Virus record (IMG/VR): IMGVR_UViG_3300045996_004599
Coordinates: 1 to 35,743 of that record
DNA from: a virus
Direction: 5' to 3' (one strand)
DNA length: 35,743 bases
In this document: positions 1 to 35,743 of the stretch, piece by piece
Layout of the letters: the number at the start of each line of letters is the position of its first letter
Numbering within the stretch: position 1 is the first letter of the stretch
Made by a program: the position numbers and the translations under genes
Notes under the pieces: generated by a model
What the model was told of the DNA's origin: nothing
What the model saw: only the letters and a program-made list of their open reading frames with translations
Databases searched by the model: none

Positions 1-1167
1 GTGAGGTCAAAAAACGGCGATTGGTTCGTAAAATACTTTTATGAACTTCCAGATCAGCCCGGCAAATTTAAGGAGTTTCGGGTAAGGGATGGCATTAATT
101 ACATCCACGATATTTCAGATAAAGAAAAGGCTTTAAAAAATCTGTTAGAAGATGTAACTAAAGCATTGAAGGCAGGCTATAACCCATTTGAGCAAAAGCA
201 GGAAGCAACCGTAAAGGTTCAAAAAAAGGAAGCCGCTATTGCGGAACGCCTTGCCGCCCCTGCTCATTGGACTTTGTCACAGGCAATAGATAAATTCCAC
301 GCTTACTGCGAATGGAAAGGTTTATCTGATAAAACGATTATCGGCTATAAGTCATTCACGAATAATTTAATAGAGTGGCTGGATTTGACAGGGAAAAACC
401 AAATTGAAGCAAGCCAATTCTCTGAAGCAGACCTGATCAGATTTTTGGATGTTTACTTTGAGCAGGAAGACTGGGAGCCTCGCACCTACAACAACCACCT
501 GCATTTCTTTAAAGGATTCTTCGCCAGGGTAGCCAAGCTGGAAAAGAAAGAAACAAAAGCTAAGTATGTAATTGACTTATCGGACGTTGAGTTTAAAGTG
601 GATAAGGCAGAGCGAAATAAATACTACTCCGCTACCGTGGGGAACAAAGTAAAAAAGGAACTGGAAAAGAATGAAACCCTGAACTACTTTGTCAAATGGA
701 TTTTTTACAGTTGTATGCGCCCAAAGGAAATACGGCAGATGCAAATTAAAAATATAGATATTGAAGCAAGGCAAATAAAAGTCCCGGGACCAACAGGCAA
801 AACGGGCGACAGGCTTGTTCCAATATCTGATGAGCTTCTTGCTATCATTAACGAGCTGAAGCTGGCAGAGTTCCCCTTAAATTACTATGCCTTTGGCAAG
901 GGTGGCAAGCCCAATCCTGAAATGTTTCCAATTGACTTCTTCGGGCTGCAATACTTAAAGATTAAGGTTAAATTAGGCTTAGATAAAAATTACACGATGT
1001 ATAGCTGGAAACATACCCGTGTGGTAAATTTGATTTATGCAGGATTTAAGGACAATCAGATTATGACGTTAACGGGGCATCGCAATGCAGCAAGTTTTGA
1101 GAAATACAAAAGGGATTTGGTTTTAGACCCCGGCAATGTTATGTCTGGTAAAACAATAGAATTTTGA
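1..1167 (+). CDS. int: Tyrosine recombinase (phage integrase)
   Basis: Site-specific recombinase expected to integrate and excise the phage. Residues about 5-65 form an N-terminal arm-type domain, about 90-185 a SAM-like core-binding domain, and about 205-385 the catalytic domain. Visible catalytic positions are Arg240 (in CMRPKEIRQ), Lys267 (TGKTGDR), His360 (LTGH) and Tyr369 (FEKYKRD). The usual HxxR box reads YSWKHT, so Lys337 stands where Arg is normal; such a change is, from memory, common in Bacteroidetes integrases. The frame is open from base 1, where a GTG sits, so the true start may lie upstream and a few N-terminal residues may be missing. It is the only long plus-strand gene and converges on the lysis genes. 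Confidence 0.95.
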   Translation: MRSKNGDWFVKYFYELPDQPGKFKEFRVRDGINYIHDISDKEKALKNLLEDVTKALKAGYNPFEQKQEATVKVQKKEAAIAERLAAPAHWTLSQAIDKFHAYCEWKGLSDKTIIGYKSFTNNLIEWLDLTGKNQIEASQFSEADLIRFLDVYFEQEDWEPRTYNNHLHFFKGFFARVAKLEKKETKAKYVIDLSDVEFKVDKAERNKYYSATVGNKVKKELEKNETLNYFVKWIFYSCMRPKEIRQMQIKNIDIEARQIKVPGPTGKTGDRLVPISDELLAIINELKLAEFPLNYYAFGKGGKPNPEMFPIDFFGLQYLKIKVKLGLDKNYTMYSWKHTRVVNLIYAGFKDNQIMTLTGHRNAASFEKYKRDLVLDPGNVMSGKTIEF

Positions 1168-1283
1168 GCCTCCCCTACAACCATAACCGTGAGCCGAATA
1201 TACTGGAAAAAATCTTTGCTTGGGTTATTGTCGCCGGAGCTGTATTCAGTTTGGCTAAATGGCTTTGGGAACTTATACGATAA
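1164..1283 (+). CDS. Possible small membrane protein after integrase
   Basis: A 39-codon frame begins at a TTG overlapping the integrase stop. It encodes a short polar start followed by one hydrophobic stretch (IFAWVIVAGAVFSLAKWLW) and ends LIR. The single-membrane-segment pattern and the stop/start overlap are what support it. There is no Shine-Dalgarno sequence and the start codon is weak, so it may be chance. No function can be named. Confidence 0.25.
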   Translation: MSLPYNHNREPNILEKIFAWVIVAGAVFSLAKWLWELIR

Positions 1284-1319
1284 GAGCGTACAACTGAAAG
1301 CGTTACAATTTGAAACGGG

Positions 1320-1520
1320 TTACGGATTTAACGCCCTGTATTCCTGAAGGTCGGTATCGTTTTTCACCAACACGGTAAATAGCACCTGTATAATCTTTGC
1401 CAGTTTGGTATGAGGGAAGGCTTTGATGTACCACCTTGCAATGCCCGGCAATAAGGGTTTGATTAACTCCCATGCTTGTTTGGCGTTGCTTTCTGTGATG
1501 GCTTTTTCTTCTGCTCTCAT
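1320..1520 (-). CDS. Small hypothetical protein at end of lysis region
   Basis: A 66-residue frame starting MRAEEKAITESNAK. It has a charged amphipathic start, then a helical stretch rich in Leu, Ile, Ala, Trp and Phe (about residues 17-50), and a charged tail. It is the last plausible minus-strand gene of the late transcript, 237 bases after the small membrane protein. A longer overlapping minus frame (1303-1626) has an unlikely composition, so this one is preferred. I do not recognise the family; a membrane-associated or lysis-accessory role is only inference from position. Confidence 0.5.
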   Translation of the reverse strand: MRAEEKAITESNAKQAWELIKPLLPGIARWYIKAFPHTKLAKIIQVLFTVLVKNDTDLQEYRALNP

Positions 1521-1757
1521 GGCTCGGTTTTTGTTTGACTGTAATTCGGAATAGTGTTAATAAACTGCTCTTATATCTGCTTAAAAGCTGTTTTTTATTT
1601 GACTGGAAAAATATGTTCACAATCATTAATAATCATTTACTGACATTGGAAGATGATTTTGAGCTTCCGTTGTACTTGGTATTAGATCCGAGCTGGTTTC
1701 TGATGCAGGCGGCTTAGGCTTTAATTGTACCGAAATCGGTATAATTAGAATTGCGGC
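1521..1757. other. Gene-poor spacer near integrase
   Basis: No convincing coding frame lies here; a 60-codon plus frame at 1535-1717 has no family look or start signal. The stretch is AT-rich. It holds an inverted repeat with 6-base arms TACCGA/TCGGTA separated by AA at 1728-1741. Being beside the integrase it could hold arm or attachment sites, but no core duplication can be tested because the other phage end is outside the window. Confidence 0.4.
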
Positions 1758-2021
1758 TTAACCTTTCCTTTGCAACGCCCAAAGAGCTTTATTAAGCTCG
1801 TCAATGGATTTAGATAGCCTGTCAATCTCGGGAGCCGTTACTTCCTTAACAATCTCTTTGATTAGCGATTCCTGTTGCTTCATCTTGAACTCAAACCAGC
1901 GGTCAACTATTTTATTAATTCCAAGTATGGTTGCTGCCGCACCCGATACCCATGCTATTACCCATTTTGCCAGGTCAATTAAAGCGGCTTGGTCTTTTTC
2001 CATTTTCTGAACGTACATCAT
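1758..2021 (-). CDS. Small membrane protein with coiled coil (lysis-associated)
   Basis: An 87-residue protein. Residues about 14-36 form one hydrophobic segment (LAKWVIAWVSGAAATILGI), followed by a charged heptad-like helix (FKMKQQESLIKEIVKEV and onward, about 44-82). One membrane anchor plus a cytoplasmic or periplasmic coiled coil resembles XhlA-type or spanin-like lysis accessories, and it lies just downstream of the amidase and the holin candidate. Two ATG codons occur at the start, with a third possible start at 2003 (MEKDQ). Family not certain. Confidence 0.7.
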   Translation of the reverse strand: MMYVQKMEKDQAALIDLAKWVIAWVSGAAATILGINKIVDRWFEFKMKQQESLIKEIVKEVTAPEIDRLSKSIDELNKALWALQRKG

Positions 2022-2067
2022 AATAGGTATTGTTTGTTGTTACACATGCAATAACCTTGCTAACTAT

Positions 2068-2346
2068 TTAATTATCTACTTGTTCTAAGTTTAATCCGAA
2101 CAGCTTTGAAATCGCATGGGCAAAGATTATTACCTCTGCGGAATATTTATTGATTACTTCCGTCCATTGGATGGGGAAATCGCTGAATGTTAGGGTTATG
2201 ATGTTTAACACGCCCACGGTGTAAAGGACAATCCTAAAAGCATTTTTAGCCCAATGTGGTGTTGGTTTAGTGATCTGACCTAATCCGAATTTTGCGGTAG
2301 TGTCCTCGACAGCTACAGTCTTGTTTTCAATAATTACTTTTTTCAT
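2068..2346 (-). CDS. Holin-like membrane protein
   Basis: A 92-residue protein with a polar N-terminus (about 1-34), a hydrophobic segment at about 37-57 (FRIVLYTVGVLNIITLTF) and a second, weaker one at about 68-84 (SAEVIIFAHAISKLFGL). The ATG overlaps the amidase stop as ATGA, so the two are translationally coupled. A small protein with two membrane segments directly after an endolysin is the usual holin context. The assignment is by position and topology; no family motif is recognised. Confidence 0.65.
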   Translation of the reverse strand: MKKVIIENKTVAVEDTTAKFGLGQITKPTPHWAKNAFRIVLYTVGVLNIITLTFSDFPIQWTEVINKYSAEVIIFAHAISKLFGLNLEQVDN

Positions 2347-3011
2347 TTCAAATTCTTTAGCATTTCTATTAATTCCGGCTGTGGGTGGAGATCTTGCTTG
2401 TCGCTTGCCGGCCTGTAATTCGTGTGAGTAAATATTCCGTTTTCACCTCCGATGGCTCGTTTGCTTACTGAGAAGTCCCCGATCTTATACTCTTTGGATA
2501 TACCGTACTTATCGCATAGGTAAAGCAGTAGTTCTTTTGTGGCCGCAAGAATAGCCGGCGAATACTTCTGATAAGCGTGGTAGCCTCTAAAGCCGTTCGG
2601 GTAAAACTCAATATCACAATCCTTGATAACTGCACCGGCATAGCTTACCCATCTGCCTTTAGCATCTTTGGTCAAGCCCCCCCAATTGCATATCTCAATG
2701 CCAATAGAAGCCTTATGTAAGAGATCACACCGTTTGCCATAATCCGCAAATCCTAAAGCCTTAATAGCACTTGCGGACACGCCCAAATGAGCCGCGTAAT
2801 ACTTTGAACTGAAAGCCTGGTAAATATCTCCATCGCCGTCTATTACAAAGGCTGTAGCAATTCTGTCTTTATCGCTTTTCCAATAATTGATAACGCCCTC
2901 GGCCGATGGACCAGAAGCCGTGTGATGCAGCACAATTTGATTCTTCGGAAATTCAGCCTTGTGGTACTGATCTTCCGGCAACTGCATTTGAATTATTTTA
3001 CTTATATCCAT
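2343..3011 (-). CDS. N-acetylmuramoyl-L-alanine amidase (endolysin)
   Basis: A 222-residue amidase_2/PGRP-type hydrolase that cleaves the bond between muramic acid and the stem peptide to lyse the host. The Zn-site start IVLHHTASG holds His29/His30; a second His lies in IFTHTNYRP (His196); the later K-x-D pattern at Lys205 and Asp207 followed by LHP fits the third ligand and catalytic Lys region. AAHLG (His75) and SIGIEI (Glu106) are also typical. No signal peptide is present, so release through a holin is expected. It is flanked by a 25-residue membrane gene upstream and the holin candidate downstream, both overlapping it. Confidence 0.9.
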   Translation of the reverse strand: MDISKIIQMQLPEDQYHKAEFPKNQIVLHHTASGPSAEGVINYWKSDKDRIATAFVIDGDGDIYQAFSSKYYAAHLGVSASAIKALGFADYGKRCDLLHKASIGIEICNWGGLTKDAKGRWVSYAGAVIKDCDIEFYPNGFRGYHAYQKYSPAILAATKELLLYLCDKYGISKEYKIGDFSVSKRAIGGENGIFTHTNYRPASDKQDLHPQPELIEMLKNLK

Positions 3012-3079
3012 CCTAATTTAATTATCACCCACGTCCCCAAAAGGGCTATGGCTATTATCTTTAATTGGGTGCGGTTCAT
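3002..3079 (-). CDS. 25-residue membrane micro-protein in lysis cassette
   Basis: A short frame starting MNRTQLKIIAIALLG. It has a positive N-terminus and a single hydrophobic helix (about residues 7-23), ending GWI. The ATG overlaps the upstream stop as ATGA (3076-3079), a purine-rich GGAGGAAAGAGG lies just before it, and its end overlaps the amidase start by 10 bases. These exact overlaps and the strong ribosome site support a real translated gene. Position suggests a lysis helper (pinholin- or spanin-like), which is inference. Confidence 0.6.
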   Translation of the reverse strand: MNRTQLKIIAIALLGTWVIIKLGWI

Positions 3080-3354
3080 TCCTCTTTCCTCCAGATCACT
3101 GTGCGGATTTCCGATATAAACTCGATCACCTGTTTGCCGCACCTTTGGCATTTGTAGGTATATCCATTGCCGCCTGGTTCCACTAAAATCTTTTCATTTT
3201 GGGTGTTAATCACAAACTCTTTGCACTTGGTGCTGTCAACCATCTTTGGAGCGACCGCTACGTGTGCAGAAGCGTTACAGATAACTGTATCGGCTAAGTT
3301 TTGGCACATTGACGATAGCGGGAACAGGAATAATATTATGATCAGGTTTTTCAT
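3076..3354 (-). CDS. Exported cysteine-rich small protein
   Basis: A 92-residue protein with a signal peptide (MKNLIIILFLFPLSSMCQ). The mature part holds Cys26, Cys44 and a CxxC at Cys69/Cys72 (KCQRCGK), suggesting disulphides or a metal knuckle. Cys17 after LSSM could be a poor lipobox, so a lipoprotein (o-spanin-like) is possible but not convincing. The gene overlaps both neighbours by 4 bases, between fibre-like genes and the lysis micro-protein. Family not recognised. Confidence 0.7.
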   Translation of the reverse strand: MKNLIIILFLFPLSSMCQNLADTVICNASAHVAVAPKMVDSTKCKEFVINTQNEKILVEPGGNGYTYKCQRCGKQVIEFISEIRTVIWRKEE

Positions 3355-4220
3355 CGTGCGTTGTGGAATTGTGTGATATCTGCTAATTGTGCAGCTTCTT
3401 CGCCTGTAGTCAATCCGGCTCCGACAGTTGCAAACTCGCAGCCACTATCTGAATAAGCTACGGTGCCGCCGCCGGCAGGGTAGTGCATGGCCATAATGTA
3501 AATGCTTACCGTGGGTGGCGTACTGGTGCCCGTGCTTACCGTATTGCTCCCTAAAAGGGTTCCGTCTTTCAACATCCGGTGCGTGGTTGCATTTGTTCTA
3601 TTTGAAAGAAAATAACCGATGCCGCTGGCAACCGTTCCAATAATGTAAGAGCCTGTTTCATCGTATTGACCTGAGAAATATGTCCCGCTCGATCGCCGTG
3701 TCACCATGGCAAGCTCTTGCACGCCGCCACCATTATAAGCGCCTATTTCTGTGCTGTTGGATTTGGTAGAATTAGAGAAGCCGTAATACGAGATGTGGGT
3801 GCTGTTAAACGTCAGGTTAACTGTAGGCACAATGTGTGTATCCGCAAACGCGGTGCTTCCGTCGCCTTTCATTCCCTGAGAGTTGTGGGTTATGGTTCCC
3901 GAGAACGTCAACCGATAAGCAGCATCTAAGTCTCGGGGATCTTTCAGGTTGTATTTATGAGTAGATGCTGAGCCCCCAATAATGGGATATATTGCCACGC
4001 ACTTGCTCCACCATCCATGGGCTTTTGCAGCTACAACAAGGTTATTAATGGCTGTTTTTTGCCCGGCATCGGTTATTCCTGCGGCGGTAATAAAAGCCTT
4101 CGCATCTGCGTCTACAGAGGCTTTATTCTGCGAATGAAAGAATGCTTGTTGCCCATAGCTTGGCTGTAAAAAACCGAGCGAAAGGGATAGAAGTAAGAGT
4201 TTAAAAAATATCTGCTTCAT
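3351..4220 (-). CDS. Signal-peptide-bearing fibre or surface protein
   Basis: A 289-residue protein. A clear signal peptide (MKQIFFKLLLLSLSLGF, ending near SYGQ) precedes a helical stretch (ADAKAFITAAGITDAGQK, about 38-68) and then a long beta-rich region with many Gly, Ser, Thr and Asn residues, like a LamG/jelly-roll lectin fold. Proteins of this type sit with Bacteroidetes phage tail genes and are usually labelled structural. The signal peptide is odd for a virion part assembled in the cytoplasm. The ATG overlaps the upstream stop (TAATG). It could be a tail protein or an exported product of the lysogen. Confidence 0.75.
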   Translation of the reverse strand: MKQIFFKLLLLSLSLGFLQPSYGQQAFFHSQNKASVDADAKAFITAAGITDAGQKTAINNLVVAAKAHGWWSKCVAIYPIIGGSASTHKYNLKDPRDLDAAYRLTFSGTITHNSQGMKGDGSTAFADTHIVPTVNLTFNSTHISYYGFSNSTKSNSTEIGAYNGGGVQELAMVTRRSSGTYFSGQYDETGSYIIGTVASGIGYFLSNRTNATTHRMLKDGTLLGSNTVSTGTSTPPTVSIYIMAMHYPAGGGTVAYSDSGCEFATVGAGLTTGEEAAQLADITQFHNAR

Positions 4221-5398
4221 TAGTTATAGTTTAAGCCGATGTTCACGTAATAATTCGTACCGTCATAGAAAAATGAAAGTATATCCTTCGCCCCCGCTGT
4301 GGTGGTTAACGTGACCGATCCTGCACCACCTCCGATAACCTTGCTACCCGCTGGCAATGTGATTGTCCTACTTCCCGTTCCGTCCTGAGTAATGGTTAGC
4401 TGATAATAAGAGTTAGCTACCGGGTTTGTGATTGCAAGTGTTCTGTTCCCGCCGAGCGTTACAGTTGCAATACCACCCGAACTAATATCCCATGTAATTG
4501 TAGAACCATCTGTAAGAGCTTGGCTAACGGGTTTGTCTGCTTTCAAAGCCAACGCATCATAAACAGCATCCTGGCTTGGTGCGCTTGTGGTTACGCCGTT
4601 GGTGATGGTTTGGGCGACTTTAGCATCTGCGTACGAAGGTGTGGCAGCATACGTGCTAACATTTCCCGCGTTCAATACCCGATACCCATTTACATTTAAC
4701 TCCGCATTGGCAAGCTCGTAGTAAGTGCCGTTATAGTATAGATACCGTGTTTCGGAATTGTCGCCCAAATAGATCATGCCCGTAGTGTTACCGCGAGTAA
4801 CAGTTATGTCGCGTGTTGACATATTAGCCTGAGTGAGCAGTATACCTGTTCCAGACGGCACTAATCGGATATTCTGATCTGTTCCTGAAGCACCTATGTA
4901 AAGTCCACCCCCTGCGCTGTTGGCCGTTATGAAGCCAGTCTGTGCGCCATTGCCTCCCCAAATCAGTAGATCGCCCTTTGCAGTTACATTGCCGCTAAAT
5001 GATGCCGTAGTCCCGGCTATAGCTCCCGTAAAGTTTGCGCCGGATAAAAGAGCGTAGGCATTTAGCCTCGTTTGTAGCCCCGTTAGCGATACTGAATTGG
5101 CAACCGTCCGCAAAATCGAGGTGTCGGCAGATAATGTCCTATTGGCTGCGAGAGAGCCACCGCCAGTTAAACCGTTCCCTGCGCTAATAGTAGTAGATTG
5201 ATCAGCTTTCCCATTTATCCTCACATTATGCGCTGCAAGGCTGTCTAAAAATGGCTTTTTCTTCACCAACGTATCTACTCCATTTGAACCGCTATATCGG
5301 ATAACCCCCGTTGCTGTGGTCTTTTGGATTGTTCCCGTTGTTTGCGCCTGTACGGCTGCTGAAAGGATTAAAAGAATGGGTATTAAGAACTTTTTCAT
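4220..5398 (-). CDS. Tail-fibre-like repetitive protein with signal peptide
   Basis: A 392-residue protein starting with an apparent signal peptide (MKKFLIPILLILSAAVQAQ). The rest is low-complexity beta-structure rich in Gly, Thr, Ser, Asn and Ala, including fibre-type elements such as GNGLTGGG, TASFSGNVTAKGDL and a C-terminal beta domain (TLGGNRTLAITNP through FFYDGTNYYVN). Such triple-beta fibre patterns are known in phage receptor-binding fibres. It overlaps the next gene upstream by 4 bases. A host-recognition role is likely; the signal peptide also allows cell-surface display. Confidence 0.8.
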   Translation of the reverse strand: MKKFLIPILLILSAAVQAQTTGTIQKTTATGVIRYSGSNGVDTLVKKKPFLDSLAAHNVRINGKADQSTTISAGNGLTGGGSLAANRTLSADTSILRTVANSVSLTGLQTRLNAYALLSGANFTGAIAGTTASFSGNVTAKGDLLIWGGNGAQTGFITANSAGGGLYIGASGTDQNIRLVPSGTGILLTQANMSTRDITVTRGNTTGMIYLGDNSETRYLYYNGTYYELANAELNVNGYRVLNAGNVSTYAATPSYADAKVAQTITNGVTTSAPSQDAVYDALALKADKPVSQALTDGSTITWDISSGGIATVTLGGNRTLAITNPVANSYYQLTITQDGTGSRTITLPAGSKVIGGGAGSVTLTTTAGAKDILSFFYDGTNYYVNIGLNYN

Positions 5399-5922
5399 GC
5401 GTTATAATATATGTCAAGTGTGAAATCTTCGTCAGGGAAACCCTTCAGGCGTTTTTGCCCTGAAACTTCATAAAGAACCGGAGTGAATAAATACCTATCC
5501 CCCGTTGTCGGTGTTAGCCACATGGTGAAAGTTGACGGCTCCGGCAAGGCAATAGCGATGTAGCGGTCATCAAAAGGATCTGAGGGGTTGGCGATATCGG
5601 TTTGGTCGTACTGTAAGGGTGCTACACCCCCTAATGAGATTGTAAACAGTTCGCCCCACGCCCCCGATACTTTATACCACACGCCAAAAGATGTTCCTGC
5701 AACGTGTTTATAATAGGTGTCTCCATCATTGCCAACTGCATTATCAGGATTAGCCGAACCTGTATATAATTGTTGCTTGACAACATTCTGATTAACTAAA
5801 TCAATTAGCTGCTGAATGGAAAATTTCTTTGCGATGGGAAAGCCGGTACGATCCATCGGCAATACATCGTTTAGAAGCAACGAATCCAAAAGAGCCAACT
5901 CTCTTATCCTATAATCTGCCAT
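5395..5922 (-). CDS. Tail or fibre-associated structural protein
   Basis: A 175-residue protein starting MADYRIRELALLD. Residues about 1-45 (PMDRTGFPIAKKFSIQQLI) look like the N-terminal segment of virion fibres. The middle holds a short NDGDTYYKHVAG and GVWYKVSGAWGE stretch, a pattern common in phage fibres and collar proteins. It has no signal peptide, unlike the next two genes. It overlaps the connector-like gene by 14 bases. Likely the virion-bound base of the fibre; exact family not identified. Confidence 0.7.
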   Translation of the reverse strand: MADYRIRELALLDSLLLNDVLPMDRTGFPIAKKFSIQQLIDLVNQNVVKQQLYTGSANPDNAVGNDGDTYYKHVAGTSFGVWYKVSGAWGELFTISLGGVAPLQYDQTDIANPSDPFDDRYIAIALPEPSTFTMWLTPTTGDRYLFTPVLYEVSGQKRLKGFPDEDFTLDIYYNA

Positions 5923-6439
5923 ATCCTACTGCTGTCATTCGTGGTTTAAAGCCTGATTTCTGTTCAATACATCCATTATTCCAATACTCAAAGTCACTTG
6001 AATAGAAGTCGAGGTATGTTTTAGCCATATTCCAGTAAGCAATGGCGGTGTTTTCGTACTGATTCGCTCTGAAAATCTTCTCTTTTAGCTCAACAGGATC
6101 GCTGAAATCATTGCGTTTATTCATTATCCCGTTCGGAGTGATGTGCATATCTAACTCCTTTACCAATCTTGCACCTGCGAAGTACACCAAAACAGGCTTT
6201 AGCCCTTCATAGGTGTAGTTTATGCCGTCATTATCATAGGTTTTCCCGGCTAAAAAATCAACATAAGGCGCATCCTGGTATTTATTCAGGAAGTCGTAAT
6301 ACAACTTATCGCCCATCAAGCCCCGCAAATCAAAATCCTGAGCATGTAAAATGTGCTGTTCAAGCTTGGTTGCTGAATCTAAATTGGCTGGCAACGGTAT
6401 GCGGCCGGCAAAGTCTGCTTTAGATATTAGTAGGGGCAT
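5909..6439 (-). CDS. Head-tail connector-like protein (DUF6712-like)
   Basis: A 176-residue, mostly helical protein starting MPLLISKADFAGRIPLPANL. It contains LRGLMGDKLYYDFLNKYQD, GLKPVLVYFAGARLVKE and a Tyr/Trp-rich end. This combination is familiar from Bacteroidetes phages, where it sits beside the portal and is called DUF6712; that name is from memory. It overlaps the portal end by 20 bases. A head-completion or connector role is inferred from size, helical content and position. Confidence 0.65.
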   Translation of the reverse strand: MPLLISKADFAGRIPLPANLDSATKLEQHILHAQDFDLRGLMGDKLYYDFLNKYQDAPYVDFLAGKTYDNDGINYTYEGLKPVLVYFAGARLVKELDMHITPNGIMNKRNDFSDPVELKEKIFRANQYENTAIAYWNMAKTYLDFYSSDFEYWNNGCIEQKSGFKPRMTAVGYGRL

Positions 6440-7577
6440 TTTGCGTATTTCCGTTTAAGAATGCTGTCATATCATCCAATGGAATGATTGTATAGTCATC
6501 AGTTTTATTGATAGGTTCTTTGAACCGCGTAAAAATCTCTTTGAAAACCTCCTCGAATACGTCACGTACAGGCTGCGTAATGTTGTTGTACATGGTATAA
6601 GCGGAAGTTATGTTGTCCTTGTTAAAGGATATGGTGCGGGTGTCCGAATGCAGCGCACCGTCTTGCTCAAATGAGCGGTATATCTTTTGCCTCACCTTCG
6701 TATCGGTGTACTCAAACAGCTTATCATTTAAAGCTGAAGTGAAAGGCATTAATTGCGGGATATCGTTTCCTTCAGGGTCGGTGCTTTCAACAACGGCAAC
6801 CGGGTTGCCTTCGCTACCGATAAATTTTTGAATCTCTGCGGTATGTTCTTCACGCTCCCGCTCATCCTCAAACTTTCCCTTTTCAACCCAAATGGTTTTA
6901 AGTTGGAAGTTGTTCTTCAAATTGTTGGTGGTGGTTTTGTCGCTTTCTATCTCGGCAATAACGCTTTCAACTACCGGATCAATAGATGACAGTGGATAGC
7001 TCTCGAAGTCATCAGAGTGCCAATAAACCTGACCTTTATAGTTATCCCAACCACCTGCGGCGTTTACCTGTTCTTCGATTACGGCAGGATCTGGATTATA
7101 GCGATCAATAGCCTCAATATCTTCCGGGGTTATCTTTTTCCGTTTAACGGAATCCACAACAAACCAAAGAGGGCTTACGCAGATCTTGCCGGGATTCATT
7201 TCTTCGTCACCAACACGGCAATACTCAAAGGGAACGTAGTTAACGCTCTCCACTTGATATAAAGCATTCCAGTTTACATGGATAGCAAAGCCCCTGAACA
7301 TTGATTTATCAGCAGATAAACGCCTCAACAGCTTATCGCAAGTAAGGCGTTTATCATTGATGTAGGCTTTATAAAAATCAACGTCTTTAAAGCCCCTGCC
7401 GATAGTAAATGATGAAAGCTTGTTGATAGCTGACTTAGCCGTGCTACACGCATTTACGAGCGTAACCATGCGCTGAGGATAGCCATTGTCAACATCATAG
7501 GCAACTATGCCCAGGTTCTTAACATCGGCTTTTAATATCCTCGATGGGTATTGCGGTAAATTCGTGATTTTAGACAT
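6420..7577 (-). CDS. Phage portal protein
   Basis: A 385-residue protein forming the dodecameric DNA gate at the capsid vertex. It has a typical N-terminal region (DVDNGYPQRMVTLVNACSTAKSAINKLSSF), a wing with FRGFAIHVNWNALYQVESVNYVP, and a C-terminal half with a clip/stem pattern ending ITQPVRDVFEEVFKEIF. Length is a little short of most portals (400-500). Its start abuts the end of the upstream gene by one base. It comes after the capsid gene in transcription order, the reverse of most tailed phages. Confidence 0.8.
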   Translation of the reverse strand: MSKITNLPQYPSRILKADVKNLGIVAYDVDNGYPQRMVTLVNACSTAKSAINKLSSFTIGRGFKDVDFYKAYINDKRLTCDKLLRRLSADKSMFRGFAIHVNWNALYQVESVNYVPFEYCRVGDEEMNPGKICVSPLWFVVDSVKRKKITPEDIEAIDRYNPDPAVIEEQVNAAGGWDNYKGQVYWHSDDFESYPLSSIDPVVESVIAEIESDKTTTNNLKNNFQLKTIWVEKGKFEDEREREEHTAEIQKFIGSEGNPVAVVESTDPEGNDIPQLMPFTSALNDKLFEYTDTKVRQKIYRSFEQDGALHSDTRTISFNKDNITSAYTMYNNITQPVRDVFEEVFKEIFTRFKEPINKTDDYTIIPLDDMTAFLNGNTQNAPTNI

Positions 7578-8077
7578 TACTCAGCTTCTATTGCTTTAGT
7601 GAGTTCAGCCTTTGTTAATTTGTCATCAGCTTCTTCGCCAAACTTTTCTTGATACTTTGCCTGAAGCTCTGCTTTGTTAAGCTTTGACAGGTCGTTTTCA
7701 TCGTGCGCTTTGCCGATAGTGCCTACTGATTCGAAATACTTTTCCAGCTTTGGGTTTTTAGCCAAAATCTTAGCTGCTATTTCATCAGTAAGGTTTGCGT
7801 TTGAATAGTGCTGCCCGTTGTTTTCAGGGTCAATCAATACGCCTTTTTTGAGTTTGAATTTTTGTTCGCTCATGTCGATTAAATTTTGATATGTAATACT
7901 TGTTAGTTTATGGAAAGCCTTGATATGGCAGTTTGAACAGCTTGCGGTAACAGCCTCTCCCAATACTCTTTTGCTTAATCTGTATAATAAATGAAGGGCT
8001 TCTTTTTCCCTTTGGTTGATCTTTACAATGAGGCTTGGAAGTTGCTGTAACTCTTGCCAGGTTTGTTCTACGTCCAT
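7577..8077 (-). CDS. Hypothetical protein with Cys/His motif and SAP/HeH-like end
   Basis: A 166-residue protein. The N-terminal part (1-66) is helical with CSNCHIKAFH, a possible metal site. The part from Met69 (MSEQKFKLKKGVLIDP) resembles a separate small phage protein, and the C-terminus (DLSKLNKAELQAKYQEKFG, then DDKLTKAELTKAI) looks like a helix-extended-helix SAP/HeH nucleic-acid-binding unit. The ATG at 8077 lies only three bases after the T-tract of a hairpin and has no ribosome site. An inner start at 7873 with an A-rich leader is possible. It lies between decoration and portal genes. Confidence 0.6.
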   Translation of the reverse strand: MDVEQTWQELQQLPSLIVKINQREKEALHLLYRLSKRVLGEAVTASCSNCHIKAFHKLTSITYQNLIDMSEQKFKLKKGVLIDPENNGQHYSNANLTDEIAAKILAKNPKLEKYFESVGTIGKAHDENDLSKLNKAELQAKYQEKFGEEADDKLTKAELTKAIEAE

Positions 8078-8079
8078 AC

Positions 8080-8106
8080 AAAAAAGGCGGCGTTTGTTGC
8101 GCCGCC
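8080..8106 (-). terminator. Hairpin terminator inside the head module
   Basis: A perfect 7-bp GC-only stem (GGCGGCG/CGCCGCC, 8086-8092 with 8100-8106) and a 7-base loop are followed on the minus strand by six Ts (8085-8080). On the plus side a T-run (8110-8115) also follows, so it may act both ways. It separates capsid/decoration genes from the portal, fibre and lysis genes. Confidence 0.8.
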
Positions 8107-8130
8107 CTATTTTTTAGTAAAATGTGAATG

Positions 8131-8724
8131 TTAAGCTGCTACCACCCAAAGAGCTTCAACGGCTGCTATTGTAGCGGCGTAGTCGTACACATTTGTCACC
8201 TCAACGGCGAACGTCTTTGGCAAATGCGGCTCCGGGTATTCTTCCTCATTCGCAAGAGTGAAGTTGAACACGCCATCGTTGGCGGCTGTATCCCTTACGG
8301 CTCCGGCTGCAATGCTCAAGCCCTGATCCCATCCGTAAATCTCGATACGGGCATCGCCTGTCTTCTGTAGGTTCTCTACAATGGCGATCACTTTACCACC
8401 TAACAAAGCCTCAGCCTGTATTTTAGTGGCAATATCCCATGTCATGATAGCGGTAGCAATCTCATGCTTCCAGTAAGTACCGTATGGACGGTTAACGCTG
8501 GTTGCACGGGGCTTGTGAGTGTTTTTGTACACCTCGAACTTATAGCCCTTCTTGCCTGTTTTCAGAACAATTTCAGAAACAACCTGCGGGTTTGTAGCAT
8601 CATACACCACGCTATCAATGTCTTCCTGATTGATTAGGGTAATAATGGTGCTAACACCCGCTACAGGCTTATTGTCGCAATCGTTCAGCAGGTCGCCGCT
8701 TATTTTATCGCATAAAGTTGGCAT
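8131..8724 (-). CDS. Virion structural protein (decoration or tail-tube-like)
   Basis: A 197-residue protein starting MPTLCDKISGDLLNDCDNK. I chose 8724 because AAGGAG lies about 10 bases before it; the frame stays open upstream to 8778 over sequence with no coding look. The body is beta-rich (GVSTIITLINQEDI, IVLKTGKKGYKFEVYKN, GDARIEIYGWDQG) and ends in a helix. It directly follows the capsid gene and precedes a strong hairpin, as expected for an abundant virion protein. Whether it is a head decoration or tail tube protein cannot be told from sequence. Confidence 0.65.
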   Translation of the reverse strand: MPTLCDKISGDLLNDCDNKPVAGVSTIITLINQEDIDSVVYDATNPQVVSEIVLKTGKKGYKFEVYKNTHKPRATSVNRPYGTYWKHEIATAIMTWDIATKIQAEALLGGKVIAIVENLQKTGDARIEIYGWDQGLSIAAGAVRDTAANDGVFNFTLANEEEYPEPHLPKTFAVEVTNVYDYAATIAAVEALWVVAA

Positions 8725-8746
8725 AATGATTTTTCTCCTTTCTTGA

Positions 8747-9820
8747 TTAGTAAGCTGCCTGAACCAGGTAATCTTCAATAACCTTCACATCCATTTTGTA
8801 AAGACCTTTGATGTTTGAAGTCTCCGACATTTTATCGTAGAATACATCGAAATCTTTAGGGCCAACGGCGGTATCGAAACCGATTGGAAGGTTTGCTTTG
8901 GTTGACATGATTGCACGGTGTGGCAGATAATACTTAGTCCCGTTGTCAAAGTCAGACTGGATAACATCATCCCACTGGTCCATTACATACACAGGAACGC
9001 CCATGATCGTAAGTGAATCAATGCCGCTTTCTAAGCGAGTGTAAGCAAGTTCGATGTTTGTAACTGACACACGCTCCCGGATGTACTGATCAGTTAAGCT
9101 ACGAGTTGCCCAGATAGCTTTATCAGCACTTGCACGTAAACGCCTGTCTGCATTCATTACAAGGTTCTGAAGGATTCCTGTAGCTACTTTGTTAGTAGTG
9201 TCATCATCATCAAAAGCCTGCGCTGCGTAGCTTACGCCTGCATTGTTTGCGATTGTGGTTTTACGTGAAGCATCACCTGCAACGATTGCGAAGATTTGCT
9301 TCCAGAAACCGTCAAGCATTGTGTAGTCCAAAGGCTCAACACCTGCGGTTAAGTTACCGCCATCGGCAACATTATCGGCTGCTGTGTCTGCAAACCAAGC
9401 AATACGAAGCGCATCTTTTACGCCTGCATCGCCAACTTCATCAACTAACCATTGTGAGAAAATCTCAGTAGTTGTCAAATCTGGTTTGTCTTTACCTACA
9501 TTCAGGTAGTACACCATGAATGTCTGTTCAAACTGATCCCAGCACTCCGACAACCAAATTTTAAGGTTAACCGGGTCCCAGAACTTTTCTGAAAGCGGGA
9601 TGTTTTTGTCGAGCTTGCCGTTTCCACAACCCAGGTCTTTTCTGGTGATTTTGGAAAGGTGCCCTAAAATGGCAATCTGTTGTTTTGCAACAATGCCAGA
9701 GCGTACATCGTGGAGTTGTTCCATAGTTGGATACTCTACCATTTGCTCAATAACGGCTTCCGCAAATGCCCGGATTTCGGTGCCGTTAAACGTTAAATCT
9801 GATGGGTCAATTACAGCCAT
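8747..9820 (-). CDS. Major capsid protein
   Basis: A 357-residue protein starting MAVIDPSDLTFNGTEIRAF. It has a helical N-arm, a QFEQTFMVYYLNVGKDKPDL segment, a mid-part with ADRRLRASADKAIWATRSLT, and a C-terminal IMGVPVYVMDQWDDVI typical of Bacteroidetes phage capsid proteins with the HK97 fold. The start overlaps the protease stop by one base (TAATG), the usual protease-capsid junction. Its size and position between protease and decoration-like genes agree with the assignment. Confidence 0.85.
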   Translation of the reverse strand: MAVIDPSDLTFNGTEIRAFAEAVIEQMVEYPTMEQLHDVRSGIVAKQQIAILGHLSKITRKDLGCGNGKLDKNIPLSEKFWDPVNLKIWLSECWDQFEQTFMVYYLNVGKDKPDLTTTEIFSQWLVDEVGDAGVKDALRIAWFADTAADNVADGGNLTAGVEPLDYTMLDGFWKQIFAIVAGDASRKTTIANNAGVSYAAQAFDDDDTTNKVATGILQNLVMNADRRLRASADKAIWATRSLTDQYIRERVSVTNIELAYTRLESGIDSLTIMGVPVYVMDQWDDVIQSDFDNGTKYYLPHRAIMSTKANLPIGFDTAVGPKDFDVFYDKMSETSNIKGLYKMDVKVIEDYLVQAAY

Positions 9821-10992
9821 TATTTCTTGTTTTTAGTGGGTTTTACAAATTTTGATTCAGGTTTATTTTCTTCTGGTTTGGTGAAATTCTGAGTGCGGTC
9901 TTTGGGAACGAACTTTGATTTCAGGTCTTTGATCTGCTTGATTGCTTCGTTTGAGGCGTTCAATGCTGTAGTAGCTTCGTTAAGTTGATTTTCTTTCTCA
10001 GCTAATTGGCTTTCAAGTTCTGCGATACGGGCGTTCAATGCTTCGTTATCGGTGTTTTCATCTTCAATCACAGCTTCTGCAATAGCTGTTACAAGCCCTG
10101 CGGCAACTGTAACTGTCCTGCCGTCTGCCAATACGTGATCGCCGTCTGCTGCTGGTTCGGTCATTGCCTCATCGTTAAAGACTGCGGTGCCTTCAGCTAA
10201 GTCGCCTGTGTAGTACAAGCTTGTGCCGTCCTCTTTCTCAGAGGACGCGTTTTCAATTGTTACTTCTTCTTCCTTTTCCTCGTTTTTGAAAAGGTTAGAG
10301 AATAAGTTTTTAATGTCTTTCAACAGGCTGGTATTCTCTTTCAGCGATGTTTGAAGTTCTTTGCTCATATCTGTGATTTTTAGTGCTTTATTAGCATATG
10401 CCCTTGTTTTGGCATCTGCGTTTTGAAAAAGGTGTTTGAATAGGTTTTCTGCTATTGTGGTTTCAGTAATGGTTTTATCCATCCTGTCTGCGAAGCCGAA
10501 TGATATTGCTTCAGTAGGTGTCATGTAGGTTTCAGCATTTATCATGTCATTGATAATCGCTGTGTCTAAGCCGGTCTTTGCTACATAAATAGAAGCAAGT
10601 ACAGCCTGGATCTGATCTAAGGTTAGAGCCTCCCGTTTTAAGTCCTCAGCATCCATTGAGCCGTAAAACCACGGGTCTATGCTCGGCTTGTGGATCATTA
10701 GCATAGCAGCTTCACAAATGATAATCTCCTGTCCTGCCATAGCGATAATGCTGGCAATGCTTGCTGCTATCCCTTCAATCCGTACTGTTACTTTCTTAGG
10801 GTGGTTTTTCAGGGCGTTATAAATCGCCCATCCATCGAATACGAACCCACCGCCTGAATGAATCCTAACTAAAAGCTCATCTTCTTTAGCAGCTTCTATT
10901 TTGGCGATAACGTTATTGGCAGACAATTCGCCAACTCCAATGAAGGAGCTATCCCAAAAATCGCAAGAATCGTAAAGAAGGATTTCAGTCAT
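9820..10992 (-). CDS. ClpP-like head maturation protease fused to scaffold-like tail
   Basis: A 390-residue protein. Residues 1-175 are an S14 ClpP-fold protease: IHSGGGFVFDG, then GIAASIAS with nucleophile Ser78, and MIHKPS with His101. The acidic residue region reads NAETYMTPTEAISFGFADR, as in many phage Clp-like proteases. Residues about 205-300 are acidic and low complexity; about 315-365 form a coiled coil (IAELESQLAEKENQLNEAT), with a Lys-rich end. Protease plus scaffold in one chain is a known capsid assembly layout. A palindromic leader at 11002-11023 sits 10 bases upstream of the ATG. Confidence 0.85.
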   Translation of the reverse strand: MTEILLYDSCDFWDSSFIGVGELSANNVIAKIEAAKEDELLVRIHSGGGFVFDGWAIYNALKNHPKKVTVRIEGIAASIASIIAMAGQEIIICEAAMLMIHKPSIDPWFYGSMDAEDLKREALTLDQIQAVLASIYVAKTGLDTAIINDMINAETYMTPTEAISFGFADRMDKTITETTIAENLFKHLFQNADAKTRAYANKALKITDMSKELQTSLKENTSLLKDIKNLFSNLFKNEEKEEEVTIENASSEKEDGTSLYYTGDLAEGTAVFNDEAMTEPAADGDHVLADGRTVTVAAGLVTAIAEAVIEDENTDNEALNARIAELESQLAEKENQLNEATTALNASNEAIKQIKDLKSKFVPKDRTQNFTKPEENKPESKFVKPTKNKK

Positions 10993-11001
10993 GTTTATTA
11001 C

Positions 11002-11023
11002 AAATATTTCATTTGAAATATTT
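11002..11023. promoter_or_regulatory. Palindromic leader/operator, copy 1
   Basis: A perfect inverted repeat: 10-base arms AAATATTTCA and TGAAATATTT around TT. It lies between the divergent protease start (10992) and the plus-strand cassette (11070). On the minus strand it is followed by GTAATA and then the ATG. The same element recurs before the gene starting at 18906. It could be a dimer-binding DNA site or an RNA hairpin near a ribosome site. Confidence 0.65.
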
Positions 11024-11049
11024 TTTTATAAATGTCGCAGGGAAATCAG

Positions 11050-11057
11050 TAATTTTG
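11050..11057 (+). promoter_or_regulatory. Candidate -7 promoter box for plus-strand cassette
   Basis: TAATTTTG matches the Bacteroidetes -7 consensus TAnnTTTG and lies 12 bases before the ATG of the cassette. No clear TTTG -33 box is seen at the usual distance, so this is a partial match. Confidence 0.4.
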
Positions 11058-11069
11058 TTGTAGGTAATA

Positions 11070-11306
11070 ATGCAACAGAAAACAGCTCACACCATTTTAA
11101 CTGAGTTAGAATCTAATGGAGATTTGAAGGTCTTGGTGGCGAATGGGTTTTGCTTCCCTTCTGTGATCAGGAACCTGGAACTTTACCGCTATGTGGATGC
11201 CCGGATTAAAACAGGAACACCAAAGATGAAGGCTGTTTTAGATGCTGAAGTGGAATTTAAGATGTGTGAACGGGCGGTTTATAATGTGCTTAATAGTTTT
11301 AAATAA
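11070..11306 (+). CDS. Small plus-strand cassette protein A
   Basis: A 78-residue protein starting MQQKTAHTILTELESNGDL. It is mostly helical, and residues about 50-76 (TPKMKAVLDAEVEFKMCERAVYNVL) resemble a helix-turn-helix, so a DNA-binding role is possible. It lies on the opposite strand to the whole late operon, between protease and tape measure, with its own -7-like box and a palindrome upstream. The next plus-strand gene starts 5 bases after its stop. Family not recognised; a regulator or a moron-type gene are both possible. Confidence 0.65.
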   Translation: MQQKTAHTILTELESNGDLKVLVANGFCFPSVIRNLELYRYVDARIKTGTPKMKAVLDAEVEFKMCERAVYNVLNSFK

Positions 11307-11311
11307 CTGCT

Positions 11312-11485
11312 ATGAATGGTGAACAATTGGGAAAAGAACTCCCTCCCGGTGTCGAATTGTTATTTGACCACATGGAGAGGCGATATTATATACACGTTCA
11401 GGAAAGCAATTTTTTTGCCCGGGTTAACCCTAAGCGGCATAAAAAATATGGACACCTGTTTTATAAGATAAGTGGGGTTAAATAG
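11312..11485 (+). CDS. Small plus-strand cassette protein B
   Basis: A 57-residue protein starting MNGEQLGKELPPGVELLFDH. It is basic and aromatic (ERRYYIHVQESNFFARVNP, then KRHKKYGHLFYKISGV), with a small beta-type look. The ATG is 5 bases after protein A, so they form an operon, and its end overlaps the tape-measure stop tail-to-tail by 8 bases. No known family; the strand and the pair arrangement suggest a separately acquired unit. Confidence 0.6.
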   Translation: MNGEQLGKELPPGVELLFDHMERRYYIHVQESNFFARVNPKRHKKYGHLFYKISGVK

Positions 11486-14066
11486 TCGCATTATTCACCA
11501 CAGCATTGCTTCTTTGCTGTGCGCTTGTAACATCCCTCACATCAGTAATGATATTCACAGCCGATAAACCCGCTATCATAGCGTTAGTCATATCGAATTG
11601 AGCGGAAATACTATCGCTAATACCGCCAACGTAACTACCTGAAGCAATACCACCTGAAGCCATTGCAAAGCCGGGAGCCAAAGCCCTCCCACCGTGAGCC
11701 ACGTTGATAGCTGATAAGGTGGCAAGTGCAAACGGATTCCGCACCGCTTCTGCAACGATTACAGCCTCTCCGCTTCTTAGCCGTGCGTTTGTATTGTCCG
11801 TACGTGAATAGCCCGGCAAAACGCTTCCTTTGCCGTCACTTTCAAAAACACCACCCTCGGCAAATCCTTTAGGCATAGATGTTAAGGATTTAGCGGCTGC
11901 GATACCTGCTGCGAGTGCTGATAACGTTGCGAAGATTGCCCCAATGTTTAGCGGGAATACAAGCTTACCCTGCGAAACAATAGACTTGACTTGTTCCTGA
12001 ATAATTAAAACGTTATTCCTTAACTGCTGTGCGGCATCGAGCTTGGCAGATACTTCGGCGGCGATCTTAGCGGCTAAAGTATTCTTTCCAACAACTCCCT
12101 GAAATAGCGTGCTGAATTGTTGAATACGGGCAACCTTATTGTTAAAGACCGCTTCATCTAACTTATCCTGATCGAATTGATTTTTTGCATAAACTTCTAA
12201 AAGAGCCTCGGCATTGCCTTGCGCTGCTTCCAGATCCATTTCAAATTTCGCATCTAAAAACTGTTGCCGTGCTTCTAATTCCTGTTCCGGCGTTTGGGCG
12301 GTGTCGATAGCTAATTGCGCCCGTGCCGCTTCATCTTTTAAGAATTGTTCAAGGTCTTTATCCCTAAGCTCCTTATTGAGCTTGGCGGTTTCTTCTCGCT
12401 GCGATTTTTGAAGCTCTTGCCTCTGTGCGAACTGCTGCCTTAATACTTCGTCTTGTTTGAGGTCGCCTAAAGCTAACGCCGCAATGGTCTGATCAATCTG
12501 TTTATCAAGATTGGCAAGTTCTCTTTTATGGTTTACCTCTAAAGTTTGCTGTTTTCTTAATCCTTCATCCTGAATGTTAGCAATCTCTAAATCAATAGTC
12601 TTGTTGGTTTCGGAAATGATAAGCTCGTTGTATTCGATAATCTTTTGCAAGTCCTCAACTTCAAACTGCCGGCGCACGGCCTGCAGCCGGGCAACCCGCT
12701 CCCGTTCCAATGTTTCGGTAGTCCTGCCAAACTGCTTGTACTTAACTACCTTCTCATCAATATCGTGGTTAATATCATTGATCTCTTTTTGACGAACGCC
12801 AACGATTAGGTTTGCAATATTGGTTTCGCTGTCGAGCCGTGCCTGATCTGCTGCCTGCAGCTTTTGGTTTGATTCCTCGCGTTTCTTGGTGGCCGCTTCG
12901 TTTAGCTTTTCCTGACGTGCATTAAGCTTTTCGGCTTTGGCGGCATCGGTTTGCCTTGATTGGTCAATTTTAGCGTAAAGGTCGTTTAGCTTGTTATAAT
13001 CTTCATCCCGAGCCTGCCCGTTCTTTTCTTTCATCTTGATTAAAGACTGTTGCGCCTTAATCTCATTGCCGATTGATTGTTGGGTAAGCTGGTCAGCTTT
13101 CTTATAGAATGATTCAGCCTGTTTCAAGCTATCGGCATCGCCTTTGGCACGTAATACGGCTGCATCAGCACGTAATTTAGACGCTTGTTTGTTCAATTCT
13201 CGCCCGGCATCTTCTGCGTTCTGCTCTAACGTCTTGATATTAACTCCCTGATTGAAGCCTTCCTTAACAGTTTCCCCGAATTTCTTAACGTTATCCAAGA
13301 TATTCCCGCTCAAAAGTGACTTGAAATCCTTCAAAGCTTGCATCGGATTGGTGAAAATGTTCACCAGGAACTCACCAACCTTAGTAAGTGGTGTGATAAA
13401 TGCCTGAAAAGCACCTTTTAATCCGGCAATTCCACGCTCTAACTGCTCCGCTCCCTTCTCTGTTGAGGCAAAATAAGCTACTAAACTGGCAATTAACGGG
13501 ATTATTAAGCCTATCCCGGTAGCTGCTAATGCAAATTTGAAGCCTTGAAGCCCTGTAATAGCAGGTTTGATCACTCCTGAAAGTGAACCCAAGCCGTCTG
13601 TGTATTGGCTTAACCCCGGAACAGCCCCAACAATCTCTTGTCCTGCGCTTTTAAAGGTATCCCGGTAGTTACCAACGTTCCTGCGGTTGTCGCCTACTGC
13701 CTTTTCGTTAACCTTCAGCTCATCAGATATTGCCCGGATTTGGGTTTGAAAGGCTTTGCCTTGTAAAGTATTATCCCGTTCCTCTTTTGAGAGTGAGTTA
13801 TACTGCTGAGTAACTAAAGCAAGTTGCGCCCGAAGCTGGTTGTTTGAACCTATCTCGGATTGTGATAGCTGCAAATAGCTTTTCTGTTCGGCTTGTAATG
13901 TCCGTAACATTTGGGCGTTCTGAACATACGAGGCAGAATTTTCATCGCCCGAAGCTTTCAAAGCCTTCTGCTCATCCTTAATCGCTTTGATGCTATTGGC
14001 TAATTCCTTAGCCTTTTTTGCTGCATCTTCTGCGTTGATGTTTACATCTATTATTACGCTCGCCAT
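11478..14066 (-). CDS. Tail tape measure protein
   Basis: An 862-residue protein that sets tail length and helps DNA entry. The first 130 residues are a coiled coil (NSIKAIKDEQKALKASGDEN and following). Residues about 176-200 form a strongly hydrophobic stretch (GIGLIIPLIASLVAYFA). Residues about 280-660 are very long charged helices rich in Gln, Glu, Lys and Arg, followed by another hydrophobic region (about 700-735) and a Gly-rich C-terminus. This pattern is characteristic. At about 1.5 Angstrom per residue it predicts a tail near 130 nm. It abuts the tail-tip gene upstream by one base. Confidence 0.9.
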   Translation of the reverse strand: MASVIIDVNINAEDAAKKAKELANSIKAIKDEQKALKASGDENSASYVQNAQMLRTLQAEQKSYLQLSQSEIGSNNQLRAQLALVTQQYNSLSKEERDNTLQGKAFQTQIRAISDELKVNEKAVGDNRRNVGNYRDTFKSAGQEIVGAVPGLSQYTDGLGSLSGVIKPAITGLQGFKFALAATGIGLIIPLIASLVAYFASTEKGAEQLERGIAGLKGAFQAFITPLTKVGEFLVNIFTNPMQALKDFKSLLSGNILDNVKKFGETVKEGFNQGVNIKTLEQNAEDAGRELNKQASKLRADAAVLRAKGDADSLKQAESFYKKADQLTQQSIGNEIKAQQSLIKMKEKNGQARDEDYNKLNDLYAKIDQSRQTDAAKAEKLNARQEKLNEAATKKREESNQKLQAADQARLDSETNIANLIVGVRQKEINDINHDIDEKVVKYKQFGRTTETLERERVARLQAVRRQFEVEDLQKIIEYNELIISETNKTIDLEIANIQDEGLRKQQTLEVNHKRELANLDKQIDQTIAALALGDLKQDEVLRQQFAQRQELQKSQREETAKLNKELRDKDLEQFLKDEAARAQLAIDTAQTPEQELEARQQFLDAKFEMDLEAAQGNAEALLEVYAKNQFDQDKLDEAVFNNKVARIQQFSTLFQGVVGKNTLAAKIAAEVSAKLDAAQQLRNNVLIIQEQVKSIVSQGKLVFPLNIGAIFATLSALAAGIAAAKSLTSMPKGFAEGGVFESDGKGSVLPGYSRTDNTNARLRSGEAVIVAEAVRNPFALATLSAINVAHGGRALAPGFAMASGGIASGSYVGGISDSISAQFDMTNAMIAGLSAVNIITDVRDVTSAQQRSNAVVNNATI

Positions 14067-15985
14067 TATTGTAGTTTTACTAAGCTGATTTTACATTCTT
14101 CGCCGGCGATATAATCAAACACGCCGTTATTATAGTAGTATGCCCCGGTGTTTTTATCGAAGATTGGCAGGGTAAAGTCCAACGTTTGAAGGTCGGTCGG
14201 TTTTAATAAGATGTTCCGGTTCATTACGAACGGGCGGTAAAGCATCCTTAGAATCTCCGGGTAATGCTCATCAAACAACTCTTGATAGGAAAGACCGCTT
14301 TTGCCTGTGGCTGTGAAGTACGGCAAAGAGATAGTGTTTGCGCTTTGTGTGTTCGCTCCATCGGTAAAAATTATCGTAGTGTTTACCTTTTCATCTACTA
14401 AAATCCGAGGTTCCGTTTTGGTCTTGAACTCTAAAGAGGTGAGCGCATCTTCAATCTTCTTAATTTGAGCAACGGAAACGCCGCTCATCTTCATGACGGA
14501 AACAGAAGCCGCGAACTTTGAGGTGAATAAATCAACATCGGTTTTTAAGGTTTGATTGTCAAAAACCATAACCCCCCGACCCGTGGCATCTGGAACCGCG
14601 TTATCCTTTTTATAGTTGCCGTAATTGTTTATACCGTACGATCCGAAAGAGTAATCAATATCAGGCGGCGAATCGGTAAACTTTTCAGTCCAATCTAAAG
14701 CCTGGTATTTATTATAATAAACTTCTTCCATGTTCACTAACCGGATGTGCTTTCGGTAGTTGTCCGGCACCACGATAAGACCGAAATTTTGGAGGAAATC
14801 CTTAAAGAAATCCTTTTGGCTGATGTCTGGTAGTGTTGCCTCGAGCTGAACAGGTTGACCGAATATCACTTCAGTAGGCTGATAAGTGATTGACACCTGT
14901 GCGCCGGGATAAAGGTGTCCGACTATTCGCTGAGTGTCGGGATCGTTATGCCATGCAATGCGGATTTTATCGCCAGCTTCTAAATCTACATCGGCTTCTA
15001 AAACCTGATCGGCATACACAATATCGGTAAATTCCTGCCCGGCTATGTGCTGGTTTTCAGCAACGGTTGACCATGTAGAGCCGTTCCATTTTTCAATGCG
15101 TACAACGATGTAAGGAGTGCTGCCACCCTTGTACTGATCTCTCACCATAATCGTATATGGAGCCATCCGAACCTTTGCTTTCATGGTAGCCGGTGCGGTG
15201 TATTCTGTGCCGCTCCAATGATTGCCGGGGTCGGTTGTGAAGTCATCAGGGAAACTTGCCACGCCATCCCTGACATCATTGCTAAATTCCTGGTCAACTA
15301 AAGTTTTTGCTGAAGCGGAAAAAGTATTGGCAGCATTTATAAAACTTTGCCCGTGTTCAAACTTATCGTTAGAAAAAGGGATAGTTGATTTGGTATATCG
15401 TATGTCGGTCGGTTCGCCTTGTACGGAATAACCAGCTTCAGCGATTATCTTTTGAATGATGGTCTTTCTGAAGGTTGCCGGGCGTAGCTGCTTGACGTTT
15501 ACCGACCGTTCCGTTTCGCTTATAGAGCCGTAATCAATAACACTCCATGTATAGCCATCGGTGTTGGCTTGAGACGCTACAATAGTCGCCAAATCCCATG
15601 TATGTTCATAAGCAGATAAATCTAAATCCCGGATAGACTTGCCTTCGAGTAAATCAAAGAAGCCAATTAATCCCGAAAGAGCCTGAACACTGATGAAGTC
15701 TTTGCAGCTTGTGATCAAAGCTATCCCATTTGTCAAAATCTCTATCCCATCCTGAACGATCTTGCAAGTGTTCTTTCGGTACGGCTGAAGTCCAATGATT
15801 GAACCCGTGTCTGGAAAGCCGCAAGCACGACGGTTATTCTGCGTTAACGGAAGCTTGAAATTATTAGTCGTGAAAGCCTGCCTATCTTTTAGCTCGGCAA
15901 GGTTGTTGACCTCGTAAGACAGGGCAATAGGATTATCCTTTTCGGATAAGTCGCAAAGAATTCCGTTGATGTAAAGTTCTTTCAC
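14066..15985 (-). CDS. Large tail-tip/distal tail protein
   Basis: A 639-residue protein starting at a GTG (MKELYINGILCDLSEKD). The start is fixed by a GTGA overlap with the micro-protein upstream. The N-terminal third (LAELKDRQAFTTNNFKLPLT, TCKIVQDGIEILTNGIA) is typical of Bacteroidetes phage tail proteins that lie next to the tape measure. The middle (about 230-370) contains a carbohydrate-binding-like beta module (WSGTEYTAPATMKAKVRM, PYIVVRIEKWNGSTWS), and the C-terminal third is a further tail domain. Likely part of the tail-tip or hub complex; exact equivalent unknown. Confidence 0.75.
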   Translation of the reverse strand: MKELYINGILCDLSEKDNPIALSYEVNNLAELKDRQAFTTNNFKLPLTQNNRRACGFPDTGSIIGLQPYRKNTCKIVQDGIEILTNGIALITSCKDFISVQALSGLIGFFDLLEGKSIRDLDLSAYEHTWDLATIVASQANTDGYTWSVIDYGSISETERSVNVKQLRPATFRKTIIQKIIAEAGYSVQGEPTDIRYTKSTIPFSNDKFEHGQSFINAANTFSASAKTLVDQEFSNDVRDGVASFPDDFTTDPGNHWSGTEYTAPATMKAKVRMAPYTIMVRDQYKGGSTPYIVVRIEKWNGSTWSTVAENQHIAGQEFTDIVYADQVLEADVDLEAGDKIRIAWHNDPDTQRIVGHLYPGAQVSITYQPTEVIFGQPVQLEATLPDISQKDFFKDFLQNFGLIVVPDNYRKHIRLVNMEEVYYNKYQALDWTEKFTDSPPDIDYSFGSYGINNYGNYKKDNAVPDATGRGVMVFDNQTLKTDVDLFTSKFAASVSVMKMSGVSVAQIKKIEDALTSLEFKTKTEPRILVDEKVNTTIIFTDGANTQSANTISLPYFTATGKSGLSYQELFDEHYPEILRMLYRPFVMNRNILLKPTDLQTLDFTLPIFDKNTGAYYYNNGVFDYIAGEECKISLVKLQ

Positions 15986-16053
15986 TTCGCTTTATATTGT
16001 GAGGCGATAAACCAAAGGCTGATGATGATTAACAGGATGCCAACGATTATCAT
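15982..16053 (-). CDS. 23-residue membrane micro-protein in tail module
   Basis: A short frame starting MIIVGILLIIISLWFIA and ending SQYKAK: one hydrophobic helix with a positive tail. Its ATG overlaps the upstream stop (ATGA, 16050-16053) and its TGA overlaps the next gene's GTG start (GTGA, 15982-15985). Being joined by 4-base overlaps on both sides in an operon where such coupling is the rule supports translation. No function is known. Confidence 0.55.
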   Translation of the reverse strand: MIIVGILLIIISLWFIASQYKAK

Positions 16054-16394
16054 TTCAATTTGATAAAAGCCTCCAAAACCTTATCGAAGTTTGCCTGAGT
16101 ACTTTTAAGATGCTCCTTTGTAGCAACCAACTGACCCTCATTATTGTCCTGAACCTTTGTTCTTATACCCAATGATGCTGCCTGGTCTGAAATCAACTGA
16201 ATAAATGTTTCCCCTACCCTCAATGGCATCTCTAAAAATGGTTTGTACTCTCCGGCGATGCCTTCAGTCATTTCGGTTACAATTACATCGTTCCCATCAT
16301 AATGGTAATTGCTTCGATACCGCCCTGAATTGTCAATCATGTAGATTTGGATTCGATCTCTAAATCTATCTCGTTCAATAAATAACTCTATCAT
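16050..16394 (-). CDS. Hypothetical tail-module protein
   Basis: A 114-residue protein starting MIELFIERDRFRDRIQIYMI. It is beta-rich at the start and helical at the end (STQANFDKVLEAFIKLK). It sits between the SprB-containing protein and the membrane micro-protein with ATGA overlaps on both sides, so it belongs to the tail operon. LRVGETFIQLISDQAASLGI may be a helical packing segment. Family not recognised. Confidence 0.65.
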   Translation of the reverse strand: MIELFIERDRFRDRIQIYMIDNSGRYRSNYHYDGNDVIVTEMTEGIAGEYKPFLEMPLRVGETFIQLISDQAASLGIRTKVQDNNEGQLVATKEHLKSTQANFDKVLEAFIKLK

Positions 16395-18451
16395 TGCCTT
16401 TGAATATTAATATCTGGTAATTGAATGGTGAACTTTACATCGAACAGGTTGCCCCGTGTGTTGTATAGCTGAAAAGAGCCTGTATTTAGCTCAACTGTCT
16501 GCCATTTAATCGGCGAAACCTTGCTTAACATTTGAACTTTAATCGAAGTAGCAAGGGATTCTAAGCCTTTAGCCTGGTCAACATCCAATCCAATAGCTCC
16601 GAACTGAACTGATTTGTTAGCCGACTTCTTGATAATGTCCGTAATCGTGTCATCATTCGCCCAGTCAAAGACATTGCGGTTCACTTTGGTATCGTTGGAG
16701 GTGCTTAATGAATAGTCTTGACGATAGCCAAATCGCCAATAATTCCAGCCTCCGAGCTTGTTCATCCATTTTAAATAGATATACGGGTCATTATCGCATG
16801 GTGTATTCACTTTGACAATAACAGGCTGTGTGATAAAGAAAGGTGCTTCATCTGTTCCTCTGTATAACTGAAGTTGGATATACTCAACATTAGCAGCCGG
16901 TGTCCCGGGCATCATTAGCCTATTGATCCCCAACGCTTCGATAATGTCTGCCTGATCAACAGGTGGCAACGCTCCATTCTGAATGATGAACTGCGATGCT
17001 GCAGCCGCCGTTAAAAACCCGGCATCGCCGTTTAAGAGGAACGAGTTAACCACACCCCCGCCAATAAGATTCTTGTTCACATCTAAAGAACTTGCACGGA
17101 CTTTAATCGGTGTGCCTACAATGCTCTCCGAAAAGATGAAAGAAATATCCCACGGCAAGCCAACCCAATGTGAAGGCTCTGCAAAATCAGTTAAGAACTT
17201 CGCTTTTAAATCCTCGTTCGGTTCATTGTAGAAAGGCACATATTCAGCCATATTGCCGCCGTATGTATCGCCCAACTGTTTAGCGGAGTAGGTGACGTAA
17301 AGCGGATACGGCGCATCGTACCACGGGTTATTTGAGCCGTCCCAAACTTCTTTAAACCGAATGGTAAAACTCGCGGACAGGTTGCCGTCCTTCCAGTTTA
17401 GCGCATCGTATTTAAATTCATCCTTTGCGCTTACGATTGATTGCAGGTAGGCTTGAAGGTCAGCCCGGACGAATCCCGAAAGGTTTGGCGACCAGGTGCC
17501 GGTAACTGTCTTTAGTGTGTATGGTGTTGCCCCTGTTTTTATCTCGATCTCAATTTTATAGTTTGGCTTGGATTGCTCAATAAAAACCACGCCCGTATCG
17601 GAACCGAAGTAAGATGATAAGAACCGGAGAACTGATCTGCCTCCGTCAACAGCTACCGAAAATGCAGGCTGGTTAATATCGTACTTCGCACCTTTGACAA
17701 CTACCGAAGTAGCTAACGCTAAAGCCTCTTGCCCGGCATCGTATAGCCCGTTAATCTTAATGTCAATATAACCGCCCCCGGCATCGGCTACGCTGAATAT
17801 GGCATTGTCATTTCGTTGGAAGTTGATAACGATGGGATTGAAAGCCGCATTCCATTTGCTTAGGTTATTAGTGGATACCTGAACAACTGGAAGACCTGCG
17901 GTAAATCCTCCCGAAATTGGATTGTTGAACGCCTCAATGGTGAAAGCATACTGGATTAAACAGCCGTTATCATCGTGAGCGTACACTACATAGTTGCCGG
18001 GCTGAAGTCCTGAAAACACGCCGGATACTTGCCAGTCGCTTCCATTCAAAGAATATTCCAACCCGGTAAATGAGGTTGAAGCGACAGCCGTAACGCTGCC
18101 ATCGTTGCCGCCTTGTTCGGTTTCGTTAGATGCCGTAACTGAGGTGAACGCTAAATCACAAGAAGGAGGTGCCGGGTCTACTGGCGTAGTGGAAGCGATA
18201 TATGCAAAAGGGGTATTAAGGCTCGCTAAAATTTCATAAGATACACTTCCGTCATCGCTTAAGAAATTACCAATAAGTTCATCAGTGTCCCTGCCCCTTT
18301 CAAAGTTGGTAACGGTGCTTTTTTCGCCATCAAGACCTAAATAATCAACTGATATGGTGCCGGGGAAAGCATTATCAAAGTTTATCCGATAATCTTCAAT
18401 GTCTGCTGTTTCTGACGGAAAATCAAACCCGTCTATTACGCTTACGCTCAT
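16391..18451 (-). CDS. Large tail protein with SprB-like repeat domain
   Basis: A 686-residue protein starting MSVSVIDGFDFPSETADIED. Residues about 98-173 are an SprB-type repeat: a C-x-L start (CDLAFTSVTASNE), NDGSVTA, FTGLEYSLNGSDWQ, FSGLQPGNYVVYAHDDNGC. This module is known from Bacteroidetes cell-surface adhesins (gliding protein SprB). The rest is beta-rich, with tail-type segments such as YIYLKWMNKLGGWNYWRFGYR. It overlaps both neighbours by 4 bases. It is probably a tail-tip or side-fibre protein in which the repeat helps attachment. Confidence 0.75.
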   Translation of the reverse strand: MSVSVIDGFDFPSETADIEDYRINFDNAFPGTISVDYLGLDGEKSTVTNFERGRDTDELIGNFLSDDGSVSYEILASLNTPFAYIASTTPVDPAPPSCDLAFTSVTASNETEQGGNDGSVTAVASTSFTGLEYSLNGSDWQVSGVFSGLQPGNYVVYAHDDNGCLIQYAFTIEAFNNPISGGFTAGLPVVQVSTNNLSKWNAAFNPIVINFQRNDNAIFSVADAGGGYIDIKINGLYDAGQEALALATSVVVKGAKYDINQPAFSVAVDGGRSVLRFLSSYFGSDTGVVFIEQSKPNYKIEIEIKTGATPYTLKTVTGTWSPNLSGFVRADLQAYLQSIVSAKDEFKYDALNWKDGNLSASFTIRFKEVWDGSNNPWYDAPYPLYVTYSAKQLGDTYGGNMAEYVPFYNEPNEDLKAKFLTDFAEPSHWVGLPWDISFIFSESIVGTPIKVRASSLDVNKNLIGGGVVNSFLLNGDAGFLTAAAASQFIIQNGALPPVDQADIIEALGINRLMMPGTPAANVEYIQLQLYRGTDEAPFFITQPVIVKVNTPCDNDPYIYLKWMNKLGGWNYWRFGYRQDYSLSTSNDTKVNRNVFDWANDDTITDIIKKSANKSVQFGAIGLDVDQAKGLESLATSIKVQMLSKVSPIKWQTVELNTGSFQLYNTRGNLFDVKFTIQLPDINIQRQ

Positions 18452-18906
18452 GCCGCTTGTAATAAGTTTTCAATATCTGATTTTATCTGAGCCATATACA
18501 CGGCTGTTAGCTTATCTGTGAACTGCTTTAACCTTGCCTCGGTTAATGTTTCCTTTAAAACATCCCTGCCTTGCCTGTGTAGCTTTGTACCGTGTTGAGC
18601 GATACGTTTGGCAACTATCCAAGCCATTGACCGGGGCAAGCCCCTTGCGGCACACCATTCAATGATTGCGTAAAGTGGTGGCATCTTGCCGGGCCCACGC
18701 CCACGGAAAACAAACTCAATAGAATCCGAGCCGATTAACTGCCCGGTTGTTGGTCCGATATTCGTCACTTGCAAAGACCGTTTGCTCTTGCCCGTGGCGT
18801 TCCTGTCTTCGGTATCCATGTAAGCGATTAGCTCATCACGGATAGCAAGCAGGAACTCTTCAATAAGCTCCTCCCCTAAAACAAGTATTTCGCCAACGCT
18901 TAACAT
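18448..18906 (-). CDS. Gp10-like minor tail/neck protein
   Basis: A 152-residue protein starting MLSVGEILVLGEELIEEFL. I chose 18906 because the frame upstream of it (to 19005) overlaps the end of the previous gene with unlikely sequence, and a palindromic leader ends just before this ATG. The central part TGKSKRSLQVTNIGP and SIEFVFRGRGPGKMPPLYAI, then a helical WIVAKRIAQHGTKLHRQGRD, resemble HK97-gp10-type head-tail joining proteins. Function inferred. Confidence 0.6.
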   Translation of the reverse strand: MLSVGEILVLGEELIEEFLLAIRDELIAYMDTEDRNATGKSKRSLQVTNIGPTTGQLIGSDSIEFVFRGRGPGKMPPLYAIIEWCAARGLPRSMAWIVAKRIAQHGTKLHRQGRDVLKETLTEARLKQFTDKLTAVYMAQIKSDIENLLQAA

Positions 18907-18915
18907 TATTACTTT

Positions 18916-18931
18916 TATTTCATTTGAAATA
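18916..18931. promoter_or_regulatory. Palindromic leader/operator, copy 2
   Basis: An inverted repeat with arms TATTTCA and TGAAATA around TT, between the stop of the upstream gene (18932) and the ATG at 18906. On the minus strand 18 bases are identical to the protease leader, then three bases differ, then GTAATA is shared before the start codon. Confidence 0.65.
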
Positions 18932-19399
18932 TTACTGAACACAAAAAACACGAGGCTGCGTATCGGTAAGAGAAATGTTAATCTCAATCCCAACCACGTT
19001 AACATCGTAAGTATCTATAACTGTCACTCCCGGCACGCTTTCGCTTATGTCATTAAAAGCGTTTTCCTTGTTCAATAAGAAAATAAATTGAGCCGCCAAT
19101 GAGCGCATGGCTTCTATCTTGCTTTCCCGCTCCGATGCTTGTTCGCCCATCACCTCCTGATCAATGAACTGTAGAAATAAATTATACCTGTCATAAATCT
19201 GCCCCATGCTTGAAACCTTGAAGCCCATTTGATCGGGTTCCAAAAGAACAACAGCCGGATAGCTTTCATTATCACCGTTGATATTCTCATCCGACTTGCG
19301 GCCGTAACGAAAATAGATGGGCTGCTCTGTGGTATCTTCCAAAAGAACACCTGAACGCATTGTAGCAACGATGGCGGATATTTGTGTTTTAAGATTCAT
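18932..19399 (-). CDS. Tail completion-like protein
   Basis: A 155-residue protein starting MNLKTQISAIVATMRSGV. It has a mixed alpha/beta pattern (YPAVVLLEPDQMGFKVSS, IYDRYNLFLQFIDQEV, then a long helix AMRSLAAQFIFLLNKEN, and a beta end TYDVNVVGIEINISL), as in tail terminator or completion proteins. It sits directly before the gp10-like gene, the usual place. It overlaps the gene upstream by 11 bases. No diagnostic motif, so moderate confidence. Confidence 0.6.
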   Translation of the reverse strand: MNLKTQISAIVATMRSGVLLEDTTEQPIYFRYGRKSDENINGDNESYPAVVLLEPDQMGFKVSSMGQIYDRYNLFLQFIDQEVMGEQASERESKIEAMRSLAAQFIFLLNKENAFNDISESVPGVTVIDTYDVNVVGIEINISLTDTQPRVFCVQ

Positions 19400-19805
19400 T
19401 GATTGTAAGTTCTTCGCCCGTTAGAGCAAAATATAAGTTCTGTAGTTGGTGAACGAATTTGAAAGCAGCTATATGAATATAACCGCCATTCAGGTCGCTA
19501 TTTCCCCAAATAAGACCTTCCGATTCATTTTGCCAGTTTTTAATAACAACACCTCCGCCGACAGGGCTTTTGTAGATCACCTGACCACCATTGACAGTTA
19601 TTTGAGATACCTCAAACCCAAACCTCAAAAGCCATTCTTCGGTAAGTGGTATGGGTTCAACGGCTTCAGGCACGTAATCATTCTCCCCAAAAGAATAATG
19701 ATCTAAGTAAATCGAGGTTTCATCATATCCAAGGACCTTAGCCTCACAGCCTTTTTGCTCTTCCGTGGTGACGTAATTGCCAATTCTTAATTCCGATGGT
19801 TTCAT
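19389..19805 (-). CDS. Conserved Bacteroidetes hypothetical (RIGNYV family)
   Basis: A 138-residue protein starting MKPSELRIGNYVTTEEQKGC. The segments LRIGNYV, EPIPLTEEWLLRFGF and FVHQLQNLYFALTGEEL are the hallmark of a small protein seen often in Bacteroidetes phages and prophages (from memory). The function is not known. It is an unexpected insert between tail-chaperone and tail-completion genes, with ATGA coupling to the gene before. It might be a moron rather than a virion part. Confidence 0.75.
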   Translation of the reverse strand: MKPSELRIGNYVTTEEQKGCEAKVLGYDETSIYLDHYSFGENDYVPEAVEPIPLTEEWLLRFGFEVSQITVNGGQVIYKSPVGGGVVIKNWQNESEGLIWGNSDLNGGYIHIAAFKFVHQLQNLYFALTGEELTINES

Positions 19806-20092
19806 TCTTTATTAGCTCTTTTTATTTCTGCCAGCTTCTTTTCAAAAGCCCTGGCATCTTTGTTCATTAACATTTTAGTCAAAAACTCCGAATACTTCAG
19901 AGCCTTTACATCGTTCCATCTGGTCACATCCCGACCGCTCAATGTCTCGAGTATATTTAAATCCCCGTACTTCGAGAAAACTTCAATGCCAGCCGCTTCT
20001 TCATCAGGGTCAGCTTCGTAAGCCAATAGCTTTTGTTGCTTAGAAATAATTGCGTCTGTTTCAGCAAAAAAAAATTGCCGAGTTGGATGCAC
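19802..20092 (-). CDS. Tail chaperone extension (-1 frame, gpT-like)
   Basis: A 96-codon frame overlapping the preceding gene by 136 bases and reading in the -1 frame. After a short start it passes through the slippery T-run as QFFFAETDAIISKQQK and continues as an acidic, helical tail ending FEKKLAEIKRANKE. It is best read as the extension of the upstream protein after a -1 ribosomal frameshift, giving a longer fusion as with lambda gpG/gpGT. It could also start independently at the ATG at 20092, or be in-frame with the upstream gene if one T has been lost from the run. Confidence 0.65.
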   Translation of the reverse strand: MHPTRQFFFAETDAIISKQQKLLAYEADPDEEAAGIEVFSKYGDLNILETLSGRDVTRWNDVKALKYSEFLTKMLMNKDARAFEKKLAEIKRANKE

Positions 20093-20610
20093 GTAGTCAT
20101 GGGCAGCTTCTCAACTATGCTTATCAGTTCATCCGCTTTGTCTTCATTGTACTTTGACCGGGTTACTTCGCTGTAAAGATAGTGAGCAATGATCTCAGGG
20201 ATCTTATCCGTAAAATCATATTCTCCTTCCTTTGTCGTGCTTATAACCGCCTGCATTGCTTCTTTGCATCGCACCGTTCCCCAATATGGCAGGCGTTGCA
20301 ATAGTCCCGGATTCAACGGGATAACAAGCCCCATCACGTCAATATCTTTTGGAACCCTTACCCGTTCATCTGAAGCCATCCATTCGTAAACCTCTTTGAT
20401 AAGCTCCGAGATTAGCGTTAAGGCGTTCCCGACTTCTCTATCGGTACGCGGCTTTGAGGTTAACTGAGGCTCTCTATCAAGCCCCCAACGAAGAACCGCT
20501 AAAGGATTTGACTGATCTAAACGCCGCAAATCTATCAGGTGCTTAATTGTCAGCTCCCCGAAAGTTGGGATAACATAAAACTCTTTGCAAATCTCTATAG
20601 ATAAGGGCAT
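19957..20610 (-). CDS. Tail assembly chaperone (gpG-like)
   Basis: A 217-residue protein starting MPLSIEICKEFYVIPTFGEL. I chose the ATG at 20610 over a TTG at 20619. It is helical, with LTLISELIKEVYEWMA, PEIIAHYLYSEVTRSKYNED and IVEKLPMTTCIQLGNFFLLK. Position after the terminases, before tail completion and upstream of the tape measure, and a second overlapping frame entered at a T9 run, fit the tail-chaperone pair. After the T-run its own frame continues only 30-odd residues of less convincing sequence. Family call is from context. Confidence 0.65.
   Translation of the reverse strand: MPLSIEICKEFYVIPTFGELTIKHLIDLRRLDQSNPLAVLRWGLDREPQLTSKPRTDREVGNALTLISELIKEVYEWMASDERVRVPKDIDVMGLVIPLNPGLLQRLPYWGTVRCKEAMQAVISTTKEGEYDFTDKIPEIIAHYLYSEVTRSKYNEDKADELISIVEKLPMTTCIQLGNFFLLKQTQLFLSNKSYWLTKLTLMKKRLALKFSRSTGI
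20066..20074 (-). promoter_or_regulatory. Slippery T9 run (programmed -1 frameshift site)
   Basis: On the minus strand the zero-frame codons read AAT TTT TTT TTG, which contains an ideal T TTT TTT slip heptamer. A -1 slip changes the reading from NFFLLK to FFAETD, joining the two overlapping frames. A homopolymer miscall or transcriptional slippage are alternatives. Confidence 0.6.
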
Positions 20611-20616
20611 GATGAA

Positions 20617-20624
20617 CAAATATA
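20617..20624 (-). promoter_or_regulatory. Candidate -7 box before tail operon
   Basis: TATATTTG on the minus strand matches TAnnTTTG and lies 7 bases before the ATG at 20610, followed by TT as at the terminase leader. No -33 partner at 19-21 bases is clear. It could start a nearly leaderless message for the tail genes. Confidence 0.4.
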
Positions 20625-20664
20625 AATTAAAATCCTAACTTTAATTATTGATAACAAACTAATT

Positions 20665-20868
20665 ATGATAAAATTCAACGGTGGCAACTTCAAAAACATG
20701 CTTGAAAAGAAAGCATCTTAAAAAGCAGAAGATCTAATGAAAGCCCGTATTCGGTCAGCCTTCCCTGACATTAAAGACTTTTCAGTAAAATTTGATATGA
20801 AAAACGAAAAGTTTACAATTCTTGGATTGACAGACGACCAGGTTCGTTTTGTGTTAGAATCCACTTAA
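20665..20868 (+). pseudogene. Small plus-strand gene broken by in-frame TAA
   Basis: The plus frame reads MIKFNGGNFKNMLEKKAS, a TAA at 20719-20721, then in the same frame KAEDLMKARIRSAFPDIKDF and on to FVLEST before a final TAA. The two parts read as one 67-residue alpha/beta protein with a single stop codon inside (one base from GAA, CAA or AAA). The second part could be translated alone from the ATG at 20737 (43 residues). It overlaps the large terminase end tail-to-tail by 4 bases. Function unknown. Confidence 0.55.
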
Positions 20869-22307
20869 AATATCGTTTTAGGACGTTTTAAAGTGTAGCG
20901 GCTTGAATATTTATTAAACTCATCTTTCAGAACCGTGGTAATGAAGTATCGCTTGCAATCGCTGAAGTGTCCGTATTTCTCATAGCTTGCCCCCGTTTCT
21001 TTGTCCGTAACTCTTTTTTTAAGGATTGTTCCATCAGAAGCCTCCTTTGCCATAGAGTAATCTTCAATTGATTTACGACAATCGGTGTCAATCTCAATAG
21101 TCCATCCATCGTAACCGTTCTCGTAGATCTCATTTATGAAGTCGCCTGAGATTGAAACGCCCGGTGCCGACTTTTGTACCTTATTGGAAATCCTGAAACC
21201 TTCAGAAGTTATCTGAGCGATATACTTATCAAAAAAGCTTCTGCCGTCATCATCGACTGTGCTTTTAGCATTGGCAGATGGATCGCCATAAATATGCAAG
21301 GTGTCAGCATAGAACATATCGCTTAGCCATTTGGCTGTTAGCTTTGCTGATTTACTCGCTGTGTTGTTCGGGCTTGTGCAGGGTATATCCTTTATCTGCC
21401 TTAGCTTTTTCTCATTGAGCAAGACCTGCCATACCTGAACAGAGATGTACGGATTAACGTTATTGTCTAATACAACGTGATAGGCTGTCTCTGCTGGCTT
21501 CAAATCTTTGACGTGGATGGTTTCATCAAAACATTTCCAAAAGCTCCCACCTGTTCGCCTGTAGCCCCAAAGTCCGAGCGTATAAGTTTGATACCAATAC
21601 GCATTGTTCTTGCTTTTCTTGTAGCCTTCATAGATGGCTTTCCGTTGGGATGAACAATATGGGTTATTCCGATAAGTGGTATGGGTTGCTCTGATATTGA
21701 ATTTCGCTGGTTCATCATCCGGGATCTCAATTGTCTTACACCATGTCCAGCTAAGTTCTTCGGTGTGTTGGAAATACTCTTGCCAAAGCCAAAAATCAGT
21801 GTAGTTGCCTTCACATTCAGGATTGAATGTAAAGTATGTTTTAACATTGCCCTCATTATACCTGAGAGACGTTAAAACAATCGTGAAATCTTCGTTATCA
21901 ATTTGGTTGCCCTCTTCAATCCAACAATGAGAGGGGTTGTTAAATGATTTAATCCTGCCTACGTCATCAAGTCCTCTTCCATAAAAAGCATTGCCATTAG
22001 CCTTGCACCTTATCTCCATCCTGGTTTCATTGAATGAAAATAGCTCAGTAAGCCCCCAAGCCTCTATAACTGATTTGATCAGGCTGTATTGGGAATCCCT
22101 GACGGTATTAAGAACCTTGCGGATGATTAGGCATTGAAAATAGTCTGATGATAGGCAAGTTTCTACAAGCTGCTGTGCGGTATGTCTTGATTTACCACTA
22201 TCCCGGCCACCGTAAAGAAACTCTATGTCTATATTGCTATCGCCAAGAAGATGCCTGTAGCATGGGAGATAAACACTTTCGTCTATTTCAATTTCAATTG
22301 TTGGCAT
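20865..22307 (-). CDS. terL: Terminase large subunit
   Basis: A 480-residue ATP-driven DNA packaging motor and nuclease. Walker A is GGRDSGKS (residues 33-40), Walker B WIEE (about 129-132), followed by TFNPE coupling-type sequence (about 160-164). The C-terminal RNaseH-like nuclease shows acidic positions in VVLDNNVNPY (Asp281) and IYGDPSAN (Asp342). This is the PBSX/terminase_3 type. I chose the ATG at 22307 (MPTIEIEIDE) over an upstream one at 22325 because the coding look begins there. Its start overlaps the small terminase gene by 14 bases. Confidence 0.92.
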   Translation of the reverse strand: MPTIEIEIDESVYLPCYRHLLGDSNIDIEFLYGGRDSGKSRHTAQQLVETCLSSDYFQCLIIRKVLNTVRDSQYSLIKSVIEAWGLTELFSFNETRMEIRCKANGNAFYGRGLDDVGRIKSFNNPSHCWIEEGNQIDNEDFTIVLTSLRYNEGNVKTYFTFNPECEGNYTDFWLWQEYFQHTEELSWTWCKTIEIPDDEPAKFNIRATHTTYRNNPYCSSQRKAIYEGYKKSKNNAYWYQTYTLGLWGYRRTGGSFWKCFDETIHVKDLKPAETAYHVVLDNNVNPYISVQVWQVLLNEKKLRQIKDIPCTSPNNTASKSAKLTAKWLSDMFYADTLHIYGDPSANAKSTVDDDGRSFFDKYIAQITSEGFRISNKVQKSAPGVSISGDFINEIYENGYDGWTIEIDTDCRKSIEDYSMAKEASDGTILKKRVTDKETGASYEKYGHFSDCKRYFITTVLKDEFNKYSSRYTLKRPKTIF

Positions 22308-22551
22308 CCCGTTTAGATGTAACAACTATCTTAAGTGTAGATTCACCTTCGACCTCCGTAGGAATAAGCCTTGCCGCCAGCTTATAGAACTCGGTTAGGT
22401 TTTCTTTTCCCCAAGCCTTAAGATTCGCTTTTGGATCAGATTGGAACTCAGTAAACACATCGGCAAAGACTTCTTTAACAAGCTTTGTGCTTTTGTTGAC
22501 AGCTCCCTTCGGCTTGCCGGGGTTCCCTTTCTTAAATTTAGTATCAGCCAC
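22294..22551 (-). CDS. Terminase small subunit-like DNA-binding protein
   Basis: An 85-residue protein with a GTG start (MADTKFKKGNPGKPKGAVNK). The basic Gly/Pro/Lys N-terminus followed by a helical region (ENLTEFYKLAARLIPTEVEG) matches the DUF5681-like proteins that act as, or take the place of, terminase small subunits. It directly precedes and overlaps the large subunit. A candidate late promoter lies 27-34 bases upstream of the GTG. The role is inferred from position plus the DNA-binding-type composition. Confidence 0.7.
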   Translation of the reverse strand: MADTKFKKGNPGKPKGAVNKSTKLVKEVFADVFTEFQSDPKANLKAWGKENLTEFYKLAARLIPTEVEGESTLKIVVTSKRDANN

Positions 22552-22577
22552 CGTATTTTCCCGTAATTATCGGTTAA

Positions 22578-22585
22578 CAAATATA
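22578..22585 (-). promoter_or_regulatory. Candidate late promoter -7 box
   Basis: TATATTTG on the minus strand fits TAnnTTTG and lies upstream of the small terminase, in the largest gap between early and late genes. Followed by TT, as at 20617. No clear TTTG -33 box, so it may need an activator. Confidence 0.45.
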
Positions 22586-22593
22586 CCAATTAT

Positions 22594-22606
22594 TACAATT
22601 ATTGTA
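22594..22606. promoter_or_regulatory. Palindrome upstream of late promoter
   Basis: Arms TACAAT and ATTGTA around a single T. It lies just upstream of the -7 box, where the -33 region would be, and could bind a late activator or repressor. Confidence 0.4.
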
Positions 22607-22705
22607 TATGAAATAATTTATTGCCAGAAATGCAACTGGTTCCCCCGCCCCATTGCATAATCCGTAATGGTTAGGTTACTTTCCCGGTGGATTGGGCAGG
22701 GGTGG
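22607..22705. other. Gene-free leader between early and late genes
   Basis: About 100 bases without a supported gene. The part at 22645-22700 is more GC-rich than its surroundings (runs of C and G), unlike the AT-rich promoter region beside it. An 11-codon frame (MGRGNQLHFWQ) can be read on the minus strand, but nothing supports it as a gene. Confidence 0.35.
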
Positions 22706-23023
22706 TTACAGAGCCATTGGCTCATCGCTAATTGGCTTACTGCCGTTCCTGCCTTGTTTGAACTTCTTTAGGGCATTCTTTGCGTTCAAAGCTGAAATAT
22801 AGCTGAACCCTGGCTTTATGATTATTTCCTTCTTGACATCACCGAAAAGATGATAAGTTGCGTTATTGAATTTAGCCCGATCAACTTCAAGCGTTTCATT
22901 GTTGATCTGCCAAATGGAGTGTCCTTCAAAGGGGATAATCTTGCCTATTAGCTCATGTTTGACTTCTTTTTTCTTCTTAACGGATAGTTCAATATCCTGT
23001 TTGGCGATTGGTTCAATTCTCAT
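22706..23023 (-). CDS. Hypothetical phage protein
   Basis: A 105-residue protein starting MRIEPIAKQDIELSVKKKKE. It is basic, with beta-type segments (GKIIPFEGHSIWQINNETLE) and a helical end (ALNAKNALKKFKQGRNG). It is the last gene of the early/accessory run before the late promoter region, starting 3 bases after the gene upstream. No family recognised. Confidence 0.65.
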   Translation of the reverse strand: MRIEPIAKQDIELSVKKKKEVKHELIGKIIPFEGHSIWQINNETLEVDRAKFNNATYHLFGDVKKEIIIKPGFSYISALNAKNALKKFKQGRNGSKPISDEPMAL

Positions 23024-23026
23024 CTT

Positions 23027-23455
23027 TCATTTCTTAATCATCACTACTGTTTCCTCCCAAGTATAGCCAGCGAAGGATATGAGGGAGCGGGCGGAATCGG
23101 TAGCCGATGTCAAAACATAGCTGCCTATTTCATCTTCAAATGAGTAATCACGGTAAGTGTCAAACTCGCTATCCACCACCTTCCCCCATTCATCTTCTGA
23201 TATTTCAGGGCATATGCCTAAGAGGGTGTATGAGCCGGGCGGGAGTTTAATAGCATTATCAATCCAATCCTTTTCAGGTTTATGTTTTATCAAGTAATCC
23301 TGTATTTTGTAGGGATTATCCAAATCAGGTGTTTTTATACCATTGGCGATATTGCGGGTTTTGAACAATAAATAACCCATGTTTATAATCGGACGGATTG
23401 TTCCCTTCGGCACTCTCTCCAAGCATAGCTCGGCTGTTCCTGTGTTGATGGTCAT
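23027..23455 (-). CDS. Hypothetical phage protein
   Basis: A 142-residue protein starting MTINTGTAELCLERVPKGTI. It has an aromatic, acidic middle (PEKDWIDNAIKLPPGSYTLL, DEWGKVVDSEFDTYRDY) and ends GYTWEETVVMIKK. It is coupled by overlap to the zinc-ribbon gene before it. I do not recognise the family; the soluble alpha/beta look gives no function. Confidence 0.65.
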   Translation of the reverse strand: MTINTGTAELCLERVPKGTIRPIINMGYLLFKTRNIANGIKTPDLDNPYKIQDYLIKHKPEKDWIDNAIKLPPGSYTLLGICPEISEDEWGKVVDSEFDTYRDYSFEDEIGSYVLTSATDSARSLISFAGYTWEETVVMIKK

Positions 23456-23604
23456 GGCTTGCTAACTTTTATTTTATCGCCAGGTCTTTTTACGCCATCC
23501 ATCGTTTCAGCGCAATCATTGCAGGTATCGCCGTGTGAATAAAATAAGCTACCGCATACGTGGCATTGTTTTACCTTAGTATTCTTCTTGGTTGGTATTT
23601 TCAT
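23452..23604 (-). CDS. Small zinc-ribbon protein
   Basis: A 50-residue protein starting MKIPTKKNTKVKQCHVCGSL. Two CxxC knuckles (Cys14/Cys17 and Cys28/Cys31, in CHVCGSLFYSHGDTCNDC) form a zinc ribbon. I chose the ATG at 23604 because GAGGAAG lies just upstream; the longer frame to 23697 runs over the neighbouring gene. A short hairpin (CGCCCA/TGGGCG, 23620-23634) precedes the ribosome site and may affect translation. Role unknown, possibly nucleic-acid or protein binding. Confidence 0.7.
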   Translation of the reverse strand: MKIPTKKNTKVKQCHVCGSLFYSHGDTCNDCAETMDGVKRPGDKIKVSKP

Positions 23605-23635
23605 TTTCTTCCTCTTTAACGCCCATGCTGGGCGG

Positions 23636-23803
23636 TTAGTCGTATGGATTATAGGATGACATAATAACCTCCTCTCTGTCTCGCTGCATCTTGTCATAAG
23701 CTATTTTCTCCTTAAGCTTGCGCTGGTCATCCAGGGCTTTATTTACCTTGCGTTTGTTAGCACGGCTAAATGGTGGATTGATATTCTTGGTATGTCTGCT
23801 CAT
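23636..23803 (-). CDS. Small basic hypothetical protein
   Basis: A 55-residue protein starting MSRHTKNINPPFSRANKRKV. It is strongly basic and helical (NKALDDQRKLKEKIAYDKMQ, then RDREEV) and ends SSYNPYD. An AG-rich AGAAAGA leader precedes the ATG. The coding pattern and its spacing between neighbouring genes support it. No family recognised. Confidence 0.55.
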   Translation of the reverse strand: MSRHTKNINPPFSRANKRKVNKALDDQRKLKEKIAYDKMQRDREEVIMSSYNPYD

Positions 23804-23854
23804 TCTTTCTCTTTTTAATCGGTCAATTAGCCGATATTGTGATTTATAGGGGGA

Positions 23855-24121
23855 TTAGCCGATAATTATCTGAAATGCGTCTTGGGCTTGTTTAAAGTAG
23901 TTCTTATCGTAAATTACTCTTTTGCTCTGCGATTGTTCCAATATCTCCTTAGCTTCAGAGCGTAAAAGGTTAGCAGTAACATCTTCGCCTTGCCTAAACT
24001 TTTTTGCGGCTGCATCCAATAGTTTTTCAGCAGCCTCCTTTAATCCGGAAATTTTACCTAACTCGTAATTTGCTTGGATTATCAATTCAAGGTTTCGTTC
24101 TATCAGCTCCTTACTCTCCAT
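23855..24121 (-). CDS. Hypothetical helical protein
   Basis: An 88-residue, almost wholly helical protein starting MESKELIERNLELIIQANYE and ending YFKQAQDAFQIIIG. The long amphipathic helices (GKISGLKEAAEKLLDAAAKK) suggest a coiled-coil or small helical bundle. It overlaps the end of the gene upstream by 11 bases. No known family. Confidence 0.65.
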   Translation of the reverse strand: MESKELIERNLELIIQANYELGKISGLKEAAEKLLDAAAKKFRQGEDVTANLLRSEAKEILEQSQSKRVIYDKNYFKQAQDAFQIIIG

Positions 24122-25271
24122 GCTTTCCTCCTTTCAGGGCTTCGTGGGCTATTCTCCATATACCTTCATGTGATGGGTTTTGATTATCGCAAACGGATTC
24201 TATATGCTTCAACGCCTCCGCCATCCTTTCCCTGATTGGGTCGGGCTGGGATTTGTATTCTTGTAACCTTAAATCCGAATATTCAATACAGGCGGCTATG
24301 TAACCATCGTAAAGAGTATCGGCTTGAAAAGCGGTCATGTTTAGCCGATTGATAAGAAACTCTTTTGCCTGCTCCACCTCTCCGGCTTCTGCCTTATCGT
24401 ATTCACTATATTTCCAACCCTGATTGCAAGCGGTGCAATGGCAATAGCCTATACCTGTATCAACCAATGGTTCATGGTTGCAGGCTTCTGCCTTTGGTGG
24501 CTCAACTTGGGTTGGCTCCGATTTCACAGCATCCGGCGTGGGGTGGAGTACTTTGTTTATGATTCCTTCATTAGCCAGTAATTTTGCTTTTTCAAAACCT
24601 AATGCAATTCGGTTAGACTGATATTCAGCCGTCCATAAAGCGTCAAGCTCAAACAGTTTTTCTAACTGAGGATCGCCCTCAATCCTGTGACCAGCAAAAT
24701 ACTTTGCAAGCAATTGGTGCGCATCCCCCGTTGGCTCCTTCCCTGTATTTGATTGCTGCACAAACTCACAATCTGAACCAATTACATGATGCCCATACCA
24801 TGTATCGCACCAAATGCCTTGTTGCCCGTCACCGCTAACTGCGTACTTCCGAACCTCGTGAATATCACCTGTTGATTTATCTTTGACGTATAGTTTCATA
24901 CTATTGTGGTTAGTGATTTCTGCTTCCGGCTGCTCCTTCAATACGATGGCGATGCGGGTTTTGCATCCAAATGGGCTGTATTCATCAAGTTCAAACCATG
25001 CTCCCGGATGATTCTCAAACTGCTTAGCTATCCGCACCTCTTTTCCTAAAATACATTCAGTACCTTCTGGAAGGTTAGTATCGTCGGGGAGGGTAACATC
25101 GTTGGCGTACTCTTCGAAGTTCTGCCAGTGTTCATTAGTAACTCTATTAGCACCTGCTGTGTGAAAGTCTAAGAATTGCTTGTACGGGTTCACCTCCCTC
25201 CACTTCCGCTCTCCAGCAATAGTGGTTAGTTTTATGATGGTTCCTGGAGCGAAACCTGCTTGATTACTCAT
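24111..25271 (-). CDS. Accessory modular protein with Cys cluster
   Basis: A 386-residue protein. I chose the ATG at 25271 (MSNQAGFAPGTIIKLTTIAG) because it overlaps the previous stop as ATGAGTAA; a second ATG at 25283 is possible. The N-terminal part repeats beta segments (EGTECILGKEVRIAKQFENH, CKTRIAIVLKEQP). A CHCTACNQGW cluster (with an upstream CNHE) resembles a metal knuckle, and the C-terminal part ends in a helical IRERMAEALKHIESV stretch. Such mosaic accessory proteins are frequent in Bacteroidetes phages. No function can be named. Confidence 0.65.
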   Translation of the reverse strand: MSNQAGFAPGTIIKLTTIAGERKWREVNPYKQFLDFHTAGANRVTNEHWQNFEEYANDVTLPDDTNLPEGTECILGKEVRIAKQFENHPGAWFELDEYSPFGCKTRIAIVLKEQPEAEITNHNSMKLYVKDKSTGDIHEVRKYAVSGDGQQGIWCDTWYGHHVIGSDCEFVQQSNTGKEPTGDAHQLLAKYFAGHRIEGDPQLEKLFELDALWTAEYQSNRIALGFEKAKLLANEGIINKVLHPTPDAVKSEPTQVEPPKAEACNHEPLVDTGIGYCHCTACNQGWKYSEYDKAEAGEVEQAKEFLINRLNMTAFQADTLYDGYIAACIEYSDLRLQEYKSQPDPIRERMAEALKHIESVCDNQNPSHEGIWRIAHEALKGGKHGE

Positions 25272-25434
25272 CGACGTCTTCATCCGAAAGAAGAGATATG
25301 CAGGTTAGCGATTGAAAGTTGATGCTTACGTCTGTCTTCGAAACATCTGCTACAGGACGATACCATGTGCCTAACCTTATTTCCATATCTTCAGGAAATG
25401 ATATAAGGGCTTTTTGTAATTCTGCGTTTGTCAT
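25264..25434 (-). CDS. Small hypothetical protein
   Basis: A 56-residue protein starting MTNAELQKALISFPEDMEIR. It reads like a short alpha/beta unit (helix, then LGTWYRPVADVSKT and SINFQSL strands) ending acidic (SDEDVDE). The pattern NAELQKALxxFPEDMEI is seen in small phage accessory proteins. It overlaps the next gene's start by 8 bases. Function unknown. Confidence 0.6.
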   Translation of the reverse strand: MTNAELQKALISFPEDMEIRLGTWYRPVADVSKTDVSINFQSLTCISLLSDEDVDE

Positions 25435-25471
25435 TTGTTTTCTCTTTACTGTTGTGGTTTAATGTCTTGGG

Positions 25472-25801
25472 CTAATCGTAAATACTTGGAATGACTGTTA
25501 TAAATCCTTCACCTTTGGGCTTGTGACCATCGGCATACGAAATGTGTGCACGAACTTCTTCTGCCCCATATTCATACACGGTCTTATAACCAAAGAATGT
25601 GCAAACCCGTTCAGCCTGAGCTTTATAGTCTTTCTTCCATTCAGGCTTGAAAAAACCAGCCTTGCATAAAGCTTTGAAGTCGAAAAACTCTTTCATAAAC
25701 CTTTCCAAAACGGCTTCATCGCTTGTATCTCGGTTTCTTATATTTTTCTCTTCAATCTGCTCTCGGTTCTTTGGCTCCATAGCCGCTTGTTCTGATTTCA
25801 T
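25472..25801 (-). CDS. Hypothetical accessory protein
   Basis: A 109-residue protein starting MKSEQAAMEPKNREQIEEKN. The first 25 residues are charged; the middle (EFFDFKALCKAGFFKPEWKK, ERVCTFFGYKTVYEYG) is helical and aromatic. The ATG overlaps the upstream stop as ATGA. A start at Met8 is possible. No family recognised. Confidence 0.6.
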   Translation of the reverse strand: MKSEQAAMEPKNREQIEEKNIRNRDTSDEAVLERFMKEFFDFKALCKAGFFKPEWKKDYKAQAERVCTFFGYKTVYEYGAEEVRAHISYADGHKPKGEGFITVIPSIYD

Positions 25802-26028
25802 AACAGTTTGCTTAGATCGGTGTCAATAATGGATTGCTGAATCATGCCGTGGATAGTAAAACTTCCATCTGCTTCTTCGGCTGCTACTATCAAGGCTTGT
25901 TTGGCGAATAATTCACAGACCTCATCAAAGTAAGATGCCTGACCGAACTCGTTTAAGTGTTCCCATTTAAGATTATGATGTTTTTTAGCCACCTTATCCT
26001 TGCATTGCTGTAGCGTTAGTGCGTTCAT
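25798..26028 (-). CDS. Hypothetical accessory protein
   Basis: A 76-residue protein starting MNALTLQQCKDKVAKKHHNL. It is helical (EHLNEFGQASYFDEVCELFA, QALIVAAEEADGS) and ends LSKLL. The MNxLTLQQCKDxVAKK type of start occurs in small Bacteroidetes phage proteins (memory, not checked). Short spacing to both neighbours supports an operon member. No function known. Confidence 0.6.
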   Translation of the reverse strand: MNALTLQQCKDKVAKKHHNLKWEHLNEFGQASYFDEVCELFAKQALIVAAEEADGSFTIHGMIQQSIIDTDLSKLL

Positions 26029-26034
26029 GGTTTA

Positions 26035-26241
26035 TTATTTTATATGGTCGATAGCCGCTTTAACGGCAGTCCAGAACTGTTTATAACCTGCATACTGATG
26101 GGGTGAATAGAAAAGGATGCTGTCTATTGCCAGCATTTCATCGCAGAGCATATGAGCGCACTCTTTGCAAACTCTTTCCGACAGGCCGGTAATTGACTTA
26201 AACTTCTCTATCAGCTCTCTTGCTTTCTCTGATGGGGTCAT
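26035..26241 (-). CDS. Hypothetical accessory protein
   Basis: A 68-residue protein starting MTPSEKARELIEKFKSITGL. It is helical and ends KAAIDHIK. Its ATPSEKAxELIxKF-like start is a common phage accessory pattern, and Cys24 and Cys28 lie in VCKECAHMLC, a possible knuckle. It overlaps the preceding gene by 44 bases in another frame. No known function. Confidence 0.6.
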   Translation of the reverse strand: MTPSEKARELIEKFKSITGLSERVCKECAHMLCDEMLAIDSILFYSPHQYAGYKQFWTAVKAAIDHIK

Positions 26242-26542
26242 GGTTAATCTTATCGTAAGTCAGTTCAAAAATATCAGGCTTGCAAGGGTAGAACTCGCCC
26301 TTAACCCCCTTGATGATAAAGTCCCCAATGTCTGCTACTTGCATTTCTCCGTGGCTTTCAAGTGTTTTAAAGAACATGCCCTGCTTTCTAACTATATCCA
26401 CATAGTCATCCCACTTATTGTGTTCAATTTGGGTGGATAGTTTTGGCTGATCCTCTCCGTGGATAAATTTGTAAACTTCAAAGATGTTATCGGATTGCAG
26501 TTGCATTGCTTCAATCTCTACTGGTTTTTTTCTGTACTTCAT
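26198..26542 (-). CDS. MKYRKKPVEIEA-family hypothetical protein
   Basis: A 114-residue protein. The start MKYRKKPVEIEAMQLQ and the end VADIGDFIIKGVKGEFYPCK, with PDIFELTY, are the hallmark of a widespread phage and bacterial family of unknown role (from memory). Length is typical for the family. A hairpin with arms CCTCC/GGAGG (26562-26578) lies about 20 bases upstream and contains a Shine-Dalgarno-like stretch. It overlaps the next gene by 44 bases. Confidence 0.75.
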   Translation of the reverse strand: MKYRKKPVEIEAMQLQSDNIFEVYKFIHGEDQPKLSTQIEHNKWDDYVDIVRKQGMFFKTLESHGEMQVADIGDFIIKGVKGEFYPCKPDIFELTYDKINHDPIRESKRADREV

Positions 26543-26580
26543 TTTTCTTCTTTTCTTTTACCCTCCGCTAAAAGGAGGAG

Positions 26581-26769
26581 TTAACGCCTTTCCTTTTGCT
26601 CTCTTGCTTGTATTTCTTTAATCGCAAGCCAAAGGTTTTCTAAAGCCTCTGTGCCAAGTGGGTATAAATTACCCTGCCCCTTTTTCAAGCCTTCAAGGTA
26701 AATCGCAAGTTTACAGAGAAGATCTGAATTAGCTTTTGGCTGTTCTGCTTGCTTTGGTATTTGGTCCAT
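26581..26769 (-). CDS. Small hypothetical protein
   Basis: A 62-residue protein starting MDQIPKQAEQPKANSDLLCK. The rest is helical (KLAIYLEGLKKGQGNLYP, ENLWLAIKEIQAREQ). The ATG overlaps the stop of the upstream gene by one base (TAATG), so the two are coupled. No family recognised. Confidence 0.55.
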   Translation of the reverse strand: MDQIPKQAEQPKANSDLLCKLAIYLEGLKKGQGNLYPLGTEALENLWLAIKEIQAREQKERR

Positions 26770-27017
26770 TATGCTGAATATTTTAAGTTAAAATCTCTTT
26801 GATGCAAAGCAATGTAAGTGCGCTCTGCTATTGCGCCGATAATCTCTTTGCTTAATCCGCTCATCTTTTCGTAGAATGATTGAAACGCTTTGTTGTAAGC
26901 TGGCAACAGGCTACCGTCATTAATCATTGAGATTGTTTTGTCGGCTCCGTTTGTCATCATTGACCATTCTACGGCTAAGTCTAAAGTTGATTTTTCGGAG
27001 GTGGTTAAGTTTTTCAT
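26769..27017 (-). CDS. First gene of accessory operon, hypothetical
   Basis: An 82-residue protein starting MKNLTTSEKSTLDLAVEWSM. I chose the ATG at 27017; the frame stays open to 27071, but that part overlaps the promoter and operator. It is helical and ends RDFNLKYSA. It faces the ribbon-helix-helix gene across a control region and its own -7 box TATCTTTG lies 22-29 bases upstream. It probably heads the minus-strand accessory operon and may be regulated by that protein. Family unknown. Confidence 0.6.
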   Translation of the reverse strand: MKNLTTSEKSTLDLAVEWSMMTNGADKTISMINDGSLLPAYNKAFQSFYEKMSGLSKEIIGAIAERTYIALHQRDFNLKYSA

Positions 27018-27028
27018 TGTGCTATCTG

Positions 27029-27060
27029 ATTTGATATTCAAAGATACAATATTTGATATT
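27029..27060. promoter_or_regulatory. Tandem operator ATTTGATATT
   Basis: Two exact 10-base copies of ATTTGATATT at 27029-27038 and 27051-27060. They are 22 bp apart (two helix turns) and flank the minus-strand -7 box. This is a good fit to a site for a ribbon-helix-helix dimer pair, one of which is encoded next door. Confidence 0.6.
27039..27046 (-). promoter_or_regulatory. -7 promoter box for the 27017 gene
   Basis: TATCTTTG on the minus strand matches TAnnTTTG; the start codon lies about 22 bases downstream. A TTG lies upstream near the -33 position, with a spacing of 22 bases, slightly long. Confidence 0.5.
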
Positions 27061-27105
27061 AATAATACCAATAAATATTAATTATTATTTTTTATCTTAT
27101 TTATT

Positions 27106-27113
27106 TACCTTTG
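27106..27113 (+). promoter_or_regulatory. -7 promoter box for the ribbon-helix-helix gene
   Basis: TACCTTTG on the plus strand matches TAnnTTTG and ends 4 bases before the ATG at 27118, so the message would be nearly leaderless. Confidence 0.5.
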
Positions 27114-27117
27114 CCCT

Positions 27118-27288
27118 ATGCCTGATAAACCGAATAGAGGTCGTCCTATTAAAGCATCCAAAACCAAACAGATGAATGTTCGGGTTGAGATTGCCAAACT
27201 GGAAAGCGATAAGATGAAAGAGCGAACTAAATACATGTCGTTTAGTCAATACGTGAATAGCCTTATTGATAAAGATTTCGAAGGCTAA
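27118..27288 (+). CDS. Ribbon-helix-helix DNA-binding regulator
   Basis: A 56-residue protein starting MPDKPNRGRPIKASKTKQMN. The basic N-terminal arm is followed by a beta strand (KQMNVRVEI), a first helix (AKLESDKMKERTK) and, after YMSFSQYVNSLID, a second helix, as in Arc/CopG-type repressors. It is on the plus strand, opposite to its neighbours, with a -7 box of its own. Across the divergent region lie two direct repeats that could be its operator. Likely a phage regulator of the accessory operon, probably autoregulated. Confidence 0.7.
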   Translation: MPDKPNRGRPIKASKTKQMNVRVEIAKLESDKMKERTKYMSFSQYVNSLIDKDFEG

Positions 27289-27316
27289 CCCCTCCCACTA
27301 TACGCCAGCATCCCGG

Positions 27317-27757
27317 CTACTCGCTTAAATCAGATTTAGCTAAGTGGTAAAGGTGTATCGCATCAGCCTCGTTATCGTTACTCCCCGTGTAACCGTATTT
27401 AAGCCCCGCTGCTTCAATCATTTTATCTTTGTTAGCATTGCCCTTGCCTGTGGCATATTTCTTTATCTCAGCGGCTGAATATGCCCTGTAATTGATTCCC
27501 TGCTCTTCGCAGAATGTTTCGATTATGGCAACCATCTTTGAGGCGTGTATGATTGAGTTCTTATGGAACCCAGCAACACGCTCGTAAACGATTACTGAAA
27601 TATCTTCCAGTTTGCACACTTCGGCAAGCTTTGCCCTGAAGCGGAGCATCTTCATTCCACTGCTTTCGTCTTTACGGGTTGTGAAATCCCAACAGCCGTA
27701 TGCGTTTTGGGTACACCATCCGCAGTTTGAGGCTTGATCAATTGATAATATTTTCAT
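27317..27757 (-). CDS. RuvC-like Holliday junction resolvase
   Basis: A 146-residue RNase H-fold nuclease that would resolve branched DNA before packaging. Visible acidic positions are Asp7 (MKILSIDQAS), Glu59 (VIVYERV) and the C-terminal pair in SNDNEADAIHLYH (Asp128, Asp132). The middle FHKNSIIHASKMVAIIE matches the phage RuvC-type helix. It ends 29 bases from the end of the plus-strand regulator gene, convergent with it. Phage RuvC-like proteins of this size are common. Confidence 0.8.
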   Translation of the reverse strand: MKILSIDQASNCGWCTQNAYGCWDFTTRKDESSGMKMLRFRAKLAEVCKLEDISVIVYERVAGFHKNSIIHASKMVAIIETFCEEQGINYRAYSAAEIKKYATGKGNANKDKMIEAAGLKYGYTGSNDNEADAIHLYHLAKSDLSE

Positions 27758-27767
27758 ATTTCCTTCT

Positions 27768-28694
27768 TCAATTTACTGTTTTTATAGCTGATTTGCAAGG
27801 GGTTAGCTCACTAAAGTTTGCCCGATAATTCAAATATTCGCTAATATCCATTCGCTTAATTCCAACTTTTGAAATTGCTTCGTTCATTAACCTATCAGCT
27901 TGTTCGGGACGATTCTTCTGATTAAGCAAATAGTCTTCTTCAATCCGGGCTAATATCGCCTCTCGTTCTTTTTCGGTTAGTTCAACAGATATTGAAATTG
28001 TCCTTTTCCCACCTTCAGATCCTTGTTTCTCCCATATCTCGTCAAAGTCATACATCCAATCCTGAATTTGTTTTTGCTGTTCAGTTTGGGTTAAGATTTT
28101 TGGAGCGGTTAAATCGGTTTTCTTGTTCTTTAGGTCGTTTAGAAGCTCTTTCATTTTTTCTGGCATTTCCACCGGCTCAGAAATCTGATCAAGCTCCATA
28201 TCAATCAATCGTTTTTCCTTTGCCCGTGCTGCTTCAAACTCTGCATTACGTTCTTCGATGTACTTTTCAAACCAATCGAAAATCACGTTCCCATCAATTC
28301 GGTCATAAACTTGCCCGTAGTATCCGAGCTTTGCCCGTTTGAAGCACAGCACGAAATCATCAATCTTGTACTGCCCGTAAGCTTCAATCATCAGTTCCAC
28401 CGTGCTTGCTACCTGTGCGCCGTTCATCATCTTGCCGATGTTGAAGAAGCTTATTAGGTCGGTTATAACTTTAACCAATAGGGCTTTTGCAACCGTTTCT
28501 CCCCTAACAGTCTGCATTTTCCCGTCAACCTTGCGTTCGATACTCGTGCTGCAAACTCGCAATATCGAAGGGCTTTGACTGATGACAATGTCGGCAACCG
28601 TTTTAGGCTTGATAGCCTGCAAGTATTCGGTCGGCTGCTGCATCAAGGTCATCAACTGATTGCTGCCTTTCTTCTCGATTTGTTGATTTTCCAT
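27768..28694 (-). CDS. Conserved phage protein, DUF6633-like
   Basis: A 308-residue protein if started at MENQQIEKKGSN (28694). The central part MMNGAQVASTVELMIEAYGQ, KIDDFVLCFKRAKLGYYGQV and YDRIDGNVIFDWFEKYIEER is typical of a Bacteroidetes phage family I recall as DUF6633. The second half is helical and charged, ending CKSAIKTVN. Its start overlaps the previous gene by about 92 bases, so a later start is possible. It sits with replication genes; role unknown, perhaps a replication accessory. Confidence 0.65.
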   Translation of the reverse strand: MENQQIEKKGSNQLMTLMQQPTEYLQAIKPKTVADIVISQSPSILRVCSTSIERKVDGKMQTVRGETVAKALLVKVITDLISFFNIGKMMNGAQVASTVELMIEAYGQYKIDDFVLCFKRAKLGYYGQVYDRIDGNVIFDWFEKYIEERNAEFEAARAKEKRLIDMELDQISEPVEMPEKMKELLNDLKNKKTDLTAPKILTQTEQQKQIQDWMYDFDEIWEKQGSEGGKRTISISVELTEKEREAILARIEEDYLLNQKNRPEQADRLMNEAISKVGIKRMDISEYLNYRANFSELTPCKSAIKTVN

Positions 28695-29457
28695 TTTGTT
28701 TCTGATGTTCAATTAATTTTTGGCTCCAGTTCTCTCTATCCCATCCATCGCTGATGAAGGTTTCCAGGCTTTGCGTAGCTGCTCCGCTCATTTTTTTGTA
28801 CGGCCAGTAAGATTTGTATTGCTCTGTGAAGTACTCCAACCGCCCCGAAGCTTTTAGAACTCGAAGGAACTCCGCAATTTTTATGAGCTTGTTGAAATTT
28901 TTTGTTTCTGTGAAGTTGAAATCGTGCAAAATTTTTAAAGACAAATCAGAAATATTTTTTTCTTCTAAGTCATCCTCAAAAAAAGCAAGCCCTTTCTCTT
29001 GTTCTATTGTTATTGGTTCTATTGTTATATTGTTATATTGTTTATTTATACTATCAATGCTTTGTACCGTGCTTTCACTTTGGTTTGTAGTGTGCTTTGT
29101 ACCGTGCTTTATCAGTGCTTTGTCAAGTGATTTATCACGTGGTTTGTCATTTTTTGACAGTGCAACTATGTTTGAGCTGTACTGATTTTGGCTCTTTTGT
29201 ACCATGATAATAAAGCCCCATTCGATAAGATCCGTAAGCGTGTTTATGTAGGTGTTATAGGAGCTGATGCCAATGGCAGACTTAGCCATTTCAGTAGGCA
29301 ACCCGAAGCTTTTAACCCATCCCATACGGTTCCAATGTTCAATGCAGAAGAAGTATAGAGCGGTGTGATTTGGCTTCACTCTGCCTTGATTTTCAAATGC
29401 AAAGTCAAACCATGCCCGGCTTAGATCGTAGCCTGTTATATTATCAGTTTTAGCCAT
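28603..29457 (-). CDS. Replication initiator/DnaD-like protein
   Basis: A 284-residue protein from MAKTDNITGYDLSRAWFDFA. The N-terminal part (about 1-95) is a winged-helix type region (AKSAIGISSYNTYINTLTDL, IEWGFIIMVQKSQNQYSSNI) like phage replication initiators; the middle is a Ser/Asn/Thr-rich linker and the end is helical with WPYKKMSGAATQSLETFIS, a DnaD-type C-terminal region. I chose 29457 because ATGGCTAA joins it to the upstream stop. Likely loads the host helicase at the phage origin. Confidence 0.65.
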   Translation of the reverse strand: MAKTDNITGYDLSRAWFDFAFENQGRVKPNHTALYFFCIEHWNRMGWVKSFGLPTEMAKSAIGISSYNTYINTLTDLIEWGFIIMVQKSQNQYSSNIVALSKNDKPRDKSLDKALIKHGTKHTTNQSESTVQSIDSINKQYNNITIEPITIEQEKGLAFFEDDLEEKNISDLSLKILHDFNFTETKNFNKLIKIAEFLRVLKASGRLEYFTEQYKSYWPYKKMSGAATQSLETFISDGWDRENWSQKLIEHQKQNGKSTNREERQQSVDDLDAAADRILAGYQA

Positions 29458-29596
29458 TTTTCTTTTTATATACCGGGTATAAATACCCATCGTAAACTGT
29501 TAAAAACTCATCTTTCAGGTAAGGATATTTGGCAATTAATACCAGGTTCCTTTGCCTGATGTATTCCGCTATCTTAGGCGGGTGCTGGTATTTCAA
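29450..29596 (-). CDS. Small hypothetical protein with TTG start
   Basis: A 48-residue frame from a TTG four bases after the previous stop: MKYQHPPKIAEYIRQRNLVL, then a Tyr/Lys-rich end (YDGYLYPVYKKKNG). Its stop overlaps the next gene's ATG (ATGGCTAA). The coding look and exact junctions support it although the start codon is weak and no ATG exists in frame. Function unknown. Confidence 0.5.
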   Translation of the reverse strand: MKYQHPPKIAEYIRQRNLVLIAKYPYLKDEFLTVYDGYLYPVYKKKNG

Positions 29597-29599
29597 ACC

Positions 29600-29993
29600 T
29601 TAAGCAGCATCTTTATATCTGAGATGCTTATTTCTTCTCCTATACCTGGCTTCGTTCTTCTGATCGATTGTAGAAATCTGCCTAAACCTGCCCCGACATG
29701 CATCTGCGGATCTTCCAAGTCTTTTTCCTAATTGACTATTCATGTACCATCCATAATTACCCATCAAGTAAGCCGTGTCTGCTTCTGACCAATGGGATTG
29801 AGGAATTCTCTTTGGCTTTGGAATAATAACTTTAACCGGATTCTTTTCATAAGCCTTATCTTCATATAGCCATTCGCCGCTTCCTATAGCTTCCAAATCA
29901 TTAATCCTGCTCTGCGCTATATCGGCTACTGAAGTGCCGGGATACAGGTTTATTAAGTTATTCCAATGCTGTTATTTCCTCAGTGATGCTCAT
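29600..29993 (-). pseudogene. Myb/SANT-like DNA-binding protein with frameshift near its start
   Basis: An ATG at 29993 overlaps the previous stop (ATGA) but its frame ends after MSITEEITALE at a TAA (29958-29960). One base on, another frame continues WNNLINLYPGTSVADIAQSR and so on into a 98-residue part from a TTG at 29896. That part carries a Myb/SANT-like helix bundle (SHWSEADTAYLMGNY, LGKRLGRSADACRGRFRQI) and a basic end. The most economical reading is one gene with a +1 shift (one extra G in the TTGGAA stretch); a programmed shift or an inner TTG start are alternatives. Confidence 0.6.
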
Positions 29994-30151
29994 ATCAATT
30001 CCTCCACCTTTACCGAAAACCGTTTACCGTCTTTCCCTTCCACGATAACCGCCCGGTGATAGGTTTCAATTACTGTTACCTTATCGCCTTTCTTGCCGTA
30101 TAGCAATCCCTTTTTCATGGTGCTGTATTTATCGGTGAGAAGGGTTTTCAT
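29990..30151 (-). CDS. Small KOW-like protein
   Basis: A 53-residue protein from MKTLLTDKYSTMKKGLLYGK. The segment KKGDKVTVIETYHRAVIVEG is a small beta-barrel (KOW/SH3-like) pattern. I chose 30151 because ATGA joins it to the methyltransferase stop. The next gene (29993) is joined to it in the same way. Role unknown. Confidence 0.6.
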   Translation of the reverse strand: MKTLLTDKYSTMKKGLLYGKKGDKVTVIETYHRAVIVEGKDGKRFSVKVEELI

Positions 30152-30819
30152 GCTGCTACCTCTTTTAAATTGCCCCACTGAGAAGCCATAGCTTTTGCGA
30201 TACCAGGAAAAGTTTTTGATCTAAGTTTCTTTATTTCATCGGTTCCATAAGCCATCTTTTTACCGTCTGCTCCTACTGGATCGCACATCCATTTAGGCAT
30301 TTTCTTGCCAGTGGGCGTTATATAGAACTCCCCCTTGCCTACGTGGGTAACGTCGGTATCAAATAGGTTTGGAGCTGAATTATGGTAAAGCGCCGGCAGA
30401 TTCTTAAGCCACAAGCATGTTGTTTTCTGCGCTTCATCCCCAAAGAAATAAGGCTGTATAATCTGATCGGGTTTTCTGTAAAACGTGCTCATAATCCCCA
30501 TCGGGTTTTCAATAGCTATCCTTTCAATTGGAGCATTTACCATCGCCATAAAAAAATCAATACCTTCCTGTTGCCTACCGTCTTTTCGCTTCTGCTCGAA
30601 GTGTTTCGCCCCGCTTACTGCTAAGTGGGTACACGGCGGGAAAGCAATCATCATATCCCAATACCCCCCCCCAATTACTTTAATCACATCGTCTTGTATA
30701 TGCCATTCAGGATGACCGCCTGAGCATTCCTGTATATCACAGCTAAATGCCTCATGCCCCAACTTGCGGAACTCGATGCAAACCGCCTGGCTTTCCTCGC
30801 ATGCAACTAAAACTTTCAT
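30148..30819 (-). CDS. DNA cytosine methyltransferase-like protein
   Basis: A 223-residue SAM-dependent methyltransferase of a compact phage type. The N-terminal VLVACEESQAVCIEFRKLGH and SCDI form the SAM site; FPPCTHLAVSGAKHF carries the PPC motif (Pro61, Pro62, Cys63) of C5-cytosine enzymes; ENPMG (104-108) matches the ENV-type motif. No cognate restriction gene is seen, so a self-protection role against host restriction is likely. It is coupled by ATGA overlaps on both sides. Target sequence cannot be read from here. Confidence 0.75.
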   Translation of the reverse strand: MKVLVACEESQAVCIEFRKLGHEAFSCDIQECSGGHPEWHIQDDVIKVIGGGYWDMMIAFPPCTHLAVSGAKHFEQKRKDGRQQEGIDFFMAMVNAPIERIAIENPMGIMSTFYRKPDQIIQPYFFGDEAQKTTCLWLKNLPALYHNSAPNLFDTDVTHVGKGEFYITPTGKKMPKWMCDPVGADGKKMAYGTDEIKKLRSKTFPGIAKAMASQWGNLKEVAA

Positions 30820-31115
30820 GCTGATTTTTGCAGCCAGTATTCTTTAAACTTTATCCCATTCCTTACAATCTCACGGTCCAGTATTGTCATTCCGTACTTC
30901 CTGCGAAGCTTAGAGATATAAGCCCTGCCGTCTAAAGTCCTTACTAAGACATAGATTTTTTGATTGGTCAGTATTTCGCCGTTCTCTAACAGCTTTTTGA
31001 TCTTGGGTAAATAGTTTTGATTGCTCATTTTATTGGTTTTAAACCTGCCATTATCCTTCCTCGGCTGTTCCGTATATGGCTGATAGCCGGGGATGTCAAG
31101 ATGGGTTTGTATCAT
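30816..31115 (-). CDS. Helix-turn-helix-like hypothetical protein
   Basis: A 99-residue protein starting MIQTHLDIPGYQPYTEQPRK. From about residue 33 the sequence YLPKIKKLLENGEILTNQ, then VLVRTLDGRAYISKLRRKYG and IVRNGIKFKEYWLQ looks like a winged helix. The ATG overlaps the upstream stop as ATGA; an inner start at 31028 (MSNQNYLPKIK) is possible. It sits between two methyltransferases and may be a regulator or DNA-binding partner. Confidence 0.6.
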   Translation of the reverse strand: MIQTHLDIPGYQPYTEQPRKDNGRFKTNKMSNQNYLPKIKKLLENGEILTNQKIYVLVRTLDGRAYISKLRRKYGMTILDREIVRNGIKFKEYWLQKSA

Positions 31116-32497
31116 GCTGATTTCCTTAAATTTTCTGGCAACTCAAATCCTTTCGCTTTTGCAACTGCCTGGTTAAATAATGCCCATGTGCTTTCATCTT
31201 TGAACTTGCAATGAGCGGTTCCTTTTTTAAAGCCCTTGATCTCGAAGAAGCCCCAATCGTACCATACATTCGGCTCCATGTTCACCTTTCTTGAAAAGTG
31301 GTAAAGTGGATCAATCTGTTCCCGGCTGGCGGTTACGTATGCCAATGCTTTACATAAGTCTTCTAAAAGAGTGTCATTGCTATGGCTGCCCCAAACAGCT
31401 TCAATTTGATTAGCACTATAGCTTGGCTTAAAAACACAGTTCAGTATGAACTTTTTATTTATCATGTAATGGCTGTTGGTTTTCCAACCTTCCACGTTGT
31501 ACCTGTTTTCGCTGTAGTGGTAAGTAAGTTTCTCGAAAACCTCCAACAGTACCTTATCCATCCGCTGGCCGTGCGTGCCGATTACCAATTCAAACATTTT
31601 ATAGATGTTTTTCATAGTGAACGGTACTTTCTCTTGCTGCTCAACAAACTTGTTTATGTCAGAAATAAGGCTTTTGGTCATGAACTTTTCCATGTTCATT
31701 TTACCGAAGATCCATTTCCAGGCTTTTTTCTGTAGGTCTTTTTGGAAGGATGCTTTTGTGGTTTCAGATTCGCCCTGCTTGCAAGTAAAAGTTAATGAGC
31801 CGCCACCAATTTCCCCGATAAGGGTGTTCATCTTTATGCCGTTACTGATAACTTCATCGTACAACTTGCAGGCGTTCACGTAGCGTTGCACCACCTCCCG
31901 AACGGCGTTGTAGCCCATAATCCCGTTCGATTGATATTCGGGTTCGTCTTCCTCGCTTTCAAAGTAGTCGCCAAAGTCATTATCTGTCTTTGGCTTGTAT
32001 AGATGGACTAATCCAATCTCAATACTCGTTTTACGTTCAGCTTCAGAAAACACATCGCCAAGGTTTTCAGATTTGCCGTAATCTCTTATCAGTGATAGAA
32101 GCTGCTTGCGGTAACTGGAATAATCGTTTGCCAGTGTTTGGTAATTGCAAAGCGCAACAATGTGGCAACCAGACGGCGCAATGCTCCACGCATGCAGGAT
32201 GTGCTTTTCATCTGCACTGAAAGGCGGGTTCATGTATATAGCGTGTATGTGGCTAATCTCATGCGCCTGTAGTTGTAGAAAGTCTGCTTTTAAGAATTTA
32301 GATTTAGAAGCTACAATCTTCGCTAAGTCATGATTAAGCTCACAGGTTAGCACGTTGGCTCCGGCTCCTATACAGTAATCAACTATATCGCCTTTACCCG
32401 CTGAAGGCTCCAAAATGGTTTTGCCATTTAGGTTCTCTCCGGCAAGCATGTAGGAAATGATTGCTTTCGGTGTTGGGTAAAAATCTTTATTGAACAT
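31112..32497 (-). CDS. N6-adenine methyltransferase with DUF4942 domain
   Basis: A 461-residue protein. The N-terminal half is a SAM methyltransferase: ILEPSAGKGDIVDY (motif I, residues about 29-41), CELNHDL, and YMNPPF (NPPF at 90-93) typical of amino-methyltransferases. The C-terminal half (about 195-460) matches the phage/plasmid DUF4942 region (FTMKNIYKMFELVIGTHGQR, WYDWGFFEIKGFKKGTAHCK). It overlaps the HNH gene by 11 bases. It may protect phage DNA from restriction together with the cytosine enzyme. DUF4942 is named from memory. Confidence 0.8.
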   Translation of the reverse strand: MFNKDFYPTPKAIISYMLAGENLNGKTILEPSAGKGDIVDYCIGAGANVLTCELNHDLAKIVASKSKFLKADFLQLQAHEISHIHAIYMNPPFSADEKHILHAWSIAPSGCHIVALCNYQTLANDYSSYRKQLLSLIRDYGKSENLGDVFSEAERKTSIEIGLVHLYKPKTDNDFGDYFESEEDEPEYQSNGIMGYNAVREVVQRYVNACKLYDEVISNGIKMNTLIGEIGGGSLTFTCKQGESETTKASFQKDLQKKAWKWIFGKMNMEKFMTKSLISDINKFVEQQEKVPFTMKNIYKMFELVIGTHGQRMDKVLLEVFEKLTYHYSENRYNVEGWKTNSHYMINKKFILNCVFKPSYSANQIEAVWGSHSNDTLLEDLCKALAYVTASREQIDPLYHFSRKVNMEPNVWYDWGFFEIKGFKKGTAHCKFKDESTWALFNQAVAKAKGFELPENLRKSA

Positions 32498-32756
32498 CTA
32501 ACCTTGATTTGCTTAATCCTAATTCTTTAGCCCGTAAGGGGTTTAATTCAACTTCTGAATGATGTTGCCAGCAGAGAGCTTTAAAGTATCTCACATCCGT
32601 TAAGAGGTTGCCCACTCTGCCAGCCGAATGATGCAGGGTAACTTCATTGCTGTAGCAGCCGGGATACTCACAATGGCGGTCTTTTAAATACTCAGCTTTT
32701 AGCTTTGCGTATTCCCTTTCTTGCTTGGCTCTTTTCTTACTGCGTTTAGCTATCAT
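32487..32756 (-). CDS. HNH-like zinc-finger nuclease
   Basis: An 89-residue protein. After a basic helical start (KRSKKRAKQEREYAKLKAEY) come Cys29 and Cys34 (CEYPGC), His42/His43 (VTLHHSAGR) and a CWQHH motif (Cys62, His65, His66). This is the beta-beta-alpha HNH fold in the small NinG-like form seen among phage recombination genes. It lies between a DUF1367-like gene and a methyltransferase with overlaps at both ends. A nick or branched-DNA activity is plausible; restriction is less likely. Confidence 0.7.
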   Translation of the reverse strand: MIAKRSKKRAKQEREYAKLKAEYLKDRHCEYPGCYSNEVTLHHSAGRVGNLLTDVRYFKALCWQHHSEVELNPLRAKELGLSKSRLDVQ

Positions 32757-33166
32757 AAAAACTCAGCTACATTATCCAGTATATCTTGCCTGTCGAAGTG
32801 AAAGCACCTCACTATGGCATCAATAACCGCGTTGTAATACTTTCCAAATTCAAGGTCATCCATGGCGGCAAATGATATGCTCTTAGCTTCCTTTACTACT
32901 TCGCCGTGGATGTTTACCCGTTCTTCGTAATAGCCTGCTTCAATGGTTAAATCCTTTCTCAGGTAGTCCATATTGGTGTACTGTTCCTGGTTTTCAAAAA
33001 CCATGTTGAACAGGGCAAATGCTTTGCGATGGAACTGAATATTTCGAGGCTTTGTCACCTTTGCCATAAAGGGCTCACCAGCTTTAAATCGTTTCAGGTT
33101 TTCTTTGTCCTGATCATAAGCCGGGAGGATGTTTCCCGAAAGGGTTTTGCAAAGCATGATATCCAT
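32753..33166 (-). CDS. DUF1367-like recombination-associated protein
   Basis: A 137-residue protein from MDIMLCKTLSGNILPAYDQD. The segments LKRFKAGEPFMAKVTKPRN, IQFHRKAFALFNMVFENQEQ and LDNVAEFL resemble DUF1367 phage proteins, which sit beside ninB-type recombination genes. I chose 33166 because TAATG joins it to the upstream stop; 33157 is possible. Function not known; context is DNA recombination. Confidence 0.65.
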   Translation of the reverse strand: MDIMLCKTLSGNILPAYDQDKENLKRFKAGEPFMAKVTKPRNIQFHRKAFALFNMVFENQEQYTNMDYLRKDLTIEAGYYEERVNIHGEVVKEAKSISFAAMDDLEFGKYYNAVIDAIVRCFHFDRQDILDNVAEFL

Positions 33167-33786
33167 TAGAAAATCAGTTTGTTGTAAGCCTCGGTTACTT
33201 TTTCCCAAAAGGCAGGAACTTTCTCACTCGCCTCTTTTAGTTGTGCCTCGTATTGTTCCCGGCAAGCCTTATAGTAATAGATCGGCTTTACATCGCACCT
33301 GTCGTCATAGCTTATGAAAATCACATCGCTAATGGTATCGCCGTTAAAAAAGGCTGATAATATCTGACTGTCATACTTCGCCGGCACACCACCTTCTATG
33401 CAATACTGAGCGTGTGTTTTAGTGGAAGGGCATTTGATCTCATATGAGATATTATAAATGCCATTCGTTTTGGAAAGCCCATCCGGAGAATAGCCCGAAT
33501 AGTCAAGCTTTTGATGCCCGACAAATCCAACCTCTTCAATTTTGGTTTTGCTCAGGTCCTGATAGGCTCTCCGTGCAAAAGGCTCCATGTCTATCCCTCG
33601 CTGCATTTCTGAGCTTACATAGCTATCTTCTAAAACAGGGTTAACCATTTCGGCAACTATCTCATAAATCAAAACGGGATCTGCTTTCTTGGAAAGCACA
33701 GACTTTAACCGTGTGCCTGTGATCTTGCCGAGCCGAAGCCGAAGCCACTCGTCAGAGCCTTGCTCAATGTCACGGTAGATTTTCAC
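33166..33786 (-). CDS. YqaJ/lambda-type exonuclease
   Basis: A 206-residue alkaline exonuclease of the PD-(D/E)xK fold that resects double-strand ends for recombination. Motifs in order: GSDEWLRLRLGKITGT (residues about 10-25), GIDMEPFARRAY with Glu68, GYSPDGL with Asp102, YEIKCPSTKTH with Glu116 and Lys118. The start is a GTG fixed by a GTGA overlap with the upstream gene. That upstream gene is probably its partner. Length is normal for the family. Confidence 0.9.
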   Translation of the reverse strand: MKIYRDIEQGSDEWLRLRLGKITGTRLKSVLSKKADPVLIYEIVAEMVNPVLEDSYVSSEMQRGIDMEPFARRAYQDLSKTKIEEVGFVGHQKLDYSGYSPDGLSKTNGIYNISYEIKCPSTKTHAQYCIEGGVPAKYDSQILSAFFNGDTISDVIFISYDDRCDVKPIYYYKACREQYEAQLKEASEKVPAFWEKVTEAYNKLIF

Positions 33787-34331
33787 GCTGGTTGGCTGTT
33801 TAAAAATTCAACACGTTCCTGCATTTCTTTTGTGAACCGTGCTTTTAAATCATCCTTCAGCTCCCGAACTTCTTTATCTGCCTGAATAGGTTTTGAGAAT
33901 GCCAGGTATTCCCGTTGCAGATCTTCTAAGGATGTACAGGCGTTCAAAATCTTTAAAGCACCTGTGTTATCAACTTTCTGTAATTGTGGCTTATTTGGAC
34001 GGAAACGGAGCGCATCCATTGTTTCGCTGCCCATTCGTACATTCTCTTTGATGTAGATTTGAACCGGGATGTTTACCCAATCTTCAAGGTGTTTTGAACC
34101 GCCTACAAATGATTGTAGTATCTTGCCGTTCTCAACATTTATGATCATCGGCTTTATGTTCTCTCTGAAGGTTGCAATTCTGAACATTCCTTTTGCGCCG
34201 CGTACCTTAGCTTCTTTCCATTCTACTTTTTCGATTGTAGCGATGATTTCAGAAGGCGTCATTTCATCGAGGTCAACCGCTCCTAAGAATTCGGTTTTAT
34301 CGTATTTTCTCCAGTGTGTTTTAGTTGCCAT
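33783..34331 (-). CDS. Recombination-associated protein upstream of exonuclease
   Basis: A 182-residue protein starting MATKTHWRKYDKTEFLGAVD. The pattern HWRKxxxxEFLGAxDL, FRENIKPMIINVENGKILQS and LEDWVNIPVQIYIKENVRMG is common in Bacteroidetes phages directly before the YqaJ exonuclease, where it takes the position of a single-strand annealing or binding partner. The acidic helical C-terminus (EVRELKDDLKARFTKEMQER) is also typical. The motif TGCTATTTGATT lies just before the start. Specific activity is unproven. Confidence 0.65.
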   Translation of the reverse strand: MATKTHWRKYDKTEFLGAVDLDEMTPSEIIATIEKVEWKEAKVRGAKGMFRIATFRENIKPMIINVENGKILQSFVGGSKHLEDWVNIPVQIYIKENVRMGSETMDALRFRPNKPQLQKVDNTGALKILNACTSLEDLQREYLAFSKPIQADKEVRELKDDLKARFTKEMQERVEFLNSQPA

Positions 34332-34343
34332 TTTGCTATTTGA

Positions 34344-34463
34344 TTAATTGTATTGTGCGTAGATGTAGAGTACTGAAAGGATGAATATGAATAGTGCTAT
34401 TGCTATGTCACGCCACCGTGGTCTTTCCGGCTGCTGTTCTGGTTCGATGTGGTTATATACCAT
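34344..34463 (-). CDS. 39-residue membrane micro-protein
   Basis: A short frame starting MVYNHIEPEQQPERPRWRDI, then a hydrophobic helix (AIALFIFILSVLYIYAQYN). The ATG overlaps the previous stop by one base (TAATG). A polar N-terminus and one membrane segment, coupled to a second such gene, suggest a real pair. No function known. Confidence 0.5.
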   Translation of the reverse strand: MVYNHIEPEQQPERPRWRDIAIALFIFILSVLYIYAQYN

Positions 34464-34588
34464 TATAGTGCGTAGTGTATGAATGTGAAGAGTGCCGTTA
34501 ATCCTACTCCGATATGAATAAGCAGCCAGTTTATCTGCTCCGCTTCCCTTGCCCGTGTATCTCGGTGCTTGTAGGGTTTGCTATCCAT
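34463..34588 (-). CDS. 41-residue membrane micro-protein
   Basis: A short frame starting MDSKPYKHRDTRAREAEQIN and ending in a hydrophobic helix (WLLIHIGVGLTALFTFIHYA). It lies 14 bases after the previous gene and its stop overlaps the next gene's start. The two tiny proteins share the layout of a charged start plus one membrane segment. They may act together or affect the host envelope; this is inference. Confidence 0.5.
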   Translation of the reverse strand: MDSKPYKHRDTRAREAEQINWLLIHIGVGLTALFTFIHYAL

Positions 34589-34602
34589 GTCGTGGTGCGG
34601 TT

Positions 34603-34797
34603 TCATGGCATAGCTAATTTTTGAGCCTGTTCGATTAGTTGCTTTTTGCTCTCTAAGTAGTTGATGATGCCTTGCTTCATTACTTTTGCCAAGCAGTCAA
34701 CTTTTGGCTTTTCCATTCCGAAAGGATGATGCTTTACCTCTCCATCGGGGTAGGCGGTGCGGGTTACGTTAAGCAGCATCTGATACCTCGCTTTCAT
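34603..34797 (-). CDS. Small hypothetical protein
   Basis: A 64-residue protein from MKARYQMLLNVTRTAYPDGE. It ends with a helical QGIINYLESKKQLIEQAQKL. Several start codons are possible (34818, 34797, 34779); the first overlaps more of the upstream gene. HHPFGMEKPKVDCLAKVMK in the middle is a basic segment. No family recognised. Confidence 0.5.
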   Translation of the reverse strand: MKARYQMLLNVTRTAYPDGEVKHHPFGMEKPKVDCLAKVMKQGIINYLESKKQLIEQAQKLAMP

Positions 34798-34954
34798 AGT
34801 TCTGAGTGAATGCTTCAAAGGCAGCAGACCGTGCCTTGTTAATCGCCATCAGGAAGTTTAACCTGTTCATAGGGTTATCATCCACGGCGTTGAACTGCTC
34901 TACTTGAATGTCAAGCAATTCGCAGAAAAGAATGTATTCCGATATATTTCTCAT
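34769..34954 (-). CDS. Small hypothetical protein
   Basis: A 61-residue helical protein starting MRNISEYILFCELLDIQVEQ and ending SEVSDAA. The ATG overlaps the stop of the upstream gene as ATGA, so translation is coupled. MNRLNFLMAINKARSAAFEA is a likely amphipathic helix. Function unknown. Confidence 0.55.
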   Translation of the reverse strand: MRNISEYILFCELLDIQVEQFNAVDDNPMNRLNFLMAINKARSAAFEAFTQNYESEVSDAA

Positions 34955-35292
34955 GCTGCTTTAGTTTTATTAAGGTTTACAATTTTGGTTTCTTTGATCT
35001 CAAGCTCTTCCAGTTCAGAATCGCTTAATGAATCGATGTAGGCTTCTATCTGATCTTGCCAACCGAACATGTCAACCAGGATGACCGCTAAATCTTTGTC
35101 GCTCAATTCCTGCGAATAGTCAACTTCGGTTTGAGCAATCAGCTCGCTACGGTCCATCGTGTCGGCGATAAACTCAATGATGTTATCCTCATCAATATCC
35201 ACCTGATGGGTTTTGCCAGCATCTTCGAAAGTCACAGTTGCCCATTTGTAGCTGTGCTTTGCTTTTAGTTCTTGATTGATTATATTTGCCAT
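34951..35292 (-). CDS. Acidic hypothetical early protein
   Basis: A 113-residue protein starting MANIINQELKAKHSYKWATV. It is strongly acidic (DIDEDNIIEFIADTMDRSEL, DSLSDSELEELEIKETK) with a helical end. The start is directly preceded by TGCTATTTGATT, an element shared with two other genes. A hairpin lies just upstream. Acidic early phage proteins can mimic DNA, but nothing here proves it. Confidence 0.6.
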   Translation of the reverse strand: MANIINQELKAKHSYKWATVTFEDAGKTHQVDIDEDNIIEFIADTMDRSELIAQTEVDYSQELSDKDLAVILVDMFGWQDQIEAYIDSLSDSELEELEIKETKIVNLNKTKAA

Positions 35293-35307
35293 TGCTATTT
35301 GATTTAA

Positions 35308-35337
35308 GGCTCCCTGCTACATACAGGGGGCTTTTTT
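35308..35337 (+). terminator. Hairpin with T-run facing the plus strand
   Basis: Arms GCTCCCTG (35309-35316) and CAGGGGGC (35324-35331), with one G-T type pair, enclose CTACATA and are followed by six Ts. It resembles an intrinsic terminator for plus-strand transcripts, although no plus-strand gene lies before it. For minus-strand messages it would be a leader hairpin before the 35292 start. Confidence 0.4.
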
Positions 35338-35342
35338 ATTTT

Positions 35343-35522
35343 TCAGGGCATCCAGCCCGGTTCGTGTTGTTGAATTGCTTCTATCCTGTCTTTTAGTTCA
35401 GCACAAGCTTTTAAATAGTCCTTATGCTGCTGCCTGCGCATCCATTGCTTGTAAGAAGGTTCAGCCGATTTCTTTGGCTGCTTCCTTACGGGCTGATCTG
35501 ATATGTAGGCGATGGATAGCAT
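35343..35522 (-). CDS. Small hypothetical early protein
   Basis: A 59-residue protein starting MLSIAYISDQPVRKQPKKSA. It continues SYKQWMRRQQHKDYLKACAE and ends EPGWMP, mostly a basic helix. Its ATG overlaps the previous stop by one base (TAATG). The conserved-looking Trp/Met motif and coupling support it. Function unknown. Confidence 0.5.
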   Translation of the reverse strand: MLSIAYISDQPVRKQPKKSAEPSYKQWMRRQQHKDYLKACAELKDRIEAIQQHEPGWMP

Positions 35523-35743
35523 TAGGCTATGCGTTTGATGTTCAAATACTTCTTGTCCTCTGCCTGCTCTAATTTGAATTTCAGATCAGGGTACATCATC
35601 TTAATCCGTCCGCTTATTACTGAGCTTACTGTTTGAAGCTTGTTGTAATGCGTGGTGATCTGACCGCCTACAGGTATTGCGATTATGGTAGCCGTCCATG
35701 ATGGGCGTTTTTCCTGCGGTGCTACATCTACTATTTTGCTCAT
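35522..35743 (-). CDS. Hypothetical early protein at window edge
   Basis: A 73-residue protein whose ATG is the last codon of the window, starting MSKIVDVAPQEKRPSWTATI. Mixed alpha/beta with a C-terminal MYPDLKFKLEQAEDKKYLNI, which recalls the DLKFKL/DIKDFSVKF type pattern in the broken plus-strand gene at 20665. Its leader and possible promoter lie outside the window. No family recognised. Confidence 0.6.
   Translation of the reverse strand: MSKIVDVAPQEKRPSWTATIIAIPVGGQITTHYNKLQTVSSVISGRIKMMYPDLKFKLEQAEDKKYLNIKRIA

Follow-up and report, generated by a model that had tools for sequence, protein, structure and literature searches.

Two distant structural genes of the prophage analysed here are preceded by the same palindromic leader, which raises the question of what such a shared non-coding element is for in a densely packed late region. 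The window, by which we mean the whole 35,743-nucleotide stretch under analysis (IMG/VR record IMGVR_UViG_3300045996_004599), is the prophage of a Bacteroidota host, with a tyrosine integrase, recombination genes and a long minus-strand late region containing terminase, tail genes, tape measure, protease, probable capsid protein and portal. The genes at issue are those for the head maturation protease (9820–10992, minus strand) and for a gp10-like protein (18448–18906, minus strand; homologues in four relatives). The protease gene is followed by the probable major capsid protein gene (8747–9820, minus strand), placed by its position since its PHROG match is of unknown function. The first-pass annotation had offered two readings of the leader, a dimer-binding operator/promoter or an RNA element acting on two transcripts.

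On the minus strand, copy 1 reads AATATTTCAAATGAAATA-ttt-GTAATA-aac-ATG (ATG at 10992) and copy 2 reads AATATTTCAAATGAAATA-aaa-GTAATA-ATG (ATG at 18906), so that the described order of 18 shared bases, three differing bases and an identical GTAATA is borne out by sequence and coordinates, as is the distance of about 7.9 kb between the copies (measured, 7,911 bp). The 16-bp palindrome of site 1, TATTTCAAATGAAATA (11005–11020, minus strand), lies between a divergent helix-turn-helix (HTH) gene and the protease gene, and the identical palindrome of site 2 (18916–18931, minus strand) between the stop of the 18932–19399 gene and the gp10-like gene, both being located 10–12 nt 5′ of the ATG. The GTAATA hexamers (10996–11001 and 18907–18912, both minus strand), which had been placed just before the start codon, do abut it in copy 2 but stand 3 nt off in copy 1. 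As reported, copy 1 is a perfect dyad with 10-base arms (22 bp, 11002–11023), and it is the only perfect inverted repeat in the window with arms of at least 8 bases (spacer 0 or 2).

By eye no third copy of the leader had been found, but there is one. A repeat search returned positions 22590–22617 (82% identity over 28 nt), where the palindrome TATTTCATATACAATA (22600–22615, minus strand) is followed by the spacer att and by GTAATA (22591–22596, minus strand). This site 3 lies upstream of the terminase module, the first gene past it being a small one with a weak DUF5681 match (22294–22551, minus strand) that precedes the terminase large subunit gene (20865–22325, minus strand). The three sites thus head the packaging (terminase), tail/connector (gp10-like) and head-protease blocks. 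Searching the 3.6-Mb genome with the 25-base pattern TATTTCANATGAAATANNNGTAATA, allowing up to three mismatches, gave exactly three matches, all within the prophage and in late-gene orientation. The exact core occurs twice in the same 3.6 Mb and its reversed-pattern control not at all, and a chance origin was rejected on these counts.

The unit is longer than the palindrome, comprising 25 bp with two inverted half-sites and a third, direct half-site nine bases further on towards the gene; the first-pass annotation had recognised neither this third half-site nor the HTH gene next to site 1. In the window clade the bases at offset 20 match the right half-site with a mean identity of 5.22/6, versus 1.84 over all offsets, and in a group of about 21 prophages of a related genus (g14) the corresponding values are 3.27 and 1.52. 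Position +22, which played no part in the selection of the g14 sites, is C in 42 of the 45. A tally of one-arm versus two-arm matches in the same set was discounted, since the selection pattern biases it. A letter-blind search for the architecture recovered window sites 1 and 2 (about 0.1 expected in shuffles) together with three sites in the relatives G040 and G047, against a background of about 0.2 or fewer hits per shuffled locus. The third half-site varies along with the palindrome, being TGnnATA in the window, TGAATA in G040/G047 and nnCATA in g14, as it should if all three halves are read by a single protein. No third half-site was seen in the Pelobium and Pedobacter sites described below.

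The relatives themselves came from an alignment with the capsid protein, protein searches with the protease alone having returned none in the genome or the viral contigs. G040 (Arcticibacter) and G047, whose protease homologues share 51% and 46% identity with that of the window, carry three sites each of the form TATnCA-N4-TGnATA-N3-TGAATA, that is, the layout of the window in other letters, and two of the three occupy the positions known from the window, one ahead of the gp10-like gene and one in the leader of the protease. Across 401 genomes of the family this pattern has five matches, all in these two prophages and in late-gene orientation (control, 0). The prophages of Pelobium and of Pedobacter SYP-B3415 carry the palindrome TATACATATATGTATA in clusters, with exactly three such sites in the 4.5-Mb Pedobacter genome and four in Pelobium; one palindrome in each phage includes a start codon (L159, 786–801; L248, 1501–1516), that of the positional counterpart of the window gene 18932–19399. 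The g14 prophages, from the same Sphingobacteriaceae-like family as the window phage, carry TATGCC-N4-GGCATA-N3-nnCATA. The palindromic part gives 101 matches in 21 prophages versus a mean of 16 for shuffled half-sites, and most of the clean non-coding copies precede the genes for the terminase small subunit, the tape measure protein, the HTH protein or the protease. The motif, whose presence before the same genes of relatives had been proposed as a check, is therefore not conserved in its exact letters, but its architecture at block starts is.

Two aspects of this distribution bear on what the sites respond to. Sites are alike within one phage and orthologous sites differ between phages, as expected if every phage has its own reader protein. 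Moreover, no homologue of the terminase large subunit or its module was detected in the four compared phages, and the presence of a window-type site on such a module indicates that the site tracks a trans-acting factor rather than the adjacent gene. Mosaicism was seen in the window, the capsid gene (8747–9820) being closest to the Pelobium/Pedobacter phages (60%), and the protease (9820–10992) and HTH genes to the G040/G047 phages (45–50% and 36–40%, respectively).

Several further elements were encountered in the surveyed loci. Matches to the exact 16-mer in viral contigs were mostly within genes, and among the matches listed only L026 (IMGVR_UViG_3300030744_000107), a phage contig with terminase-like genes, had two intergenic copies. 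These are exact occurrences of TATTTCATTTGAAATA at 1440–1455 and 9525–9540, one 19 nt before a TATATTTG box and the other 9 nt before an ATG; no relative of the HTH protein was found within the 11 kb examined. Ungapped matching of protease leaders to the remainder of each locus was underpowered. Perfect palindromes before the proteases of L208, L217, L219, L222 and L244 were dropped, as they are unrepeated elsewhere in those loci. A 24–26-base leader is repeated several times 5′ of the protease in L210, L212, L217, L219 and L244 (about 7200–8900) and holds a GCCGTAACTTTGCA-like -7 box (TAACTTTG), which looks like a different repeated late promoter. In L177, from a phage of Pedobacter BS3, a long inverted repeat, CACCTATAATG-CTCGA-CATTATAGGTG, spans a possible protease start at about 8850–8905, with a spacing unlike that of the tripartite sites.

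If a protein reads these sites, the most likely candidate, judged from its sequence and genomic context, would be the 78-aa all-helical HTH protein encoded at 11070–11306 (plus strand) beside the protease gene. It is the only non-structural protein of the window with homologues in all four compared phages, in each of which its gene is close to a site, and in the majority of the relatives recovered the gene is located 5′ of that for the protease. In the phages of G040, G047, Pelobium and Pedobacter it comes immediately after the gene for the tape measure protein, on the same strand. In the window it is inverted relative to the late genes (the tape measure gene occupies 11478–14066, minus strand), and a consensus -7 box, TAATTTTG (11050–11057, plus strand), 12 nt 5′ of its ATG predicts a promoter of its own with an 8-nt leader. 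Members of the family comprise 75–90 aa, and sorting them by recognition helix yields groups that agree with the site groups (window, G040/G047, Pelobium/Pedobacter and g14). The family is spread more widely than recognisable sites, and Mucilaginibacter L173 has a similar recognition helix and no such site in its 21 kb.

The structure model of the HTH protein is confident (five helices, mean pLDDT 94), and a structure search with it returned no confident solved homologue. The solved Mor structure, 1rr7, ranked 48th (E 7.5, TM 0.31), so that the Mor fold was not recovered; the weak fold matches include the TrpR and KorA repressors, and among viral structures the top match was a phage protein labelled 'Homeodomain-like' (E 2.9e-4). 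At the sequence level, the family shows similarity to HTH families and, more weakly, to Pfam Mor and to PHROG 836, 'late transcriptional activator' (best 4.9e-4). The Pfam Mor (PF08765) matches involve 3 of 30 members with a best E of 0.0072, a similarity that falls short of the Pfam cut-off, and the window protein itself has no match to this model. A relative in Bacteroides phage BS-TP3 has been deposited as a 'Mor domain-containing protein' and occupies the same gene context, after a tape-measure-like gene. For the window protein itself, no direct similarity to PHROG 836 or to the BS-TP3 protein was detected.

The position of the sites relative to promoters speaks to the sign of control. In Bacteroidota promoters the -7 box (TAnnTTTG) spans -12 to -5 (PMC6847099). 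Such a box lies exactly 14 nt downstream of the palindrome at window site 3 (TATATTTG, 22578–22585, minus strand; predicted start near 22573), at one G040 site and at one G047 site. At this distance the palindrome covers about -42 to -27, that is, the position of the -33 element. No consensus TAnnTTTG box was found at window sites 1 and 2. In g14 the boxes instead precede the palindrome, at offsets of -17 (terminase sites) and -11 (protease sites, mostly with one mismatch), a geometry typical of a repressor operator. Most tape-measure sites have no -7 box, and several of them directly follow a terminator-like hairpin, which implies a promoter at the site. Over all g14 sites such hairpins are modestly enriched (11 of 45 versus 13% in the control). 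A single geometry cannot fit all sites: terminators and the -33 position favour a promoter with an activator, and upstream boxes favour repression. On balance we place activation ahead of repression, as being roughly twice as probable.

The main competitor is accordingly a repressor operator or roadblock, by which a phage repressor would silence the structural genes in the lysogen by blocking initiation or read-through. Besides the g14 consensus-like -7 boxes immediately 5′ of palindromes, which predict starts at or just before the site, this reading is consistent with sites that are few, oriented, intergenic and near start codons, with the consensus promoter box of the window HTH gene, and with the presence of TrpR and KorA among the fold matches. 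However, an HTH gene directly after the tape measure gene looks like a late gene, an odd place for a lysogenic repressor; tape-measure sites that follow terminator-like hairpins and lack a -7 box would leave nothing to repress; and three sites of the window clade have the palindrome on the upstream side, at -33. We consider repression unlikely on these grounds, though it deserves to be taken seriously. Slightly less probable still is that the operators are as described and their reader is another phage protein, such as an early or middle regulator. Sites are not recognisable in every phage with the HTH gene, and for many of the early proteins in the window no family could be assigned. Against this reading, the HTH protein alone among the non-structural window proteins is shared by all four compared phages, encoded near a site there, and helix groups and site groups match in four groups.

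An element acting in RNA was the second reading of the first-pass annotation; as a leader hairpin of the protease and gp10-like mRNAs that would steer translation or processing, it appears very improbable. The sites do lie 10–17 nt before start codons, and more stable folds than in shuffled sequence were obtained for site 1 and for one g14 site (z -2.3 and -1.9). The palindromes contain ATG, however, and Bacteroidetes mRNAs disfavour upstream AUGs as well as structure near starts (PMC6847099). Where a -7 box lies downstream, the transcript of that promoter would exclude the palindrome; in addition, four of the five G040/G047 sites that match fully leave position 4/13 unpaired, and the conserved third half-site is direct and unpaired. 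Secondary structure is not conserved, since window site 3 and the orthologous G040/G047 sites fold no better than shuffled sequence (z 0.45, 1.1, 1.5 and 0), so that action at the level of DNA is probable. Host regulators often have prophages under their control, and a palindromic element could in principle be recognised by one of global reach, for instance the SOS repressor of Bacteroidetes. Yet the motif is confined to the prophage in each host genome and phages of related hosts spell it in different letters, so that we give this explanation hardly any weight. The Bacteroidetes SOS motifs, CTAA-N5-TTAG or GGA-N5-TCC (PMC8565304), differ from the present element in half-sites and spacing, and a LexA-like operator was discarded as a candidate.

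Overall, the other reading of the first-pass annotation, a dimer-binding operator/promoter, gains support from the inverted and direct half-sites, from the layout at the block starts of relatives and from the overlap with -33 at one copy of the window. We favour a model in which 25-bp tripartite DNA operators heading the packaging, tail/connector and head-protease blocks would be bound by a phage-encoded, sequence-specific protein, such that late transcription is set as one regulon. As the binder we propose the small HTH protein whose gene lies next to the protease site, and we expect it to activate as Mu Mor/C do; both its role as binder and the sign of control are what we infer from the sequences. 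Taken as a whole, late-regulon operators with this protein as their likely reader and activation as the likely outcome seem to us a reasonably probable account.

The family of probable late-gene operators in Bacteroidota phages is real and, as far as our literature searches reached, previously undescribed; these searches found nothing on late-gene timing in Bacteroidota temperate phages. More tentatively, the whole may amount to a late system not described before, in which a minimal HTH protein of 75–90 aa and a tripartite 25-bp operator with a period of 9 would start late units even where a host -7 box is missing, the half-site letters being re-wired clade by clade with the architecture fixed. 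The findings provide a concrete regulon that can be tested, in terms of its sites, their layout, the blocks targeted and a candidate regulator that is conserved in dozens of prophages. The clade-wise change of half-sites at fixed architecture constitutes a natural data set for how the specificity of a small HTH protein changes together with all of its sites. Small regulators that are orthogonal to one another would also be of use as tools in the genetics of Bacteroidota.

Among known systems, the Bacteroidota sigma-A promoter (TTTG/TAnnTTTG) has its consensus -7 box at site 3 and at some sites of relatives, whereas the tripartite element is no part of the host promoter and sites 1 and 2 lack the box. 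The stoperators of mycobacteriophage L5 resemble the present sites in being repeated and oriented within short intergenic gaps of a prophage but are asymmetric and far more numerous, as opposed to three to six palindromic sites mainly at late-block starts; the site geometry in g14 would be compatible with a block by a prophage repressor. With PHROG 836 and the 'Mor domain-containing protein' of BS-TP3 the likeness lies in the similarity of the HTH family and in the same place after a tape-measure-like gene, the BS-TP3 record giving no binding site or function. Another parallel is Mu Mor/C, with its late promoters lys, I, P and mom. Phage Mu C protein binds upstream of or overlapping -35 (PMC4461284), and here, by geometry, the dyad would lie next to or over the -33/-35 region at three window-clade sites, and not at sites without a box or with an upstream box. 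Both systems involve a small phage HTH protein (here a candidate) and sites distributed over several late blocks, that of the protease gene among them. They differ in that the candidate here comprises 75–90 aa, is all-helical and is matched weakly by the Mor model and solved fold, and in that the site has three parts, a consensus -7 box is missing from most sites and the host belongs to the Bacteroidota. By analogy, the operator system may work in part like Mu Mor/C.
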